From a candidate division KSB1 bacterium (lineage in GTDB: Bacteria; Zhuqueibacterota; JdFR-76; DREG01), in assembly GCA_022566355.1 (NCBI GenBank), contig JADFJB010000005.1, forward strand, positions 1-64,000: a stretch of 64,000 bases of DNA, written 5' to 3'. The notes beneath the pieces were generated by a model. That model saw only the letters and a program-made list of their open reading frames with translations, had not been told where the DNA came from and made no database searches. Position 1 is the first letter of the stretch, and the number at the start of each line of letters is the position of its first letter. Positions 1 through 64,000 of the stretch are shown here, piece by piece. Both the position numbers and the translations under genes were made by a program.

Positions 1-130
1 AAAATGTTACCAAAACGTTACCACTTTTCGATTCAACTAGATCAAAATCAATCAAAACTAATAGACAATATTTGTGGTTTTTAAGCTTGTTTTGGTAGTT
101 TTGGAGAACTTTTCAAGCTGGCCAAAACTT
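1..130. mobile_element. Probable terminal sequence of an integrated element
   Basis: This AT-rich stretch has no gene and abuts a truncated tRNA gene. It carries short repeats of the kind found as integrase arm sites: GTTACCA twice near 6-23, and TTTTGG/CCAAAA motifs in both orientations near 10-15, 90-104 and 121-127. I infer that it is the end of an element integrated in a tRNA gene, with the body of the element to the left and outside the window. No integrase is visible here, so the assignment rests on the tRNA fragment alone. Confidence 0.35.
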
Positions 131-175
131 ATTCGTAATCAGCAGGTAACCGGTTCGAATCCGGTCGGTGGCTCA
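131..175 (+). other. 3' fragment of tRNA-Thr(CGU), likely attachment site
   Basis: The sequence matches the 3' half of a tRNA: anticodon loop TTCGTAA at 132-138 (anticodon CGT), 3' anticodon strand 139-143, variable loop 144-148, a perfect 5-bp T-stem 149-153/161-165 around TTCGAAT, acceptor 3' strand 166-172 and discriminator T at 173. The 5' partners are absent. Positions 127-131 pair with 139-143 at only three of five places, and no D-arm or 5' acceptor strand precedes it. It is therefore not a working tRNA. A 3' tRNA fragment of this kind is what integration into a tRNA gene leaves at the far end of an element. Confidence 0.6.
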
Positions 176-263
176 AGCTGAAAGCCCCATAAGATCAATA
201 GTTTATGGTGTTTCTGTTTTAATAACTTAACTTGTGTTTAGCATTGTTTATAAATTTTTACTA

Positions 264-327
264 CAAAGACGTTAGGACACCACTTTCTTTCTTTATTATT
301 TTTGCCTTCTTTCTCTTTGCGTCTTTG
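264..327. repeat. Inverted repeat with CAAAGACG arms
   Basis: CAAAGACG at 264-271 is repeated inverted as CGTCTTTG at 320-327 around a pyrimidine-rich spacer. It resembles the dispersed palindromes with 'cgcaaagacgc' cores found in many environmental bacterial genomes. It ends 13 bases before the start codon of the TPR gene, so it forms that gene's leader. Confidence 0.45.
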
Positions 328-340
328 GGGTTAATATAAC

Positions 341-841
341 ATGGTCGAAGAATATTTTCCAAACCCACATACAAATCCTGCAGCGATTCAATTTTTTGAA
401 AGAGCGTATCGTTTGCAAATGAACGGCGAGCTTGAGCAGGCGGTTGCATATTACAAAAAATCTCTGGAAATTGAACCCACCGCTGAAGCCTACACCTTCT
501 TGGGCTGGACCTATAGTTATATGGATCAACTTGAGCAAGCGATTCAAGAATGTTTGAAAGCGATTGAAACTGATCCGGATTTTGGCAATCCGTATAACGA
601 CATCGGTGCATATTATTTGCAATTGGGCAAACCAAAAGATGCCATCCCCTGGCTCCAAAAAGCGAAACAGGCGCAGAGATATGCTAGTCCGGAGTTCGCA
701 TATACCAATCTCGGACGGGCGTATGAATTGCTGGGACTGTGGCCGAAGGCTATGATCGAGTACCACGAAAGCCTGGAAATAAATCCAAATTATTTTCCGG
801 CCAAGGAAGCATTGGAACATATTGAACCAAAGCTGAATTAG
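341..841 (+). CDS. TPR-repeat protein
   Basis: A 166-residue soluble protein without a signal peptide or membrane segment. It is built of tandem tetratricopeptide repeats: roughly residues 18-50 (AYRLQMNGELEQAVAYYKKS), 51-84, 85-120 and 121-155, with the usual small residue/Tyr/Pro pattern ('EINPNYFPAKEAL'). TPR domains bind other proteins; the partner is not evident. ATG at 341 follows only a weak GGGG and lies directly after a palindromic repeat. No operon partner is visible: the next gene is a pseudogene on the other strand. The TPR class is secure, the role unknown. Confidence 0.75.
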   Translation: MVEEYFPNPHTNPAAIQFFERAYRLQMNGELEQAVAYYKKSLEIEPTAEAYTFLGWTYSYMDQLEQAIQECLKAIETDPDFGNPYNDIGAYYLQLGKPKDAIPWLQKAKQAQRYASPEFAYTNLGRAYELLGLWPKAMIEYHESLEINPNYFPAKEALEHIEPKLN

Positions 842-896
842 GAGGATTTATTTATTTGAGGCCGTACTTTTCAATTAATTTTAGAAGGCCAATTCT

Positions 897-914
897 ACAC
901 AAACCTGTTTGTGT
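897..914. terminator. Hairpin after the TPR gene
   Basis: ACACAAAC CT GTTTGTGT is a perfect 8-bp inverted repeat 56 bases after the TPR stop codon. It is followed by TTCTTA rather than a clean T-run, so it is a weak intrinsic terminator at best. It also lies just after the 3' end of the minus-strand pentapeptide pseudogene. Confidence 0.3.
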
Positions 915-948
915 TTCTTAAAGGATACTTGCCAAAGTTCCTGCCGGA

Positions 949-1201
949 TTAGATTTTCTGTGGACCATGATATTTACATGAATCCAGGTTTTTTACATGT
1001 GACAAATCGACATTTTCAAAAAAAGTTTCCCAAAATAACGTTTCTATAAGGACTTCGTTTTTGAGGTCTGCTTCTGTGAGGTTAGCAAATGAGTGGTCTG
1101 CTCCTTTTAGCTGTGGTATTACATCCGGATTCTCCTTCCGCTATTTATCCCAGCCTTTTACACCTTGCCATAAGAATTTTTAGATGTTTCGGGTTGGCTA
1201 A
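949..1201 (-). pseudogene. Pentapeptide-repeat protein remnant
   Basis: Read on the minus strand, pieces of one protein appear in two frames. From 1195 comes ANPKHLKIL, then after a one-base shift near 1172 comes QGVKGWDK, a TAG stop where Trp is expected, RKENPDVIPQLKGADHSFANL and TEADLKN, ending in NVDLSHVKNLDSCKYHGP before the stop at 949-951. The 'NPxHLxIL..QGVxxWNxW' opening, the A(D/N)L pentads and the 'VDLSHxKNLDSC' end are typical of bacterial pentapeptide-repeat proteins. Full-length relatives carry many more pentads, so most of the solenoid is deleted. The start codon is also lost: TTA (1199-1201) stands where ATG is expected. Not functional. Confidence 0.6.
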
Positions 1202-1409
1202 GTTTCACCTTTTCTTTTTTTCTTAAATTGTAGTTGCTTGAGTATAGCACAGTTAACTATTTTTATCAGACTCAGTTTTCAAGTATTTTGATCTACAATT
1301 TCCAAATCATCTCCCTTTAAATATTCAGTTGGAATCGCACTAAATTAAATCAATTTATCAAATAAAATAATATTTACTGACTGATAATAATTTAGCAAAC
1401 TAAATAATG

Positions 1410-2888
1410 TCAATCCCGCTCACCTCTCCTCTGCCCAAACCCATAAGCAATCCCCGCCGCCAGCAACCCCCACAAAATATATCCCAATCCGGTATTGGCA
1501 AGAGTCTCAGGTTCCAGCGCTGCCAGATAGCCGCGGCTTTCGAGGAAATAGAATAAAATGGTGGCGATAAAGCCGGTTGCTGCCGAGGCTTCGACGCTGC
1601 TTTTTTTTGCACTTTTGGAAAAGACCGCCAGCATGGGAATAAAGATCGTGGTGGTTAGAATCCCCGAAGAAAGATAGAACATATCCCAGAGCGAATCGGT
1701 GAACAGGGCATAGAGATAAGCCAGTCCGACCGCGCCAGCCGACATCCAGCGGGAAATTGTGGTTTGGTTAATTATTGCTTTCCTTTTCATGAGGATCGGT
1801 TCCACCAGATCATAGGACAGGGACAGCGCAACTACATTGCCGCAAGTATCTATGGTGGACATGGCTGCCGCAGCCAGGCCAATACTCAGGATAACACTGA
1901 GCCAAACCGGCGCATGGTTTTGCATAAACACCGAAAAGATCGAAGCGCCGTCATTCAAATTTGCGGGAATCATCGTGCCTTCGGGCGGATAGAGATACAG
2001 CGCCGCAAACCCGATGATCATCGGCAGTAAAGCCAGGAATAATAGGGAATTGGCAAAAGAAATGACCACCGCTTTGCGAGCAGCGCTGTCATTTTTGGAA
2101 GCCTGTAACCGCAGCCAGATATCGCTTTCCACCAGCCATCCCGGCAGGTAAGCAATCAATGTTAAAAAAATAAGGGGCAGGCCGGGAGCCAGAAAAGCCA
2201 ATGCCGAGGAATTTACTTTAGGCGGCGAAGGTAAGTCGGTTAGCCAGTTCGAAATGGAAGTTTCAGATAAAATAACACTGCCTGAAATCCAGGCAATAGC
2301 GGTAATAAAAAATGCCACCAGGGCAAATTGAATCCGGTCGGTAATCACGACGGCAGAGAACCCTCCCATGAGGGAGTACGAGGCAACCACCACCGCGATA
2401 AACGCCAATACCAGGTGAAATGGCAACTCAAGCAACGGACTTAACACATGGGCCGCGGCAAAGATCTCGGCGCCGCCCCAGACCAAAAACACAAATGCCA
2501 ACGGCAGTGCCAAAAACGTCCGGGCTCGTTGGCCAAAACGATTGGCGACCATTTCCGGTTGGGAAAATGCCGGCAGTTTGCGAAAATGCGAAGTAAAGAA
2601 ATAATAGCCTGCCATGGTCAACAGCCAGGGGATCGGCACCAGCCACAGCGCGCCCAGGCCATACCAATAGTAGAGTTGCACCGTGTACACGCACGACCAG
2701 CTAATCGACATAAAACTGGCCGAGATGGAGATGCCGGCAGACCAACCGGACAAGGAGCGACCGGCGTTCCAGAATTCGGTGTCTGGTTTCGGGCTGGTTT
2801 TTGTACGTCGGAAGCCTCTCCAGCCGATGTATAGCACGGCGGTGGAGTAGAGCAGCAGGCCGAGCCAGTAGATGTATTTGGTGTTCAT
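1410..2888 (-). CDS. Sodium:solute symporter (SSS family)
   Basis: A 492-residue polytopic membrane protein with about 13 hydrophobic segments. The N-terminal FWNAGRSLSGW and SISASFMSISW segments are the TM1/TM2 signature of the SSS family, which couples uptake of a solute to Na+ entry. The substrate cannot be read from sequence. I chose the ATG at 2888 (MNTKYIYW) over upstream GTG/ATG codons because the earlier codons lie against the palindromic repeat at 2901-2993. No ribosome site is obvious. GC is above 50% in sampled lines, against 25-35% in sampled core-gene lines, suggesting transfer. It diverges from the S9 peptidase gene. Confidence 0.85.
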   Translation of the reverse strand: MNTKYIYWLGLLLYSTAVLYIGWRGFRRTKTSPKPDTEFWNAGRSLSGWSAGISISASFMSISWSCVYTVQLYYWYGLGALWLVPIPWLLTMAGYYFFTSHFRKLPAFSQPEMVANRFGQRARTFLALPLAFVFLVWGGAEIFAAAHVLSPLLELPFHLVLAFIAVVVASYSLMGGFSAVVITDRIQFALVAFFITAIAWISGSVILSETSISNWLTDLPSPPKVNSSALAFLAPGLPLIFLTLIAYLPGWLVESDIWLRLQASKNDSAARKAVVISFANSLLFLALLPMIIGFAALYLYPPEGTMIPANLNDGASIFSVFMQNHAPVWLSVILSIGLAAAAMSTIDTCGNVVALSLSYDLVEPILMKRKAIINQTTISRWMSAGAVGLAYLYALFTDSLWDMFYLSSGILTTTIFIPMLAVFSKSAKKSSVEASAATGFIATILFYFLESRGYLAALEPETLANTGLGYILWGLLAAGIAYGFGQRRGERD

Positions 2889-2900
2889 GATGATAATAGT

Positions 2901-2993
2901 TACCACAGAGGCACAAAGAACACAGAGAAAAGAAAAAAAATGTTAAATTCGGGTTACTGAGTTTTTCCTTGTGCTCTCTGTGCCTCTGTGGTA
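2901..2993. repeat. Long inverted repeat, CCACAGAGGCAC family
   Basis: The arms 2901-2929 and 2965-2993 are inverted copies matching at 25 of 29 positions, each starting TACCACAGAGGCACA, around a 35-base spacer. The 'ACCACAGAGGCACAGAG' sequence is a widespread dispersed palindrome in environmental bacteria. It fills the space between the divergent symporter and S9 peptidase genes and reaches within 13 bases of the symporter start, so it forms that gene's 5' leader. Confidence 0.7.
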
Positions 2994-3126
2994 TAATTTT
3001 TTTTTCTGGCTTATGTTTTTTCTCAATGAAAGACAATATAAGGTAATTTAACAAATATTCCTTATCTTAATTTAATCCTTGTTTTTGCAATTAAAAGGCG
3101 CAAAATTATGCCAAAATGAAAGAGAA

Positions 3127-5220
3127 ATGAAAATGAAAAAAATATCGCTAATCGTGTTGTTCTTTGTATACCCGTTTTCCGGCGTTCTCGCTCAGCAAAC
3201 TGAACAAAGACCCATGACTGTCGATGATGGTCTGAACATGGTCAGGGTTGGTGATGCTTTAATGTCACCGGATGGGGAATGGGTTTTCTTTTCCAAATCT
3301 GAGTTGGATTGGAAAAAGAATAAACGCAAAAAAAAGTATTATAGAATTTCCTCAGAAGGCGGCGAGGCATACCAATTTATCGGGGAAGAAGGCGGCAGTT
3401 CGTTCCGGTTTTCGCCCAAAGGGACCTGGCTGTCGTTCATTCGGTCGGTTGGCGATAAAGACAAAGACAAAGACAAAGAAAGCCAGATATTCATCATGCG
3501 AACCAATGGCGGCGAAGCGGTCCAACTCACCAAGCATAAAAAGGGATTATCGCGCTATCTATGGACGAAAGATGAGTCTAAAATCATTTTTCTTGCCAAC
3601 GAGCCCAAGAGCAAAGAAGATGAAAAAAAGAAGAAAGACGGCTATGACGCCATTGCTGTCGATGAAGGACCAAACGGCCAACGAGCGGGTAGTTGGCGCA
3701 ACCTGTGGCTGTTCGATGTGGAATCCAAAGAGGAAAAGAGAATCACCAATGAGAATTTCATCATCGGCAATTTTGATGTTTCGCCCGATGGCAAAAGGAT
3801 CCTTTTTACAGCACGCTTTGAGAACCGCCGCAACCAGGGCAACCTGTCGGAAATTTATATGATGACAATAGAAGATTCAGTCAAGACTCGGCTCACCGAA
3901 AATCGTGCTCCAGAAAGTCGACTGCTCTGGGCGCCGGATGGTAAAACTTTTGCGTATATTGCCGCTGATGATAAGGAGTGGGAATTGCGCAACAGCAAGA
4001 TCTGGCTGATGAATCCGGATACCAAAGAATACCACCTGCTATCGGGTGATTTCGAAGGCCGGATCCGCAGCTTATTTTGGACGCCAGACAGTAAAAGTAT
4101 TCTGTTCAGCGCACTACAACGAACCAATACCAACCTGTATAAACTGGATGTGAAAAAGAAAAGCATCCAGCAGATCACCAATAAAGTGGGCTCATTATCT
4201 GCAAATTCATTTTCGAAAGATCGAAAGAAATTCGTATATACATACTCTAATTTTGACACTCCTTCAGATCTATTTACCGCTAATGTTGGCAAATTCAAAC
4301 CAACTCGATTGACTGATGCCAATCCATGGATCAAAAAAGAAATTAAGCTGGCAAAAGGGGAAGTCATTGGCTGGAACAGCAAAGACGGTCTGGAAATTGA
4401 AGGGCTGTTGTACTTACCAGAGAGCTATAAGAAAGGTGAAAAGCTGCCTCTTATATTGAATATTCATGGCGGCCCTGCAGGTGTATTTACCAATAATTTC
4501 AGCGCTCGATACCATGTTTATGCTGGTTTGGGCTATGCGTCCCTATGTCCAAATGTACGCGGCAGCAGCGGCTACAGCGATGAATTTCTACGCGGTAACA
4601 TGCACGATATCGGCGGCGGCGATTACCAGGATTTGATGACGGGCGTGGATACTATTATCGAAAATGGAATTGCCGATCCGGAGAAACTCGGGTTGCGCGG
4701 CTGGAGTTATGGCGGCATCCTCGGCGGCTGGACCATCACCCAAACGGATCGTTTTAAGGCTGCCTCTGTAGGCGCGATGGTTTCCGATTGGACTTCCGAA
4801 TATGGCCCCGGTTTCAACTATGATGTGCGATTGTGGTATATCGGCGACACTCCCTGGAACAATTCCGAAGGCTACCGGCAAAAATCGTCGTTAACCCATG
4901 CTTCTAATGTTACCACACCGACCATCATTTTTCATGGCATCAACGACCGCACCGACACGGAACCGCAAAGCATGATGTTCTTTGCCGCATTAAAGGATAT
5001 GGGTAAAACCGCCCGGTATTTGCGTTTTCCACGTGAGCCACACGGCTTTCGTGAACTCCGGCACCAACGCACCAGGGATATCGAAGAGATCCGCTGGATG
5101 CAAAAGTATGTCCTGGACATAGACTGGGAACCGTGGATTCGGGAAGAGGATAAAAAGAAAGATGAGGAAAAGGATGGTGAAAAAGAGATCTCTATTTTGG
5201 ACCGGTTCAGTGAAAAATGA
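3127..5220 (+). CDS. S9-family serine peptidase (prolyl oligopeptidase type)
   Basis: A 697-residue exported peptidase. Residues 1 to about 22 form a signal peptide (KKISLIVLFFVYPFSGVLAQ). Next comes a WD40-like beta-propeller to about residue 410, with repeated 'SPDGK' and 'LTENRAPESRLLWAPDG' blades, then an alpha/beta hydrolase domain. The triad is visible: Ser527 in GWSYGG, Asp607 in GINDRTD and His639 in REPHGF. The family cuts peptides after small or proline residues; the substrate here is unknown. Oddities are a DKDKDKDKE stretch coded by a 6-base tandem repeat near 3456-3480 and a Lys/Glu-rich tail. A TTG start at 3079 would spoil the signal peptide, so I used ATG 3127. Confidence 0.88.
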   Translation: MKMKKISLIVLFFVYPFSGVLAQQTEQRPMTVDDGLNMVRVGDALMSPDGEWVFFSKSELDWKKNKRKKKYYRISSEGGEAYQFIGEEGGSSFRFSPKGTWLSFIRSVGDKDKDKDKESQIFIMRTNGGEAVQLTKHKKGLSRYLWTKDESKIIFLANEPKSKEDEKKKKDGYDAIAVDEGPNGQRAGSWRNLWLFDVESKEEKRITNENFIIGNFDVSPDGKRILFTARFENRRNQGNLSEIYMMTIEDSVKTRLTENRAPESRLLWAPDGKTFAYIAADDKEWELRNSKIWLMNPDTKEYHLLSGDFEGRIRSLFWTPDSKSILFSALQRTNTNLYKLDVKKKSIQQITNKVGSLSANSFSKDRKKFVYTYSNFDTPSDLFTANVGKFKPTRLTDANPWIKKEIKLAKGEVIGWNSKDGLEIEGLLYLPESYKKGEKLPLILNIHGGPAGVFTNNFSARYHVYAGLGYASLCPNVRGSSGYSDEFLRGNMHDIGGGDYQDLMTGVDTIIENGIADPEKLGLRGWSYGGILGGWTITQTDRFKAASVGAMVSDWTSEYGPGFNYDVRLWYIGDTPWNNSEGYRQKSSLTHASNVTTPTIIFHGINDRTDTEPQSMMFFAALKDMGKTARYLRFPREPHGFRELRHQRTRDIEEIRWMQKYVLDIDWEPWIREEDKKKDEEKDGEKEISILDRFSEK

Positions 5221-5244
5221 ATACATCTTAAACGATAAAAGAAA

Positions 5245-5668
5245 ATGATCGGTAAAACAATTTCACATGTTAAGATTTTGGAAGAGTTGGGTCGTGATGG
5301 GATGGGAGTAGTCCATAAAGCTAAAGATATGAAACATGATCGATACGTTGCTCTTAATTTCTACCCCTCCCGTCAGTCAGGCTGAAGAAGAAAAGAAACG
5401 ATCATCCATGAACCAAAGCTGCTTCTGCATTAAATTATCCCAACATAGCAACTATCTATGAAATTGATGGATCAGATGCACAAATTTTCATAGCAATGGA
5501 ATATGTCGATGGTAACCCTCTTTCAGATATTTTAGGAGCGATGCATGCATCGCCTCTACTTTGGATGATGTATTCAATTATGTTTTCCAAATCGCTGAAG
5601 GTCTAAGAGTGGCACATGCAAAGAAGATTATCCTTCACGCCATTTATAATCCTTTTAAAAACGCTTGA
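5245..5668 (+). pseudogene. Eukaryotic-type Ser/Thr protein kinase remnant
   Basis: The ATG at 5245 opens MIGKTISHVKILEELG then RDGMGVVHKAKD, the N-lobe of bacterial Hanks-type kinases. At the VALK position the sequence reads VALNF, so the ATP-binding Lys is lost. The protein then breaks into several frames: [47 protein letters not shown], then in another frame [23 protein letters not shown] followed by an eroded HRDIKP motif. At least three frameshifts and in-frame stops are needed, and everything after the catalytic loop is missing. A small palindrome (5533-5558) sits at one break. Confidence 0.75.
5533..5558. repeat. Small palindrome inside the kinase pseudogene
   Basis: A 26-base near-palindrome with perfect 16-base core GCGATGCATGCATCGC and TAGGA/CTCTA shoulders. 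It falls between codons for DIL and LDDVF of the kinase remnant, with a frame change across it. Its form resembles short dispersed palindromes with 'GGGCGA..TCGCCC' cores known in other bacteria, so it may be an inserted miniature repeat. Confidence 0.5.
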
Positions 5669-6322
5669 CCTTTGATTTGAAATTCCTTGAAAAGTTTTTC
5701 GCTAGGGGGTCGTTGTGTAAATGAAAAATGATCCCAAACCATTTCCCAATATCAAAAATTTTCACAAAATTAAACATATCGTGTATAGCATTTCATATAC
5801 CAAAAGTGTATCAAAAATTGCCATAAGTTAAATTGGAATACAGATTACTATCGAAATAGTTATAACCTAAAACAAAGTGCTTTTCTTATTCTAGTTGTTT
5901 TTCAACCGGCAAAACGATGGATTGAATTATTTTGAAACGAACAGAATGAAATATTGTAGAACAAAATCTTGTATGATGACTGTATTCAATATTTGTCCTT
6001 CGATGCAATCAATAGGAATTTTATTCCCTTCTAGCTCTAATTTTCCTGCTTAAATAAATTCTATAAAAATGAACATTATGGAGATTAATAAGTAGTAACC
6101 ATCCAAAAGGCTTTAATGATTTTTAGGCTAGTAAATCGGAATAATGAATTAAAAAGTGAAACTAAAAAAAATAAACAAATATGGAGGTTAGGTTATTCAG
6201 AATGGTAAATTTATTAAAGCTAATTCCTCTAATGATGGCATGGTCTTTGTAATAGTTTTGAGGATTGGTATTGAATTTATTTAATTGCTTTGTGTTCTTT
6301 GGCAAGAGATGGACATTGGTGC
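5669..6322. other. Gene-free AT-rich stretch
   Basis: No convincing gene, RNA or repeat is visible. On the minus strand at about 5935-6049 there is a 37-codon open stretch (reads AGKLELEGNKIPIDCIEGQI and on) that looks protein-like, but it lacks a start and matches nothing I know. It may be another eroded gene. A 16-codon plus-strand frame at 6202 has a GGAGG too far upstream to be convincing. Confidence 0.4.
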
Positions 6323-6405
6323 TAAACGATCCGTGATGGTCCCGGACTGACGATTAAGTCGGGTTATACAACGATTCAATTTCATCCCACCATTTGGATC
6401 GTTTA
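6323..6405 (+). ncRNA. Candidate structured RNA leader of the prkA operon
   Basis: The outer stem 6323-6332/6396-6405 (TAAACGATCC with GGATCGTTTA) is a perfect 10 bp. Inside it, ATGGT 6336-6340 can pair with ACCAT 6389-6393, and CCCGGACT 6341-6348 with AGTCGGG 6357-6363 with one bulged G. The result is a compact branched fold of 83 bases, 110 bases before the prkA start. I do not recognise a riboswitch or sRNA class. It could be a cis-regulatory leader, a small RNA or an upstream terminator; there is no T-run after it. Pairing is seen directly, function is inference. Confidence 0.35.
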
Positions 6406-6515
6406 AAGAGTTACCTCCTATTTCTTACCAAATAACGACAAATTTATTTTTAATTATCTAGTGTAATACTTGAATGAAGCCGAAATAGTATTAAATAAAA
6501 GCTTCGGAGGGCATT

Positions 6516-8603
6516 ATGAGTAGTCAAAAAAAAGAAGTAATTGTTGCTTCTAAGAATGGGGAAAATCATTCAATTTTAAACAAAATGCGGGATATGATAG
6601 AACCAAAACACTATCAACAACTTAGTTGGTCGGGCACTTTTGAGGAGTATCTCCAACTAATAAAAAAAGATCCTAACATTCTTCGCAATGCATACCAACG
6701 TGTTTATGATATGATATTGACTGCAGGATATGATGAATATGTTGACAACAAAGATAAAATTATTCATTACAATTTTTTTGACGATCCGACTCATAATGGC
6801 AAGGATGCTATTTTCGGCTTGGATCTCTCATTGATGAAGTTGATCCATCTTTTTAAATCTGCTAGTAAATCTTACGGCACACAGAACCGTGTTCTACTTC
6901 TCCACGGTCCGGTAGGAAGCTCAAAAAGTACAATTGTCCGCTTAATTAAAAAAGGTTTAGAGGCTTATTCTCTAAAGGATGAGGGAGCATTATACTCGTA
7001 TTCCTGGAAACTTAAAGACAACGAAGGAAACGAAACATGGGAAAACTGCCCCATGCATGAAGATCCGATTCATTTAATTCCCTTGGAAGTTCGAAAAACT
7101 TTGGTTGATGATCTTGAAATTGATCTCATGGGAAACATGAAAGTATTGCAATCTGAATTATGCCCCTTTTGCCGTTATTATTTTAAAGAAAAATTAGACC
7201 GGTATAATGGAGATTGGGTGAGTGTTATCGGCGATGTAAAAATTCGAAGAATTGTATTGTCCGAACAGGACAGAATCGGCATTGGAACATTTCAACCAAA
7301 GGATGAAAAAAATCAAGATTCTACAGAGTTAACGGGAGATATCAATTATCGTAAAATTGCAATTTATGGCTCAGATTCTGATCCTAGAGCTTTCAATTTC
7401 GATGGTGAGTTTAACATTGCAAACCGGGGGATTATAGAATTCATTGAAGTCTTGAAACTCGAGGTTGCTTTCTTATACGATCTTTTGGGTGCGTCACAAG
7501 AACATAAGATCAAACCCAAGAAGTTTGCACAAACAGATATTGATGAAGTGATCATAGGCCATACAAATGAACCGGAATATAAAAGGCTACAAAACAATGA
7601 ATTCATGGAAGCTTTGAGAGATAGAACTGTCAAAATTGATATTCCTTACATTACTCGTTTGGATTGTGAAATAAAGATCTACGAGAAGGATTTTAATGCT
7701 GATAAAATTAAAGGAAAGCATATCGCCCCGCATACAATCGAAATGGCCTCGATGTGGGCTGTGTTAACAAGATTAGAAGATCCAAAACATGCCCAACTCA
7801 CAATGATGCAGAAATTAAAACTTTACAACGGAAAAACCTTACCTGGATTTACAGAGGATAGCGTTAAAGAATTGATGGCGGAAACCAGCAGGGAGGGAAT
7901 GGACGGTATCTCGCCGAGATATATTCAGGATAAAATATCTAATGCTTTAGTGAATGAAGACGAAAGCTGTGTAAATCCTTTTATGGTTTTAAACGAATTA
8001 GAATCAGGGCTAGAGCATCATAGTCTAATCGGTTCTAATGAGCAACGCCATCGTTATCGAGATCTTCTTGCCTTGGTAAAAGAAGAATACGAAGATATCG
8101 TAAAAAACGAAGTCCAGCGTGCAATAGCTGCCGATGAAGAAGCCTTAACCAGGCTCTGTGCCAATTATATTGACAACATTAAAGCTTATACGCAAAAAGA
8201 AAAAGTAAAAAATCGTTATACCGGCCAAAGCGAAGAACCGGATGAGCGTTCGATGCGATCGATAGAAGAAAAAATTGAAATTCCCGAAAGCAGGAAAGAA
8301 GATTTCAGAAGAGAAATTATGAATTATATTGGTGCGTTAGCAATTGAAGGAAGAACGTTTGATTATCGGACAAATGAACGCTTGCAAAAGGCGCTTGAGT
8401 TGAAATTATTTGAAGATCAAAAGGATTCAATTAAATTGACCAGCTTAATTTCACATGTCGTTGATAAAGATACCCAAGAAAAAATTGATGTTGTGAAATC
8501 ACGCATGATTAAGTATTACAACTATTGTGATGTATGTGCTACGGATGTCTTACAATATGTAGCAAGTATTTTCGCCCGTGGAGATGTTAAAGGCAACTCA
8601 TAA
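6516..8603 (+). CDS. prkA: PrkA-family serine protein kinase/AAA+ protein
   Basis: A 695-residue cytoplasmic protein. The N-terminal AAA+ PrkA domain has a Walker [10 protein letters not shown] at residues 131-139 (Lys137) and family motifs such as [12 protein letters not shown]. The C-terminal part (about 430-690) is the PrkA kinase-like region. PrkA proteins act in stress, stationary-phase and sporulation control; in E. coli (YeaG) it works with YeaH. The ATG at 6516 follows a strong GGAGGG seven bases upstream. It is the first gene of a prkA-yeaH-spoVR operon with a 14-base gap to the next. Length is slightly above the usual 640-680 residues. Confidence 0.93.
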
Positions 8604-8617
8604 TGTAGAGATGTTCA

Positions 8618-9724
8618 ATGGTGAAAAAAATTGAAAAAGATGTTGCTCGATTTAACAAGATTGTAAAAGGAACCATCAGGAAAGACCTGGCGAAATACAT
8701 TTCAAATGGTGAACTGATCGGTCGAAGAGGGAAGGAATTAGTGAGTATACCAATTCCTCAGATTGAAACTCCAAGATTCAAATTTGATTATATGCAAGCC
8801 GGTGGCGTGGGGCAGGGGGAAGGTAAAGAAGGTACATCTATTGGATTTGAACCGGATAGTCAAGGGACTGGCAAAGCTGGCGATCAGCCAGGCCAGCATA
8901 TCCGTGAAGTGGAAATTAGTTTGCAAGAGCTTGCCGAAATCCTTGGCGAGGAATTAAAACTTCCCCGGATAGAGCCAAAGGGTAAGAGTAACATCTTAAC
9001 TCAAAAAGATAAGTATACGGTCATTCGAAACACCGGCCCTGAATCTTTACGTCATTTTAAGAGAACCTATAAAGCTGCGTTAAAGAGGCAAATATCTTCC
9101 CAAAGCTATGATTTCGAATTTCCGATTGTAGTGCCAATTCGTGAGGATGTTCGCTACAAATCCTGGAAAGAAACCAAATTACCCGAAACCAATGCAGTCA
9201 TTTTCTACATTATGGATGTATCCGGGTCGATGGGGGATGAACAGAAAGAAATCGTTAGAATTGAGTCTTTTTGGATTGATACCTGGCTAAAAGCAAATTA
9301 TAAAGGCCTCAGCACAAGGTATATTGTCCACGATGCTGCAGCTTATGAGGTCAATGAGGAGACATTCTTTACGTTGAGAGAAAGTGGAGGGACCATTATT
9401 TCGACTGCTTATAAATTGTGTTCGCAGATTATTGAAAAAGAGTATAGCCCCAATGAATGGAATATTTATTTCTTCCAGTTTTCAGATGGAGATAATTGGG
9501 GTGAAACCGACAATTCAAAATGTATCGACATTTTGAACAATCAATTATTACCCGCCTGCAATTTATTTGGATATGGCCAGGTAAAAAGTGATTATGGTTC
9601 CGGAGAGTATATAAACTTTCTGGAAAACCACCTGGGATCAGAGGAAAAACTGATTTTGTCAGAGATAGATTCCAAAGATGATATTTTGAATTCTATTAAA
9701 GATTTTCTCGGAAAAGGATTATGA
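8618..9724 (+). CDS. yeaH: YeaH/YhbH family protein (DUF444, VWA-like)
   Basis: A 368-residue protein of the DUF444 family, which accompanies PrkA kinases. The N-terminal third is basic with a Gly-rich linker ([11 protein letters not shown], about residues 68-100). The C-terminal part is a von Willebrand A-like domain whose metal site reads DVSGSM at residues 200-205, with FSDGDNWGE further on. VWA domains bind protein partners through a metal ion; in E. coli YeaH is functionally linked to YeaG. It lies 14 bases after prkA and 23 before spoVR, consistent with one transcript. Confidence 0.92.
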
Positions 9725-9747
9725 ATTTTTGATTTGGTAAATCAATT

Positions 9748-11241
9748 ATGGCATTAGACATTGAAAAACTAAAAGTAGCTAAAGATCAAATTAAAGAATA
9801 TGCCGAAAGCTATGGTTTGGATTTATATGAAACCATATTTGAGATAGTGGATTACGCGCAAATGAATGAATTGGCCAGCTTTGGTGGTTTTCCTAATCGC
9901 TATCCGCACTGGCGTTTTGGTATGGAATATCAGCAAATGCGAAAAAGTTATGCCTATGGACTCCATCGTATTTATGAAATGGTGATTAATAACAATCCAT
10001 CTTATGCTTATCTGCTAAATTCAAACAAGTTGTCTGATCAAAAACTCGTTATGGCCCATGTTTACGCTCATGTGGATTTTTTTAAAAATAACCTTTGGTT
10101 TGAGCATACGGATCGTCGCATGATTGATGAAATGGCTAATCATGCTACCAGAATTCGTCGCTATATTGAAAAATATGGGTATGAAACTGTTGAGGATTTT
10201 ATAGACAGCTGTCTCACTATCGAGAATCTCATTGATTATCATTCGCCATTCATTCGGAGAAATCCTAAAGATATCTTGGATCAAGATGAGGAACAACATC
10301 CGATTGTGTATAAAATGAAAAGCAAATCTTACCTGGATTCTTATGTAAATCCTAAGGAATTTCTGGAGCAACAGAAATTAGTACAAGAAAACGAAATTAA
10401 AAAAAGTAGGGTGTTTCCGCAGCATTCAGCAAAAGATATCCTTCAATTTCTGATCGAATATGCCCCGATAAAGAAGTGGCAACAGGACATTCTTTCTATC
10501 ATCCGGGAAGAAGCATATTATTTTGCCCCACAAGGTCAAACGAAAATCATGAACGAAGGTTGGGCAACATATTGGCATTCCCGAATGATGGCTGAGAAAA
10601 TCTTAACCGATGCAGATATTATTGATTATGCTGACCATCATTCAGCAACTGTCGCAACTTCCACAGGGAGATTAAACCCGTACAAATTGGGTGTTGAATT
10701 GTTTAGGGACATCAAAGATCGGTGGGATAAAGGAAGATTTGGCAAAGAATTCGAGGAATGTGACAATTTAAAAAGTAGAATGAATTGGGATATGCACCTG
10801 GGTTTGGGAATAGAAAAAATATTTGAAGTACGCAAGCTTTATAATGATGTAACATTCATTGATACCTTTCTAACCGAAGATTTTGTGCGTGAACAAAAAA
10901 TGTTCACGTATGAATTTGATAATCGGGATAAGGCTTATAAAATTGATAGCCGGGAGTTTGACAAAATTAAAAAAAAACTGTTAACAAGTTTAACGAATTT
11001 GGGGCAGCCAGCCATTGAAATTAAAAATGCAAATTATGAAAATAGGGGAGAGCTGTATCTGTTTCATCGTTTTGATGGTGTTGAACTACAATATAAATAT
11101 GCCCAGGAAACCCTAGAAAATTTACACAAAATATGGACAAGACCTGTTTTGCTTGAAAGTACATTTAATGGAAATCCCGGAGTTTTATCTGTTGATGGTG
11201 AAGATTTTAATCTTCAGAAAGTGTCTGATCCGGCAGTATAG
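9748..11241 (+). CDS. spoVR: SpoVR family protein
   Basis: A 497-residue cytoplasmic protein matching the SpoVR family in length and motifs: GGFPNRYPHWRFGMEYQQM near residue 47, a HVYAHVDFFKNN segment near 101, and MNEGWATYWHSRMM near 267, where the conserved His and Glu could bind metal. In Bacillus SpoVR is needed for normal spore cortex, and in enterobacteria (YcgB) it belongs to the general stress regulon. No other sporulation gene is present, so a stress role is likelier. Third gene of the prkA operon. Confidence 0.93.
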   Translation: MALDIEKLKVAKDQIKEYAESYGLDLYETIFEIVDYAQMNELASFGGFPNRYPHWRFGMEYQQMRKSYAYGLHRIYEMVINNNPSYAYLLNSNKLSDQKLVMAHVYAHVDFFKNNLWFEHTDRRMIDEMANHATRIRRYIEKYGYETVEDFIDSCLTIENLIDYHSPFIRRNPKDILDQDEEQHPIVYKMKSKSYLDSYVNPKEFLEQQKLVQENEIKKSRVFPQHSAKDILQFLIEYAPIKKWQQDILSIIREEAYYFAPQGQTKIMNEGWATYWHSRMMAEKILTDADIIDYADHHSATVATSTGRLNPYKLGVELFRDIKDRWDKGRFGKEFEECDNLKSRMNWDMHLGLGIEKIFEVRKLYNDVTFIDTFLTEDFVREQKMFTYEFDNRDKAYKIDSREFDKIKKKLLTSLTNLGQPAIEIKNANYENRGELYLFHRFDGVELQYKYAQETLENLHKIWTRPVLLESTFNGNPGVLSVDGEDFNLQKVSDPAV

Positions 11242-11300
11242 AAAGAAGAAAACGCTACAAACTAGTTGAATTAAATTTTGAAGTTTATTGGAGGTATTCA

Positions 11301-11813
11301 ATGGATTTAGGTAGATGGTTTGTAAATAAGATTTTACAAAGCGCTCAAGCTATGCAAGGAAGAGTTCGGAGACAATTTCGAGTTTCTGGTGAGAAAGATA
11401 ATTTTGAGTTTACTGTGTTTCTTGAAGACGTAGAAAGATTGTCAACCCAATTGAACAGTATGACAATTCAATACCAGTTAAAACAGGAATTAGGTAAAGA
11501 TAAATTTGAGTCTCTTTTAAATTTAATTACGGAACGGATCACATATTTACCAGAATCCTTGAAAATTATTGAAAAAGATAATCAAAACAACCAGGCTCTT
11601 TTGCGTAGTGAAACTCCGGTTAAGAATGAGAAGGTAATTGAATATTTTGAATTACTTGTAACTCCAAAAATTCATATGAAATTAAATCGAAATCGAAATC
11701 TAAATAATGAAACCAATTCAATATCATTTGTGATCGGTTTTGATTTGCTGGAAAGATTAATTAATGATTTGAGTGAAATAATCGTTGAGGTTGGTTTAAA
11801 ACCCGGTAAATAA
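11301..11813 (+). CDS. Unrecognised protein in the prkA operon
   Basis: I do not recognise this 170-residue protein. It is hydrophilic, with no signal peptide or membrane segment, and its middle is predicted helical and rich in Leu, Lys and Glu. A short N-terminal amphipathic stretch (LGRWFVNKILQSAQAM) precedes it. The ATG at 11301 has a good TTGGAGG site six bases upstream, and the gene starts 59 bases after spoVR on the same strand, so it may be the fourth operon member. It could be a lineage-specific partner of the PrkA/YeaH/SpoVR proteins, but this is inferred only from position. Confidence 0.7.
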   Translation: MDLGRWFVNKILQSAQAMQGRVRRQFRVSGEKDNFEFTVFLEDVERLSTQLNSMTIQYQLKQELGKDKFESLLNLITERITYLPESLKIIEKDNQNNQALLRSETPVKNEKVIEYFELLVTPKIHMKLNRNRNLNNETNSISFVIGFDLLERLINDLSEIIVEVGLKPGK

Positions 11814-11859
11814 TCCTTCTTTATGGAATTAATTCTCTCAAAAAACCACTTTTAAAATA

Positions 11860-11873
11860 GGCTTGATAAAGCC
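11860..11873 (+). terminator. Weak hairpin after the prkA operon
   Basis: GGCTT GATA AAGCC forms a 5-bp stem with a 4-base loop, followed by GTTTCCCC. It is placed where a terminator would separate the prkA operon from rnhB, but the T-run is poor. Confidence 0.25.
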
Positions 11874-11967
11874 GTTTCCCCTCGCTATATTTGATCCAAT
11901 TCATAATTTTTCGAAATTAAATATTTATATTTCTGGTTTGTTGTTTTTAGAGCAGAAGTGATTCACA

Positions 11968-12588
11968 ATGGTTTCGGTTTCCAGACAAGTAATAGATAAT
12001 TTGGTTTATGAAAATAAATTAGATCTTCAAGGTTACAAACGAATTGCGGGAATCGATGAAGCAGGTCGTGGTCCCCTGGCTGGTCCTGTTGTCGCTGCTG
12101 CGGTTATTTTACCTGCTGATCAAATGATTCCTGAAGTAACAGATTCCAAATTGTTGGATGATAAAAAAAGGAGAGAGCTTTTTAAATTAATAAAGGAAAC
12201 TGCATTTTCTATCGGGGTTGGAATTGTCCCACATGCAGAAATTGATCGGATCAATATTCTGCAGGCAACTTTTAAGGCAATGTCTTTAGCTGTGGATGTA
12301 TTACCGTGCAAGGCTGATTACGCATTGATTGATGGTAATCAACAACCAGACCTGCAAGTCCCAATGTCAACAATAGTTGGGGGTGATTTGAAATCTTATT
12401 CTATCGCGGCTGCTTCAATTATCGCCAAAGTGACAAGAGATAATTTAATGATTCAGTATGATGAAAAATATCCCTTGTATAGTTTTGCTCAAAATAAAGG
12501 CTACAGCACTCAAGTTCATCGCAAAGCAATAGAAAGATATGGTCCATGCCCAATTCATCGAAGATCTTTTAATTGGATTTCAGGATGA
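11968..12588 (+). CDS. rnhB: Ribonuclease HII
   Basis: A 206-residue enzyme that cuts the RNA strand of RNA-DNA hybrids, including single ribonucleotides in DNA. The family start GIDEAGRGPLAGPVVAAAVI is intact at about residues 27-46 and supplies the Asp-Glu metal ligands; DSKLLDD and YALIDGNQ supply the next conserved acidic residues. Normal length. It ends in an ATGA overlap with yraN, a very common pairing in bacteria, so the two are probably translationally coupled. Confidence 0.95.
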   Translation: MVSVSRQVIDNLVYENKLDLQGYKRIAGIDEAGRGPLAGPVVAAAVILPADQMIPEVTDSKLLDDKKRRELFKLIKETAFSIGVGIVPHAEIDRINILQATFKAMSLAVDVLPCKADYALIDGNQQPDLQVPMSTIVGGDLKSYSIAAASIIAKVTRDNLMIQYDEKYPLYSFAQNKGYSTQVHRKAIERYGPCPIHRRSFNWISG

Positions 12589-12959
12589 GTACTCATCGGC
12601 AATTGCTTGGCCGAAAGGGTGAAGAAATCGCAGAAAGATTCCTGATCCAAAAGAATTATGAGATCATACAGCGCAACTACCGTCGTTATCGAGGAGAGAT
12701 TGATTTGATCGCAAAGGATGGCGACTGCCTGGTATTTGTCGAAGTGAAGAGCGTTTCGAGTGACAGATTTGGTTCGCCTATTAACAAAGTTAATGAACAA
12801 AAACGAAAACAACTGGGAAAAATTGCAATGGCTTACTATCAGGAATTTGATTTATTCGATCAGGATAGTCGCTTTGATATTGTGACCGTCATCTTTAATG
12901 GGAGTAAATATATAGTCGATCATATAGAAAATGCCTTTTGGTTGGAAAATTCATCTTGA
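12585..12959 (+). CDS. yraN: YraN/UPF0102 family endonuclease-like protein
   Basis: A 124-residue protein of the UPF0102 family, which has a restriction-endonuclease-like fold. GRKGEEIAERFLIQKNY, RYRGEIDLIAKDGD and LVFVEVKS carry the conserved Glu, Asp and ExK residues of the nuclease core. The physiological role of the family is unsettled. I start at ATG 12585, which overlaps the rnhB stop as ATGA, rather than at 12573. Confidence 0.9.
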   Translation: MSTHRQLLGRKGEEIAERFLIQKNYEIIQRNYRRYRGEIDLIAKDGDCLVFVEVKSVSSDRFGSPINKVNEQKRKQLGKIAMAYYQEFDLFDQDSRFDIVTVIFNGSKYIVDHIENAFWLENSS

Positions 12960-13282
12960 AATCTAAATTTGGACTTTACACATGGGAAATTGGTAAATGG
13001 GCTATTGTGATCTATTTATTGCTGCCATTAACAAAAGCAATGAACGGAGTAGTAGATTTCAGTCGTATAGTAATAGGAGAAACATTATTGATCATCTTTA
13101 TCGGGAAGATGTTTTATGATACCGTTATTTGGAAATTCATTCGTACACGCAATGATGCAGGTAAAGAAATTATCGGAATGATTGGATTACTGGTATCGAT
13201 TGGATTTATTTTGGTCATGTTTTTTCTTTTGTTTGGGGTTACTTTGTTGATGTATTTTAAAAATCAATTCCAGGCAATATAA
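12938..13282 (+). CDS. Small integral membrane protein
   Basis: Not recognised beyond being a membrane protein of up to 114 residues with three hydrophobic segments, about residues 20-35, 45-62 and 82-108, separated by short basic loops (RTRNDAGKE). It has no upstream ATG; the reading frame begins at TTG 12938 inside the end of yraN, with another TTG at 12956. The start is therefore uncertain. Tight overlap with yraN suggests the same transcript. Confidence 0.6.
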   Translation: MVGKFILKSKFGLYTWEIGKWAIVIYLLLPLTKAMNGVVDFSRIVIGETLLIIFIGKMFYDTVIWKFIRTRNDAGKEIIGMIGLLVSIGFILVMFFLLFGVTLLMYFKNQFQAI

Positions 13283-13395
13283 CTTTTCATATCTTTACAG
13301 CTTACATTCAAAGTAATATGAAATCATCATCCTTGTAATCGGAAATTTTCATTCGTATTCTAAACTAAACAAAAAATATCTAAAAGTTTATCAAC

Positions 13396-15654
13396 ATGCC
13401 TATTCCTACAAAGCAGATTGCAAATCATTTGAAGAACCAGAATTCCATAGTTGGATCCGTAGAAAGAATTACTTATCGGAATGATGAAACTGATTATGTC
13501 ATTGCAAAGCTACGACTTGGTGAGGCCAAAGCGAATTTAGTTACAATAGTCGGATTTCTACCTACAATTTATGAAGGAGAAAGAATTCAAGCTTCAGGGG
13601 AATGGCTAAATCATCCCAAATATGGTTTTCAATTTCAAGTAAGTCAATTCAAATCTATGGAACCTACAACGATAATTGGCATTCAGAAATATCTATCCTC
13701 AGGATTAATCAAGGGGATTGGCCCCGTATATGCTGAAAAAATTGTCGAGAAATTTGGACTTTCTACGTTGACGGTTCTGGACGACAATGCCAAACGCCTT
13801 AAAGAAGTAAAAGGTATTGGACGAAAGCGATACCAAATAATTGTGGATGCGTGGCAATCCCAAAGACAAATCAGAGAAGTTATGCTTTTTCTAGCAAGCC
13901 ATGGAGTTAGTACTACATATGCCATTAAGATTTACAAGGAATATGGCACGCAGTCAATTTCCGTTCTTAAAAAAAATCCTTATCAGTTAGCTGAAGATAT
14001 TTTTGGAGTTGGATTTTTCACGGCAGACAAGATCGCAAAAAATATCGGGGTCAGTGAAACAGAGCCTGCCCGTATAGAATCCGGCATCAAGTATACTTTG
14101 AACCAGGCAAAAGATCAAGGACACTTATTTCTGCGGCAAGAACAATTAGTCGAAGCTTGCTCGGAGCTGCTTAAAGTTGAAAAATCATTGATTCAAGATG
14201 TTTATCATGATCTTACGAAATTAGGTCATTTGATTGAAGAAAAAGGCGAAGTCTATTTGCCATATTTGTATAGAGCAGAAATAGAAACAGCCGAATTAAT
14301 GATAAAATTATTGAAAACTCGTTTTCGAAGTTTCTCCAGTAATTTATTCGAGGAATGGTTAAATACAAATGTGAAACGGGGGTTTGAATTTAATAAAAAA
14401 CAAAAGGAAGCCATTTTAAAAGCACTGCGAGAAAAGATATTAATCATAACAGGTGGGCCTGGAACGGGAAAAACCACACTTATAAAAGGGATTATTCATC
14501 TTTTTTCAAATCTTAAACAAAATGTAAAATTAGCTGCCCCAACAGGTCGAGCCGCCAAACGACTTTCCGAATCAACAGGACACAAAGCGGTTACTATCCA
14601 CAGGTTATTGGAATTTGACGCTAAACGATGGCATTTCAGTAAAAACGACAATAATCTTCTGCAGCTTGATGTGTTAATTATCGATGAAATGTCAATGGTA
14701 GACATTTTACTAACTCATAGCCTAATAAAAGCATTGCCGTTTTTGGCTCGTTTGATCGTAGTGGGTGATGTCAATCAACTTCCATCTGTTGGTCCCGGTA
14801 ACGTTTTGAAAGATATGATTCGATCCAAAACAATACCTGTTGTGAACCTGGATCAAATTTTTCGTCAAGCAGAAAACAGTGACATAATTCGCAACGCGCA
14901 TCTCATAAACCAGGGATTAACAATTGAATTAAAAAGAAAGAATAAACCTGGTAACTCTTCAAATAACACTCTAAATAAAAGAATTAAACCCATAGACGAT
15001 TATGGAGATTTCTTATTTGTTCAGGAAGAAGATCCTGAAAAAATAGCCGGGCTGATAATAGAATTATGTACCAAGAAACTTCCCGGTCGATACAACTATA
15101 ATCCAATCAATGATATCCAGATTCTTACACCCATGCATAAAGGATCTCTGGGTGTGGAAAATTTGAATAAACTCCTGCAGTCTCGGGTAAATCCAAATAA
15201 GTTGTCGATTCAAAAAGGTCAACAGGAATTCCGATTAGGTGATCGAGTTATGCAGATTAGGAATAATTATGACAAAAATGTATTTAATGGAGATATCGGA
15301 AAAATTACATTAATCGATCTCAAAGATCAGACGGTGACAATAACTTTTGAAAAGCAGGTTGAATATAAGTTCAGCGATCTGGATGAAATAGTACTTGCTT
15401 ACGCAACGACGGTACATAAAAGCCAGGGTTCTGAATTTCGTGTCGTAATCATCCCGATCGTAACCCAGCATTATTTGATGTTACAACGGAATTTATTTTA
15501 CACGGCGGTTACCAGGGCAAGAGAATTAATGATACTTATTGGTACAAAGAAAGCATTAGGAATGGCCATAAAAAACAACAAAGTTCAAGAAAGAAATACT
15601 AGATTATCATCACGTTTGCAGGAATTATTACCTTCAAATTCTACCGATTTATAA
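13396..15654 (+). CDS. recD2: RecD-like DNA helicase (RecD2 type)
   Basis: A 752-residue SF1B 5'-3' helicase. It has the RecD2-type N-terminal region and helix-hairpin-helix segments (GPVYAEKIVEKFG, VKGIGRKRYQ, about residues 110-150), then the helicase core: Walker A GGPGTGKTT near 352-360, Walker B DEMSMVD, motif VVGDVNQLPSVGPG and the C-terminal VHKSQGSEF. The long N-terminus and the absence of recB/recC neighbours mark it as stand-alone RecD2, used in repair and replication-fork processing, rather than the RecBCD subunit. It stands alone between 110-base and 90-base gaps. Confidence 0.93.
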   Translation: MPIPTKQIANHLKNQNSIVGSVERITYRNDETDYVIAKLRLGEAKANLVTIVGFLPTIYEGERIQASGEWLNHPKYGFQFQVSQFKSMEPTTIIGIQKYLSSGLIKGIGPVYAEKIVEKFGLSTLTVLDDNAKRLKEVKGIGRKRYQIIVDAWQSQRQIREVMLFLASHGVSTTYAIKIYKEYGTQSISVLKKNPYQLAEDIFGVGFFTADKIAKNIGVSETEPARIESGIKYTLNQAKDQGHLFLRQEQLVEACSELLKVEKSLIQDVYHDLTKLGHLIEEKGEVYLPYLYRAEIETAELMIKLLKTRFRSFSSNLFEEWLNTNVKRGFEFNKKQKEAILKALREKILIITGGPGTGKTTLIKGIIHLFSNLKQNVKLAAPTGRAAKRLSESTGHKAVTIHRLLEFDAKRWHFSKNDNNLLQLDVLIIDEMSMVDILLTHSLIKALPFLARLIVVGDVNQLPSVGPGNVLKDMIRSKTIPVVNLDQIFRQAENSDIIRNAHLINQGLTIELKRKNKPGNSSNNTLNKRIKPIDDYGDFLFVQEEDPEKIAGLIIELCTKKLPGRYNYNPINDIQILTPMHKGSLGVENLNKLLQSRVNPNKLSIQKGQQEFRLGDRVMQIRNNYDKNVFNGDIGKITLIDLKDQTVTITFEKQVEYKFSDLDEIVLAYATTVHKSQGSEFRVVIIPIVTQHYLMLQRNLFYTAVTRARELMILIGTKKALGMAIKNNKVQERNTRLSSRLQELLPSNSTDL

Positions 15655-15679
15655 CTTTTTACAAAAATCATGCCTTTTC

Positions 15680-15708
15680 TTGACATTCTCCCTGAATTGC
15701 CATAAATT
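15680..15708 (+). promoter_or_regulatory. Sigma-70-type promoter for gatC-kdsB-pyrG
   Basis: TTGACA at 15680-15685, a 17-base spacer and TAAATT at 15703-15708 form a near-consensus promoter 36 bases before the gatC start. It lies just after the recD2 stop codon and would drive the gatC-kdsB-pyrG-kdsA run. Confidence 0.5.
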
Positions 15709-15743
15709 GATCAGTCTTATTATGAAATATTTTGAAGGAAAGT

Positions 15744-16038
15744 ATGTCGATTTCAATTGATGATGTTGAAAGAATCGCTAAATTAGCAAAACTGAAATTC
15801 ACGAACCCTGAGAAGGAAAAGTTAGCTATTCAATTGGCGGATATATTAAATTACGTACAAAAATTGAATGAATTAGATACGGAAAATGTCGAGGCATCAC
15901 ATCATGTACTAAATATTGTGAATGTAATGCGCGAGGATAAAACTTCCGACTGTTTAACTTCAGAACAAGCTACAAAGAATGCTCCAAAGACAGTCAACGG
16001 CTTTTTTAGTGTGCCAAAAGTAATCTCCCAGGATAATA

Positions 16039-16058
<20 letters not shown>
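15744..16058 (+). CDS. gatC: Asp-tRNA(Asn)/Glu-tRNA(Gln) amidotransferase subunit C
   Basis: A 104-residue GatC, the small subunit that holds GatA and GatB together when misacylated Glu-tRNA(Gln) or Asp-tRNA(Asn) is amidated. Family hallmarks are IDDVERIAKLAKLKF, the LNELDTENVEAS segment and the MREDK motif. ATG 15744 is preceded by GAAGGAAAG; a TTG at 15732 is less likely. gatA and gatB are not in the window. The 3' end overlaps kdsB by 20 bases. Confidence 0.92.
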
Positions 16059-18481
<2,423 letters not shown>

Positions 18482-18488
18482 AGTTCAT

Positions 18489-19325
18489 ATGATGACAAAG
18501 ATAGTAAATATAAAAGATATTCAAATGGGTGGCGGTAATCCCATCGTTTTAATTTCCGGACCTTGTGTGATCGAAAGCCAGCAATTACTATCAGATACCG
18601 CCGGCACAATTCAAATGCTCTGCAAAGAACTGGAGATACCATTTATTTTCAAATCTTCATTTACAAAGGATAACAGATCGTCGGTAGAGTATTTTCAGGG
18701 TCCAGGGTTGGAAGAAGGTCTGGAAATGCTGGAAAAGGTTAAAGAAGAATTTAATATTCCAATTCTGTCCGACATCCACAATTCAAATCAGGCTCAAAAA
18801 GCCGCGGAGGTTTTGGATGTAATCCAAATTCCAGCATACCTTTCGATGCAAACCAGTCTGACTGTTGCAGCAGGAAAAACCGGGAAAGTAATTAATGTTA
18901 AGAAAGGCCAATTTTTACATCCGGAAGATATGGGAAAAGTTGTAAATAAAATTGAAAGCACGGGAAATGAAAAAATCCTGCTAACAGAACGGGGTTGCGT
19001 CTTTGGTTATCATAATCTTGTTGTAGATATGCGTTCTATTCCTATAATGCAGAAGACCGGTTATCCTGTTGTTTTCGATGTAACTCATGCCATCCGAATT
19101 TATGGTGTTCCTTCCAGCAGCCCCTCAGGTGGGACTCCTGAATTTGTACCAGTGTTAACAAGGGCTGGTGTAAGCACAGGTGTCGATGCTATTTTTATAG
19201 AAACACATCCGGATTGTAAGAATGCTAAATGCGATGCATCGAGTATGTGGCCATTACAGCAATTGAAGGGTCTTTTAATCCAGGTCAAAGAATTCGATCA
19301 GATTGCAAAAAAATACATGAATTAG
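18489..19325 (+). CDS. kdsA: 3-deoxy-8-phosphooctulonate synthase (Kdo-8-P synthase)
   Basis: A 278-residue aldolase-type enzyme that condenses phosphoenolpyruvate with arabinose 5-phosphate to Kdo 8-phosphate. Visible motifs are ISGPCVIES, FKSSFTKDNRSS, VLDVIQIPAYL, KKGQFLHPEDM and ETHPD near the C-terminus. LTERGCVFGYHNLVVD carries the Cys in the position of the metal ligand of metal-dependent KdsA. It begins seven bases after pyrG. Confidence 0.95.
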   Translation: MMTKIVNIKDIQMGGGNPIVLISGPCVIESQQLLSDTAGTIQMLCKELEIPFIFKSSFTKDNRSSVEYFQGPGLEEGLEMLEKVKEEFNIPILSDIHNSNQAQKAAEVLDVIQIPAYLSMQTSLTVAAGKTGKVINVKKGQFLHPEDMGKVVNKIESTGNEKILLTERGCVFGYHNLVVDMRSIPIMQKTGYPVVFDVTHAIRIYGVPSSSPSGGTPEFVPVLTRAGVSTGVDAIFIETHPDCKNAKCDASSMWPLQQLKGLLIQVKEFDQIAKKYMN

Positions 19326-19475
19326 CTTGTTTTGAGTAAAAGCGAAGAATCTCCAGGTTTGTAGAATTTCTAATAAAATTAACATTATGAGAGGCTTCAC
19401 TTCATGCAGAGTGACATAAATAATGGCAATTGATTTTTAGATTATTGAATCTGGAAAGAATAGAAAGAGTCAAAT

Positions 19476-20144
19476 ATGAAGTTTTACGTGGATTCCGCTG
19501 AAATCAAAGACATACGGGAAGCCAAGAACCTGGGCATTGCAGATGGAGTAACCACAAATCCGACGTTGATCATGAAATCAGGTAGAGATATGAAGGATGT
19601 TGTAGAAGAGATAGCATCTGAGATCAAAGGGCCAATATTTACTGAGGTTATTCGACTTGATGAGTCCGGCATTTTGGAAGAAGGTTATGAAATGTCAAAA
19701 TGGTCAGATCAAGTGGTCATAAAGATTCCGGCTACACAAGAGGGCATCCAAGCGGCTCGTAAGCTTGAACTGGATGGAATTCCAACCGGTATCACCCTGA
19801 TATTTTCTCCATCACAAGCCCTTTTGGCGGCAAAGGCCGGGGTGTCTTACCTGATCCCTTTCGTTGGTCGATTAGATGATGTTTCGATAGATGGCATCGA
19901 AATGATTTCACAAATACATCGGATATTGCAAAATTACAGCGAATTACCCAGCCAGATATTGGCCGCTAGTCTTCGACATCCTATGCACATTTTAGAATTG
20001 GCTCTTATGGGTGTCGATATTGTGACAGCCCCGGTTTCCGTTTATAAACAATTAGCTCAACATCCACTTACTGATGTTGGGATTAAAAACTTTTTAAATG
20101 ATTGGCAAAAATTAGAAAAGAATAGGGGTGAATATGCCCGTTGA
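19476..20144 (+). CDS. Transaldolase/fructose-6-phosphate aldolase family
   Basis: A 222-residue small transaldolase of the MipB/TalC/FSA type. MKFYVDSAEIKDIREA, GVTTNPTLIMKSGRD and VVIKIPAT (Schiff-base Lys in KIP) identify it, and PFVGRLDD is also typical. Small members either transfer dihydroxyacetone units as transaldolases or cleave fructose 6-phosphate; sequence reading alone does not settle which. It sits between kdsA and kdsD, 16 bases or less from the latter, and could feed pentose phosphates toward arabinose 5-phosphate, although this is inference. Confidence 0.88.
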   Translation: MKFYVDSAEIKDIREAKNLGIADGVTTNPTLIMKSGRDMKDVVEEIASEIKGPIFTEVIRLDESGILEEGYEMSKWSDQVVIKIPATQEGIQAARKLELDGIPTGITLIFSPSQALLAAKAGVSYLIPFVGRLDDVSIDGIEMISQIHRILQNYSELPSQILAASLRHPMHILELALMGVDIVTAPVSVYKQLAQHPLTDVGIKNFLNDWQKLEKNRGEYAR

Positions 20145-21159
20145 ATTGTCAAAAATAGAAGTTGAAGATTTGGATCACTTAGAATTTGCTGATAAAACTG
20201 AGATTATTGAAAGGGGCAAAAGGGTGATTCGAATTGAGGCGGCAGCTTTAAGAGTTCTTGAAAACAGGATCGATGATAATTTCTATGAAGCTGTAAAAAT
20301 AATACACAATGCGACTGGCAGAGTGGTTATTACTGGAATCGGAAAATCCGGAATTGTCGGGAAGAAAATAGCAGCGACATTTACCAGCTTGGGAAAAGCT
20401 GCTTATTTTTTACACCCGACTGAAGGTGTACATGGCGACCTGGGTATGGTCATGAAAAATGATGTGACTATCTGTATTTCAAAGAGTGGAAATTCCGACG
20501 AAATAACTCAAATATTACCCATTTTTCGAAGAATTGGAGTTCCAATCATTTCTATTACCGGCAATTCCCAGTCTGAACTTGCTCTTCGAAGCGATGTCGT
20601 TTTGGATGTAAGCGTGGATGAAGAAGCGTGCCCATTTGATATGGCACCAACCGCAAGCACCACCGCTACGTTGGCAATGGGAGATGCTTTGGCAATTTCT
20701 TTAATCGAACTCAGGAATTTTAGTTTGGAGGATTTTGCATTATTACATCCCGGTGGAACAATCGGCAGGAAGTTAACATTAAGAATAGACGATTTAATGT
20801 TTACCGGTAATCGGGTGGCAAAGGTGCTTGAAGATACAACTTTGCATGATGTCTTGTTTGAAATCACATCAAAAAGATTCGGTGCAACTGCAGTAATCGG
20901 TGAGGATAATCAATTAGTTGGAATCATTACGGATGGTGATTTAAGGCGGCTTCTAGAAAAGCAGCTTAATTTTTATAAATACAGAGCGAGAGATATTTTG
21001 TCACCCAATCCGATAGTAGCTAAAACCGGCATGATGGCTACCGATGTGATGAATATTGTGAAAATCAACGCAATCAACCAAATTATTGTTATTAACGAAG
21101 AAAAACAACCTATTGGAATGATTCATTTACATGATTTGTTGAGGGCTGGTTTATCCTAG
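20134..21159 (+). CDS. kdsD: Arabinose-5-phosphate isomerase
   Basis: A 341-residue enzyme converting ribulose 5-phosphate to arabinose 5-phosphate, the first step to Kdo. An N-terminal SIS domain (VVITGIGKSGIVGKKIAATF, about 60-80; SKSGNSDE near 116) is followed by two CBS domains (about 220-275 and 285-340). The TASTTATLAMGDALA and HPGGTIGRKL motifs are typical. I chose ATG 20134, preceded by AGGGG, over GTG 20128. The usual neighbour kdsC (Kdo-8-P phosphatase) is not found after it. Confidence 0.93.
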   Translation: MPVELSKIEVEDLDHLEFADKTEIIERGKRVIRIEAAALRVLENRIDDNFYEAVKIIHNATGRVVITGIGKSGIVGKKIAATFTSLGKAAYFLHPTEGVHGDLGMVMKNDVTICISKSGNSDEITQILPIFRRIGVPIISITGNSQSELALRSDVVLDVSVDEEACPFDMAPTASTTATLAMGDALAISLIELRNFSLEDFALLHPGGTIGRKLTLRIDDLMFTGNRVAKVLEDTTLHDVLFEITSKRFGATAVIGEDNQLVGIITDGDLRRLLEKQLNFYKYRARDILSPNPIVAKTGMMATDVMNIVKINAINQIIVINEEKQPIGMIHLHDLLRAGLS

Positions 21160-21559
21160 CGGAATGATTCCAAAATAACGTGTGTTTCAGAACAAACATA
21201 AATGAATTGTCAAATTCTGATTATTAAGTGTCATTTGTTGTCATTGACTTAATGACTGAATGACTATATGACAAAGTGACTTAGACAGCAGTTTAAGCGT
21301 AATGTATGTCATTAAATATTGCGATGATAATCAGGAATCGTTTAACTAACTAATCATATGTAGGCTTAGGAATGTATTTAAACAAATATTTTAGAGATCG
21401 CTGAGAACGAATTTTAAACAAAACAAACACTTAAATGATTTACTCAAAGTCAAAACGAAAAAAGAGTCATGATGTCAAGCCTTATGGAAACAACTTTGTG
21501 TCCTCTGCGTGCTATGCAGTTTACGAATTATTCAGATTAATCAATTCGTTTCATGAACG
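21160..21559. other. Gene-free gap between kdsD and lptC with repeat remnants
   Basis: This 400-base gap breaks an otherwise tight Kdo/Lpt operon. It holds an imperfect inverted repeat at 21224-21284 and, at about 21495-21525, the fragment TTTGTGTCCTCTGCGTGC, which resembles half of the dispersed CACAGAGGCAC palindrome seen at 2901-2993. No coding remnant of a KdsC phosphatase could be read. Confidence 0.5.
21224..21284. repeat. Imperfect inverted/tandem repeat of GTCATT and AATGAC
   Basis: TTAAGTGTCATTTGTTGTC on the left and its imperfect inverse ending ATGACAAAGTGACTTA on the right enclose TGACT units spaced about 8-9 bases (AATGACTGAATGACTATATGAC). It has the form of a degenerate dispersed palindrome rather than of a single operator. 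Confidence 0.4.
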
Positions 21560-22120
21560 ATGATAAAGGATATGATTAAATTATGGCCAATAATATTTAT
21601 CAACCTGATAGTTGGTTGTAGTATGAATTCTAATTCCACTCAAGAAGAGTTGGAAGAGGAAATAAAAGTGCCTGATCAAGAGAGTTGGAATGTGACTTTT
21701 AAAGCTACGGAAAACGGGAAGGTTACTGCCAAGTTATGGTTTAATCATATTTCACAATTTAATGAAAGAAAAGAATATGAGTTTGATCAAAAATTTCGGG
21801 TGGACTTCTATAATAAAATCGGAGAAAAAACAAGCTGGTTAACCGGAGAAAGAGGAAAGCTAAAAGAGGATAGGACATTGATGGAAGCGCATGGAAATGT
21901 TATCGCACACTCGGATAGCGCCGATATTACTTTATTTACAGAGAGTCTGTTCTGGGATAACATCAAAAAGAAAATTCTTTCCAACGATTTTGTGATGATT
22001 GTCACTGAACAAGATACAATCTATGGGAATGGGTTTGAAGCGGAAACAGATTTCAGTAAATGGGAAATTAAAAAGAGCAGAGGCCACACCAAGCGCCAAG
22101 TTGATATTGGGATAAAGTAA
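21560..22120 (+). CDS. lptC: LPS export system protein LptC-like lipoprotein
   Basis: A 186-residue envelope protein. The N-terminus is a lipoprotein signal with lipobox LIVGC, followed by an acidic linker. A beta-rich LptC domain fills the rest, with WLTGERGKL and AHGNVIAHSDSADITLFTESLFWD. LptC joins the LptB2FG transporter to LptA in the periplasm. E. coli LptC is anchored by a membrane helix, whereas lipoprotein forms are seen in other phyla. ATG 21572 is an alternative start. Its place before lptA and lptB supports the call. Confidence 0.85.
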   Translation: MIKDMIKLWPIIFINLIVGCSMNSNSTQEELEEEIKVPDQESWNVTFKATENGKVTAKLWFNHISQFNERKEYEFDQKFRVDFYNKIGEKTSWLTGERGKLKEDRTLMEAHGNVIAHSDSADITLFTESLFWDNIKKKILSNDFVMIVTEQDTIYGNGFEAETDFSKWEIKKSRGHTKRQVDIGIK

Positions 22121-22150
22121 CTGTTTGGAGCAACCAGGATCACTAAAAAT

Positions 22151-23302
22151 ATGACGATGAAAACGACCCAAAAGTGGTCAAGACAAAATAATAGGTTCGT
22201 TCGGTTTTTACTCTCTGTATGCATAATTTTGCTGTTTGCACAAAATGTACAGGCACAAAATAAGTGGGATAGATCAGGATTAACTTACTGGGATTCGGAT
22301 AAACTGCAATATGAAATGATAAATTCCCAGAAAGTTGTTCAGCTTATCGGTAATGTCTATTTTCGTAAAGGAAACCAGGAGCTTCGTTGTGATCGTGCGC
22401 TATTTTACGACGATCAGGATTTAGCGGTTTTTAAAGGAAATGTATTTTATCATGATAGCAGTCGGACTTTATTGGCTGATTATTTTGAATTTTATTCCGA
22501 TCCAAAAAGAGAATTGGCGCGGGGTAATGTGGAGTTGGTTATAAATCAAAAGAAGATATTTGCAGATGAAATAATACACGAAGCCTTTAAGGATATGGTC
22601 TATGCAAATAATAATGTTCGTTTTGTTGATTTGGAGAGCGACGTTATTGTGACTTGTGAAAAATTAACGTATGATAAAAAATTGCAGAAGTTATTATTGG
22701 AAGTCGATCCGAAGTTTGTTAAAACTGACAGTTTGGGAAACCCTGAAATCACCATCGAGTCAGGGATCATCACTTATTTTGATTCAACTAAAGTCGCCAT
22801 TGCTGAAGATAGCGTCGTGATTACACAAAACAATATCATCGCTCAATCAAATTTTGCGGAATTTCACCAAAAGGAAAACCGGATTATCATTAAAGATAAC
22901 CCGCGAATATCGCAAAATAACAAAAATATGAAAGCAGACCAAATCGAGATGTTTTTTGAAAATGATTCATTGAGGCAAATATACTTAAAAGGAAAAGGGG
23001 AAATGCTATCTAATTTTAAAATTGAAAATAATCCCGCTTCTGATCAATTGACAGGAGCTGAAATTTGGATTGATATTAAAGATGATTCTGTACGGCACAT
23101 TAAAGTAAAAGGTCAGGCGATAAGTATCTATCATCTTATTGAAGACGGAAAAGTTCAAGGAATTAACCAGATTTTGGGTGATGAGCTTGCAATCGATTTT
23201 GACAAAGGGTTAGTCAAAGAAGTAACTGTCCTGGGTGATCCGGAAGTATCCCGAGGGCGATTTTATCCCCCAAAATCAAAAATCAAATCATTGCAAAAAT
23301 AA
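22151..23302 (+). CDS. lptA: LptA/OstA-like LPS transport protein
   Basis: A 383-residue periplasmic protein. A signal peptide (about residues 15-36, ending VQAQN) precedes an OstA-like beta-jellyroll domain, seen in LIGNVYFRKGNQELRCDRALFYDD, FKGNVFYHDSSRTLLADYFEFY and ARGNVELV. The length is about twice that of E. coli LptA, so the OstA fold is probably repeated, as in FCB-group homologues. The family bridges the periplasm for LPS. It lies 30 bases after lptC and 18 before lptB. Confidence 0.86.
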   Translation: MTMKTTQKWSRQNNRFVRFLLSVCIILLFAQNVQAQNKWDRSGLTYWDSDKLQYEMINSQKVVQLIGNVYFRKGNQELRCDRALFYDDQDLAVFKGNVFYHDSSRTLLADYFEFYSDPKRELARGNVELVINQKKIFADEIIHEAFKDMVYANNNVRFVDLESDVIVTCEKLTYDKKLQKLLLEVDPKFVKTDSLGNPEITIESGIITYFDSTKVAIAEDSVVITQNNIIAQSNFAEFHQKENRIIIKDNPRISQNNKNMKADQIEMFFENDSLRQIYLKGKGEMLSNFKIENNPASDQLTGAEIWIDIKDDSVRHIKVKGQAISIYHLIEDGKVQGINQILGDELAIDFDKGLVKEVTVLGDPEVSRGRFYPPKSKIKSLQK

Positions 23303-23320
23303 TAATTTTCTAGCAACGTT

Positions 23321-24064
23321 ATGGAATCAAATAATCGAAATTTACTAAGAGTCGAAAACCTGGTGAAATACTACGGAAAACGACAGGTTGTTAGAGAGGT
23401 TTGCATAAATGTTAACCAGGGTGAAATTGTCGGTTTACTGGGTCCGAATGGTGCTGGAAAAACAACAACGTTTTATATAATTGTCGGAATGATACGACCG
23501 AATGGCGGTGATATTTACTTGAATGACGCTAAAATGACAAAAATGCCGATGTATCGCAGGGCTCGGTTGGGCATTGGCTATTTGTCACAAGAGCCATCAA
23601 TTTTTAGAAAGTTAACAGTAGAAGAGAATCTTATTTCGATACTGCAAATGTTAAAGCTTTCCGTGCGCGAGCAGGAAGGTCGATTACAACATTTACTTGA
23701 AGAATTTGGTTTGACACATATTCGAAAAAATAAAGCATATAATTTATCCGGTGGCGAAAGACGCCGTGTTGAAATCTCTCGAGCGCTTGTACTCAATCCA
23801 AAATTTCTCTTACTTGATGAGCCCTTTGCAGGGATTGATCCCATCGCTGTAGATGATATCCAAAATATCATTAGGAATTTAAAAGAAAAAGGGATCGGAA
23901 TTTTGATTACTGATCATAATGTCCATGAAACATTGGAAATTACCGATAGAGCATATCTACTTTATGATGGTCGTGTGCTAAAATCAGGAACATCTGAATT
24001 CCTTGCCAACGATTCTGAAACAAAAATGCTCTATTTAGGAGATAAATTTAAGTTGAATCGATAG
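23321..24064 (+). CDS. lptB: LPS export ABC transporter ATP-binding protein
   Basis: A 247-residue ABC ATPase, the motor of LptB2FG. Walker [11 protein letters not shown] (about 37-46), the Q-loop YLSQEPSIF, the signature LSGGERRR and Walker [13 protein letters not shown] are intact, followed by the switch-loop His in ITDHN. The [18 protein letters not shown] and LLYDGRVL stretches are characteristic of LptB. It has the usual order lptC-lptA-lptB-rpoN. The permease genes lptF and lptG are not in the window. Confidence 0.95.
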
Positions 24065-24104
24065 AAAAAATGGAAATTTTAAGATAAATTGAATTGGTTT
24101 TAGG

Positions 24105-25538
24105 ATGTTAAGTCAAAGACTAACAATGGGTTTGCATCAAACCCAATCACCTCAACAGGTATTACTTTCGACATTACTGCAATTACCGCTTATTAGACTG
24201 GAGCAGCGCATTAAAATTGAATTGCAGGAAAACCCTCTTTTGGAAGAAGTCCTTGATGAGGATCTTGAAATGGATGACGATACGGCTGAACTTTCTTTGG
24301 AGCAAGAAGTTTCTGAAGATTCCAAGAATAAAGAAGAGGATAACGATTCCGCTGATAGTGAGAAGGAAGAAGAGATCGATTGGGATTTAATAGGGGGTGA
24401 TGACGAATACGAATTCAAGATTCCCAAAGATCCGAATATTGAAGATTTTGAACGTCCGAATGTCAGTAAAAAGACTTTGTGCGAACATCTTCTTGAACAA
24501 CTCCATGAAATCATTGGCCTTCCGGAAAAAGAAGTTATGATCGGTGAAAATATCATCTGGAATATTAATGAAGATGGGTACCTGATCATTGAATTGGAAG
24601 AGATTGCTTTAAATCTAGAAATCTCAAAAGAGGAAGTAGAAAAAGCTCTTCGGCTTATTCAAACGTTCGAACCAGTCGGCATTGCGGCAAGGAATCTTCG
24701 GGAATGTTTGTTAATCCAGTTAGAACAAATGGAAGATCACACTGAAGCAATGGAGATGGTAAGAGACCATTTTGAAAATTTTAAGAATAAGCGGTTTGAA
24801 AAAATTGCTAAGAAAATGGAGGTTTCTCTGAACGCTGTCAAAGCAGCTATGGAGGAGATTTCAAAGCTAAATCCAAAGCCAGGCGAAGGCTATATCTCCC
24901 AGGATCAGAATTATGTAATCCCTGATGTAATCGTTGAAAGAGTTGACGATGAATTTGTTGTTTCCTTGAATGAATCCAATATCCCAAATCTACGCATCAA
25001 CAGGGGATATAGGCAGATGTTATCAGGTGGAAAAAAAGTATCCTCGGAAGTTAAGAGTTTTATTCGAAAAAGATTAGAAAATGCCAGATGGCTGATCAAT
25101 TCCATTCATCAACGCCGGGCGACTATTTTTAGGGTAATGACAGAAATTGTCGAAAAGCAGCATGATTTTTTCGATAAGGGTCCGGGACAACTTATCCCTA
25201 TGATTCTGAAAGATATAGCTGAAGAAGTGAATATGGATATATCGACCATTAGCCGTGTATCTAATGGCAAATATGTTCAAACCGATTATGGGGTTTTTGA
25301 AATAAAATATTTCTTTAGTGAAAAGATGACCACCAGTACGGGTGAAGAGGTTTCAAACAGAAAGTTTAAAGATGTAATTAAAAATATAATTGATAATGAA
25401 GATCCACATAAACCTCTGAACGACCAAAAACTTGTAAAACTACTTGCGGAAAAGGGCTATCCTCTTGCCCGTAGAACAGTGGCTAAATATCGTGAACAGA
25501 TGAAAATTCCAGTTGCAAGATTGAGACGGCAACTATAA
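24105..25538 (+). CDS. rpoN: RNA polymerase sigma-54 factor
   Basis: A 477-residue sigma factor. Region I is Gln/Leu-rich (SQRLTMGLHQTQSPQQV), region II is strongly acidic (about 55-100), then come the core-binding domain, helix-turn-helix (DISTISRVSNGKYVQTDYG) and the C-terminal RpoN box ARRTVAKYREQ. Sigma-54 needs an AAA+ activator to open promoters. No such activator is in the window. Placement after lptB is the usual arrangement. Confidence 0.96.
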   Translation: MLSQRLTMGLHQTQSPQQVLLSTLLQLPLIRLEQRIKIELQENPLLEEVLDEDLEMDDDTAELSLEQEVSEDSKNKEEDNDSADSEKEEEIDWDLIGGDDEYEFKIPKDPNIEDFERPNVSKKTLCEHLLEQLHEIIGLPEKEVMIGENIIWNINEDGYLIIELEEIALNLEISKEEVEKALRLIQTFEPVGIAARNLRECLLIQLEQMEDHTEAMEMVRDHFENFKNKRFEKIAKKMEVSLNAVKAAMEEISKLNPKPGEGYISQDQNYVIPDVIVERVDDEFVVSLNESNIPNLRINRGYRQMLSGGKKVSSEVKSFIRKRLENARWLINSIHQRRATIFRVMTEIVEKQHDFFDKGPGQLIPMILKDIAEEVNMDISTISRVSNGKYVQTDYGVFEIKYFFSEKMTTSTGEEVSNRKFKDVIKNIIDNEDPHKPLNDQKLVKLLAEKGYPLARRTVAKYREQMKIPVARLRRQL

Positions 25539-25571
25539 AAAAAAATAATATTCAAATGGGAGGTAAGCGAA

Positions 25572-26558
25572 ATGGCAAGAAAAAAAATTATGGTAGGGGA
25601 TACTGAAATTGAACTTCCGGAAATTCCAAAATTTGTTATTTTTGGAATTATTGGTGGGATTTTAGCGATTTGGTTGTTATTTTCAACGATTTATACCGTG
25701 GACGCAGATGAAGTCGGTGTGATTCAACGGTTTGGAAGATACGTGAGAACTGAAGATCCCGGTCTTCAATTTAAATTACCCTTTGGATTTGAAACTGTGG
25801 AAAAAGTAAAAATCCAACGAGTATATAAAGAAGAGTTTGGCTTTCGTACGGTTTCAGCGGGTGTGCGGTCACAGTTTGATTCGCGAAGTTTTGAAGAGGT
25901 ATCACTTATGTTAACAGGGGATTTAAATTCAGCTTTGGTTGAGTGGATTGTCCAATTCCGGATTAAGGATCCGGTTAAATATTTATTTAATGTGAGAAAT
26001 GTAGTTGAAACCATGAGGGATGTTTCCGAATCTGTGATGAGAATGGTGGTTGGAGATCATAGTGTGGATGAGGTAATCGTATTAAGTCGTCAGAATATCG
26101 AATTAAAAGCGCAAGAGCTCACCCAAAAATTATTGGATGAATTTGAAACCGGGCTGGAAATTCAAACCATTAAATTGCAAGATGTAAATCCGCCGGTACC
26201 GGTTCAACCAGCCTTTAATGAAGTGAATGAAGCGCGGCAGGAAAAAGAGCGAATTATTAATGAAGCTTTAGAAGGCTACAACAAGGTTATTCCACAAGCT
26301 AAAGGTGAAGCGCAGCAAACCATCACCCAGGCAGAAGGTTATCATACCAATCGCACCAATCGTGCCTTAGGTGATGCTGAGAGGTTTTTGGCAGTCTGGA
26401 ATGAGTATAAAAAAGCAAAAGAAGTTACAAGAAGAAGGTTATATCTCGAGACAATGCTTGACATTCTTCCAAATATGGAAAGTATCTATATTATAGATGA
26501 AGACCAACAGGGAGTGATTCCTCTTCTTCAACTCATGAAAAAGGAGGCAGTGCAATGA
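25572..26558 (+). CDS. hflK: FtsH protease modulator HflK
   Basis: A 328-residue SPFH/band 7 protein with one N-terminal membrane helix (about 20-42). VDADEVGVIQRFGRY opens the SPFH domain, and QDVNPPVPVQPAFNEVNEARQEKERIINEA is the HflK helical region. HflK and HflC form a membrane cage around FtsH that limits access of substrates. A strong GGGAGG lies upstream of ATG 25572. It overlaps hflC by four bases (ATGA). Confidence 0.92.
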   Translation: MARKKIMVGDTEIELPEIPKFVIFGIIGGILAIWLLFSTIYTVDADEVGVIQRFGRYVRTEDPGLQFKLPFGFETVEKVKIQRVYKEEFGFRTVSAGVRSQFDSRSFEEVSLMLTGDLNSALVEWIVQFRIKDPVKYLFNVRNVVETMRDVSESVMRMVVGDHSVDEVIVLSRQNIELKAQELTQKLLDEFETGLEIQTIKLQDVNPPVPVQPAFNEVNEARQEKERIINEALEGYNKVIPQAKGEAQQTITQAEGYHTNRTNRALGDAERFLAVWNEYKKAKEVTRRRLYLETMLDILPNMESIYIIDEDQQGVIPLLQLMKKEAVQ

Positions 26559-27499
26559 AAAAATCCAGAATTTTAGGATTGGCAGCAGGTTTTTTAACAT
26601 TAATCATACTACTTTCTTCAGCATTTACAGTTGATGAAACCGAACAAGTGATCGTATTTCAATTTGGCAAGTCGAAAAGAATCATTAAAGATGCCGGCTT
26701 GTATTTTAAATTACCATTTATTCAAGAGGTCAAATCATTTGACAAACGAATTCTTGAATGGGATGGCGACCCCAATGAAGTCCCAACCCAAGATAAACGT
26801 TATATTTGGGTGGATACTTTTGCACGATGGCGTATTGTTGAGCCCCTTAAATTTTATCAATCGGTAACTAATGAACAAAACGCTCATAGCAGGTTAGATG
26901 ATATCATTGAAAGCGCTACGCGAAATTTCATCTCTGAGAATTTGTTGATCGAAGTCGTCCGAAACAGTAATAGAGAATTAGAGACCACTATTGAGGAACA
27001 GGAAAGTTTTGGGTTGGAGACTTTGGAGACTGACGTTACGCAAATTGTAAAAGGCCGTGAACAGATCACAAAGTTGATTTTAAATAAAGCAGCGGAAATT
27101 ATGCCGCAATATGGGATTGAATTATTAGATATTAAAATTAAAAGGATCAATTACCGTGAAGATGTCCGGCGAAAGGTTTATGAAAGAATGATTTCCGAAC
27201 GTAAGCGAATTGCACAAAAATATCGGTCTGAGGGCGGCGGTAGGAAAGCGCAAATCGATGGTGAAAGAGAAAAAGAATTCCAGATTATTACTTCAGGCGC
27301 CTATAGGACAGCACAGGAAATTAAGGGCAGAGCAGATGCCGAGGCAACAAAAATCTATGCGGAAGCATATAACAAAGATCCTGATTTCTATGCATTTTTG
27401 CAGACTCTGGAATCTTACCGGACGACCATGAATACCAATACTACTTTGATCTTGAGTACAAACAGTGAATTTCTAAAATATCTGAAAAACATAAGATGA
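26555..27499 (+). CDS. hflC: FtsH protease modulator HflC
   Basis: A 314-residue partner of HflK. An N-terminal membrane helix (about 6-24) is followed by the SPFH domain ([42 protein letters not shown]) and a helical C-terminal part with [13 protein letters not shown] and [21 protein letters not shown]. It overlaps both hflK (ATGA) and hslV (ATGA), so hflK-hflC-hslV are translationally coupled, uniting two protease-related systems. Confidence 0.93.
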
Positions 27500-28050
27500 A
27501 ATTGATGCAGAATGATTCACTAAAATTTCGTTCTACCACTATTCTCGGCATCCGCAAGGATGGGCAGGTCGCAATAGGCGGAGATGGCCAGGTTACCTTG
27601 AATGAGACGGTAATGAAAGGAAAAGCAATAAAGATCCGCAGAGTTTATAAAGATACCATATTAGCCGGATTCGCAGGATCGGCCGCAGATGCGTTCACAC
27701 TTTTCGAAAAATTTGAGGCTAAACTGGAGGAATATAGAGGCAACTTAAATCGAGCAGCTGTGGAACTGGCCAAAGAATGGAGATCCGATCGCTACCTGCG
27801 AAGGTTAGAAGCTTTATTGGCAATTCTTAATGCAGAGCATGCTTTGATTGTTTCAGGCACAGGCGATATTATTGAACCTGATGACAATATCGTAGCCATA
27901 GGTTCAGGGGGCTCATACGCATTAGCCGCTGCAAGAGCTTTGATGAATCATACAGAATTAAACGCAAAAGATATTGTCGAAGAATCTTTAAAAATAGCAG
28001 CTTCAATATGTGTATACACAAACGATCATCTGACTATTGAAACCCTGTAA
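27496..28050 (+). CDS. hslV: ATP-dependent protease peptidase subunit HslV
   Basis: A 184-residue proteasome-like peptidase of HslUV. The [35 protein letters not shown] and IGSGGSYA stretches are diagnostic. The catalytic Thr is the first T of TTI. Here it is residue 14, behind a leader of 13 residues, whereas E. coli HslV has only the initiator Met. Activity would need removal of that leader. An ATG at residue 4 would still leave ten. ATG 27496 overlaps the hflC stop. The partner hslU follows. Confidence 0.94.
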
Positions 28051-28061
28051 TAGAGGAATTG

Positions 28062-29426
28062 ATGCAAGAACTTACTCCAAAACAAATTGTAGCTGTACTG
28101 GATAAATATATTATTGGGCAAGATAAAGCAAAGAAATCCGTTGCAATTGCATTGCGTAATAGATGGCGAAGGCTTCAAGTACCTGAGGATTTACGGGAAG
28201 AAATTATGCCCAACAATATCATTATGATTGGACCAACCGGAGTCGGTAAGACCGAGATTGCTCGCCGTCTGGCAAAGTTATCGGGTGCGCCGTTTCTCAA
28301 AGTCGAAGCATCAAAATTTACGGAAGTGGGATATGTAGGACGTGATGTAGATTCGATAATTCGAGATCTTGTTGACATTTCTGTGAATATGGTCAAACAA
28401 AAAATGACCGAAGCAGTCAAAGGAAAAGCCAAAGAATTAGCAGAAGAAAAATTATTGGATTTACTTCTGCCGCCAAGCAAAAAACGAGAATCTGCTTCAT
28501 CTGAAACACCTGCTACATCACTTTCAGCAGAAAGTGAAAGCACTTATAAAGAAACGCGTGAAAAAATGCGACTATTGCTGCGAAAAGGTAAATTTGAATC
28601 CCGCAAAGTAGAAATTGAGGTACCGAACGAAAGCATTCCAATGATGCAGGTGATTTCACCGATGGGTGTCGAAGATATGGGGATCAATCTCCAGGAAATT
28701 TTTGGCGGTTTGATGCCTAAAAAGAATAAAAAAAGACAGATGTCAATAGAAGAGGCGAGAAAAGTAATTGAACAAGAAGAGGCACATAAGCTTATTGATA
28801 TGGATGAAGTCGTTCGTGAAGCAATAAATAACGCTGAAAATTCGGGAATTGTTTTTTTGGATGAAATTGACAAGATTGTCGGCCCGCATTCTAAATCCGG
28901 GCCGGATATCTCCCGTGAAGGTGTCCAAAGAGACTTACTTCCAATAGTTGAAGGAACCAATGTTGTTACAAAATATGGGATAGTTAAAACGGATCATATC
29001 CTGTTTATTGCGTCAGGTGCATTCCACGTTTCCAAACCATCTGATTTAATTCCTGAAATGCAGGGAAGATTCCCAATTCGTGTTGAACTTCAAAGCCTTA
29101 CCAATGAAGATTTTGTAAGAATATTAACAGAACCGGAGAATGCACTTACAAAACAGTACACTGCTTTACTAGCAACAGAAGGTGTGAAACTGGTCTTTAA
29201 AAAAGATGGCATTAAAGAAATTGCAAAATATTCCACGGATGTAAATGAAAAAACAGAAAACATCGGCGCAAGAAGGTTGCATACAATTATGACAACTCTA
29301 TTGGAGGATGCTTTATTTAATATCCCGGATGTAAAACAAGACAAAATTGAGGTTACCGCTAAAGTAGTACGCAACACATTAGACAGTATTGTGAAAGATT
29401 ATGACTTAAGCCGGTACATTTTATAA
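28062..29426 (+). CDS. hslU: ATP-dependent protease ATPase subunit HslU
   Basis: A 454-residue AAA+ unfoldase that feeds HslV. It begins with [22 protein letters not shown], has Walker [12 protein letters not shown] (about 57-67), a long charged insertion (I domain, about 110-235), Walker [12 protein letters not shown] and the sensor segment IGARRLHT near the C-terminus, ending in LSRYIL, the tail that activates HslV. ATG 28062 follows a GAGG site 11 bases after hslV. Confidence 0.95.
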
Positions 29427-29468
29427 ATCCAGAAGTTTGAACTAATAATTTGATATTGGAGGATTGAG

Positions 29469-30401
29469 GTGCGGAAGGATTTTCTGGCGATTACGGATTT
29501 AACTGATGATGAAATCTATGAGATTTTAGAGTTATCTAAAGAGATTAAACAAATGCAGAAAAACGATGTGCCATATCAACCGCTTAAGGGAAAAACCATG
29601 GCAATGATTTTTCAGAAGCCATCTGCTAGAACCAGAATTTCATTTGAAGTGGGGATGTACCAGTTAGGTGGATATGCGCTTTATTTAGGACCTAATGATA
29701 TTCAGATTGGCAAAAGAGAGTCGGTCAGCGATGTTGCGAAAGTGATCTCTCGCTACAACGATGTAATTATGGCGCGTTTGTTTGGCCATGAGGATATTCT
29801 TGAGATGGCGGAATATTCAACCGTCCCGGTAGTAAATGGTTTAACTGATCTATTGCATCCATGCCAGATTATGGCAGACGTCTTTACGATTCTGGAAAAA
29901 AAGAACAAAATCGAAAATCTGACGATTGCTTACATTGGCGATGGTAATAATGTTTGCAATTCCTGGTTGAACTTTGCCGCGAGAATTCCAATTCGCTTAA
30001 ACCTGGGAATTCCAGAGGGTTATGATCCTGATAAAGAAATTCTATCCCTTGCAAAAAGAGCGAATCTAAGCCAGATTCAAATATTTCGAAATCCAAAAAT
30101 GGCTGCAAATAATGCAGACGTTATTTACACGGATGTTTGGACGAGTATGGGCCAGAAAAAAGATAGCGAAAGACGAAAGTTAGACTTTAAAAATTTCCAG
30201 GTAGATGATTCCTTAGTGTCTCATGCCGAAGAAAATTCTATAGTGCTTCATTGTTTGCCGGCCCATCGTGGCGATGAAATATCAGACAGTGTAATCGATG
30301 GTCCAAAATCTGTCGTTTTTGACCAGGCAGAAAATCGTATGCATGTTCAAAAAGCTATTTTGGTAAAATTGTTTTCGAATTTAAAGAACACTACCGGTTG
30401 A
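29469..30401 (+). CDS. argF: Ornithine carbamoyltransferase
   Basis: A 310-residue transcarbamylase that makes citrulline from ornithine and carbamoyl phosphate in arginine synthesis. Carbamoyl-phosphate motif SARTRISFE is near residues 53-61, HPCQIMAD near 135 and the ornithine-binding HCLPAHRG near 261. The start is GTG 29469 with TTGGAGG upstream. No other arginine gene is in the window. The His-Pro-Cys and Cys-Leu-Pro motifs favour ornithine over acetylornithine or aspartate as substrate. Confidence 0.92.
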   Translation: MRKDFLAITDLTDDEIYEILELSKEIKQMQKNDVPYQPLKGKTMAMIFQKPSARTRISFEVGMYQLGGYALYLGPNDIQIGKRESVSDVAKVISRYNDVIMARLFGHEDILEMAEYSTVPVVNGLTDLLHPCQIMADVFTILEKKNKIENLTIAYIGDGNNVCNSWLNFAARIPIRLNLGIPEGYDPDKEILSLAKRANLSQIQIFRNPKMAANNADVIYTDVWTSMGQKKDSERRKLDFKNFQVDDSLVSHAEENSIVLHCLPAHRGDEISDSVIDGPKSVVFDQAENRMHVQKAILVKLFSNLKNTTG

Positions 30402-30416
30402 AATAAATCTAAGCAA

Positions 30417-31370
30417 ATGCTCAAAATTAGCTTGTGTTCTTCCCATTGGCAGGGTCGTTGGGATGAATTTGTGTGGTCTGCCAATAATGGCACTATATTT
30501 CATACCCGAAAGTTTCTAAACTATCATCAAGCTACAAGATTCCAGGACCATTCATTAATTTTCCAGAAAGATAAAAAAATCATTGGAGTAATACCTGCTG
30601 CCGTTGTTGATGACAAATTGATATCCCATCCGGGGGCATCATTCGGCGGTCTTGTTATTCCAAGAACAATAACATTCAAAGTGTCTCTCCAATTGGTCGA
30701 ATGCTTATTGGAATATGTAAAATCTACCGGTTTCAAAAAAATTGAACTAACCAACCCGCCTATTTTTTATTCTGATAAAATAAATAATTATATCGATTTT
30801 GCATTAATATCAAACCTGTTTACTTACAAAAAACGAGAGGTGTCCAGTTTTATTACTCTTAATTTTGTTCAGGATGAAATATTATCACATTTCAAAAGTG
30901 AGGCCAGGACTGCCGTACGCAAAGCTCAAAAATTGGGTGTGACATTCAGGGAATCAAATGATCTTGACACATTTTACGCAATATTGAAGAAGAATTTAAA
31001 ATTGAGACATGATGTTCAACCCACACACACTTTGACGGAACTCAAAGCTCTTATTAAACTTTTCCCACAACATATAAAATTATACGGGGCTTATCTAAAT
31101 GAAGAAATGATAGCCGGTGTAATTATGTTTCATTGCAATGAACTTGTTACTCTTGCATTTTACATTTCCCATAATGAAACTTTTCAAGAATATCGAGCAG
31201 TAAATTTACTTTTTTTTGAAATTTACAGGCTCTCAATCGAGAAAGGTTACCGTTACCTCGATTTTGGTATATTCACTGTGAATATGAAACCGAACCACGG
31301 TCTGGCTCGATTCAAGGAAAATTTTGGTTCAATGGGAATTTTCAGAGATACTTTTGTGCGTGAAATGTAA
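30417..31370 (+). CDS. FemAB/GNAT-fold acyltransferase-like protein
   Basis: A 317-residue soluble protein of the FemAB-like GNAT group. N-terminal WSANNGTIFHTRKFLNYH, the middle SEARTAVRKAQKLGV and the C-terminal IYRLSIEKGYRYLDFGIFTVN, followed by LARFKENFG, fit this family. Members add amino acids to peptidoglycan or act in exopolysaccharide systems; the substrate here cannot be told. It starts 15 bases after argF. A nearby downstream glycosyltransferase suggests a surface-polymer role, but weakly. Confidence 0.7.
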   Translation: MLKISLCSSHWQGRWDEFVWSANNGTIFHTRKFLNYHQATRFQDHSLIFQKDKKIIGVIPAAVVDDKLISHPGASFGGLVIPRTITFKVSLQLVECLLEYVKSTGFKKIELTNPPIFYSDKINNYIDFALISNLFTYKKREVSSFITLNFVQDEILSHFKSEARTAVRKAQKLGVTFRESNDLDTFYAILKKNLKLRHDVQPTHTLTELKALIKLFPQHIKLYGAYLNEEMIAGVIMFHCNELVTLAFYISHNETFQEYRAVNLLFFEIYRLSIEKGYRYLDFGIFTVNMKPNHGLARFKENFGSMGIFRDTFVREM

Positions 31371-31886
31371 AGGAAAAATCTGTAAGATTACTAAGCCTTT
31401 CGTAGATTGCATATGAAAAAAAGTCTGAGACAGATCAACGAAAAGTAAATCCTAATTAATAAGCTCGAAATTCTAAACAAATCACAATAACGAATTCAGA
31501 AGTGACCCAAAATTACAGCAGTCAACTATTTTTGAATATTTGAATTTCGATATTGTTTCGGGTTTCCGTATTCAGTTTTAGGATTAAGTGCTTCAACATA
31601 TCAACAAAAAAAAGTCGATAAAGATACTGTAAGTACCAAAACTTTTTTAGTTATTTTTGCCCGAGTCTAAATTCTGATTAAATTATTTTAACCTGACCTA
31701 TTCATAAACCTTATAATTGTAATCCAAGAAAAGATCATTTAACCCTATTTTTATGCTTAATATTCTGCTTTTTCATATGTATGGAAATAGATCCCGTTTC
31801 ACGACGGGATGACATAATTGGAAGTTTTAAGCTTAAAAACATGATTCATGAATTATCCAGGTTAATGAATTGGTGTTCACTATAAA
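31371..31886. other. Gene-free stretch with repeats
   Basis: No gene is visible in 516 bases. It holds a degenerate inverted repeat (about 31459-31590) and, at 31790-31811, GATCCCG-TTTCACGA-CGGGATGACA, a short palindrome of the type dispersed in many genomes. The last 60 bases would hold the leader of the glycosyltransferase gene, with no clear promoter or ribosome site. Confidence 0.5.
31459..31590. repeat. Degenerate inverted repeat with CGAAATTC / GAATTTCG units
   Basis: The left half (CTCGAAATTCTAAACAAATC) and the right half (about 31540-31590, with GAATTTCGATATTGTTTCGG and TTAAGTGCTT) are related in inverted orientation. The pattern matches the 'CGAAATCCGAAACAAATTC' dispersed repeats of environmental genomes, here eroded. 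Confidence 0.4.
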
Positions 31887-32963
31887 ATGAGTCTGAAGAA
31901 AATACTTCACATAGCTCCTTTTAATACTGCCGGTGTCCCGTTTGCATTTGTTGAAGCAGAGAGGAAAATGGGTTTTGACAGTCACCTGGTAACCCTGGGC
32001 AAAAGCAGTTTTGCATCCAACAAGGGTATTTGTTTGAATTTACCTTTTATGACTACACCTGGGATAGGCGTTTTAAAGCGATTTGTATCTGACCCATCCG
32101 TAATGAAGATTCATAATATCCATCAAATCCCCAAACAGATTCCAAAATATTGGTCTCCTAATGGAGTTTTTGAAAAATCATTGATTCAAATAAGAGAAAA
32201 AATTTGGCAAAAAAAAATCAACAGATTGTTGTCAGATTTGGATCTCTTAAGTTTTGATATCGTGCAATTAGATGGGGGATTGGAATTCTATCGGGATGGA
32301 AGGACCATCAAAAATCTAAAAAAATATGGGAAGAAAGTTATTTGTTGTTATACCGGTAGCGATTTACGTGTAAGAGGAGTTATCCCGGAAATCGATGAAC
32401 TATCTGACTTGAATGTGACAGTAGAGTTCGATCATATTTATTTTCACCCCGATATTCACCATGTTTTTTTTCCTTTTAGCCTTGATCGATTTGAGCTTGT
32501 TAAAAAAGAACCTGGTGAGACGGTTCGAATTGGACATGCACCTACGAACAGAGAAGCAAAGGGAAGTGATGAAATACTAGCTGTTTTAAACGACCTAAAA
32601 AGTACCTTTAGTATTGAAATTGTTCTGATCGAGAATCTTCCCTATGAAAGAGCAATCGAACTAAAAGCCACATGCGATATTTTCGTCGATCAAATTGGTG
32701 ATCTTGGCTATGGTATCAATTCTCTCGAGGCCATGGCGATGGGAATACCTGCAGCTAGTTCGCTGGCAAAAGGATTCGATGAAAAAAATAAGGATCACCC
32801 GTTTATAGAAATTAGTAGTGAATCCATAGAGCGAAACTTAAAGCCATTTATCGAGGATCGCCATTTACGGGAAAGAGTAGGCATACGAAGCCGCGAGTGG
32901 GTGAAAGAGCACCATAATCCTGAGAATGTTGTGCGAAAGATTCATCAGTTAGCCGGATTATAA
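31887..32963 (+). CDS. Glycosyltransferase, GT4-like (GT-B fold)
   Basis: A 358-residue protein without membrane segments. The N-terminal KKILHIAPFNTAGVPFAFVEAERKMG is a GT-B acceptor-binding start. The C-terminal half has GHAPTNREAKGSDEIL and a nucleotide-sugar site around DQIGDLGYGINSLEAMAMGIPA, where the Glu of SLEAMAMG is the usual donor contact. Such enzymes build surface polysaccharides. The donor and acceptor are unknown. It stands apart, with a gap of over 500 bases before it. Confidence 0.75.
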   Translation: MSLKKILHIAPFNTAGVPFAFVEAERKMGFDSHLVTLGKSSFASNKGICLNLPFMTTPGIGVLKRFVSDPSVMKIHNIHQIPKQIPKYWSPNGVFEKSLIQIREKIWQKKINRLLSDLDLLSFDIVQLDGGLEFYRDGRTIKNLKKYGKKVICCYTGSDLRVRGVIPEIDELSDLNVTVEFDHIYFHPDIHHVFFPFSLDRFELVKKEPGETVRIGHAPTNREAKGSDEILAVLNDLKSTFSIEIVLIENLPYERAIELKATCDIFVDQIGDLGYGINSLEAMAMGIPAASSLAKGFDEKNKDHPFIEISSESIERNLKPFIEDRHLRERVGIRSREWVKEHHNPENVVRKIHQLAGL

Positions 32964-33036
32964 TTGATTTTCTATGTCTACTATTGGAATAAGCAATTTG
33001 CAGCAAGTTAGGAGATGGAAAGAACTGCTTCAAATT

Positions 33037-33345
33037 CTAGAACTCGATGTAAGTATTAGGTAGGATTTTATCAACAGCAATTAATAGTTTAGTTTCAATG
33101 GATTTGATGTCACTAAGCTTATTCGATGGCAAGATGATAATCGAAAGGTTGTAATTATGTAAATTCTGTTGATGTTTTAAATTCTTATCGCTACTTAAAA
33201 AAATGTCATATTTATTTTCAGCGAAAGCCAATAAATCACCGTTGCTAATACCAGACAATCCTTTTTCTTGCCCTGTTTCTGCTGAGTGATCTTTAAAAAT
33301 ACTTGTTAAATAGCGGGGAAGGCTTTCATCAATAAGGATTCTCAT
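33037..33345 (-). CDS. DUF5615 PIN-like protein, probable toxin
   Basis: A 102-residue protein starting MRILIDESLPRYL, with LLAFAENKYDIFLSSDKNL further on. This is the DUF5615 form of the PIN nuclease fold, with acidic residues Asp6, Glu7 and the later SSDKN Asp at the likely metal site. It follows a DUF433 gene by eight bases, the usual arrangement of a putative toxin-antitoxin pair. It begins the minus-strand accessory island. Toxicity is inferred from the family, not shown. Confidence 0.8.
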   Translation of the reverse strand: MRILIDESLPRYLTSIFKDHSAETGQEKGLSGISNGDLLAFAENKYDIFLSSDKNLKHQQNLHNYNLSIIILPSNKLSDIKSIETKLLIAVDKILPNTYIEF

Positions 33346-33353
33346 TCCGGCAA

Positions 33354-33578
33354 TTATGTCTTAATGAAAACTTCACGGGCGATGTTCAGCACTTTTAAAG
33401 CATCTTCCTTTTTTACTGAGGGAAAATTATCAAGAAATTCATCAAGTGAACAACCGTCTGCAATGTAATCAAATAAAGTTTCAACCGGAACACGCGTTCC
33501 GATGAATACAGTTGTGCCACTCATTATTTTCGGATCCGAATGAAGGGGTAATTTGTCTATGTCAATTGTTATAGTCAT
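33354..33578 (-). CDS. DUF433 protein, probable antitoxin
   Basis: A 74-residue protein of the DUF433 family, seen in DPKIMSGTTVFIGTRVPVETLFDYIADG, SLDEFLDNFPSV and the C-terminal helices. DUF433 proteins have a winged-helix fold and pair with DUF5615 PIN-like proteins as candidate antitoxins that would also repress the operon. ATG 33578 lacks a clear ribosome site. It is the first gene of the pair. Confidence 0.82.
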   Translation of the reverse strand: MTITIDIDKLPLHSDPKIMSGTTVFIGTRVPVETLFDYIADGCSLDEFLDNFPSVKKEDALKVLNIAREVFIKT

Positions 33579-33699
33579 GTTTAAAAATTGTTCAAATATT
33601 CTAGCACTTCAATTGAATTTAATGAATAGATAAGTATTTCATGCAGTTGAATACTAAAATTAAATGCCCCCAATTATGATAACTTACAACCATTAGCCC

Positions 33700-34113
33700 T
33701 CAATTATTGAGTGCTCCATTTTCGATCCATACTCTTATTGAATCGATAACCGCGGCTGAAAGTGCAGATCCGCGTCTTGGCATGAGTCCTCCCGAGATAC
33801 TTACTCCTGTTAATTTTCGAAATAAATAACTGTTATCAGGTTTACCAGGTTCAATATAATCCAAGGTTCGCGTGCTTTGGACATTCAGAATACTATTATA
33901 TGCAGTTCCACTGCTAAGATTTGGTCGTTCAAAACCATTATGACAGCCTGAGGTTGCACAAGTTGGAGTGAAAAGTTCTGTGAATAAAGGCGAAAGTAGC
34001 GCTGCTAATTACCGTTGGATTCTGAGGTCCTGTACTGGAGTCATTGCTGCAAGAATAGAAGACAGTGGTAAATAATAGAATCATGAAGCTAAATTTATTA
34101 TTTTTCCGATCAT
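33700..34113 (-). pseudogene. Cytochrome c-like lipoprotein, two frameshifts
   Basis: ATG 34113 has an AAGGAG site six bases upstream and opens MIGK, but then runs into a stop. Restoring one base in the A-run near 34103 gives NNKFSFMILLFTTVFYSCS, a lipoprotein signal. A second shift near 34000 leads to FSPLFTELFTPTCATSGCHNG, a CxxxxCH variant of the haem-binding motif, then PGKPDNSYLFRKL, GLMPRRGSALS and IRVWIENGA, all typical of small c-type cytochrome domains. Loss of function or an assembly error is possible. The rest is well conserved, so decay would be recent. Confidence 0.6.
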
Positions 34114-34537
34114 GTTTTCTCCTTTTCGAATGATGTTTATGTCCAAGGCTTTAAAAAAATAAATATCTCAAATTCCGGAATTCAAAATCAATGTTTAACC
34201 TATAACAACTAAATTTAGATTTTAGTTTCTTGAATGGTTTTAACAACGTAATTTAGGGATGGATTGGATATAGGAAGTTATGGTATAGGTCCAAAGTGGG
34301 GGAGGGAAATGTAAAAATATTTTAAATCAAAAATTAATAACGCCAGAAAGTTATCAAATCTATATTCCAGGCGTTATTCAATAATAAATGTTTTGTTATC
34401 CTTCAATTTTGGGTGTTTTAGGCTTTTCGTTAATCCACATTATAATGCTTATATTTTATTCAAAACAAATCATCGATTAATATCTTATAGGCTCCTTGGC
34501 TGTTCTGAACTTTGAGGATGTTAGCAAAAAACCGAGG
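34114..34537. other. Gene-free stretch
   Basis: No gene is visible. It contains one perfect 9-bp inverted repeat, AATAACGCC 34336-34344 with GGCGTTATT 34370-34378, around a 25-base loop. This could be a transcript end for the minus-strand NHL gene or a repeat remnant. It has no T-run on either side. Confidence 0.35.
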
Positions 34538-35554
34538 CTATTTCTTCTCATATTTAGTCAACTTCCGTGGACCGACTTCTGCCCCGTACACGTTACCTTT
34601 TGCATCAGCCGCAATACCCTCCGCTCCGCTGGTGCCGGAATTATCCGGGTCCGGTTCAGGATCAGGAATGAAAGCCGTAACCCAGCCGTCTTTGGCACTG
34701 CCGATCCGGATGCCCCTTTTCCAGCCAGGATTACGTCGCGTATTTGACTCCGAGTCAGCCACGTACATGATATCATCTTTCGTTATGAAAATTCCACTCG
34801 GCCGGCCAAATTGTGTCCAGGTAGTGATATAGTTTCCTTCCTGGTCAAAGAGTTGGATCCGGCTGTTTCCCCGGTCACCGACGAACAGCCGGCCCTGAGA
34901 ATCCATTGCGAGCGCGTGAGGGTCGCGAAACTCACCGGGTCCGTATCCGGTTTTCCCCCAGGATTTGATGAATTTTCCCGCGCTGGAAAACTTGACTATG
35001 CGGTTATTGCCTCCGGCGCCGTGGCCGTCTGCAACGAAAATATCGCCATTGGGAGCAACCAAAACATCTGACGGCCCATTGAAGGTATCCCGACCTTCTC
35101 CTGTGACTCCGGCTTTGCCCAGTGTCATCAACAACTTGCCATCCGGACTAAACTTCAAAACTTGGTGGCCTTTACCGTCTTCTCCACGGGCGTCGGCTAT
35201 CCACACATTACCATCTTTATCAACATTAATCCCATGCGGCCAGACCAACAATCCGGCCCCGAAGCTTTTCAGCAATTTCCCGGAAGGATCGAATAGGAGG
35301 ATGGGAGGGACTTCCTCTTTTCCGACACAGCTGTTTTGGCCACATCGTTCGGCTACCCATAAATTGCCGTCACTTGCTGGATATACCGCGCTTGTCGCTC
35401 CCCAGTTTCTGCCCTGGGGGAGCTTGGCCCAGTTCTCAACAATGCTGTAGGGATTGGGTTGGGCAAGTGATTCAACTGCAAAAACGAATGCTAAAATAGT
35501 TATTGCAAAAACGGTAAATCTCGTACAATTAAATTTCCCAGCTTTTTGTGCCAT
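34538..35554 (-). CDS. NHL-repeat beta-propeller protein, exported
   Basis: A 338-residue protein with a signal peptide (about 10-30, ending ESLAQ). At least five NHL blades follow, each with a 'GxxVDxDGNxWVAD' pattern: WPHGINVDKDGNVWIADA, GPSDVLVAPNGDIFVADGH, DPHALAMDSQGRLFVGDR and others. It resembles peptidyl-alpha-hydroxyglycine lyase-like and SMP-30-like propellers, but the catalytic role cannot be told. ATG 35554 has AGAGGTGA upstream and is preferred to GTG 35563. GC is well above that of flanking core genes, suggesting transfer. Confidence 0.78.
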   Translation of the reverse strand: MAQKAGKFNCTRFTVFAITILAFVFAVESLAQPNPYSIVENWAKLPQGRNWGATSAVYPASDGNLWVAERCGQNSCVGKEEVPPILLFDPSGKLLKSFGAGLLVWPHGINVDKDGNVWIADARGEDGKGHQVLKFSPDGKLLMTLGKAGVTGEGRDTFNGPSDVLVAPNGDIFVADGHGAGGNNRIVKFSSAGKFIKSWGKTGYGPGEFRDPHALAMDSQGRLFVGDRGNSRIQLFDQEGNYITTWTQFGRPSGIFITKDDIMYVADSESNTRRNPGWKRGIRIGSAKDGWVTAFIPDPEPDPDNSGTSGAEGIAADAKGNVYGAEVGPRKLTKYEKK

Positions 35555-35689
35555 AGCGATCACCTCTAATTGATTGGTTGATGTGAAGTTTTTATTGGAA
35601 AAATTGTCAAACTTTAGGCGAAAGATACCTTATTGATTTGTTTTAGTCAAGCAAAAATAAATGTTATATTAAAAAATACGAGTAAAATT

Positions 35690-36064
35690 TTATTCCCGCG
35701 CTAGTTTTGACTGAAAGCTTATAGCCAATCCTGTTGGCGCTTGCAGGTAGTATATGCGTTCTCCGTGAGCATCCGTGGGACCATAGGGGGTAAGTCCATT
35801 GGCTTTGGCCTGCTCGGCCCATTTATCAGCATTGTCCACCACGATTTGCAGCATTATTCCTTCGGGCATTTCCGGCCCTTCCGGCCAGACCTCGATCCAG
35901 CTTGTGCCGGCCGGAAATACATTACCACGGAATTCTTTTGACTCAGACTCGCTATCCGTTCCATCGCCAAATAATGTAGGCAAGCCCAGGCCGTCCTTCA
36001 AAAAATCAGACAGTTCCTTCCCTTTTTTTGAAACCGTACAAAATCGAATTCCCAAAACTTTCAC
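35690..36064 (-). CDS. VOC-family (glyoxalase/bleomycin-resistance-like) protein
   Basis: A 124-residue single-domain protein with the VOC beta-alpha-beta pattern: VLGIRFCTVSKKGKELSDFLKDGLGLPT at the start, WIEVWPEG in the middle and WAEQAKANGLTPYGPTDAHGERIYYLQAPTGLAISF at the end. VOC proteins include glyoxalase I, dioxygenases and antibiotic-binding proteins; nothing here tells which. Like the NHL gene next to it, it is GC-rich and on the minus strand. Confidence 0.78.
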   Translation of the reverse strand: MKVLGIRFCTVSKKGKELSDFLKDGLGLPTLFGDGTDSESESKEFRGNVFPAGTSWIEVWPEGPEMPEGIMLQIVVDNADKWAEQAKANGLTPYGPTDAHGERIYYLQAPTGLAISFQSKLARE

Positions 36065-36109
36065 TATTTACCTCCATACTGTTAGATAATATTTGTAAAT
36101 AATTATAAT

Positions 36110-36220
36110 ATTGTCATTTCGAGGAGTTTACGAAGAGAAATTTCTTGGTCCTAATTTATAATTTGTTAGATATAAGATTTCTCCTCGCGGAGTTTATCCT
36201 GTGTGAAGCCGAAGAGCTAT
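36110..36220. repeat. Inverted repeat, TGTCATTTCGAGGAG family
   Basis: The left arm around 36112-36150 (TGTCATTTCGAGGAG, then GAAGAGAAATTTCTT) and the right arm around 36174-36215 (AAGATTTCTCCTCGCGGAG) are imperfect inverted copies. 'TGTCATTTCGAG..GAGAAATC' is a dispersed repeat widely seen in FCB genomes. It separates the VOC gene from the RHH/PIN pair. Confidence 0.5.
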
Positions 36221-36266
36221 AAACATACCAGGCGTAATGTTCTTAGTTGATCGCACTTTACCTTAG

Positions 36267-36506
36267 TTATTCTAAACGATCATACTCTTCAGGCTTTACA
36301 TCTTTAACTTTCTCTAATACCTTTAGAAATTTTTCTTTACTTCCACGTAATGCCCGCTCTTCCAAATAATTTTCCGTATCCAAAGCTGATATTTTTTCAG
36401 CTAATGCCAAGGTGATAAATTGATTCATCGATACGTTATCTTGATTTGCCAGTTCTTTAGCCCTTTTATGAAGCGAATCCGGAATTCTTATGCTCATTGT
36501 ACTCAT
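36267..36506 (-). CDS. Ribbon-helix-helix protein, probable antitoxin
   Basis: A 79-residue protein beginning MSTMSIRIPDSLHKRAKELANQ and NVSMNQFITLALAEKI, a HicB/Arc-type ribbon-helix-helix DNA-binding domain with the toxin-binding C-terminus rich in charged residues. It overlaps the end of the PIN-domain gene by four bases. Together they fit a PIN-type toxin-antitoxin pair in which the toxin gene comes first, the less common order. Confidence 0.75.
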   Translation of the reverse strand: MSTMSIRIPDSLHKRAKELANQDNVSMNQFITLALAEKISALDTENYLEERALRGSKEKFLKVLEKVKDVKPEEYDRLE

Positions 36507-36931
36507 TTTATTTCTCCTAAGATTTGTAACAATTCTTTTGGCGACAATACAGTAATACCTAAACTTTTAACATTCTTAAAATCTTTTTTATTGTAAGATA
36601 TTATATAGTCACTTTGTGAATTCAACGCCAATTCTAGTATTAAATCGTCTCTAGAATCATTTAAATAAGGGCGCCATAAATAAAATATTTTACATCTCGT
36701 TCCAATCCTGCATAAATAATCAAGAAAATGTTTAATATCTGATTCCGTTAAATTAAAATCATCCAAATAACTAAGAGCGACTGATTCATATTCTAAAATT
36801 AGAGGAACTGAAATATTGGTTTTAAGTTTATTACTGTCTAGCATATTTACTAGTTTATAAGAAGCACCTCTCTTAGATCGCAGAGCGGAAATAATTACAT
36901 TTGTATCAATTACTACATTGCATATATTCAT
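36503..36931 (-). CDS. PIN-domain protein, probable toxin
   Basis: A 142-residue PIN-domain protein. CNVVIDTNVIISALRSKRGASYKL at the N-terminus, EYESVAL in the middle and DSRDDLILELALNSQSDYIISYNKKDF near the end supply the conserved Asp/Glu nuclease residues. It is of the 'putative toxin-antitoxin system toxin component, PIN family' type, whose members usually cut RNA. I chose ATG 36931 over TTG 36955. No clear ribosome site precedes it. Confidence 0.78.
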   Translation of the reverse strand: MNICNVVIDTNVIISALRSKRGASYKLVNMLDSNKLKTNISVPLILEYESVALSYLDDFNLTESDIKHFLDYLCRIGTRCKIFYLWRPYLNDSRDDLILELALNSQSDYIISYNKKDFKNVKSLGITVLSPKELLQILGEIK

Positions 36932-37209
36932 ATGTGGTATTATATAAAATACCAATTAATTAGTCAAGCTATTTTTCCATTTTAAAATAGTGAAAGGTGA
37001 AAATTGGAAAAGTAATCTAAATTTATCGGTTTCATCCAGGGCGGCTAATTACAGATTATACTTAATAAAAAAAAGATCAATAAGTGGAATATATTCATTT
37101 GTGCATTGGGCTGCCAGCCAACATATAATTGATTTAGCTATTGAATTATTCTATATTAGTTGCCATTATTTTAGAGTTAAATACAAACTTCAAATGAATA
37201 TTACGAGTT

Positions 37210-39879
37210 ATGCGAGAAGAGATTTCAAAACATTACGACCCTAAACAGGTAGAAGACCGGGTATATTCTAATTGGGAAAATTCGGGATACTTTAAAGCGG
37301 ATCCAGATCCAGCTAAAAAGCCATTTACCATTGTGATTCCTCCTCCTAATGTCACTGACCGTCTGCATATGGGGCATGCGTTTACCAACACTATCCAGGA
37401 TATTTTCACCCGGTTTTATCGTATGCTGGGGTATAATGCGCTTTGGCTTCCCGGCACCGATCACGCCGGTATCGCCACACAAAATGTCGTAGAACGGTCA
37501 CTCAGGAAAGAACAAGGTCTTTCCCGGCACGATCTGGGCAGGGAAAAATTTGTGGAAATGGTCTGGCAATGGCGGGAAAAACAAGGTGACATTATCCTCA
37601 AGCAATTAAGAAAACTTGGCTTTTCCTGTGATTGGTCCCGAACCAAATTTACTATGGATGAAGACATGTCCAAAGCGGTTATCGAGGCCTTCGTTCAACT
37701 CTACGAGAAAGGTCTGATTTATCGCGGCAAGTATATCATCAATTGGTGTCCACGCTGTCAAACTGCGATTTCAGATGAAGAGGTCGATCACTCAGATCGC
37801 GAGGGTTCTCTTTGGTATATTCATTATCCGATTGTGGACTCTAAAGATTCAATTATTGTAGCGACTACCCGGCCCGAAACCATGTTGGGTGATACAGCTG
37901 TAGCGGTTCATCCGGACGATAAAAGATACAAAAAATTTATAGGTAAAACTGCTATTTTGCCCATTTTGAAACGGGAGCTGCCCATTGTTGCAGATGAAGC
38001 TGTTGACCGGACTTTGGGTACTGGCGCCGTTAAGATTACACCTGCGCACGATCCCAATGATTTCGAGCTTGGCCATCGTCACAATCTGCCCTCTATTATC
38101 GTAATCGGTCCTGATGGCAAGATGAATGAGAAAGCCGGTCCCTATGATGGGATGGACAGGTTTGAGGCTCGAAAGAAACTGGTTATCTCGTTAAAATCAC
38201 AGGGGCTGTTAGAAAAAATTGAGAAACATGTACATTCTGTTGGGCATTGCCAAAGGTGTAATACAGTCATTGAGCCTTACTTGTCTGAACAATGGTTCGT
38301 GAAAATTAAGCCCCTGTCCGATCCCGCGTTGAAAGCTGTTCAGGATGGCGATATTCAAATGCTGCCCACTCGCTGGGTTGGCGTGTATGAAAACTGGATG
38401 AAAAACATCCGTGATTGGTGTATCTCCAGGCAACTCTGGTGGGGGCATCGGATTCCGGTGTATTACTGCCAGGATTGTAATGAGATGATGGTTTTGCGGG
38501 AAGCACCAGTGATTTGTTCGAAATGTGGCAAAAACAATATCAATCAGGATCCTGACGTTTTGGATACCTGGTTTTCATCCTGGTTGTGGCCATTTTCCAC
38601 CATGGGCTGGCCTGAAGAAACGGAAGACCAGGAATATTTTTACCCGACTTCAACGCTGGTTACCGGACCGGATATTATCTTTTTTTGGGTCGCCAGGATG
38701 ATAATGGCCGGACTGCAATTCAAAGGAGCGGTTCCATTTAAGCATATTTATTTTAATGGAATTGTACGGGATGCGGATGGCAGGAAAATGAGCAAGTCTC
38801 TCGGCAACGGCATCGACCCTCTCGAAATGATCGAAAAGTTCAGCGCCGATGCGGTGCGCTATTCAATAATGTCATTATCGGTTGAGGGGCATGATATCAA
38901 TTTGACTAAAGGTGATTTTGAGATCGGTAGAAATTTTTCAAATAAGATTTGGAACGCATTCCGATTTCTGTGGATGAATGCCGAGCATGTAGATCTTAAC
39001 CTGGATTTTTCAAAATTCTGTGAGGGTCATTCAGACAAACTGGAACTTGCAGACCGTTGGATCCTTAGCCGCTATGCGCAAACAATCCCTAAAATAACCC
39101 AGGCTCTGAAGAATTTCAGGTTTAGTGAATATATGGATTCCATGCACGCGTTTTTCTGGGGAGATTTTTGCGATTGGTACCTGGAATTAATCAAGTCAAG
39201 ATTGTACGAAAAAGATAATATTGCGAACAAACAAGTACCGATGCAAATTGCAATTCATATATTAAAAAACAGTATGAAATTAATGCATCCGGTTATTCCG
39301 TTTATCACAGAAGAAATATGGCAAAAACTTAAATCGGATACTGACGAAGAAAGCATCATGATTTCACCCTGGCCCGAAGAAGTTTCTGAAATGGTTTCAT
39401 TGGCTAAGGATCGGGAAATGGTTTTTATTCAAGATGTTATCAGCGCTGTTCGAAATATTCGCGGAGAGATGAATGTCCCGCCGGGTAAAAAAGCGAATGC
39501 ATTTATTAAAACCTCCAATTCCGAGTATCAATTGCTGGAAGCAAATCAAAACTATTTACGTGAACTTGGATGTATCGAGAATTTAAAAATTGGAGCCGAA
39601 GTTGAAAAGCCGCCGCAAAGCGCATCTGCGGTTGTTCGTGGGATCGAACTTTATATTTCTCTTGAAGGTTTAATCGATATCGAAAAAGAAAAAGACCGGC
39701 TGCTAAAGGAAATCGTTCGAATTGAGGATCAAATTCAAAAGATCAATATTAAATTAACCAATGAAAATTTTATTAATCGCGCTCCCAAAGATGTGATCGA
39801 TAAAGAGCGCAATAAAAAAATTACCTTTGAAGGAAACCTTGAAAAACTCCAAAATAATTACTCCACACTTAATGAATAA
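37210..39879 (+). CDS. valS: Valyl-tRNA synthetase
   Basis: An 889-residue class I synthetase charging tRNA-Val. The HIGH-type motif HMGHA lies at about residues 49-53 in PPPNVTDRLHMGHA; the Asp in 'NVTD' replaces the usual Gly. Editing-domain motifs TTRPETMLGDTAVAVHPDD and GTGAVKITPAHDPNDFE are present near 218-285, and the KMSKS loop (RKMSKSLGNGIDP) near 525. A C-terminal coiled-coil (about 815-885) completes it. Its last codons overlap the start of the next gene. Confidence 0.96.
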   Translation: MREEISKHYDPKQVEDRVYSNWENSGYFKADPDPAKKPFTIVIPPPNVTDRLHMGHAFTNTIQDIFTRFYRMLGYNALWLPGTDHAGIATQNVVERSLRKEQGLSRHDLGREKFVEMVWQWREKQGDIILKQLRKLGFSCDWSRTKFTMDEDMSKAVIEAFVQLYEKGLIYRGKYIINWCPRCQTAISDEEVDHSDREGSLWYIHYPIVDSKDSIIVATTRPETMLGDTAVAVHPDDKRYKKFIGKTAILPILKRELPIVADEAVDRTLGTGAVKITPAHDPNDFELGHRHNLPSIIVIGPDGKMNEKAGPYDGMDRFEARKKLVISLKSQGLLEKIEKHVHSVGHCQRCNTVIEPYLSEQWFVKIKPLSDPALKAVQDGDIQMLPTRWVGVYENWMKNIRDWCISRQLWWGHRIPVYYCQDCNEMMVLREAPVICSKCGKNNINQDPDVLDTWFSSWLWPFSTMGWPEETEDQEYFYPTSTLVTGPDIIFFWVARMIMAGLQFKGAVPFKHIYFNGIVRDADGRKMSKSLGNGIDPLEMIEKFSADAVRYSIMSLSVEGHDINLTKGDFEIGRNFSNKIWNAFRFLWMNAEHVDLNLDFSKFCEGHSDKLELADRWILSRYAQTIPKITQALKNFRFSEYMDSMHAFFWGDFCDWYLELIKSRLYEKDNIANKQVPMQIAIHILKNSMKLMHPVIPFITEEIWQKLKSDTDEESIMISPWPEEVSEMVSLAKDREMVFIQDVISAVRNIRGEMNVPPGKKANAFIKTSNSEYQLLEANQNYLRELGCIENLKIGAEVEKPPQSASAVVRGIELYISLEGLIDIEKEKDRLLKEIVRIEDQIQKINIKLTNENFINRAPKDVIDKERNKKITFEGNLEKLQNNYSTLNE

Positions 39880-41275
39880 ACCATTGTTTGGTTCTCTGCA
39901 AAAAATTTCATTCTTTTTGTTAAATATCTTTTTTCTTTTCTTTTTGCATCCAGCCATTCTTGCTTTTGCTCAAAATTCAAACATTTCAGTAACTGTGTAT
40001 AATCAGAATTTTGCCCTGGTCCGGCAAACTTTCTCTTTTCAATTAGAAAAAGGAGAGCAGAATATTCGGATCGAAGACGTAGCCAAATCGATTGATCCTA
40101 CTTCCGTGCATTTACGTTCGTTGAGTGATCCCAAATCGCTCATAATATTGGAGCAAGTTTTTGAATATGATCTGATTGAATCCAATAAGGTGCTGTCAAA
40201 ATTTATCGATCAAACCATTCAACTCATCGATTCAAAAGGAAATTTGATTGAAGGAAAGTTGTTGAGCGTCGGATCGGATTTGTTGCTTGCAAATGAAAAT
40301 GAAGAGATCACACTCATCAAAAATAAAAATATTCACTCCATAAAATTTCCAAAGTTGCCTGACGGATTAAATACTAAGCCCACACTGGTCTGGTTGGTGA
40401 AAAGCGAAAAGAAAAGTTCCCATCAGCTTGAAATAGAATATTTGACCCATGGAATGAATTGGACCACTGAATATGTTGCCATTCTGAATGATGAGGGGAC
40501 ACAACTAGATGTTGATGCCTGGATTAGTATTGACAATAAATCCGGGAAAAATTTCGAAAACGCAAATGTTAGTGTCGTTGCCGGTGATTTAAATCTAGCT
40601 CGAAGCAGAAGGCCTACCCCACAATACAAAACCATGGCTGTCAGTGAAGCCAGGTACGCACAGGACGTTTCTGAACAAGGACAATTTGAATACCATCTTT
40701 ACAAAATCGACCGGCCTGTTAGCATTGGCAATAATCAGTTGAAGCAAATACGGATGTTTAAAGCCGATGGCGTAAATGTAACTAAAAAGTACGTGCTGAA
40801 TAGTAGAGAAAGAGGCCAGCGTTTGCAGGTTTATTTGCGGTTTAAGAATGATGAAAATAATTCTTTGGGGCTTCCATTTCCGGCCGGAAGATTTCGAGTA
40901 TATCAAGATAAAACTAATACCGGCATATTCCTGGGTGAAGCCAGCATAAAACATACACCGCCACATGAATGGATTGAGATTCTTATGGGAGCAGCTTTTG
41001 ACCTGGCTGCAAAACGAAAACAAATCAGGGTGGATAGGATTGGGAAACAACAATTGCGTGAATCCTATGAGATTGTCATTAAGAACCAAAAATCTAAAAC
41101 CGTACTTATTTCAGTCATTGAAAATTTATTATACCGTGCACCCAATAGTAATTGGAAAATAATAGCTTCCAGTCATGAGTATTCTGCAAAAGATGCTCGC
41201 TCAATCGAATTCAAAATAAATATTCCTGCCAAGAAGGAAACAAAGCTGACATATACTGTTGAATACTCCTGGTAA
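39872..41275 (+). CDS. DUF4139 domain protein, exported
   Basis: A 467-residue protein whose ATG overlaps the valS stop. An N-terminal hydrophobic signal (about 10-34, ending LAFAQ) is followed by SVTVYNQNFALVRQTFSFQLEKGEQNIRIEDV, typical of DUF4139 proteins, and ELEIEYLTHGMNWTTEYVAIL with a beta-rich C-terminal domain (GEASIKHTPPHEWIEI). The family is found in envelope-associated and eukaryotic mucoidy-type proteins and has no settled function. Confidence 0.75.
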   Translation: MNKPLFGSLQKISFFLLNIFFLFFLHPAILAFAQNSNISVTVYNQNFALVRQTFSFQLEKGEQNIRIEDVAKSIDPTSVHLRSLSDPKSLIILEQVFEYDLIESNKVLSKFIDQTIQLIDSKGNLIEGKLLSVGSDLLLANENEEITLIKNKNIHSIKFPKLPDGLNTKPTLVWLVKSEKKSSHQLEIEYLTHGMNWTTEYVAILNDEGTQLDVDAWISIDNKSGKNFENANVSVVAGDLNLARSRRPTPQYKTMAVSEARYAQDVSEQGQFEYHLYKIDRPVSIGNNQLKQIRMFKADGVNVTKKYVLNSRERGQRLQVYLRFKNDENNSLGLPFPAGRFRVYQDKTNTGIFLGEASIKHTPPHEWIEILMGAAFDLAAKRKQIRVDRIGKQQLRESYEIVIKNQKSKTVLISVIENLLYRAPNSNWKIIASSHEYSAKDARSIEFKINIPAKKETKLTYTVEYSW

Positions 41276-41412
41276 TAAAATAACAGCGAGTTTAAGATTA
41301 GGTCAAAGATTGAGAATGCTAAGTATGAAAACTAGCCATTGGCTGTTAACGAATCATTGTAATATTCTGATTTGGCTATAAATCTTAAACTGAGCCTTAA
41401 CTAAAGTATTTA

Positions 41413-43512
41413 ATGTCATCATCACATCATAATAATGGTATAACTCAAACAGTTAGAGCCCTCAAAGGAGTGGGAGAACTCCGTGGGGAATTGTTGGAAA
41501 ATTTTGGCATCGTAACTTTATATGATTTATTGACACATTTCCCGCGGCGATACCTGGATCGAACCCGGATCGCTAAAATTGCGGATATTGAAATTGGTAA
41601 AGATGTAACCGCAATCGGCCAGGTTATTGCTTTTCGAGCCTACCAGGGAAGATACCAGAGATTTGTTTTAGTGATTCGTGATGAAAGTGGGGAACTGAAA
41701 TGCATTTGGTTTCGGGGAGCGCACTATTTGAAAAACACATTTAAAATGGGCGAGTGGCTGGCTGTGCATGGCAAAGTGAAGTTTTATAAGGGGATGCAAA
41801 TGTCACATCCTGATTATGATCGTTTGACCGAATCCAAACAGGGACTGAATACTAGAAAAATAATTCCCCTTTATCGTAGTACTGCAGAACTGGATACTGC
41901 CGGATTAGACAGCAGGGCAATGAGAAGATTGATGTGGAAGGCTCTTGAAGAGAATTCGGCAAGCATCGAAGAAAATTTGCCGGAAAGACTCATTAAGAAA
42001 TACAAATTGTTAAGCAGACGGGCGGCAATTGATAAAATCCATTTTCCGGACTCAGAAGACCAGCTCAATGCTGCAATACGACGCCTTAAATTTGAAGAGT
42101 TATTTTATTTGGAATTGATGATTGGTTTGCGAAAATTAAAGGTTAAGAATTTAACCAAAGGAATTCAGTTTGAATCAATCGGAGAAAAAACCAGGGCATT
42201 GCTTGCTAACCTTCCGTTCGAATTAACTGATGCACAAAAAAAAGTAATCAAAGAAATTTGGCAGGATATGAATAGCGCCAGGCCGATGAACCGTTTACTG
42301 CATGGAGATGTAGGTTCCGGAAAAACGATTGTCAGCATTGCCGTGATGCTGATTGCCGTAGAAAACGGCTATCAATCCGCATTAATGGCGCCGACTGAAA
42401 TATTGGCAGAACAACATTATTTATCCTTGAAACAATTTTTAGCAGATTTTGGAATTTCGATTGAATTGGTAATTGGCGGGCAAAAGAAATCTGAGAGGGA
42501 GAAAATTACTAAAAAAATAGCTTCCGGGGAAGCGAATATCATCATAGGGACACATGCCCTTTTTCAGGAAAAAATCAAATTCGAAAAATTAGGATTAATC
42601 ATAGTCGATGAGCAGCACAAGTTTGGTGTGATGCAGCGGGCAAAACTCAGACGCAAGGGCATAAATCCTGATGTTCTCGTCATGACCGCCACCCCAATCC
42701 CTCGCACCTTAGCGCTAACTGTGTATGGTGATTTGGATGTATCTCTGTTGGATCAAAAACCTGGCAATAGGATACCGATTAAGTCGGTCATTCGCTACCA
42801 AGACAAAAGAGAAGAAATATACCGATATGTACGTGAACAAGTAGATCTGGGTCGGCAAGCATATATCATTTTCCCTTTGGTTGAAGAATCTGAAAAAATG
42901 GATCTGCAAGCTGCCACAGAAAGCTACGAAACCCTAAAGTATGGCGTTTATCACGGACTGAATATTGCGTTGCTGCATGGTCGAATGAAAGGCGATGAAA
43001 AAGATAAAATAATGTCGTCATTCAAAAGTGGGTATTATAAAATATTAATTGCCACTACAGTTGTAGAAGTAGGGGTAGATGTAGCCAATGCTTCCATAAT
43101 GGTGATTGAACATGCAGAAAGATTCGGATTAACTCAATTGCATCAATTGCGTGGAAGGATAGGCCGCGGTAGCGAGCAATCCTATTGTATATTTATTGCC
43201 CATAAACCATTGAATCAGCTGGCCAGGAAAAGATTGCAAACGCTGGAGAGAACGACTGACGGATTCGAAATTGCCGAAGTCGATTTAAAGTTAAGGGGTC
43301 CGGGAGAGTTTTTCGGTATAAGGCAACATGGCATGCCGAAATTAAAAATTGCAGATTTGAGTGAAGATTATAATATTCTTGAAATCGCCAGAAAAGAAGC
43401 ATTTAGTTTATTACAAGAGGATTCAACTTTAAATACACCAAAAAATCAAATGGTGAGATTATTTTTTGATCAATATTATGAAGATAGTTTTAGATTAAGT
43501 AAAGTGGCATGA
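41413..43512 (+). CDS. recG: ATP-dependent DNA helicase RecG
   Basis: A 699-residue SF2 helicase that reverses stalled forks and resolves branched DNA. The wedge domain (about 60-160) precedes Walker A GDVGSGKT, APTEILAEQH, motif II DEQHKFGV, TATPIPRTLAL, the TRG-type region and VVEVGVDVANA plus QLRGRIGRG in the second RecA lobe. DEQH in place of DEAH is normal for RecG. It stands alone, with a gap of 137 bases before it. Confidence 0.96.
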   Translation: MSSSHHNNGITQTVRALKGVGELRGELLENFGIVTLYDLLTHFPRRYLDRTRIAKIADIEIGKDVTAIGQVIAFRAYQGRYQRFVLVIRDESGELKCIWFRGAHYLKNTFKMGEWLAVHGKVKFYKGMQMSHPDYDRLTESKQGLNTRKIIPLYRSTAELDTAGLDSRAMRRLMWKALEENSASIEENLPERLIKKYKLLSRRAAIDKIHFPDSEDQLNAAIRRLKFEELFYLELMIGLRKLKVKNLTKGIQFESIGEKTRALLANLPFELTDAQKKVIKEIWQDMNSARPMNRLLHGDVGSGKTIVSIAVMLIAVENGYQSALMAPTEILAEQHYLSLKQFLADFGISIELVIGGQKKSEREKITKKIASGEANIIIGTHALFQEKIKFEKLGLIIVDEQHKFGVMQRAKLRRKGINPDVLVMTATPIPRTLALTVYGDLDVSLLDQKPGNRIPIKSVIRYQDKREEIYRYVREQVDLGRQAYIIFPLVEESEKMDLQAATESYETLKYGVYHGLNIALLHGRMKGDEKDKIMSSFKSGYYKILIATTVVEVGVDVANASIMVIEHAERFGLTQLHQLRGRIGRGSEQSYCIFIAHKPLNQLARKRLQTLERTTDGFEIAEVDLKLRGPGEFFGIRQHGMPKLKIADLSEDYNILEIARKEAFSLLQEDSTLNTPKNQMVRLFFDQYYEDSFRLSKVA

Positions 43513-43572
43513 AACTTTATCTATTTGGTAAGAATTTAATTTCAGTATTTTGTTGAATAAAGGAGTATAAAG

Positions 43573-43866
43573 TTGGGTGAAAACGAAAAAGTGGATGTGA
43601 TGTTTGCGCAATTGGTGCTACAATTTCAAAGTGCGGCACAGATTCAATTGGGGCTATCAGAAAATCCACAAACTAAGAAAAATGAAAAGAATCTACAACA
43701 GGCTAAATACTTCATCGATATGTTGAATATGATACAAAAGAAGACATCAGGAAACCTATCAGAAGAAGAATCAAAATTGCTAAATAGTACTGTTGCAAAC
43801 CTTAAAATGAATTTTGTTAGCGCTTGTAATGAGGCTGGTATACAAACAAAATCTAAAAAAGAATAA
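43573..43866 (+). CDS. DUF1844 protein
   Basis: A 97-residue soluble protein of family DUF1844: MFAQLVLQFQSAAQIQLGL, the LQQAKYFIDMLNMIQKKT segment and the helical C-terminus NLKMNFV. Function is unknown. The start is TTG 43573, which has a good AAAGGAG site nine bases upstream; the next ATG would remove the conserved N-terminus. Its stop codon lies in the left arm of the 20-base terminal inverted repeat that follows. Confidence 0.8.
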   Translation: MGENEKVDVMFAQLVLQFQSAAQIQLGLSENPQTKKNEKNLQQAKYFIDMLNMIQKKTSGNLSEEESKLLNSTVANLKMNFVSACNEAGIQTKSKKE

Positions 43867-44030
43867 TTATTGTCAGAACGAAATCTCGGCGACTAGCCAT
43901 TCCGGTGATCTTCCCTGCCAAAAATATGCAGGGACAAGCTTGAGCCGGAATCTAATCATTCCGAGCAGGTAGATTCCGCTAAAAGCATGCGGGAATGACA
44001 GAAAGGATGTTTTCGTTCAGACACTAATTA
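43864..44030. repeat. MITE-like element with 20-bp terminal inverted repeats
   Basis: The ends 43864-43883 and 44011-44030 are inverted copies matching at 18 of 20 positions (TAATTA-TGTC-GAACGAAA). The 167-base body has inner palindromic motifs such as GATTCCGC...GCGGGAATGACA and a CCGGAATCTAATCATTCCG segment. It has no reading frame. This is the form of a miniature inverted-repeat element or a large REP-type palindrome. The left arm contains the stop codon of the DUF1844 gene. A clear target duplication is not visible. Confidence 0.55.
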
Positions 44031-44091
44031 GAAACATTAAAGTAAATTGTTGAATTTGGTTTTAAAGCGATATGAATTTTGGAGGAAATGA

Positions 44092-46731
44092 ATGGATCAA
44101 AATAAAATGTTGAATCGATGGGTCGCAGCCGCAACGCTTATTGTTACGAGTTTCGTCTATTTAGTCACCGTTGCCCCGGATGTTTCTTTTTGGGATGCTG
44201 GTGAGTTCATTGCTTGTTCTTATACATTAAGTGTGATGCACCCACCCGGGGCTCCACTTTACATCCTTTTGGGCCGTATTTTTACATTTCTTCCGATCAG
44301 TAATATCGCTTTTCGCATAAATTTAATGTCGGTGCTTTCAAGTGCACTAACCGTAATGTTCCTTTATTTAATTATCGTACGTTTAATCAACCAGTTTCGC
44401 GGAAAACCACGAAACTATTACGAACGCCTGTTGGTTTTTGGCAGCGCTGCTATCGGTGCATTTTCCTTCGCATTTACAGACAGTTTCTGGTTCAATGCTG
44501 TAGAAGCTGAGGTTTATGCGATTAGCATGTTGTTTACTGCAATTGTGGTCTGGCTTATACTTTTATGGGGAGATAAATCAGAGGATAGTAAGAATTTAAG
44601 TTACCTTGTTTTAATTGTTTTTTTATTTAGTCTGGCTACTGGAATTCACTTATTAAATATACTCACTTTTCTATTTGTGCTATTCATAATTCACCTTAGA
44701 AAAAATGAATCCGCAAAAAAATTAGTTTGGGTTTTATTTTTTCAGGCGCTTATTCCACTCACTCTATATATCCTTATCTTTAACTATGATCCTGCATCAA
44801 TGGGTTATGTACAGTTCCTTGCTCACCAAGCTAAAGCTGGAACATTTCTCATGTACGCGGGATTGGGTACCCTGGCAATATCACTATATTACTTGTATGC
44901 CAAGGATCAATTGGCTTTTAAACTGTGGTGGCTTGTTCCCATTCTGTTTGTAATTGGATATTCAACCTATATAGTGATTTATATTCGTTCAGGATTAAAT
45001 CCGCCGATCGATGAAAATGATCCTGAAAGATGGCAGAGTATGGTGGATTACCTGGCGAGAAAGCAATATGGCGAGCAAAGTTTATTGCTGACCATTTTTC
45101 ATCGAAAAGCTGAGTTTTGGACTTACCAGATTCAGAAAATGTACATCCGGTATTTTCATTGGCAGTTTATCGGTAAAGGTACAACATTGGGTTCTGATGG
45201 GTATATCAGCGAAGTATATAGTTTAAAGGGGTTGTGGGGAATTCCTTTTATTGCCGGCATTGTTGGCGCTTATTACCATTTTCGCAAAGATAAAATGCAT
45301 GCATTTGCGATTCTTACTCTTTTTATCGCCACTGGTGTAGCAATTATATTTTATCTCAACCAGGAAAATCCGCAACCACGAGAGCGAGATTATGTTTATG
45401 TGGGTAGTTTCTTTGCATTTGCCATTTGGATTGGAATTGGAGCTTATGCTATTTTTGAATCGTTGCGAGAATTTCTCAGCCAGGAACACAAACTGTTCAA
45501 ACCGATTATCTGGGCGACTCTTATCATTTTAGGAATTGCGCTTCCGCTGAATATGTTCTTTGTTAATTTTGATTCACATGATCGTAGGGGAAATTTTGTC
45601 CCTTACGACTATTCATACAATATTCTCGAAACTTGCGAGCCTAATGCTATTATCTTTACAAATGGAGATAATGATACCTTTCCGTTATGGTATTTGCAAT
45701 ACGTAAAACATATAAGGGAGGATATCAGGATTGTGAATCTCTCCCTGCTTAACACACCCTGGTATATTTTGCAACTTAAAAACCAGGAACCCAAAGTGCC
45801 ATTTACTTTTACCGATCAACAGATTGAAAGAATTGGTCTAAGAGGTTGGCCCGAACCAATTGAGTATGAAGTGCCGATCTCTCAGTCGGTTTATGATAAA
45901 TTTAAGACCAACATGATGGATAGGGGAGAATGGAAAGAAGATCTGGTGGACACAGGTTCAATGAAGTTTATAATCAATCCAACAATTGGCAGCCCACCGC
46001 AAGCCCTTCGGGTACAAGATCTGGCGATCTTAAATATCATTGCAGCAAATCAATGGAAGAAGCCTATTTATTTTGCTGTTACTGTCGGTGATAATAATAA
46101 AGTTGGATTGCAATCTTATTTGAGAATGGATGGTATGGCCTTCAAATTATTGCCTTATCCCAATCTTCGGATATCGGCAACCAGACTTCAGGAAAATCTC
46201 TTTGAAAAATTTTTATTCCGAAATCTCGATAATCCAAAAGTATACCTTGACGATAAAACCAAGGGATTACTGACAAATTACCGTACCGCCTTTATTCGAT
46301 TGGCAGATCATTATCGAATCGAAAATGATAATGAGAAAGCATTGGCAACATTGGATAAAATGGAAGCATTAATACCTGAAAGTAATATCCCATTTACGGA
46401 TGACCGCTTTGGTTTATCAATTGGTCATCTATATGAAACCCTTGGCCGACCGGAGGAATTAGAAAGGCGAGTTTTGGAAATTATTGATAGAAATCCCAAA
46501 CTTTCAGATGCGTATGCAGCTTTGCTGGGTTTTTATCAAAGAACAGAAAACTACGAAAAAGCAGTTGAATTAATGAACAAATGGTTAGAACAGAATCCTA
46601 CGGATGAGATGGCGCGTCAACTCCTGGCAGATTTTCAAAGTAAATTAATGGCTAACGATTCTGTTAAAACACAGGGTTCTATTGAATTGCAAGATTCCGT
46701 TAATAGTCAGAATTCTGAAAAAAATCAATAG
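44092..46731 (+). CDS. DUF2723 membrane protein with C-terminal TPRs
   Basis: An 879-residue polytopic protein with about 11 membrane helices in its first 490 residues. The loop VAPDVSFWDAGEFIACSYTLSVMHPPGAPLY is the DUF2723/TMEM260 signature and places an acidic pair (DAGE) near the membrane, as in GT-C glycosyltransferases. The C-terminal 150 residues are TPR-like helices (NEKALATLDKMEALIPES, NYEKAVELMNKWLEQNP). The animal relative TMEM260 mannosylates proteins, so a protein O-glycosyltransferase role is possible. Start ATG has GGAGG upstream. Confidence 0.82.
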   Translation: MDQNKMLNRWVAAATLIVTSFVYLVTVAPDVSFWDAGEFIACSYTLSVMHPPGAPLYILLGRIFTFLPISNIAFRINLMSVLSSALTVMFLYLIIVRLINQFRGKPRNYYERLLVFGSAAIGAFSFAFTDSFWFNAVEAEVYAISMLFTAIVVWLILLWGDKSEDSKNLSYLVLIVFLFSLATGIHLLNILTFLFVLFIIHLRKNESAKKLVWVLFFQALIPLTLYILIFNYDPASMGYVQFLAHQAKAGTFLMYAGLGTLAISLYYLYAKDQLAFKLWWLVPILFVIGYSTYIVIYIRSGLNPPIDENDPERWQSMVDYLARKQYGEQSLLLTIFHRKAEFWTYQIQKMYIRYFHWQFIGKGTTLGSDGYISEVYSLKGLWGIPFIAGIVGAYYHFRKDKMHAFAILTLFIATGVAIIFYLNQENPQPRERDYVYVGSFFAFAIWIGIGAYAIFESLREFLSQEHKLFKPIIWATLIILGIALPLNMFFVNFDSHDRRGNFVPYDYSYNILETCEPNAIIFTNGDNDTFPLWYLQYVKHIREDIRIVNLSLLNTPWYILQLKNQEPKVPFTFTDQQIERIGLRGWPEPIEYEVPISQSVYDKFKTNMMDRGEWKEDLVDTGSMKFIINPTIGSPPQALRVQDLAILNIIAANQWKKPIYFAVTVGDNNKVGLQSYLRMDGMAFKLLPYPNLRISATRLQENLFEKFLFRNLDNPKVYLDDKTKGLLTNYRTAFIRLADHYRIENDNEKALATLDKMEALIPESNIPFTDDRFGLSIGHLYETLGRPEELERRVLEIIDRNPKLSDAYAALLGFYQRTENYEKAVELMNKWLEQNPTDEMARQLLADFQSKLMANDSVKTQGSIELQDSVNSQNSEKNQ

Positions 46732-46771
46732 GCACTTTTTAACAATTTACTGAGCAGGAGAGGATGGAAAT

Positions 46772-47854
46772 TTGGCTGCAACTGGGAGGGGTTCTAATCC
46801 ACTTGTTAGTATAATCATACCCCATATTGGGCCGGTAGAAATTTTAAATTCGTGTTTAAATTCTATCAGGCAAATTAATTATCCTAATTACCAAATTATA
46901 ATTGTTGATAATAGTACAAAATTGGATCCAAAATCCTTATCTGGTTATGTATCCAATTTGATATTCATCCACAATGAAGAGAATCTTGGTTTTGCCGGTG
47001 GATGTAATATTGGCATTAAAAAGGCTGAAGGGGATTATGTTGTTTTATTGAATAATGACACTATTGTAGACACCAATTGGTTGGGTCCTCTTGTTGAAAC
47101 AATGGAGGGAAATGCCAACATTGCTGCTTGTCAAAGTAGATTACTCTCCTTGACGAATAAAGGGAAATTTGACTATGCCGGTGCAATGGGAGGATTAATC
47201 GACATTTTTGGCTATCCCTTTGCAATTGGAAGAATTTTTGATTCTTTGGAAGATGATAAAAATAATTATTTGGAAAATTTTGAAGTTTTTTGGACCTCGG
47301 GTTGCTCCTCAATTTGGCGAAAATCGGCACTGGATGAAGTAGGCCTGTTTGATGAAGATTTCTTCGCACATATGGAAGAAATTGATTTAAATTGGCGATT
47401 ACATTTACGTGGTTACCGATCTTGTTCAAATTTCGAATCAAAAGTTTATCATCATTCCGGATATTCTTTGGGTTATGAAAATTGGCGAAAAATGTTTTTA
47501 AATCACCGCAATAATTTGGTATTGTTACTTAAGAATTATCAGCTAAAATCATTGTTATGGATCTATCCGCTTCGAATAGTTATGGAAATTGCAACTGGAA
47601 TTTTGTTTTTATTTTTGTTGAATTGGAAAAGATCCTTTGCAGTTTTAATGGCACAATTATATGTAATCAAGCATTTAGCAAAAATACTTAAAAAGCATAA
47701 AGCAATTCAAAGTTTGAGAACTGTACAAGATTCACAATTGTTTGAACAAATGTTTTGGGGGAGTATTGTTTGGCAGTACTACCTTCGTCGAAAAAGGATA
47801 GTGTCAGAATTCTTGAAAGTAAAAAGTATAAATGAAAAAAGTTCAACAATTTGA
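46772..47854 (+). CDS. Glycosyltransferase family 2
   Basis: A 360-residue GT-A glycosyltransferase. NPLVSIIIPHIGPVEILNSCLNSI, VDNST, ENLGFAGGCNIGIKKAEG and the donor-site LLNNDTIVDTNWL (DxD-like NDT) form the catalytic domain. HMEEIDLNWRLHLRGY is the acceptor-side signature seen in rhamnosyltransferase-like GT2 enzymes. A hydrophobic C-terminal stretch (about 265-290) may anchor it in the membrane. The start is TTG 46772 preceded by AGGAGAGG; no in-frame ATG fits. Confidence 0.83.
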   Translation: MAATGRGSNPLVSIIIPHIGPVEILNSCLNSIRQINYPNYQIIIVDNSTKLDPKSLSGYVSNLIFIHNEENLGFAGGCNIGIKKAEGDYVVLLNNDTIVDTNWLGPLVETMEGNANIAACQSRLLSLTNKGKFDYAGAMGGLIDIFGYPFAIGRIFDSLEDDKNNYLENFEVFWTSGCSSIWRKSALDEVGLFDEDFFAHMEEIDLNWRLHLRGYRSCSNFESKVYHHSGYSLGYENWRKMFLNHRNNLVLLLKNYQLKSLLWIYPLRIVMEIATGILFLFLLNWKRSFAVLMAQLYVIKHLAKILKKHKAIQSLRTVQDSQLFEQMFWGSIVWQYYLRRKRIVSEFLKVKSINEKSSTI

Positions 47855-48117
47855 ATGTAGATTTTGTAAAAACAAACATTACAAAAAGATCCACTTTTGA
47901 TCACTATTCAAAAACGAATTCTTCAATTGATATTGTCGTCTCCTGGGGGCATCCAGAAAAGCGTAACAAGTTCAGGTCCAGGAATGTTGTATGTACTCAA
48001 GCGGGATTTTCCAAAGATACCAAAGTAAGTGATAAAAAACTATTGATTTGGTTGTCCTGTCTTTATAATTTGAAATATAGACTACATCTTTAATCTAAAA
48101 TAGAATAATTTGTTTTA

Positions 48118-49167
48118 ATGGGTCTTAGCATGAAGAACAACAAGCTTATATTACTAGTGCTTATTTTTTTGAATTTTAATGGGTGTTATAAAACGGAGCT
48201 TGTAAGAGGTCCTGATTATAATATATATATTTTTGCTGAATATTCGGATTGGGATCAACTCAATCCGGTCCTTTCTGAGGTTTTTAATCGCACGATTAGG
48301 ACTCCTCAAAAGGAATTTCATTTTAACCTGGTACATGTAAATCCTGATAGTTTCCAATATTCTCTTCCACAAAAACAACTTATTTTTTTAGCCAGTTTAG
48401 AATCAAAGGGAAGTATTGCAGATATTGTTAAAAGAGCAGTCAATAAGCCTGGAAGAGAAGAAAAAGTAAAAAGCGGTGAAAGTTTTTTGTTTAAAAATAC
48501 GGATCAATGGGGTAGAGAACAACTCAACTTAATTATGATATCCACTACCATTTCGAAACTTGAAAAATTAATTCGTGAAAATAGTGACTTAATTTATGGG
48601 ACGATGCTAGAGCATCAACAGAAAGTTGTTGATCGATTTATGTACCGTAGATCAGAGAACAAAGAGGCTTCAGATGCTTTATTAGAAAAATATTTATGGA
48701 AAGTCAAGGTTCAGCATGATTATAGACTGGCGATTGAAGATTCGGCCGGGCAATTTGTTTTTTTAAGAAGACGAATTCCTGAACGATGGATGTTTGTAAA
48801 ATGGTTCGAGAATAGCGACCGGAATGAAATCACTGAGGAATGGTATCTTGATATGCGGGATAGTATAGGTGTTAAGTATTATGGCGGTGATACTGTGAAT
48901 CGAAAATACACCAGTAGCAATGAGATTAATTTTTTAGGGAAATGGTGCCTAAAAATTGAAGGATTATGGCAGAATGAAGAAAAAGTAGCAGGTGGTCCGT
49001 TTGTGGCGTATGCATTTTATGATGATAATTCCCGGCGAACATATGTGATGGATTGCTCAGTTTTTGCACCTGATCAGGAGAAAGTTCCATTATTGGATCA
49101 GTTAAATGCAATGGCCAGAACATTTAAGACAATAATAGAAGTAGTGCGTGAGGAAACGGGTGGCTGA
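48118..49167 (+). CDS. DUF4837 lipoprotein
   Basis: A 349-residue exported lipoprotein with lipobox LNFNGC after a hydrophobic signal. Most of the body matches DUF4837, a family mainly of Bacteroidota and relatives with unknown function: IYIFAEYSDWDQLNPVLSEVF, FEFHFNLVHV-like beta strands, RRRIPERWMFVKWFE and GPFVAYAFYDDNSRRTYVMDCSVFAP. ATG 48130 is an alternative start giving a more typical signal. It overlaps purE at the 3' end. Confidence 0.75.
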   Translation: MGLSMKNNKLILLVLIFLNFNGCYKTELVRGPDYNIYIFAEYSDWDQLNPVLSEVFNRTIRTPQKEFHFNLVHVNPDSFQYSLPQKQLIFLASLESKGSIADIVKRAVNKPGREEKVKSGESFLFKNTDQWGREQLNLIMISTTISKLEKLIRENSDLIYGTMLEHQQKVVDRFMYRRSENKEASDALLEKYLWKVKVQHDYRLAIEDSAGQFVFLRRRIPERWMFVKWFENSDRNEITEEWYLDMRDSIGVKYYGGDTVNRKYTSSNEINFLGKWCLKIEGLWQNEEKVAGGPFVAYAFYDDNSRRTYVMDCSVFAPDQEKVPLLDQLNAMARTFKTIIEVVREETGG

Positions 49168-49168
49168 A

Positions 49169-49642
49169 ATGGAAAGATTCAATAAAATTCTTGTTAGTGT
49201 GATTATCGGAAGTCAATCGGATGAAGAGATCATGCAATCTTGTACGAAACATTTGGATTATTTTGGTATCTCAAATGAAATGAAAGTTCTTTCTGCTCAT
49301 CGGAATCCTGATGCGTTGCAGGAATATTTATCACAATTGGAGATGCGTGAGACTAAAATAATTATAGCTGCTGCTGGGATGGCTGCTCATTTACCGGGAG
49401 TGATCGCCTCAAAAACAATAGTACCCGTGATAGGGGTACCATTGCCCGGATCTCATTTAAACGGGGTTGATGCTCTTTACTCTATTGTTCAAATGCCAGC
49501 CGGAATTCCTGTTGCCACGGTAGCTGTTGGAAAAGCAGGCGCGACGAATGCAGCAGTTCTTGCGGCAGAAATATTAGCCCTATGTGATGGTGATATTACT
49601 GACAAATTAAGGACGTTTCGTAAACAGGGTTCTAAGATATAA
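49169..49642 (+). CDS. purE: N5-carboxyaminoimidazole ribonucleotide mutase (PurE)
   Basis: A 157-residue enzyme of de novo purine synthesis. SVIIGSQSDEEIM, LSAHRNPDAL, AAGMAAHLPGV and the SHLNGVDALYSIVQMPAGIPVATVAVG core identify the class I PurE mutase family, which moves a carboxyl group from N5-CAIR to give CAIR. It starts at ATG 49169, two bases after the DUF4837 stop; GTG 49160 or 49148 would overlap that gene. purK is not in the window. Confidence 0.93.
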   Translation: MERFNKILVSVIIGSQSDEEIMQSCTKHLDYFGISNEMKVLSAHRNPDALQEYLSQLEMRETKIIIAAAGMAAHLPGVIASKTIVPVIGVPLPGSHLNGVDALYSIVQMPAGIPVATVAVGKAGATNAAVLAAEILALCDGDITDKLRTFRKQGSKI

Positions 49643-49731
49643 CCGTACAAACCTGAATCTTAGCTTCTAAACCATTCCTGATATTCTTAAAATCAATCCC
49701 AATCAAATAATGAAAATCGCTTAAGATTGGA

Positions 49732-49884
49732 ATGGCAACCGAGTTTTTTTTGTATCCACTGTGTAAACTAATTGAGAAAAAAGAAGAAGAACTTAATTTG
49801 GGTATATGGGTTCTGTTTGCACTTTCATTGTTATTTTATATCTTTTATCCTAAGAATAAACCTTATAAAACTGTAAAGGCATAG
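49732..49884 (+). CDS. Small membrane protein (50 residues)
   Basis: A short open frame beginning MATEFFLYPLCKLIEKKEEELNLG followed by a single hydrophobic segment (about 25-40, WVLFALSLLFYIFY) and a basic tail (PKNKPYKTVKA). It ends four bases before the rfbD start, so it may be coupled to it. A GATTGGA stretch precedes the ATG at poor spacing. I do not recognise the protein; the charged linker, membrane helix and basic tail make a real gene plausible but unproven. Confidence 0.4.
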   Translation: MATEFFLYPLCKLIEKKEEELNLGIWVLFALSLLFYIFYPKNKPYKTVKA

Positions 49885-49888
49885 TGAG

Positions 49889-50779
49889 TTGAAAAAAGTA
49901 TTAATTGTTGGGTGTAATGGTCTTTTGGGGCAAAAAGCCATTATTGAACTAACTCAAAAATATGAACTCTGTGGTGCAGATTTAAGTTCGGAATCCATCC
50001 ACAAGGAAATTTCATATTTCAGGATGGATATAACAGATCCGAAAACTGTTGAGGCCGTAATTCAGGAATCTGAACCGGACATCATTTTTAACGCTTCTGC
50101 ATATACTGCTGTTGACCGCGCTGAGATTGAAAAAGAAATTTGTTATGCGGTTAATGTTGTTGGTGTACAAAATCTTGCCAGGATATGTTTTAAGGAAAAC
50201 ATAAAACTTTTACACATTTCTACAGATTATGTATTTGATGGTTACAAAGGAAATTATAACGAATTGGATCCTGCAACCCCAATTAATTATTACGGTCAAT
50301 CTAAACTCGATGGCGAAAAAGCCGTCCTTGATAGCGGTTGTGAATTCTTGATTGGTAGAACGGCAGTGCTTTTTGGATATGGCCATAATATTCAATCTAA
50401 TTTTGTCCTTTGGGTGTTAACAGAACTTAGAAATGATAATTCTATTCGAGTAGTTGATGATCAAATTGGAAATCCAACTATTGCAGATTATTTAGCATAC
50501 TCTTGTCGAGAATTGCTGGAAAAGGAAGCTACCGGCTTGTTCCATTTAGCAGGTGATAAACCAATTTCCAGGTATGATTTGGCCATTGCTGTTGCAAAAG
50601 AATTTAACTGTGATCCAAACTTTATCACGAGAATAAAAACCAGCGAATTTAAACAATTAGCAAAAAGACCACTTAATGTTGGCCTTAATGTTTTAAAAGT
50701 TCAAGATACATACGGTATTAACATGTTTTCCCTTAATGATAGTTTAAAAAAATTAAATCAGACCATGGGTGAGTTCTAA
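49889..50779 (+). CDS. rfbD: dTDP-4-dehydrorhamnose reductase
   Basis: A 296-residue short-chain reductase that finishes dTDP-L-rhamnose synthesis with NAD(P)H. The Rossmann start KKVLIVGCNGLLGQKA, the ASAYTAVDRAEIE motif, HISTDYVFDGYKG, and the YYGQSKLDGEKA Tyr-Lys pair are all present. The start is TTG 49889 without a strong ribosome site, so coupling to the upstream small frame is possible. rfbA, rfbB and rfbC are not in the window. Near several glycosyltransferases. Confidence 0.9.
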   Translation: MKKVLIVGCNGLLGQKAIIELTQKYELCGADLSSESIHKEISYFRMDITDPKTVEAVIQESEPDIIFNASAYTAVDRAEIEKEICYAVNVVGVQNLARICFKENIKLLHISTDYVFDGYKGNYNELDPATPINYYGQSKLDGEKAVLDSGCEFLIGRTAVLFGYGHNIQSNFVLWVLTELRNDNSIRVVDDQIGNPTIADYLAYSCRELLEKEATGLFHLAGDKPISRYDLAIAVAKEFNCDPNFITRIKTSEFKQLAKRPLNVGLNVLKVQDTYGINMFSLNDSLKKLNQTMGEF

Positions 50780-50830
50780 TGAATCGACTCAGGATAATTC
50801 GAATTAATCGAATGGTAAACAGGAGTTTTT

Positions 50831-51628
50831 GTGGAATTTGCTTCTTTTTATAGATCTAGGGAAAATAGCTCACACGGTCTTAAAAAAGCTCAAAAAATTA
50901 TGAAGGATAAAAACTGCCAGGTTATTATTCCTACTTATAATGAAGCAAATAATATTCGCGAAATTATAGATGAAATATTTTCTTTAAAAATTCCAAACCT
51001 TGATATTTTAGTTGTTGATGACAATTCTCCCGATAACACGGCCGGTTTAGTAAAGGATCACCAAAAAAACTACAAGAATCTACAACTTCTTGAAAGAGAA
51101 AAAAAGATGGGATTGGGTTCTGCCTATGTTTTCGGTTTCCAGGAATCATTAAAAAATGGATATGATTATATTTTTGAAATGGATGCTGATTTTTCGCATG
51201 AACCCCGGGAAATTCCGAATTTCATAACAGCGATTCAAGATAACGATCTTGTTATTGGATCCAGGTACATCCAGGGAGTAAATGTGATCAATTGGCCGCT
51301 AAGTCGTCTGATTTTAAGTTATGGAGCAAATTTTTATACACGGATTGTAACAGGACTAAAAATCAAAGATAGCACCAGTGGTTTTAAATGTTTTCGACGA
51401 TCAGTTTTGGAGAATATTAACCTTGAAAAAATTGATTCAGACGGATATTCTTTTCAGATCGAAATGAATTTTAAAGCCTGGAAAAAAGGATTTAGAATCA
51501 AAGAAATACCAATCGTTTTTGTGGATCGAGTTTTAGGTACTTCTAAAATGTCCAAAAAAATTGTTAGGGAAGCAATTTTGGAAGTATGGCGGCTCAAATT
51601 ATTGCAAATATTTGGTAAGGTTGAATAG
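50831..51628 (+). CDS. Polyprenol-phosphate mannosyltransferase-like GT2
   Basis: A 265-residue glycosyltransferase of the dolichol-phosphate mannose synthase group. CQVIIPTYNEANNIREIIDEIF, VVDDNSPDNTAG, MGLGSAYVFGF, the DADFSHEP donor site (DxD) and SRYIQGVNVINWPLSRLILSYGANFY are diagnostic. These enzymes transfer a sugar to polyprenyl phosphate on the inner membrane. GTG 50831 has AGGAG six bases upstream and is used; the later ATG 50900 gives a canonical-length protein. No C-terminal membrane helices are present. Confidence 0.86.
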   Translation: MEFASFYRSRENSSHGLKKAQKIMKDKNCQVIIPTYNEANNIREIIDEIFSLKIPNLDILVVDDNSPDNTAGLVKDHQKNYKNLQLLEREKKMGLGSAYVFGFQESLKNGYDYIFEMDADFSHEPREIPNFITAIQDNDLVIGSRYIQGVNVINWPLSRLILSYGANFYTRIVTGLKIKDSTSGFKCFRRSVLENINLEKIDSDGYSFQIEMNFKAWKKGFRIKEIPIVFVDRVLGTSKMSKKIVREAILEVWRLKLLQIFGKVE

Positions 51629-51632
51629 CCAT

Positions 51633-53792
51633 ATGTCAAAGCCTGTGTTATCAATAATCATAGTGAGTTACAATGTCAGGGAGTTTCTCTATCAAACCAT
51701 TAATTCAGTCCAAAGATCTTTACAGGGAATATCATCTGAAATAATCGTTGTTGATAATGCCTCATGGGACGGTAGTGCAGCGATGGTCCAAAAAGATTTT
51801 CCTGAAGTTAATTTAATTTCAAACACAACAAATGTCGGATTTGCAAAAGCAAACAATTTAGCGATTGATGAAAGTCAAGGGGAATATCTCATATTTCTCA
51901 ATCCAGATACGATAGTCCAGGAAGATACTTTTCAAACATTACTCGATTTCTTTTCACAACATCCAAAAGCTGGAGTTGTTGGTTGCAAAATACTCAATCC
52001 TGATGGTAGTTTACAACTTTCTTGTCGAAGGAGTATTCCTACACCTTGGGTCGGATTCACTAAATTAGTAGGTCTTAGCAAGCTTTTCCCCAAAAGCAAA
52101 TTATTTGGTAAGTACAATTTAACATATTTGAATCCTGATGAAATTACGGAAGTTGAAGCCATTTCAGGATCATTTATGATGACGTCAAGAACCATCATTA
52201 ACCACGTGGGGCGGTTCGATGATCGATTTTTTATGTATGGGGAAGATTTGGATTTATGCCACCGGGTGTATAATGCCGGTTGGAAAATCTACTATGTTCC
52301 TACAACACAGATTATTCATTATAAAGGCTCAAGTTCTACAGAAGCTCAATTTGATACTTTGCTTCAATTTTACCGTGCGATGCTTTTATTTGTGCGCAAA
52401 CATTTCAAAGCCAAGTATTTTCTGTTTCCTCAATGGATTTTGGTTTTGGGTATTGGATTACGAGGATTTATGTCTTTTGTTCATAATTTGTTTCTAAAGT
52501 TTAAGTGGTCATTTGTCGATTTATTCTTCTTGAATTTTTCCTTGATGATTGCCATATATCTCCGTTTTGGATCATTAGTCCACTGGCAAGCGTACCTAAT
52601 GGTCACCTTGATTTATTCATCTGTTTGGTTGACAGTATTTTATTTCTTTGAGCTTTCTAACATTCGGAAATTTTCTGTGGCAAATGCTGTAGGAGCTGTA
52701 TTGCTTGGTTTAGTGTTGAATTCGGCAATTACATTTTTTGCTAAATCATTTGCTTTCTCACGGATTGTTGTTTTACTTGCAGGCATACTAAATTTATTTT
52801 TTATTCCAGGTTGGAGATGGGCAATATATCGACTTGCAAAGAAAAGCAGATCTCCACTTTTCGATCGCATCAGGAATAGCGTAATAGAAAGAAGAACAAT
52901 GATTGTTGGGGATGGAAGTTCTCTTTCCAATTTGGTGAAAAAGCTAAAAGAATCTCATTTAACTGATTCAAAAATTGTTGCTTTGCTATTAACGGATTCT
53001 AATGTTTACAATCTTAACGGAGCTGCAACCCTGCCTCTTTTTTTCGATATAGACCATCTTCCGAGACACATTCGAGAACTCGAAGTCAATGAAGTGGTTT
53101 TTAGTCCGGATTCTCTTGCATATGAAAAGATCTTTAGTTTAATTTCACAATCCCAAGATTTGGGTGTAGACTTTAGAATTGCTTCTAACGACATGGGTGT
53201 TCTTATCGGTGCCGAATCATTGGAGAGATTAGAAGGAATTTCATTAGTCGAAATTCGATATCGACTACTTAGACCAAGCTACCGTTTTTTAAAGAGATTA
53301 GTGGATTGGACATTTGCCTTGCCTATTTTGTTAGTCAGTATACCAGCCTGGCCCATCCTATTTCTGCAAGGAAATCGATTAAGAAAAATTCCAATTTTTA
53401 CCAGGATAGGAGAAAATGATTTAGATCCACAGGATTTTTCTCTGCAACAAGACACAATTAATTTGAAAACTCCCAAGAAAGTGTTTGTTTTCTGCAAAAA
53501 GAACAGACTACCTAAATCCAGATTGCAAATGGTGCCAATTCTTTTTTATGTTTTAAAAGGCGATTTGACATTGATTGGCAGCGAATTTCAATTTGAGATG
53601 GAACAGTTAACTTCAATTAATACTAGAATTAATCTAAAACCCGGTTTAATTTCAATTTATGAAATGGGAAAAGATCAACAGACATCGTTAGAACATGAAG
53701 AGAAATTAGCTGTACAATATTTGAAAAATTATTCACCTATGCTTGATCTGGAAATACTTTTTAGATCTACTTCTAAAAGGAAATTAGAATGA
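51633..53792 (+). CDS. GT2 glycosyltransferase fused to a WbaP-like sugar transferase
   Basis: A 719-residue fusion. Residues 1 to about 240 are a rhamnosyltransferase-like GT2 domain (KPVLSIIIVSYNVREFLY, VDNASWDGSA, FLNPDTIVQED, FFMYGEDLDLCHRV). About four or five membrane helices follow (275-425), then a CoA-binding-like domain (RTMIVGDGSSLSNLVKKL) and a C-terminal polyprenyl-phosphate sugar transferase domain ending KGDLTLIGSEF and LKPGLISIYEMG. The catalytic stretch before this has lost the usual 'DELPQLxNVL' pattern: it reads KSRLQMVPILFYVL, with no clear Asp-Glu pair. The ATG at 51633 is preferred because it opens the GT2 fold. Confidence 0.8.
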   Translation: MSKPVLSIIIVSYNVREFLYQTINSVQRSLQGISSEIIVVDNASWDGSAAMVQKDFPEVNLISNTTNVGFAKANNLAIDESQGEYLIFLNPDTIVQEDTFQTLLDFFSQHPKAGVVGCKILNPDGSLQLSCRRSIPTPWVGFTKLVGLSKLFPKSKLFGKYNLTYLNPDEITEVEAISGSFMMTSRTIINHVGRFDDRFFMYGEDLDLCHRVYNAGWKIYYVPTTQIIHYKGSSSTEAQFDTLLQFYRAMLLFVRKHFKAKYFLFPQWILVLGIGLRGFMSFVHNLFLKFKWSFVDLFFLNFSLMIAIYLRFGSLVHWQAYLMVTLIYSSVWLTVFYFFELSNIRKFSVANAVGAVLLGLVLNSAITFFAKSFAFSRIVVLLAGILNLFFIPGWRWAIYRLAKKSRSPLFDRIRNSVIERRTMIVGDGSSLSNLVKKLKESHLTDSKIVALLLTDSNVYNLNGAATLPLFFDIDHLPRHIRELEVNEVVFSPDSLAYEKIFSLISQSQDLGVDFRIASNDMGVLIGAESLERLEGISLVEIRYRLLRPSYRFLKRLVDWTFALPILLVSIPAWPILFLQGNRLRKIPIFTRIGENDLDPQDFSLQQDTINLKTPKKVFVFCKKNRLPKSRLQMVPILFYVLKGDLTLIGSEFQFEMEQLTSINTRINLKPGLISIYEMGKDQQTSLEHEEKLAVQYLKNYSPMLDLEILFRSTSKRKLE

Positions 53793-54748
53793 CAGAATTT
53801 ATTTTTGAATTTGAAAAACCAATTATTGAACTTGAAAGAAAAATTCAGGAAATCAAAGAACTTAGTTTTGTCGAAAATGGGAAAATGACAGATGAATTAG
53901 TTCGCCTTGAAAAAAAAGCCCGGAAATTACGGCAAGACATTTATTCTAAACTAACCCGGTGGCAAAGGGTCCAGCTCGCTCGACATCCTCAAAGACCATA
54001 TACTTTAGACTTAATCGAAAGAATGATGGACGATTTTATGGAATTACATGGCGATCGATATTTCTCCGATGATCCGGCAATTGTTTCTGGAATTGGGCAG
54101 CTGGATCATTTTAAAGTTGCTATAATTGGGCATCAAAAGGGAAGATCAACCAAGGAAAAATTGTATAGAAATTTTGGAATGCCAAATCCCGAGGGCTATA
54201 GAAAAGCATTAAGAATTATGCATCTTGCGGAAAAATTCCATTTGCCAATTATTTGTTTGATTGACACACCCGGGGCGTATTGCGGCATCGGAGCGGAAGA
54301 AAGGGGACAGGCCCAGGCAATTGCAAGAAACCTATTTGAAATGTCTAAGCTTAAAGTGCCAATTGTTAATGCTGTAATAGGTGAGGGAGCGAGTGGCGGC
54401 GCTTTAGGAATTGGGATAGGCGATAGATTGATTATGTTTGAAAACACCTGGTACTCCGTGATATCTCCTGAAGGTTGTGCAGCTATTCTATGGAGGGATA
54501 CTTCTAAAGCGGAACTTGCTGCTGATGCAATGCGAATTACAGCAAATGATATGTTAGAAATGAAAATGGCTGATGAAGTAATTGCCGAACCTGTCGGGGG
54601 AGCCCATAGAGACCATGACGGGACTGCAGATATTCTGAAAGAAGCTTTGTTGAGACATTTGAATGAATTGAAAGAAGTGCCAGTTGATGATTTAGTTGAG
54701 AATAGAATAGAAAGATACCGCACTATTGGAGAGTGGAAAGAAAAATGA
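53789..54748 (+). CDS. accA: Acetyl-CoA carboxylase carboxyltransferase subunit alpha
   Basis: A 319-residue subunit of the enzyme making malonyl-CoA for fatty acid synthesis. FEKPIIELERKIQEIKELS, QRPYTLDLIERMMDDFMELHGDR, GIGQLDHFKVAIIGHQKG, NFGMPNPEGYRKALRIMHLAEKF and the oxyanion-hole GEGASGGALGIGIGDR are hallmarks. accD is not in the window. The start overlaps the preceding gene by four bases, and its stop overlaps the next start as ATGA. Confidence 0.96.
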   Translation: MTEFIFEFEKPIIELERKIQEIKELSFVENGKMTDELVRLEKKARKLRQDIYSKLTRWQRVQLARHPQRPYTLDLIERMMDDFMELHGDRYFSDDPAIVSGIGQLDHFKVAIIGHQKGRSTKEKLYRNFGMPNPEGYRKALRIMHLAEKFHLPIICLIDTPGAYCGIGAEERGQAQAIARNLFEMSKLKVPIVNAVIGEGASGGALGIGIGDRLIMFENTWYSVISPEGCAAILWRDTSKAELAADAMRITANDMLEMKMADEVIAEPVGGAHRDHDGTADILKEALLRHLNELKEVPVDDLVENRIERYRTIGEWKEK

Positions 54749-55149
54749 TTACTTCAACAACCAAAATCCGCGTTCGATATGCCGAAACGGATAGAATGCA
54801 GTTTGCCCATCACACAAGGTACTTCGAGTGGTTTGAATGTGCAAGGACAGAACTATTGCGTGAGATCGGTTATTCTTATAAATCCGTTGAAGATGATGGC
54901 ACATTTTTGCCTTTAGTTGAAGCTAACTGCAAATATATCCAACCCGCATTATATGATGATATCCTAGAAATTCATACGAGTTTAAAGAGTCTCCCCAGGT
55001 CAACATTAAAACTGGATTATCAAATCATACGTTCAGAAGATCAAATTCTATTAGCAGAAGCATTCACTATTCATGCGATGACCAATAAAAATGGCAGGCC
55101 TATTAAGCCGCCAATAAAATTTTTAAATTTCATTAAAGAAAATATTTAA
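54745..55149 (+). CDS. YbgC-like acyl-CoA thioesterase (hotdog fold)
   Basis: A 134-residue hotdog-fold protein. TKIRVRYAETDRMQFAHHTRYFEWFECARTELLREIGY contains the conserved Asp-Arg and FEWFECAR motif of 4HBT thioesterases of the YbgC/FadM type. These hydrolyse acyl-CoA. I start at ATG 54745, which overlaps the accA stop; GTG 54733 is less likely. Following accA suggests a lipid-metabolism role. Confidence 0.86.
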   Translation: MITSTTKIRVRYAETDRMQFAHHTRYFEWFECARTELLREIGYSYKSVEDDGTFLPLVEANCKYIQPALYDDILEIHTSLKSLPRSTLKLDYQIIRSEDQILLAEAFTIHAMTNKNGRPIKPPIKFLNFIKENI

Positions 55150-55162
55150 CGAGGAGAATTTA

Positions 55163-55327
55163 ATGCTGGATAAAGAATTGCTGGATATTTTGGCTTGTCC
55201 AAAATGTAAAGGAAACCTGGAATACGACAAAGAAAACGAAAAATTGATTTGCCATACTTGTCGTTTAAAATACAACATCAAAGACAGCATACCCATAATG
55301 CTCATTGAAGAAGCAGAGCCATTTTAG
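55163..55327 (+). CDS. Trm112-like zinc protein (YcaR/UPF0434)
   Basis: A 54-residue protein too short for many callers. LDKELLDILACPKCKGNLEYDKENEKLICHTCRLKYNIKDSIPIML has two Cys pairs (CPKC and CHTC) for one zinc and matches the Trm112p/UPF0434 family, whose E. coli member YcaR is next to kdsB. Homologues in other domains activate methyltransferases, but the role in bacteria is unclear. ATG 55163 has GAGGAG upstream. Confidence 0.88.
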   Translation: MLDKELLDILACPKCKGNLEYDKENEKLICHTCRLKYNIKDSIPIMLIEEAEPF

Positions 55328-55484
55328 TGAATTCGTTATAATTAGTCATGTGCTGTAAAACATTTTTTGATTATTAACCAGAAAAATCATAAATTATTTG
55401 TCTAATTTAATTTAGATATGTAGTTGATAATAATATTTTTGTAAGGAGTAAGTTCAGAAAACTCTTAAGATTAACAAACAGGTT

Positions 55485-55976
55485 TTGATTCTTAATCAAA
55501 ACTATGAACCAATGACGATTTCCTCGGTAAGGAAAGCCATTATTTTGCTTTATCTTGGGAAAGCTAATCTGGTGGAACGATATGATTCATTGGTAATCCG
55601 CTCTGTTACTCTTGAACTACCAATGCCAAGTGTAGTCCGCCTAGGGTGTTTTATTAATGTTCCTAGAAAGAGAATACTACTATCGCGTAAAAATATAATG
55701 AAACGAGATCGATTTTCCTGTCAATATTGTGGCACTTCTACCAAGCCGTTAACGGTGGACCATGTAATTCCAAAAGAAAGAGGGGGGGTGGATACTTGGC
55801 AAAACCTGGTTGCAGCATGCGAAAAATGTAATTTTAAAAAGGGAAATAAAACGCCAGAAGAAGCGGATATGATACTTCGGAAAATCCCTCAAAAACCGAA
55901 TTATTTGTTTTTTATTCAGAATTTTTTTGGAGCTGTTGAAGACCGTTGGAGACCATATCTTTTCCTTCCTGATTAA
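55485..55976 (+). CDS. HNH endonuclease family protein
   Basis: A protein of about 163 residues. After the family N-terminus (ILNQNYEPMTISSVRKAIILLYLGKANLVERYDS) comes an HNH domain: MKRDRFSCQYCG, VDHVIPKERGG and NLVAACEKCNFKKG, with two CxxC zinc pairs. The true start is uncertain. The frame stays open upstream to a stop at 55449 and reads QKTLKINKQV, which matches homologues, but the AAGGAG at 55443-55448 has no ATG, GTG or TTG at proper spacing: GTT lies at 55452. TTG 55485 is the first canonical codon. Confidence 0.82.
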   Translation: MILNQNYEPMTISSVRKAIILLYLGKANLVERYDSLVIRSVTLELPMPSVVRLGCFINVPRKRILLSRKNIMKRDRFSCQYCGTSTKPLTVDHVIPKERGGVDTWQNLVAACEKCNFKKGNKTPEEADMILRKIPQKPNYLFFIQNFFGAVEDRWRPYLFLPD

Positions 55977-56003
55977 TCTAATACTAAAATAGTGATAACG
56001 AAT

Positions 56004-57008
56004 ATGGAATTGAAAAAACGTATTTTAAGTGGAATGCGTCCGTCGGGTAAACTACATTTGGGGAATTATACAGGTGCACTGGAAAATTGGATTAAATTGC
56101 AAAATGAATATGAAAGCTTTCATTTTGTTGCAGATTGGCACAACCTTACGACTGACTTTCAGCATACCGGTAATATTTGGCAAGACTCAATTGATATGGT
56201 AATCGATTGGTTAGCTGCCGGAATCAATCCCGAAAAAACCACGATTTTTATTCAATCTCTCATTAAAGAGCATGCAGAATTACATCTTCTGTTTTCCATG
56301 CTAGTCACGGTGGCCCGGTTAGAGCGAAATCCAACAGTTAAAGAGCAAATTCGAGAGTTACACTTGGAAGATAAGGTCTCCTACGGCCATCTTGGTTACC
56401 CGATTTTGCAATCGGCAGATATTTTGATGTATCGAGCTCATGCAGTTCCTGTAGGTGAAGATCAGGTGCCCCATGTAGAATTGACAAGGGAAATTGCAAG
56501 AAGGTTTAATAAAACTTATGGAAAAGTATTCCCGGTGCCTAAAGTCTTGCTAACAAAATTTAGCCGTCTGCCAGGGTTAGATAGGGCAAAAATGAGTAAA
56601 TCAAAAGGCAATACAATTTTATTATCAGATACTCCTGATGAAATTAATAAAAAAGTTAGAACTGCAATTACCGATCCGGCAAAAATTCGCATGGGTGATC
56701 CTGGACATCCTGAAATATGTACAATTTTCACATATCATAAAAAGTTCAATCCTCAGGAACTTCCGGAAATTGAACGAGATTGTCGCAGTGGAGTGCTTGG
56801 TTGTGTAGATTGTAAAAACAATTTAGCGAGCAAACTGAGTAATATTCTAGAACCAATCCGTGAAAAAAGAAAGAAATTAGAAAAAGATAAGTCTTTTATC
56901 CGGGATGTTATTATTTCGGGTAATAAGAAAGCATCTAGCGAAGCTAAAATCACAATGGAACAAGTTCGAGAATCTGTAAAAATTGGTAATTTCTCTGAAA
57001 TAGTATAG
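56004..57008 (+). CDS. trpS: Tryptophanyl-tRNA synthetase
   Basis: A 334-residue class Ic synthetase charging tRNA-Trp. KRILSGMRPSGKLHLGNYTGALENW carries the HIGH-type HLGN, YPILQSADILMYRAHAVPVGEDQVPHVELTREIA the tryptophan pocket, and RAKMSKSKGNTI the KMSKS loop. Normal bacterial length. ATG 56004 is preferred over GTG 55992. A 12-15 base gap separates it from scpA. Confidence 0.95.
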   Translation: MELKKRILSGMRPSGKLHLGNYTGALENWIKLQNEYESFHFVADWHNLTTDFQHTGNIWQDSIDMVIDWLAAGINPEKTTIFIQSLIKEHAELHLLFSMLVTVARLERNPTVKEQIRELHLEDKVSYGHLGYPILQSADILMYRAHAVPVGEDQVPHVELTREIARRFNKTYGKVFPVPKVLLTKFSRLPGLDRAKMSKSKGNTILLSDTPDEINKKVRTAITDPAKIRMGDPGHPEICTIFTYHKKFNPQELPEIERDCRSGVLGCVDCKNNLASKLSNILEPIREKRKKLEKDKSFIRDVIISGNKKASSEAKITMEQVRESVKIGNFSEIV

Positions 57009-57018
57009 TTGCATCCAT

Positions 57019-57750
57019 ATGGCATATCGCATTAAACTACAAAATTTTGAAGGCCCCCTTGATTTATTACTTTTTTTGCTCAAAAAAAATGAATTGAATA
57101 TTTATGATATTCCAATTGCTCTCATTACTCAGCAGTATTTGCAATATATCCAAATTATGCAAACCCTGGATTTGGAAGTTGCCAGTGAATTTATTGTAAT
57201 GGCAGCTACTCTGATTCGAATAAAATCCAAATTGCTGTTACCTAAACCTGATATTGAAGAGGAAATGGAAGAAATTGATCCAAGACAGGAATTAATTGAA
57301 CGATTAATTGAATATCGTAAATACAAACAAATTGCGCTTGAACTATCTACAAGAGAAGATAAATATTGCAAATTACATAAAAGGGAAAACTATCAATTTG
57401 ATTTTTTAGAAGACGAAGAACAAAGTTTGGATTCTAGCCAAGTTACATTATTTGATTTAATAAGTGCTTTTCGTGAAGTAACTCTAAGGTACGAAAATCA
57501 GCCAATTCATCAAATACACACTCCATCAATTAGTGTAGATGAACAGTATGAATTTATAAAAACATTGATCAATAGCCGCGATCAATTGAGTTTTTCGGAA
57601 TTAATGGATGAAGTTCACCTCAAGACTCGTGCTGTTCTGGTTGCGACATTTATCGCAATGCTAGAACTCATCAAGAATAGTATTATTCAAATAAGACAAT
57701 CAAAACCGTTTTCTGAAATTTGGATATTTGGGATTAGTTCCAATAATTAA
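57019..57750 (+). CDS. scpA: Segregation and condensation protein A
   Basis: A 243-residue kleisin. YRIKLQNFEGPLDLLLFLLKKNELNIYDIPIALITQQYLQYI is a classic ScpA N-terminus, and DLEVASEFIVMAATLIRIKSKLLLP follows. ScpA bridges the heads of SMC dimers and binds ScpB, organising and segregating the chromosome. It sits next to scpB with six bases between them. The smc gene is not in the window. Confidence 0.93.
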   Translation: MAYRIKLQNFEGPLDLLLFLLKKNELNIYDIPIALITQQYLQYIQIMQTLDLEVASEFIVMAATLIRIKSKLLLPKPDIEEEMEEIDPRQELIERLIEYRKYKQIALELSTREDKYCKLHKRENYQFDFLEDEEQSLDSSQVTLFDLISAFREVTLRYENQPIHQIHTPSISVDEQYEFIKTLINSRDQLSFSELMDEVHLKTRAVLVATFIAMLELIKNSIIQIRQSKPFSEIWIFGISSNN

Positions 57751-57755
57751 ACAAA

Positions 57756-58340
57756 ATGAACGAAATTAGTCGAATTATTGAAGCTATATTATTTGTTGCG
57801 GATAAACCGGTTACAGTGAATAAACTTGTTCTATTATTACCAAATTTTAAGAAAGAAGAAATTGAAAATGGCATATCGGACTTAAATGAAGTTTATAAGG
57901 ATCATGCAATAAATATTCTTGAAATTGCTGGAGGTTTTCAATTGGCTACACGTCCGGGGTATCATGAGTATATCAAAAAATTTAATGCTGCTCGAATAAG
58001 GCCTAGGCTATCACAAGCAGCATTAGAAACACTCGCTGTTATTACTTATAAACAACCGGTCTCACGTGTTGAAGTCGAAGCGATAAGGGGAGTTAATTCG
58101 GATGGTGTTGTCGGTACTCTACTCGAGAGAGGAATGATTGAAATTCTGGGACGAGCTGACACCGTTGGAAAACCGCTTTTGTACGGTACAACTCAAGAAT
58201 TATTACAATATTTTGGACTTAAAAATTATTCTGAATTACCAAGCTTTGAAGAAATAGAAGCATTACTGAAGGCCAGAGAAGAAGAGGAAAAAATAGAAAC
58301 GATTCAACAGCCTCAAATACCCGATGGAAATGAGACTTAA
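57756..58340 (+). CDS. scpB: Segregation and condensation protein B
   Basis: A 194-residue winged-helix protein. ISRIIEAILFVADKPVTVNKLVLLLP, EIAGGFQLATRPGYHEYIKKFN, RLSQAALETLAVITYKQPVSRVEVEAIRGVNSDGVVGTLLERGMIEILGRADTVGKPLLYGTT is the ScpB pattern. It forms the SMC-ScpAB complex. It overlaps the following gene. Confidence 0.93.
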   Translation: MNEISRIIEAILFVADKPVTVNKLVLLLPNFKKEEIENGISDLNEVYKDHAINILEIAGGFQLATRPGYHEYIKKFNAARIRPRLSQAALETLAVITYKQPVSRVEVEAIRGVNSDGVVGTLLERGMIEILGRADTVGKPLLYGTTQELLQYFGLKNYSELPSFEEIEALLKAREEEEKIETIQQPQIPDGNET

Positions 58341-59037
58341 CCAGTATTTAGCGAAATGTGGAGTTACTTCAAGACGAGGTGCGGAAAAGTTAATTATTTC
58401 CGGTCGGGTAAAGATCAATGGTGAAGTTATTAGAAAACTGGCGACTCAGTGTGATGAAAAAACAGACAAGGTTGAATTAGACAATTGCTTGATTAAACCG
58501 GCAAAAAATTATGTTTATTTTTTATTGAATAAGCCCCCTGGTTACATTACAACAGTTTCAGATCCATTTCATAGACCTACCGTTATGAGTTTAATTCCAA
58601 AAATATCTGGCATTGTACCGGTAGGACGACTTGATCTAGATACCCAGGGCACTATTATTCTAACAAATGATGGGGAACTGATTAATCGTTTGATTCATCC
58701 AAAATATGAAATTGAAAAAAAATACTTAGTTGGATTAAATAAAAAAATCGACGACAAAGCCATTTTGGAATTAGAAAATGGAGTTGATATTGGCGATGAA
58801 TTACTTGTTAAGGCCTATCATATTAAAAAAGTCAGTGAGAAAAAAATACGCTTAAGTCTGCATGAAGGTCGAAATCGACAAATCAAAAGAATGCTAAAAA
58901 CTTTGGGATTTTCTGTGACATCACTTATTCGGGAGCAATTTGCATCCTTATGCGTAAACGACTTAAAACTTGGAGAATGGCGTTTCCTTGATAGAAATGA
59001 AATTGTTCATTTGAAGAATTTAGTAAGACTTAATTAA
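58330..59037 (+). CDS. rluB: 23S rRNA pseudouridine synthase, RluB/RsuA family
   Basis: A 235-residue enzyme. An N-terminal S4 RNA-binding domain (MRLNQYLAKCGVTSRRGAEKLIISGRVKING) precedes the catalytic domain, where GRLDLDTQGTIILTNDGEL holds the conserved Asp and GRNRQIKRMLKTLGF the second motif. RluB modifies U2605 of 23S rRNA in E. coli; the position here is inferred. ATG 58330 overlaps the scpB stop codon, and ATG 58324 is possible. scpA-scpB-rluB is a widespread cluster. Confidence 0.92.
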   Translation: MRLNQYLAKCGVTSRRGAEKLIISGRVKINGEVIRKLATQCDEKTDKVELDNCLIKPAKNYVYFLLNKPPGYITTVSDPFHRPTVMSLIPKISGIVPVGRLDLDTQGTIILTNDGELINRLIHPKYEIEKKYLVGLNKKIDDKAILELENGVDIGDELLVKAYHIKKVSEKKIRLSLHEGRNRQIKRMLKTLGFSVTSLIREQFASLCVNDLKLGEWRFLDRNEIVHLKNLVRLN

Positions 59038-59093
59038 ATAGATAGTTACTCATTACGAGTTAATTCCATTAAATATCAGGAGCTTGTAATAGG

Positions 59094-59822
59094 ATGGCAA
59101 AAAGTTCCAATATTAGAATTCCGAGGTTTATTATTACAATAGACGGTCCAGCTGGATCAGGAAAAAGTACTACTGCGGGAATGCTTGCCAGAAAATTAGA
59201 CTATCTTTACTTAGATACAGGAGCGATGTATCGAGCAATAACCTTGAAAGTTATACAAGCTAAATTAATAGAAGAGCAGGTTGAGAAGATTATTTCTTTA
59301 TTAAGGGAAGCAAAAATTGATTTAAAAAATAAGGATGGGTATATTTCTATATATTTGGATGAAATTGATGTTACAAATGAAATTAGATCCAAAAAAGTTG
59401 ATAAAGAAGTTTCCTGGGTTTGCCAGATTCCGGATGTTCGGGAGCATTTAGTAAAGTTGCAAAGAGATTTTGGGCGGGATGGGGGAGTGGTTGCCGAGGG
59501 AAGAGATATTGGTACTGTTGTTTTTCCTGAAGCGGATTTAAAGTTTTTTTTGACAGCCGATTTACAAACTCGGGCAAAACGCCGCTGGAATGAAAAAAAA
59601 GAAAGAGGCGAAGTTGGACTCTTGGAAGACATCGCTGCAGAAATCGATCAACGAGATAAGATAGACTTCGAACGAGAGTTGAGTCCATTAATAAAAGCCG
59701 AAGGTGCTGTAGAAGTCAACACAACAAATTTAACCATTGATGGACAGGTAAATTTGCTCTACAAAAAAATAGTAGAATATGGCCATCAATTAGAAATAGC
59801 AGATAGATCGGATAAATTATAA
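59094..59822 (+). CDS. cmk: Cytidylate kinase
   Basis: A 242-residue kinase phosphorylating CMP/dCMP. P-loop IDGPAGSGKSTTAGMLARKL is near residues 17-36, DTGAMYRAITLKV follows, then VVAEGRDIGTVVFPEADLKFFLTAD and RRWNEKKERGE. Length is slightly above the usual 220-230. It lies between rluB and plsC and before rpsA, the usual arrangement in many bacteria (cmk-rpsA). Confidence 0.94.
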   Translation: MAKSSNIRIPRFIITIDGPAGSGKSTTAGMLARKLDYLYLDTGAMYRAITLKVIQAKLIEEQVEKIISLLREAKIDLKNKDGYISIYLDEIDVTNEIRSKKVDKEVSWVCQIPDVREHLVKLQRDFGRDGGVVAEGRDIGTVVFPEADLKFFLTADLQTRAKRRWNEKKERGEVGLLEDIAAEIDQRDKIDFERELSPLIKAEGAVEVNTTNLTIDGQVNLLYKKIVEYGHQLEIADRSDKL

Positions 59823-59936
59823 TTTGTCAGGCAAGCAGAATATTTGTCAATAAATAAATGTTGGAATCTCAAAAAGATTCACACCTTGCCTATTTCGATT
59901 GTTAAATTATGTTAACACTATTTTGTTGCAATTACA

Positions 59937-60554
59937 ATGCGTAATTATTATTTTCTTATCGTTTATTTTCTCCGGATACTATTCCGAATACTGTTTGGCT
60001 TCTCTGTGATAGGGATCAATAACTGGAAAAAAGACCAAGGATTTATTGTTGCCTCTAATCATCAAAGTTATTTAGATCCTTTTTTTGTTGGTAGTGCAGC
60101 CCCAGTGGAGATGTGTTATATGGCCAAAAAAGAAATATTTAGTTGGCCGGTTCTTGGCTTTATTGCTAAGAATTTAAATGCATTTCCAACAACACGTAAA
60201 GGATTTGATATTGGAGCTATTAAACATGCAAAACGGATGTTAAAGAACTATAAACCTCTGTTAGTCTTTTTTGAAGGAACAAGAAGTAGAGATGGTAAAT
60301 TTCTCCCGGTTAAAAGAGGTGTTGGACTGCTTTCTTACATAAACCAGGTAGATATTTTACCTACTTATGTTCATGGTAGTTTAAATTTGAAAAATGCGAT
60401 TTTTAGATCGCCAGCAGTAACAGTGAAATTCGGACAAATGATCTCAATTTCAAAGTATCAAGATTTGGATTTACCGGTTAAAGAAATTTATACAATGATA
60501 TCAAACGATGTGATGAATTCAGTAAAAGAATTAAAAAATTCAATAATTAACTAG
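59937..60554 (+). CDS. plsC: 1-acyl-sn-glycerol-3-phosphate acyltransferase (PlsC)
   Basis: A 205-residue membrane-associated acyltransferase. An N-terminal hydrophobic helix (about 5-22) precedes the catalytic HX4D motif NHQSYLDPFF and the FFEGTRSRDGKF acceptor motif. PlsC makes phosphatidic acid from lysophosphatidate in phospholipid synthesis. Between cmk and rpsA, as in many FCB-group bacteria. No strong ribosome site before ATG 59937. Confidence 0.92.
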   Translation: MRNYYFLIVYFLRILFRILFGFSVIGINNWKKDQGFIVASNHQSYLDPFFVGSAAPVEMCYMAKKEIFSWPVLGFIAKNLNAFPTTRKGFDIGAIKHAKRMLKNYKPLLVFFEGTRSRDGKFLPVKRGVGLLSYINQVDILPTYVHGSLNLKNAIFRSPAVTVKFGQMISISKYQDLDLPVKEIYTMISNDVMNSVKELKNSIIN

Positions 60555-60597
60555 ATTTATTAACCCTAAACCATTAATAAATAAGGATTCAAGTTAT

Positions 60598-62733
60598 ATG
60601 ACAAAAGAGGAAAAAGATCAAAATACTGAGGAGATAACTACCAAAGAAGTTCAAATAAAAGGGGAAACTGAAACACCTGAAACTACACATTCTAATGAAA
60701 CTGAAGCCGAAAGTTTGGCTGAGGAAACGGCCCAACCTGAAGAGGTAGAAACAAAAATTGATATAATGGCAGAAACAAAATCTGAGAGTAAAGAGAGCAC
60801 TGAAAATAACAGTGAAGTAGAAACTGTTAAATTAGAAGATTTAGTTGAAGAACAAGAATATAGTCAAGATGAATATCAAAAATTCGAACAGATTTATGAA
60901 AGTACAATAAATAAATTCTCTGACGGAGAAATTGTTTCAGGTAGAATTATTTCAATTGATTCCAAAGATGTATCTGTGGATATTGGTTTTAAATCTGAAG
61001 GCCTGGTCCCCATTGACGAGTTTAGCAATAGCAAAGATCTCAATATAGGCGATGAAATTGAGGTTTATATTGACAACATTGAAGACAAAGACGGTCAGTT
61101 AGTTCTTTCCAGCAAAAAAGCCGATTTTGTTAGAGCCTGGGATAAGGTGATTGAAGTTCATGAAAAAGATGAAGTGATCAAAGGTAAGGTGAGCCGAAGA
61201 ATTAAAGGCGGTATGGTTGTCGATTTAATTGGTGTTGAAGCTTTTCTACCAGGATCTCAAATAGATATTAAACCTGTGCGTGACTTTGATGCATTGGTCA
61301 ATCAAGAATTCGAATTCAAAATTGTCAATGTAAATCATCTTCGCAGGAACATCGTTGTTTCTCGGCGTGTCCTGATAGAAGAGGATATGAAAGGTCTTAG
61401 AGAAAAAATCCTTATGAATCTGGATAAGGGTCAAAAGTTAGAAGGAACTGTCAAGAATATAACAAATTTTGGCGTGTTTATTGACCTGGGTGGTGTAGAT
61501 GGTCTTCTGCATATTAATGATCTTTCTTGGGGAAGAATCGGACATCCTTCGGAAGTTGTATCGCTAGATGAGAAAATTGAAATAGTTATTCTTGATTTCG
61601 ACGAAGATAAATCAAGAATTTCTCTGGGCCTCAAACAATTAACCCCTCACCCATGGGACAATATTGAAGATAAATTTACAGTTGGAACGAAAATATCAGG
61701 TAAAGTTGTTAATATTGCAGATTATGGTGCGTTTATTGAGCTTGAAAAAGGAATTGAAGGGCTTATCCATATTTCTGAAATGTCATGGATACAACATATT
61801 AAACATCCTTCCCAAGTCGTCTCAATGGGAGATGAAGTTGAAACTATTGTTTTAAGTGTGGATAAAGAAGGTCAGAAAATATCTTTAGGATTGAAACAAC
61901 TTGAACCGGATCCATGGGACAAAATTGAAGAAAAATATCCCCTCGGTACACGTCATAATGGAGTAGTGAGAAATTTGACTAACTTTGGTGCTTTTGTCGA
62001 GCTTGAAGACGGAGTGGATGGGTTGGTTCACATCTCTGATTTATCCTGGACACGTAAAATCAGGCACCCAAGCGAAGTCATTAAGAAAAATGATAATATT
62101 GAAGTTGAAGTTCTTGCAATTGAAAGAGAGAACAGAAGAATTTCTTTAGGGTATAAGCAATTGTTTGATAATCCCTGGGATATTCTTGAAACTCAGTACA
62201 AAGTGGGAATTCAAGTGAAAGGGGTTGTCACCAGGTGCATCGAAAAAGGTTTGGTTACCGAAATCCCTGATCAGGTTGAAGGCTTTGTGCCAATCTCACA
62301 TTTGACACGAATTGATTCATCGGGACGTCGACGAACCGCAGATGCCTATAAGATCGATGATGAATTAGAGCTTACGGTTATTGAGTTTGATAAGAATAAT
62401 AAACGGATTGTTCTATCGGAAAAAAGTCTAGAAGAATTAAATCTGAAAACAGAGCAAGAAGCTGCAGAAAAGACAACTGAAGCTCAAGTGGAAGCAGCGC
62501 CAGAAGTTAAAGATGATACCGAAGTTAAAGCCGACATCGAGGTAAAAGAGGATGTCGTTGTAAAAGACGATATCAAGCAAGACAGTAAGCCGAAAACTGC
62601 ACAACAAAAAACAAAGGAAAAAGAAACAGAAACAGGGACTCCAAAGAAAACCAAAGCAAAATTAAAGAAAGAAGAAGCAGAAGAAAAAACCAACTCCGAA
62701 ACTACGGGGTCGGAAGAAGATTCAAAAGAATAG
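60598..62733 (+). CDS. rpsA: 30S ribosomal protein S1
   Basis: A 711-residue RNA-binding protein with six S1 domains, at roughly residues 110-180, 192-262, 279-350, 362-435, 450-520 and 537-610. Domains 3 to 5 carry 'NFGVFIDL..GLLHINDLSW' type motifs and each ends in 'RISLGLKQL..PW'. An acidic extension of about 100 residues precedes the first domain, and a Lys/Glu-rich tail of about 95 ends the protein. S1 recruits mRNA to the ribosome. A strong terminator follows. Confidence 0.95.
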   Translation: MTKEEKDQNTEEITTKEVQIKGETETPETTHSNETEAESLAEETAQPEEVETKIDIMAETKSESKESTENNSEVETVKLEDLVEEQEYSQDEYQKFEQIYESTINKFSDGEIVSGRIISIDSKDVSVDIGFKSEGLVPIDEFSNSKDLNIGDEIEVYIDNIEDKDGQLVLSSKKADFVRAWDKVIEVHEKDEVIKGKVSRRIKGGMVVDLIGVEAFLPGSQIDIKPVRDFDALVNQEFEFKIVNVNHLRRNIVVSRRVLIEEDMKGLREKILMNLDKGQKLEGTVKNITNFGVFIDLGGVDGLLHINDLSWGRIGHPSEVVSLDEKIEIVILDFDEDKSRISLGLKQLTPHPWDNIEDKFTVGTKISGKVVNIADYGAFIELEKGIEGLIHISEMSWIQHIKHPSQVVSMGDEVETIVLSVDKEGQKISLGLKQLEPDPWDKIEEKYPLGTRHNGVVRNLTNFGAFVELEDGVDGLVHISDLSWTRKIRHPSEVIKKNDNIEVEVLAIERENRRISLGYKQLFDNPWDILETQYKVGIQVKGVVTRCIEKGLVTEIPDQVEGFVPISHLTRIDSSGRRRTADAYKIDDELELTVIEFDKNNKRIVLSEKSLEELNLKTEQEAAEKTTEAQVEAAPEVKDDTEVKADIEVKEDVVVKDDIKQDSKPKTAQQKTKEKETETGTPKKTKAKLKKEEAEEKTNSETTGSEEDSKE

Positions 62734-62761
62734 CATCTATTGAATTGTTGTAATATTAAGG

Positions 62762-62792
62762 GCCGCTTTGATTCTGTTAAGGCGGCTTTTTT
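62762..62792 (+). terminator. Rho-independent terminator after rpsA
   Basis: GCCGCTTT (62762-62769) pairs with AAGGCGGC (62779-62786) over 8 bp, one a G-T wobble, with a 9-base loop, followed by six Ts (62787-62792). It lies 28 bases after the rpsA stop codon and is the clearest terminator in the window, ending the scpA-to-rpsA series. Confidence 0.85.
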
Positions 62793-63031
62793 ATTTTGGG
62801 TTTAATATAATTTCAATCCAGAATATTTATTCAAATTACCTTTTGATTTTGCAAGTTCGGCTTTATCATATCTACTATCCAAAAAGAATTGATTTTTAAT
62901 TGAATAATGTTATTTTAATTACTAATTTTTGAGAGATTAAAAGATTAATTTGATCCCCGATGTTACCTCAAAATTACCAAATCAATTTGTTCCAAATTAT
63001 ATAACTTATTTCAATTTGAGGAGAAATTAGC
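62793..63031. other. Gene-free leader before lapA
   Basis: An AT-rich stretch between the rpsA terminator and lapA. No gene or repeat is seen. It presumably holds the lapA-lapB promoter, but no clear -35/-10 pair stands out. A GAGGAG ribosome site lies at its end. Confidence 0.4.
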
Positions 63032-63361
63032 ATGTGGATAGTAAAATGGATTTTAGGGGCGTTGCTCATCATCCTTATACTTGGTTTTGCATTTCAAAAT
63101 CAACATCAAGTGGCCCACGTTAATGTATGGAACTGGACTTCACCGGAAATGCCCCTGTATTTAATTGTTTATTTTGGATTTTCATTAGGAATACTCACTT
63201 GGTTATTTGTTTCCATTTTCAAAATATTGCAATTAAAAGTCGAATGTAGAAAGCTTAACAAACAAAATGAGTTGTTAACAGATGAGTTAAACAGGTTGCG
63301 CAATCTTTCTGTTGAAGAAGCCTTCGAAACTGATATGCCAGAAGAAGCTACGGACGAATAG
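63032..63361 (+). CDS. lapA: LapA-like membrane protein (DUF1049)
   Basis: A 109-residue protein with two hydrophobic segments (about 3-22 and 40-62) separated by a short loop, in the lipopolysaccharide assembly protein A pattern (MWIVKWILGALLIILILGFAFQNQHQVAHVNVWNW), then a charged helical tail. In E. coli LapA sits next to LapB and helps in LPS assembly and control. ATG 63032 follows GAGGAG. The following gene starts eight bases after its stop. Confidence 0.82.
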   Translation: MWIVKWILGALLIILILGFAFQNQHQVAHVNVWNWTSPEMPLYLIVYFGFSLGILTWLFVSIFKILQLKVECRKLNKQNELLTDELNRLRNLSVEEAFETDMPEEATDE

Positions 63362-63369
63362 GACTTGCC

Positions 63370-64000
63370 ATGGAATATTTTTCACAGAATAATTTTTTGA
63401 TTATCACTGTTGTAAGTATCATTTTTCTTGTAATAATTGTAACTATCCTCAGTCTTCGAAGAAGTAAAACTAACACCCAAAATGATTCTTCTGATTATAT
63501 AAAAGCATTAAATGCTTATATTGAAGGAGATATTGATGATGCAGTCAAATTATTTTACCGATCCGTAAACCAAAATACCGAAAATATTGATGCATACATT
63601 AGATTGGGAGATATTTTTCGCAAGCAGGATAAAATAGAGAAAGCTATAAAAATTCATCGGGAATTGTTAGTAAGACGTAATCTTAGTCAGGATACAAAAA
63701 AGCAGATTTATCGGAGTCTTGTTAAGGATTTAGTTAAGGCAATGTATTTTGATAAGGCTTTAGAAACCGTTCACCAAATATTTAGAATAGAATCTAGAAA
63801 TATATGGGCTAAAAAACAAGAATTGCTCATTTACGAATCTAAACAAGATTGGGGAAATGCATTTAAAACCCTTAAACATCTGGATAGATGGGAAAAAATA
63901 CCCAAAGTAAACTCAAAATTAGCATTATATAAAGTCGAAATGGCGTCGTCTATTTTTAAAAACCTAAAGGAGAAAGACGGTAGAATACAATTACGAGAAG
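63370..64000 (+). CDS. lapB: LapB/YciM-like TPR protein, truncated by the window edge
   Basis: The frame opens at ATG 63370 and runs off the window with no stop. A single N-terminal membrane helix (about 9-30, FLIITVVSIIFLVIIVTIL) is followed by TPR repeats: DYIKALNAYIEGDIDDAVKLFYRSV, NIDAYIRLGDIFRKQDKIEKAIKIHRELL and KALETVHQIFRIES. This matches LapB/YciM, which in E. coli guides LpxC to the FtsH protease. The C-terminal rubredoxin-like metal domain would lie outside the window. Adjacent to lapA. Confidence 0.82.
   Translation, partial: MEYFSQNNFLIITVVSIIFLVIIVTILSLRRSKTNTQNDSSDYIKALNAYIEGDIDDAVKLFYRSVNQNTENIDAYIRLGDIFRKQDKIEKAIKIHRELLVRRNLSQDTKKQIYRSLVKDLVKAMYFDKALETVHQIFRIESRNIWAKKQELLIYESKQDWGNAFKTLKHLDRWEKIPKVNSKLALYKVEMASSIFKNLKEKDGRIQLRE

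Follow-up and report, generated by a model that had tools for sequence, protein, structure and literature searches.

A base-paired stem in the predicted sigma-54-dependent leader of a KSB1 prkA operon, with a counterpart in a second genus

The region ahead of the prkA operon in a candidate division KSB1 bacterium holds a match to the sigma-54 promoter, a base-paired stem downstream of it and, at the same position in a second genus, a counterpart of that stem that differs by compensatory base changes; all three are shown here by computation. The reading that we favor, at a probability of about one half, is that the stem is a structured element, restricted to one family, in the 5' UTR of a sigma-54-dependent prkA-DUF444-spoVR mRNA, with a role in RNA stability or processing. 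PrkA/YeaG kinases are widespread stress proteins; to our knowledge, little is known of their control outside the Proteobacteria. Throughout, the window is the whole 64-kb stretch of DNA analyzed, its source genome is a MAG-like assembly (G000), and the prkA locus in it is referred to as L004.

Results

The prkA operon and its predicted promoter

Three genes follow one another on the forward strand of the window: prkA at 6516-8603 (PF08298 and PF06798), a DUF444 or yeaH-type gene at 8618-9724 (PF04285), and spoVR at 9748-11241 (PF04293). An earlier note on this DNA, made from the letters alone, had placed a structured RNA upstream of a prkA-yeaH-spoVR module, and these domain assignments bear out the module and put the element inside the predicted leader. 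The Shine-Dalgarno sequence of prkA, GGAGG, lies at 6507-6511 on the same strand.

Upstream of the operon, and also on the forward strand, TGGCATGGTCTTTGTAAT at 6236-6253 is a predicted sigma-54 (-24/-12) promoter, with GG at -24 and TGC/TGT at -12 in the fixed spacing. It was scored with a position-specific scoring matrix (PSSM) built from the 29 Salmonella sites printed in PMC3844500, which themselves score 15.6 or more; with a score of 17.0 it is the best match on both strands of the window, the runner-up reaching 13.5. Transcription from this site would start near 6262 and give prkA a leader of 254 nt (6262-6515, forward strand, from predicted start to ATG), in which the hairpin discussed below would occupy about +62 to +144.

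To place this match in context we assembled 24 upstream regions of KSB1 prkA genes, or 23 after dropping L139, where the region lies inside the gene. The promoter and stem scans exclude L009, which has 91 nt upstream, and L024, L025, L026, L028, L029, L142, L143 and L145 went unused on grounds of partial genes, remote relationship, little or no upstream DNA, or because they were not prepared. A script set the start codons, which may be misplaced in some cases, for example in L010, L011, L018, L021 and L022; L021 and L022 are near-identical. Eight of the 23 KSB1 regions score at least 12, compared with 3.3% of shuffles, and seven score at least 14, compared with 1.5%. Among upstream regions from other named records, 5 of 73 score at least 12 (1.1% of shuffles). 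A rougher sigma-54 matrix led to the same result; in that scan the group of other records included the KSB1 duplicates L036 and L039, which were removed together with L030 for the PSSM scan. A sigma-54 gene (PF04552) is present in all eight genomes examined, and in the source genome rpoN lies on the same contig as prkA (C5:25056-25532). These sequence data point to a prkA operon that would be under sigma-54 control in this uncultured phylum.

Such control has precedents. In R. etli, expression of prkA requires RpoN1 and is subject to negative autoregulation, and the gene is the first of an operon that also contains a VWA gene and spoVR (PMC3188799); E. coli yeaGH binds both NtrC and RNA polymerase (PMC4664914), and the Salmonella yeaG sigma-54 site is TGGCATGAGAGTTGCTTT (PMC3844500). 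These operons begin with the same gene as ours, and the three-gene order of prkA, VWA-domain protein and spoVR is shared with R. etli (PMC3188799). Unlike the present operon, with its predicted leader of about 254 nt, its hairpin and its place in an uncultured phylum, none of these accounts mentions a leader structure in the portions available to us. The proposal in the earlier note that the leader is stress-responsive thus gains only indirect backing, from the predicted sigma-54 promoter and from the sigma-54/NtrC control of prkA/yeaG described for these other bacteria.

A long imperfect hairpin in the leader

Folding of 6323-6405 predicts one long imperfect hairpin. The perfect 10-bp outer stem that had been read from the letters is present in both the sequence and the predicted fold, pairing 6323-6332 with 6396-6405. 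It is continued by a second stem, as had also been proposed, although of six base pairs rather than five (6335-6340 with 6389-6394); G-U pairs occur at 6333/6395 and 6335/6394. The conserved stem accordingly comprises a 5' arm at 6323-6340 and a 3' arm at 6389-6405, both on the forward strand, and its pairs have probabilities of 0.96-1.00 within the predicted leader. The inner part between the arms (6341-6388, forward strand) is predicted to form an imperfect hairpin and is conserved in neither sequence nor length. A bulged GC-rich hairpin that had been suggested for it (6341-6348 with 6357-6363) is possible but not supported: its energy is less favorable by 4 kcal/mol than that of the fold predicted here, and its probability is about 0.005.

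The 103-nt segment around the stem folds with -31.9 kcal/mol (z -3.0), a value equaled by 4 of 200 shuffles; in a second run with slightly different ends, 12 of 1000 shuffles fold as well. For the 9-nt outer arm, an equally good downstream partner appears in 1 of 3000 shuffles, and a 17-nt arm is paired equally well in 6 of 3000 shuffled downstream stretches. While the unusual order claimed for the element is thus apparent against shuffled sequence, the segment ranks only 36th of 8522 overlapping window segments by GC-corrected folding energy, and the window contains 52 pairs of inverted repeats of at least 10 nt within 150 nt; the stem alone is therefore unusual rather than outstanding. Elsewhere in the window, at 2901-2993, an inverted repeat of the CACAGAGGCAC type, 31 nt long and with 87% complementarity, gives the strongest fold predicted for the whole stretch.

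The element resembles the structured 5' UTR elements among the Rfam cis-regulatory families in being a conserved paired leader region ahead of an operon, and differs from them in having no Rfam 15 match: the whole window gave no match at the gathering score, and 6200-6540 gave none with E up to 5. No leader RNA of prkA or yeaG, and no KSB1 account, was recognized in the part of the literature covered, which consisted mostly of titles and the opening lines of abstracts.

A counterpart in a second genus

The gene prkA is present in 31 of the 82 genomes of the phylum and in four of the seven of the order. Within the family of the source genome it occurs in only one other genome, G001 (G002 is without it), and there in two copies. 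One of these, L005, shares the sigma-54 element of the window and has a leader comparable to that of L004; L027, the second copy, lies closely behind another open frame and has neither the stem nor such a leader.

Local alignment of the window and L005 upstream regions yields a single strong block, corresponding to window positions 6233-6339, which begins at the sigma-54 site and ends with the 5' arm. The inner part of the hairpin and the sequence between the stem and the ATG are identical only at the level of shuffled sequence. All nine outer pairs are nevertheless kept in L005: pairs 1, 3 and 7 are changed on both sides, pair 2 is G-U, and the other five are identical to those of the window. 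The distance from promoter to arm is 88 nt in the window and 91 nt in L005, that from arm to ATG 111 and 112 nt, and the 9-nt arms are separated by 63 and 83 nt, respectively. With the 5' arm of L005 held fixed, equal pairing is found in 11 of 3000 shuffled downstream stretches for 9 nt and in 5 of 3000 for 17 nt. Taken whole, L005 folds only slightly better than shuffled sequence (z -1.6; 68 of 1000 shuffles do as well), and a competing register exists for its upper stem, in which three pairs have probabilities of 0.34-0.51.

The covariation that the earlier note had proposed looking for in the 10-bp stem is thus seen in the only usable same-family relative, as compensatory changes in three of nine pairs with none broken. 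It comes from one comparison, as only two sequences carry the stem; MAFFT alignments of the two leaders or hairpins put the 3' arm in the wrong place, and for this reason no covariance model was built. Since the fold is retained in a related genus despite changes in its sequence, the hairpin is probably real.

Distribution of the stem

When the 330 nt upstream of prkA are scanned blindly for their best long-range arm, the arm of this stem comes out on top in L004 and L005, where 1 of 60 and 0 of 60 shuffles, respectively, do equally well. In each of the remaining 21 of the 23 KSB1 regions, at least 6 of 60 shuffles do so; as far as the scan shows, the stem is therefore found in 2 of the 23 regions and is absent outside this KSB1 family, also from f4, which belongs to the same order (L006 and L007).

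A BLAST search of the 271-nt leader against 59 relatives produced hits in two, one being the leader's own sequence and the other a 32-nt match in G049 that is unrelated; the element is single-copy in its own genome. The motif CGANCCGTGAYGG, searched across the 59 genomes, has one match in G000 and one in G001. An apparent enrichment of this motif in G002 (7 against 0 in the control) was dropped, as the matches look coding and unpaired; each of nine matches inspected, seven in G002 and two in G006, lies in a stretch that has an open frame of at least 172 codons on one strand, and none shows such a stem. Among IMG/VR contigs, 129 stretches encode PrkA relatives, the best at 62% identity and the 80 listed (L146-L225) at 49-62%; these were of no use for the leader comparison.

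A different kind of hairpin was observed at other loci. A terminator-like hairpin of the AGTCGAAAT..ATTTCGACTTTTTTT type lies upstream of prkA in several KSB1 families (L008, L011-L018, L021, L022 and L144), with only its 3' half in view in L011 and L012, and in many of these loci it is preceded by a boxA-like TTCTTTGAC or CGCTCTTTG. These terminator-like hairpins possibly mark a short attenuated transcript.

Discussion

Consideration of the position of the stem gives some insight into what it may do. The Shine-Dalgarno sequence lies about 100 nt downstream of the hairpin, and the mean unpaired probability from there to the AUG is 0.38 in the window with or without the hairpin, and 0.41 with and 0.43 without it in L005. 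As removal of the hairpin leaves the predicted access unchanged, a simple translation switch is unlikely, and an RNA thermometer or other Shine-Dalgarno-sequestering switch was rejected on these grounds. An intrinsic terminator or attenuator was likewise rejected: the terminator scan of the window reports no site, as a hairpin with a U run behind it, at 6323-6420, and AAGAGTTACC comes after 6405. Directly ahead of the stem, at 6295-6305, there is a boxA-like TTCTTTGGCAA, with TCTTTGACAA as its L005 counterpart; a search of four genomes for 16S rRNA, as a source of a local boxA to compare with the TCTTTGRCAA before the stem, found none.

Several other explanations of the paired arms were considered. 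The stem could be the remnant of a MITE-like inverted-repeat insert that lengthened a short leader, its pairing maintained by template switching from arm to arm and serving no function. In family f10 the sigma-54 site lies 73-86 nt from the ATG (L013, L014, L017, L023 and L144), while in the family of G000 and G001 it lies 280 and 304 nt away, and one f10 locus, L141, has its sigma-54 site at -338 and an inverted-repeat insert in the same place. This insert, in G059 (minus strand, about 3616-3856), sits between the sigma-54 site and prkA and contains a degenerate frame that is 23S_rRNA_IVP-like (PF05635, E 0.023, which is below the cut-off). A MITE would be expected in several genomic copies, and G000 has one; furthermore, the spacings are kept on both sides of the stem, and the L005 stem, with its G-U pair and second register, is not a perfect copy. 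We consider an insert of this kind unlikely, if worth keeping in mind.

Conservation of the pairing across two genera would also be seen if the dyad, which lies shortly after the predicted sigma-54 start, acted as DNA, either by binding a regulator or by forming a cruciform. Arms 63-83 nt apart with a bulge are unlike a compact operator, and the G-U pairs in both the window and L005 suit RNA better and favor an RNA role over a DNA role, which leaves this alternative quite unlikely. That two unrelated hairpins arose by chance in a fast-changing leader might be argued from the presence of only two sequences and from the abundance of inverted repeats of at least 10 nt. We find this improbable, because the same arm is on top in both regions, the other 21 KSB1 regions show no comparable excess, and only 11 of 3000 shuffles pair as well as the L005 arm. 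A leader-peptide attenuator, encoded by a 13-codon frame (ATG at 6309, TGA at 6348-6350) that overlaps the 5' arm, is highly improbable, for although L005 has a 21-codon frame with an aligned ATG and an in-frame length difference in the aligned part, the frame has no Shine-Dalgarno sequence ahead of it and no third-position bias, and no terminator follows the hairpin.

Under the preferred reading of a structured 5' UTR element, transcription of prkA-DUF444-spoVR would start at the sigma-54 promoter near 6262, the stem would be transcribed, and selection would act on its RNA form. The stem may then serve in protecting or processing the long leader, perhaps as a 5' stabilizer or as a double-stranded substrate of the RNase III type, or it may be a protein landing site; in either case its action would differ from occlusion of the ribosome site and from termination of transcription. 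As R. etli prkA is negatively autoregulated (PMC3188799), the hairpin might instead be a dedicated post-transcriptional control site, for instance one at which the PrkA system holds back its own expression, but we regard this as a long shot. Taken together, our data partly confirm the observation from which this work started and partly support its interpretation, which was right in place and partly so in kind.

At present these results describe one candidate leader RNA, with two examples in one family. If the hairpin were a target of the PrkA system, control of prkA would be two-layered, with a sigma-54-dependent start and a leader RNA; more generally, should expression depend on the stem, the prkA module would gain a layer of control at the RNA level.
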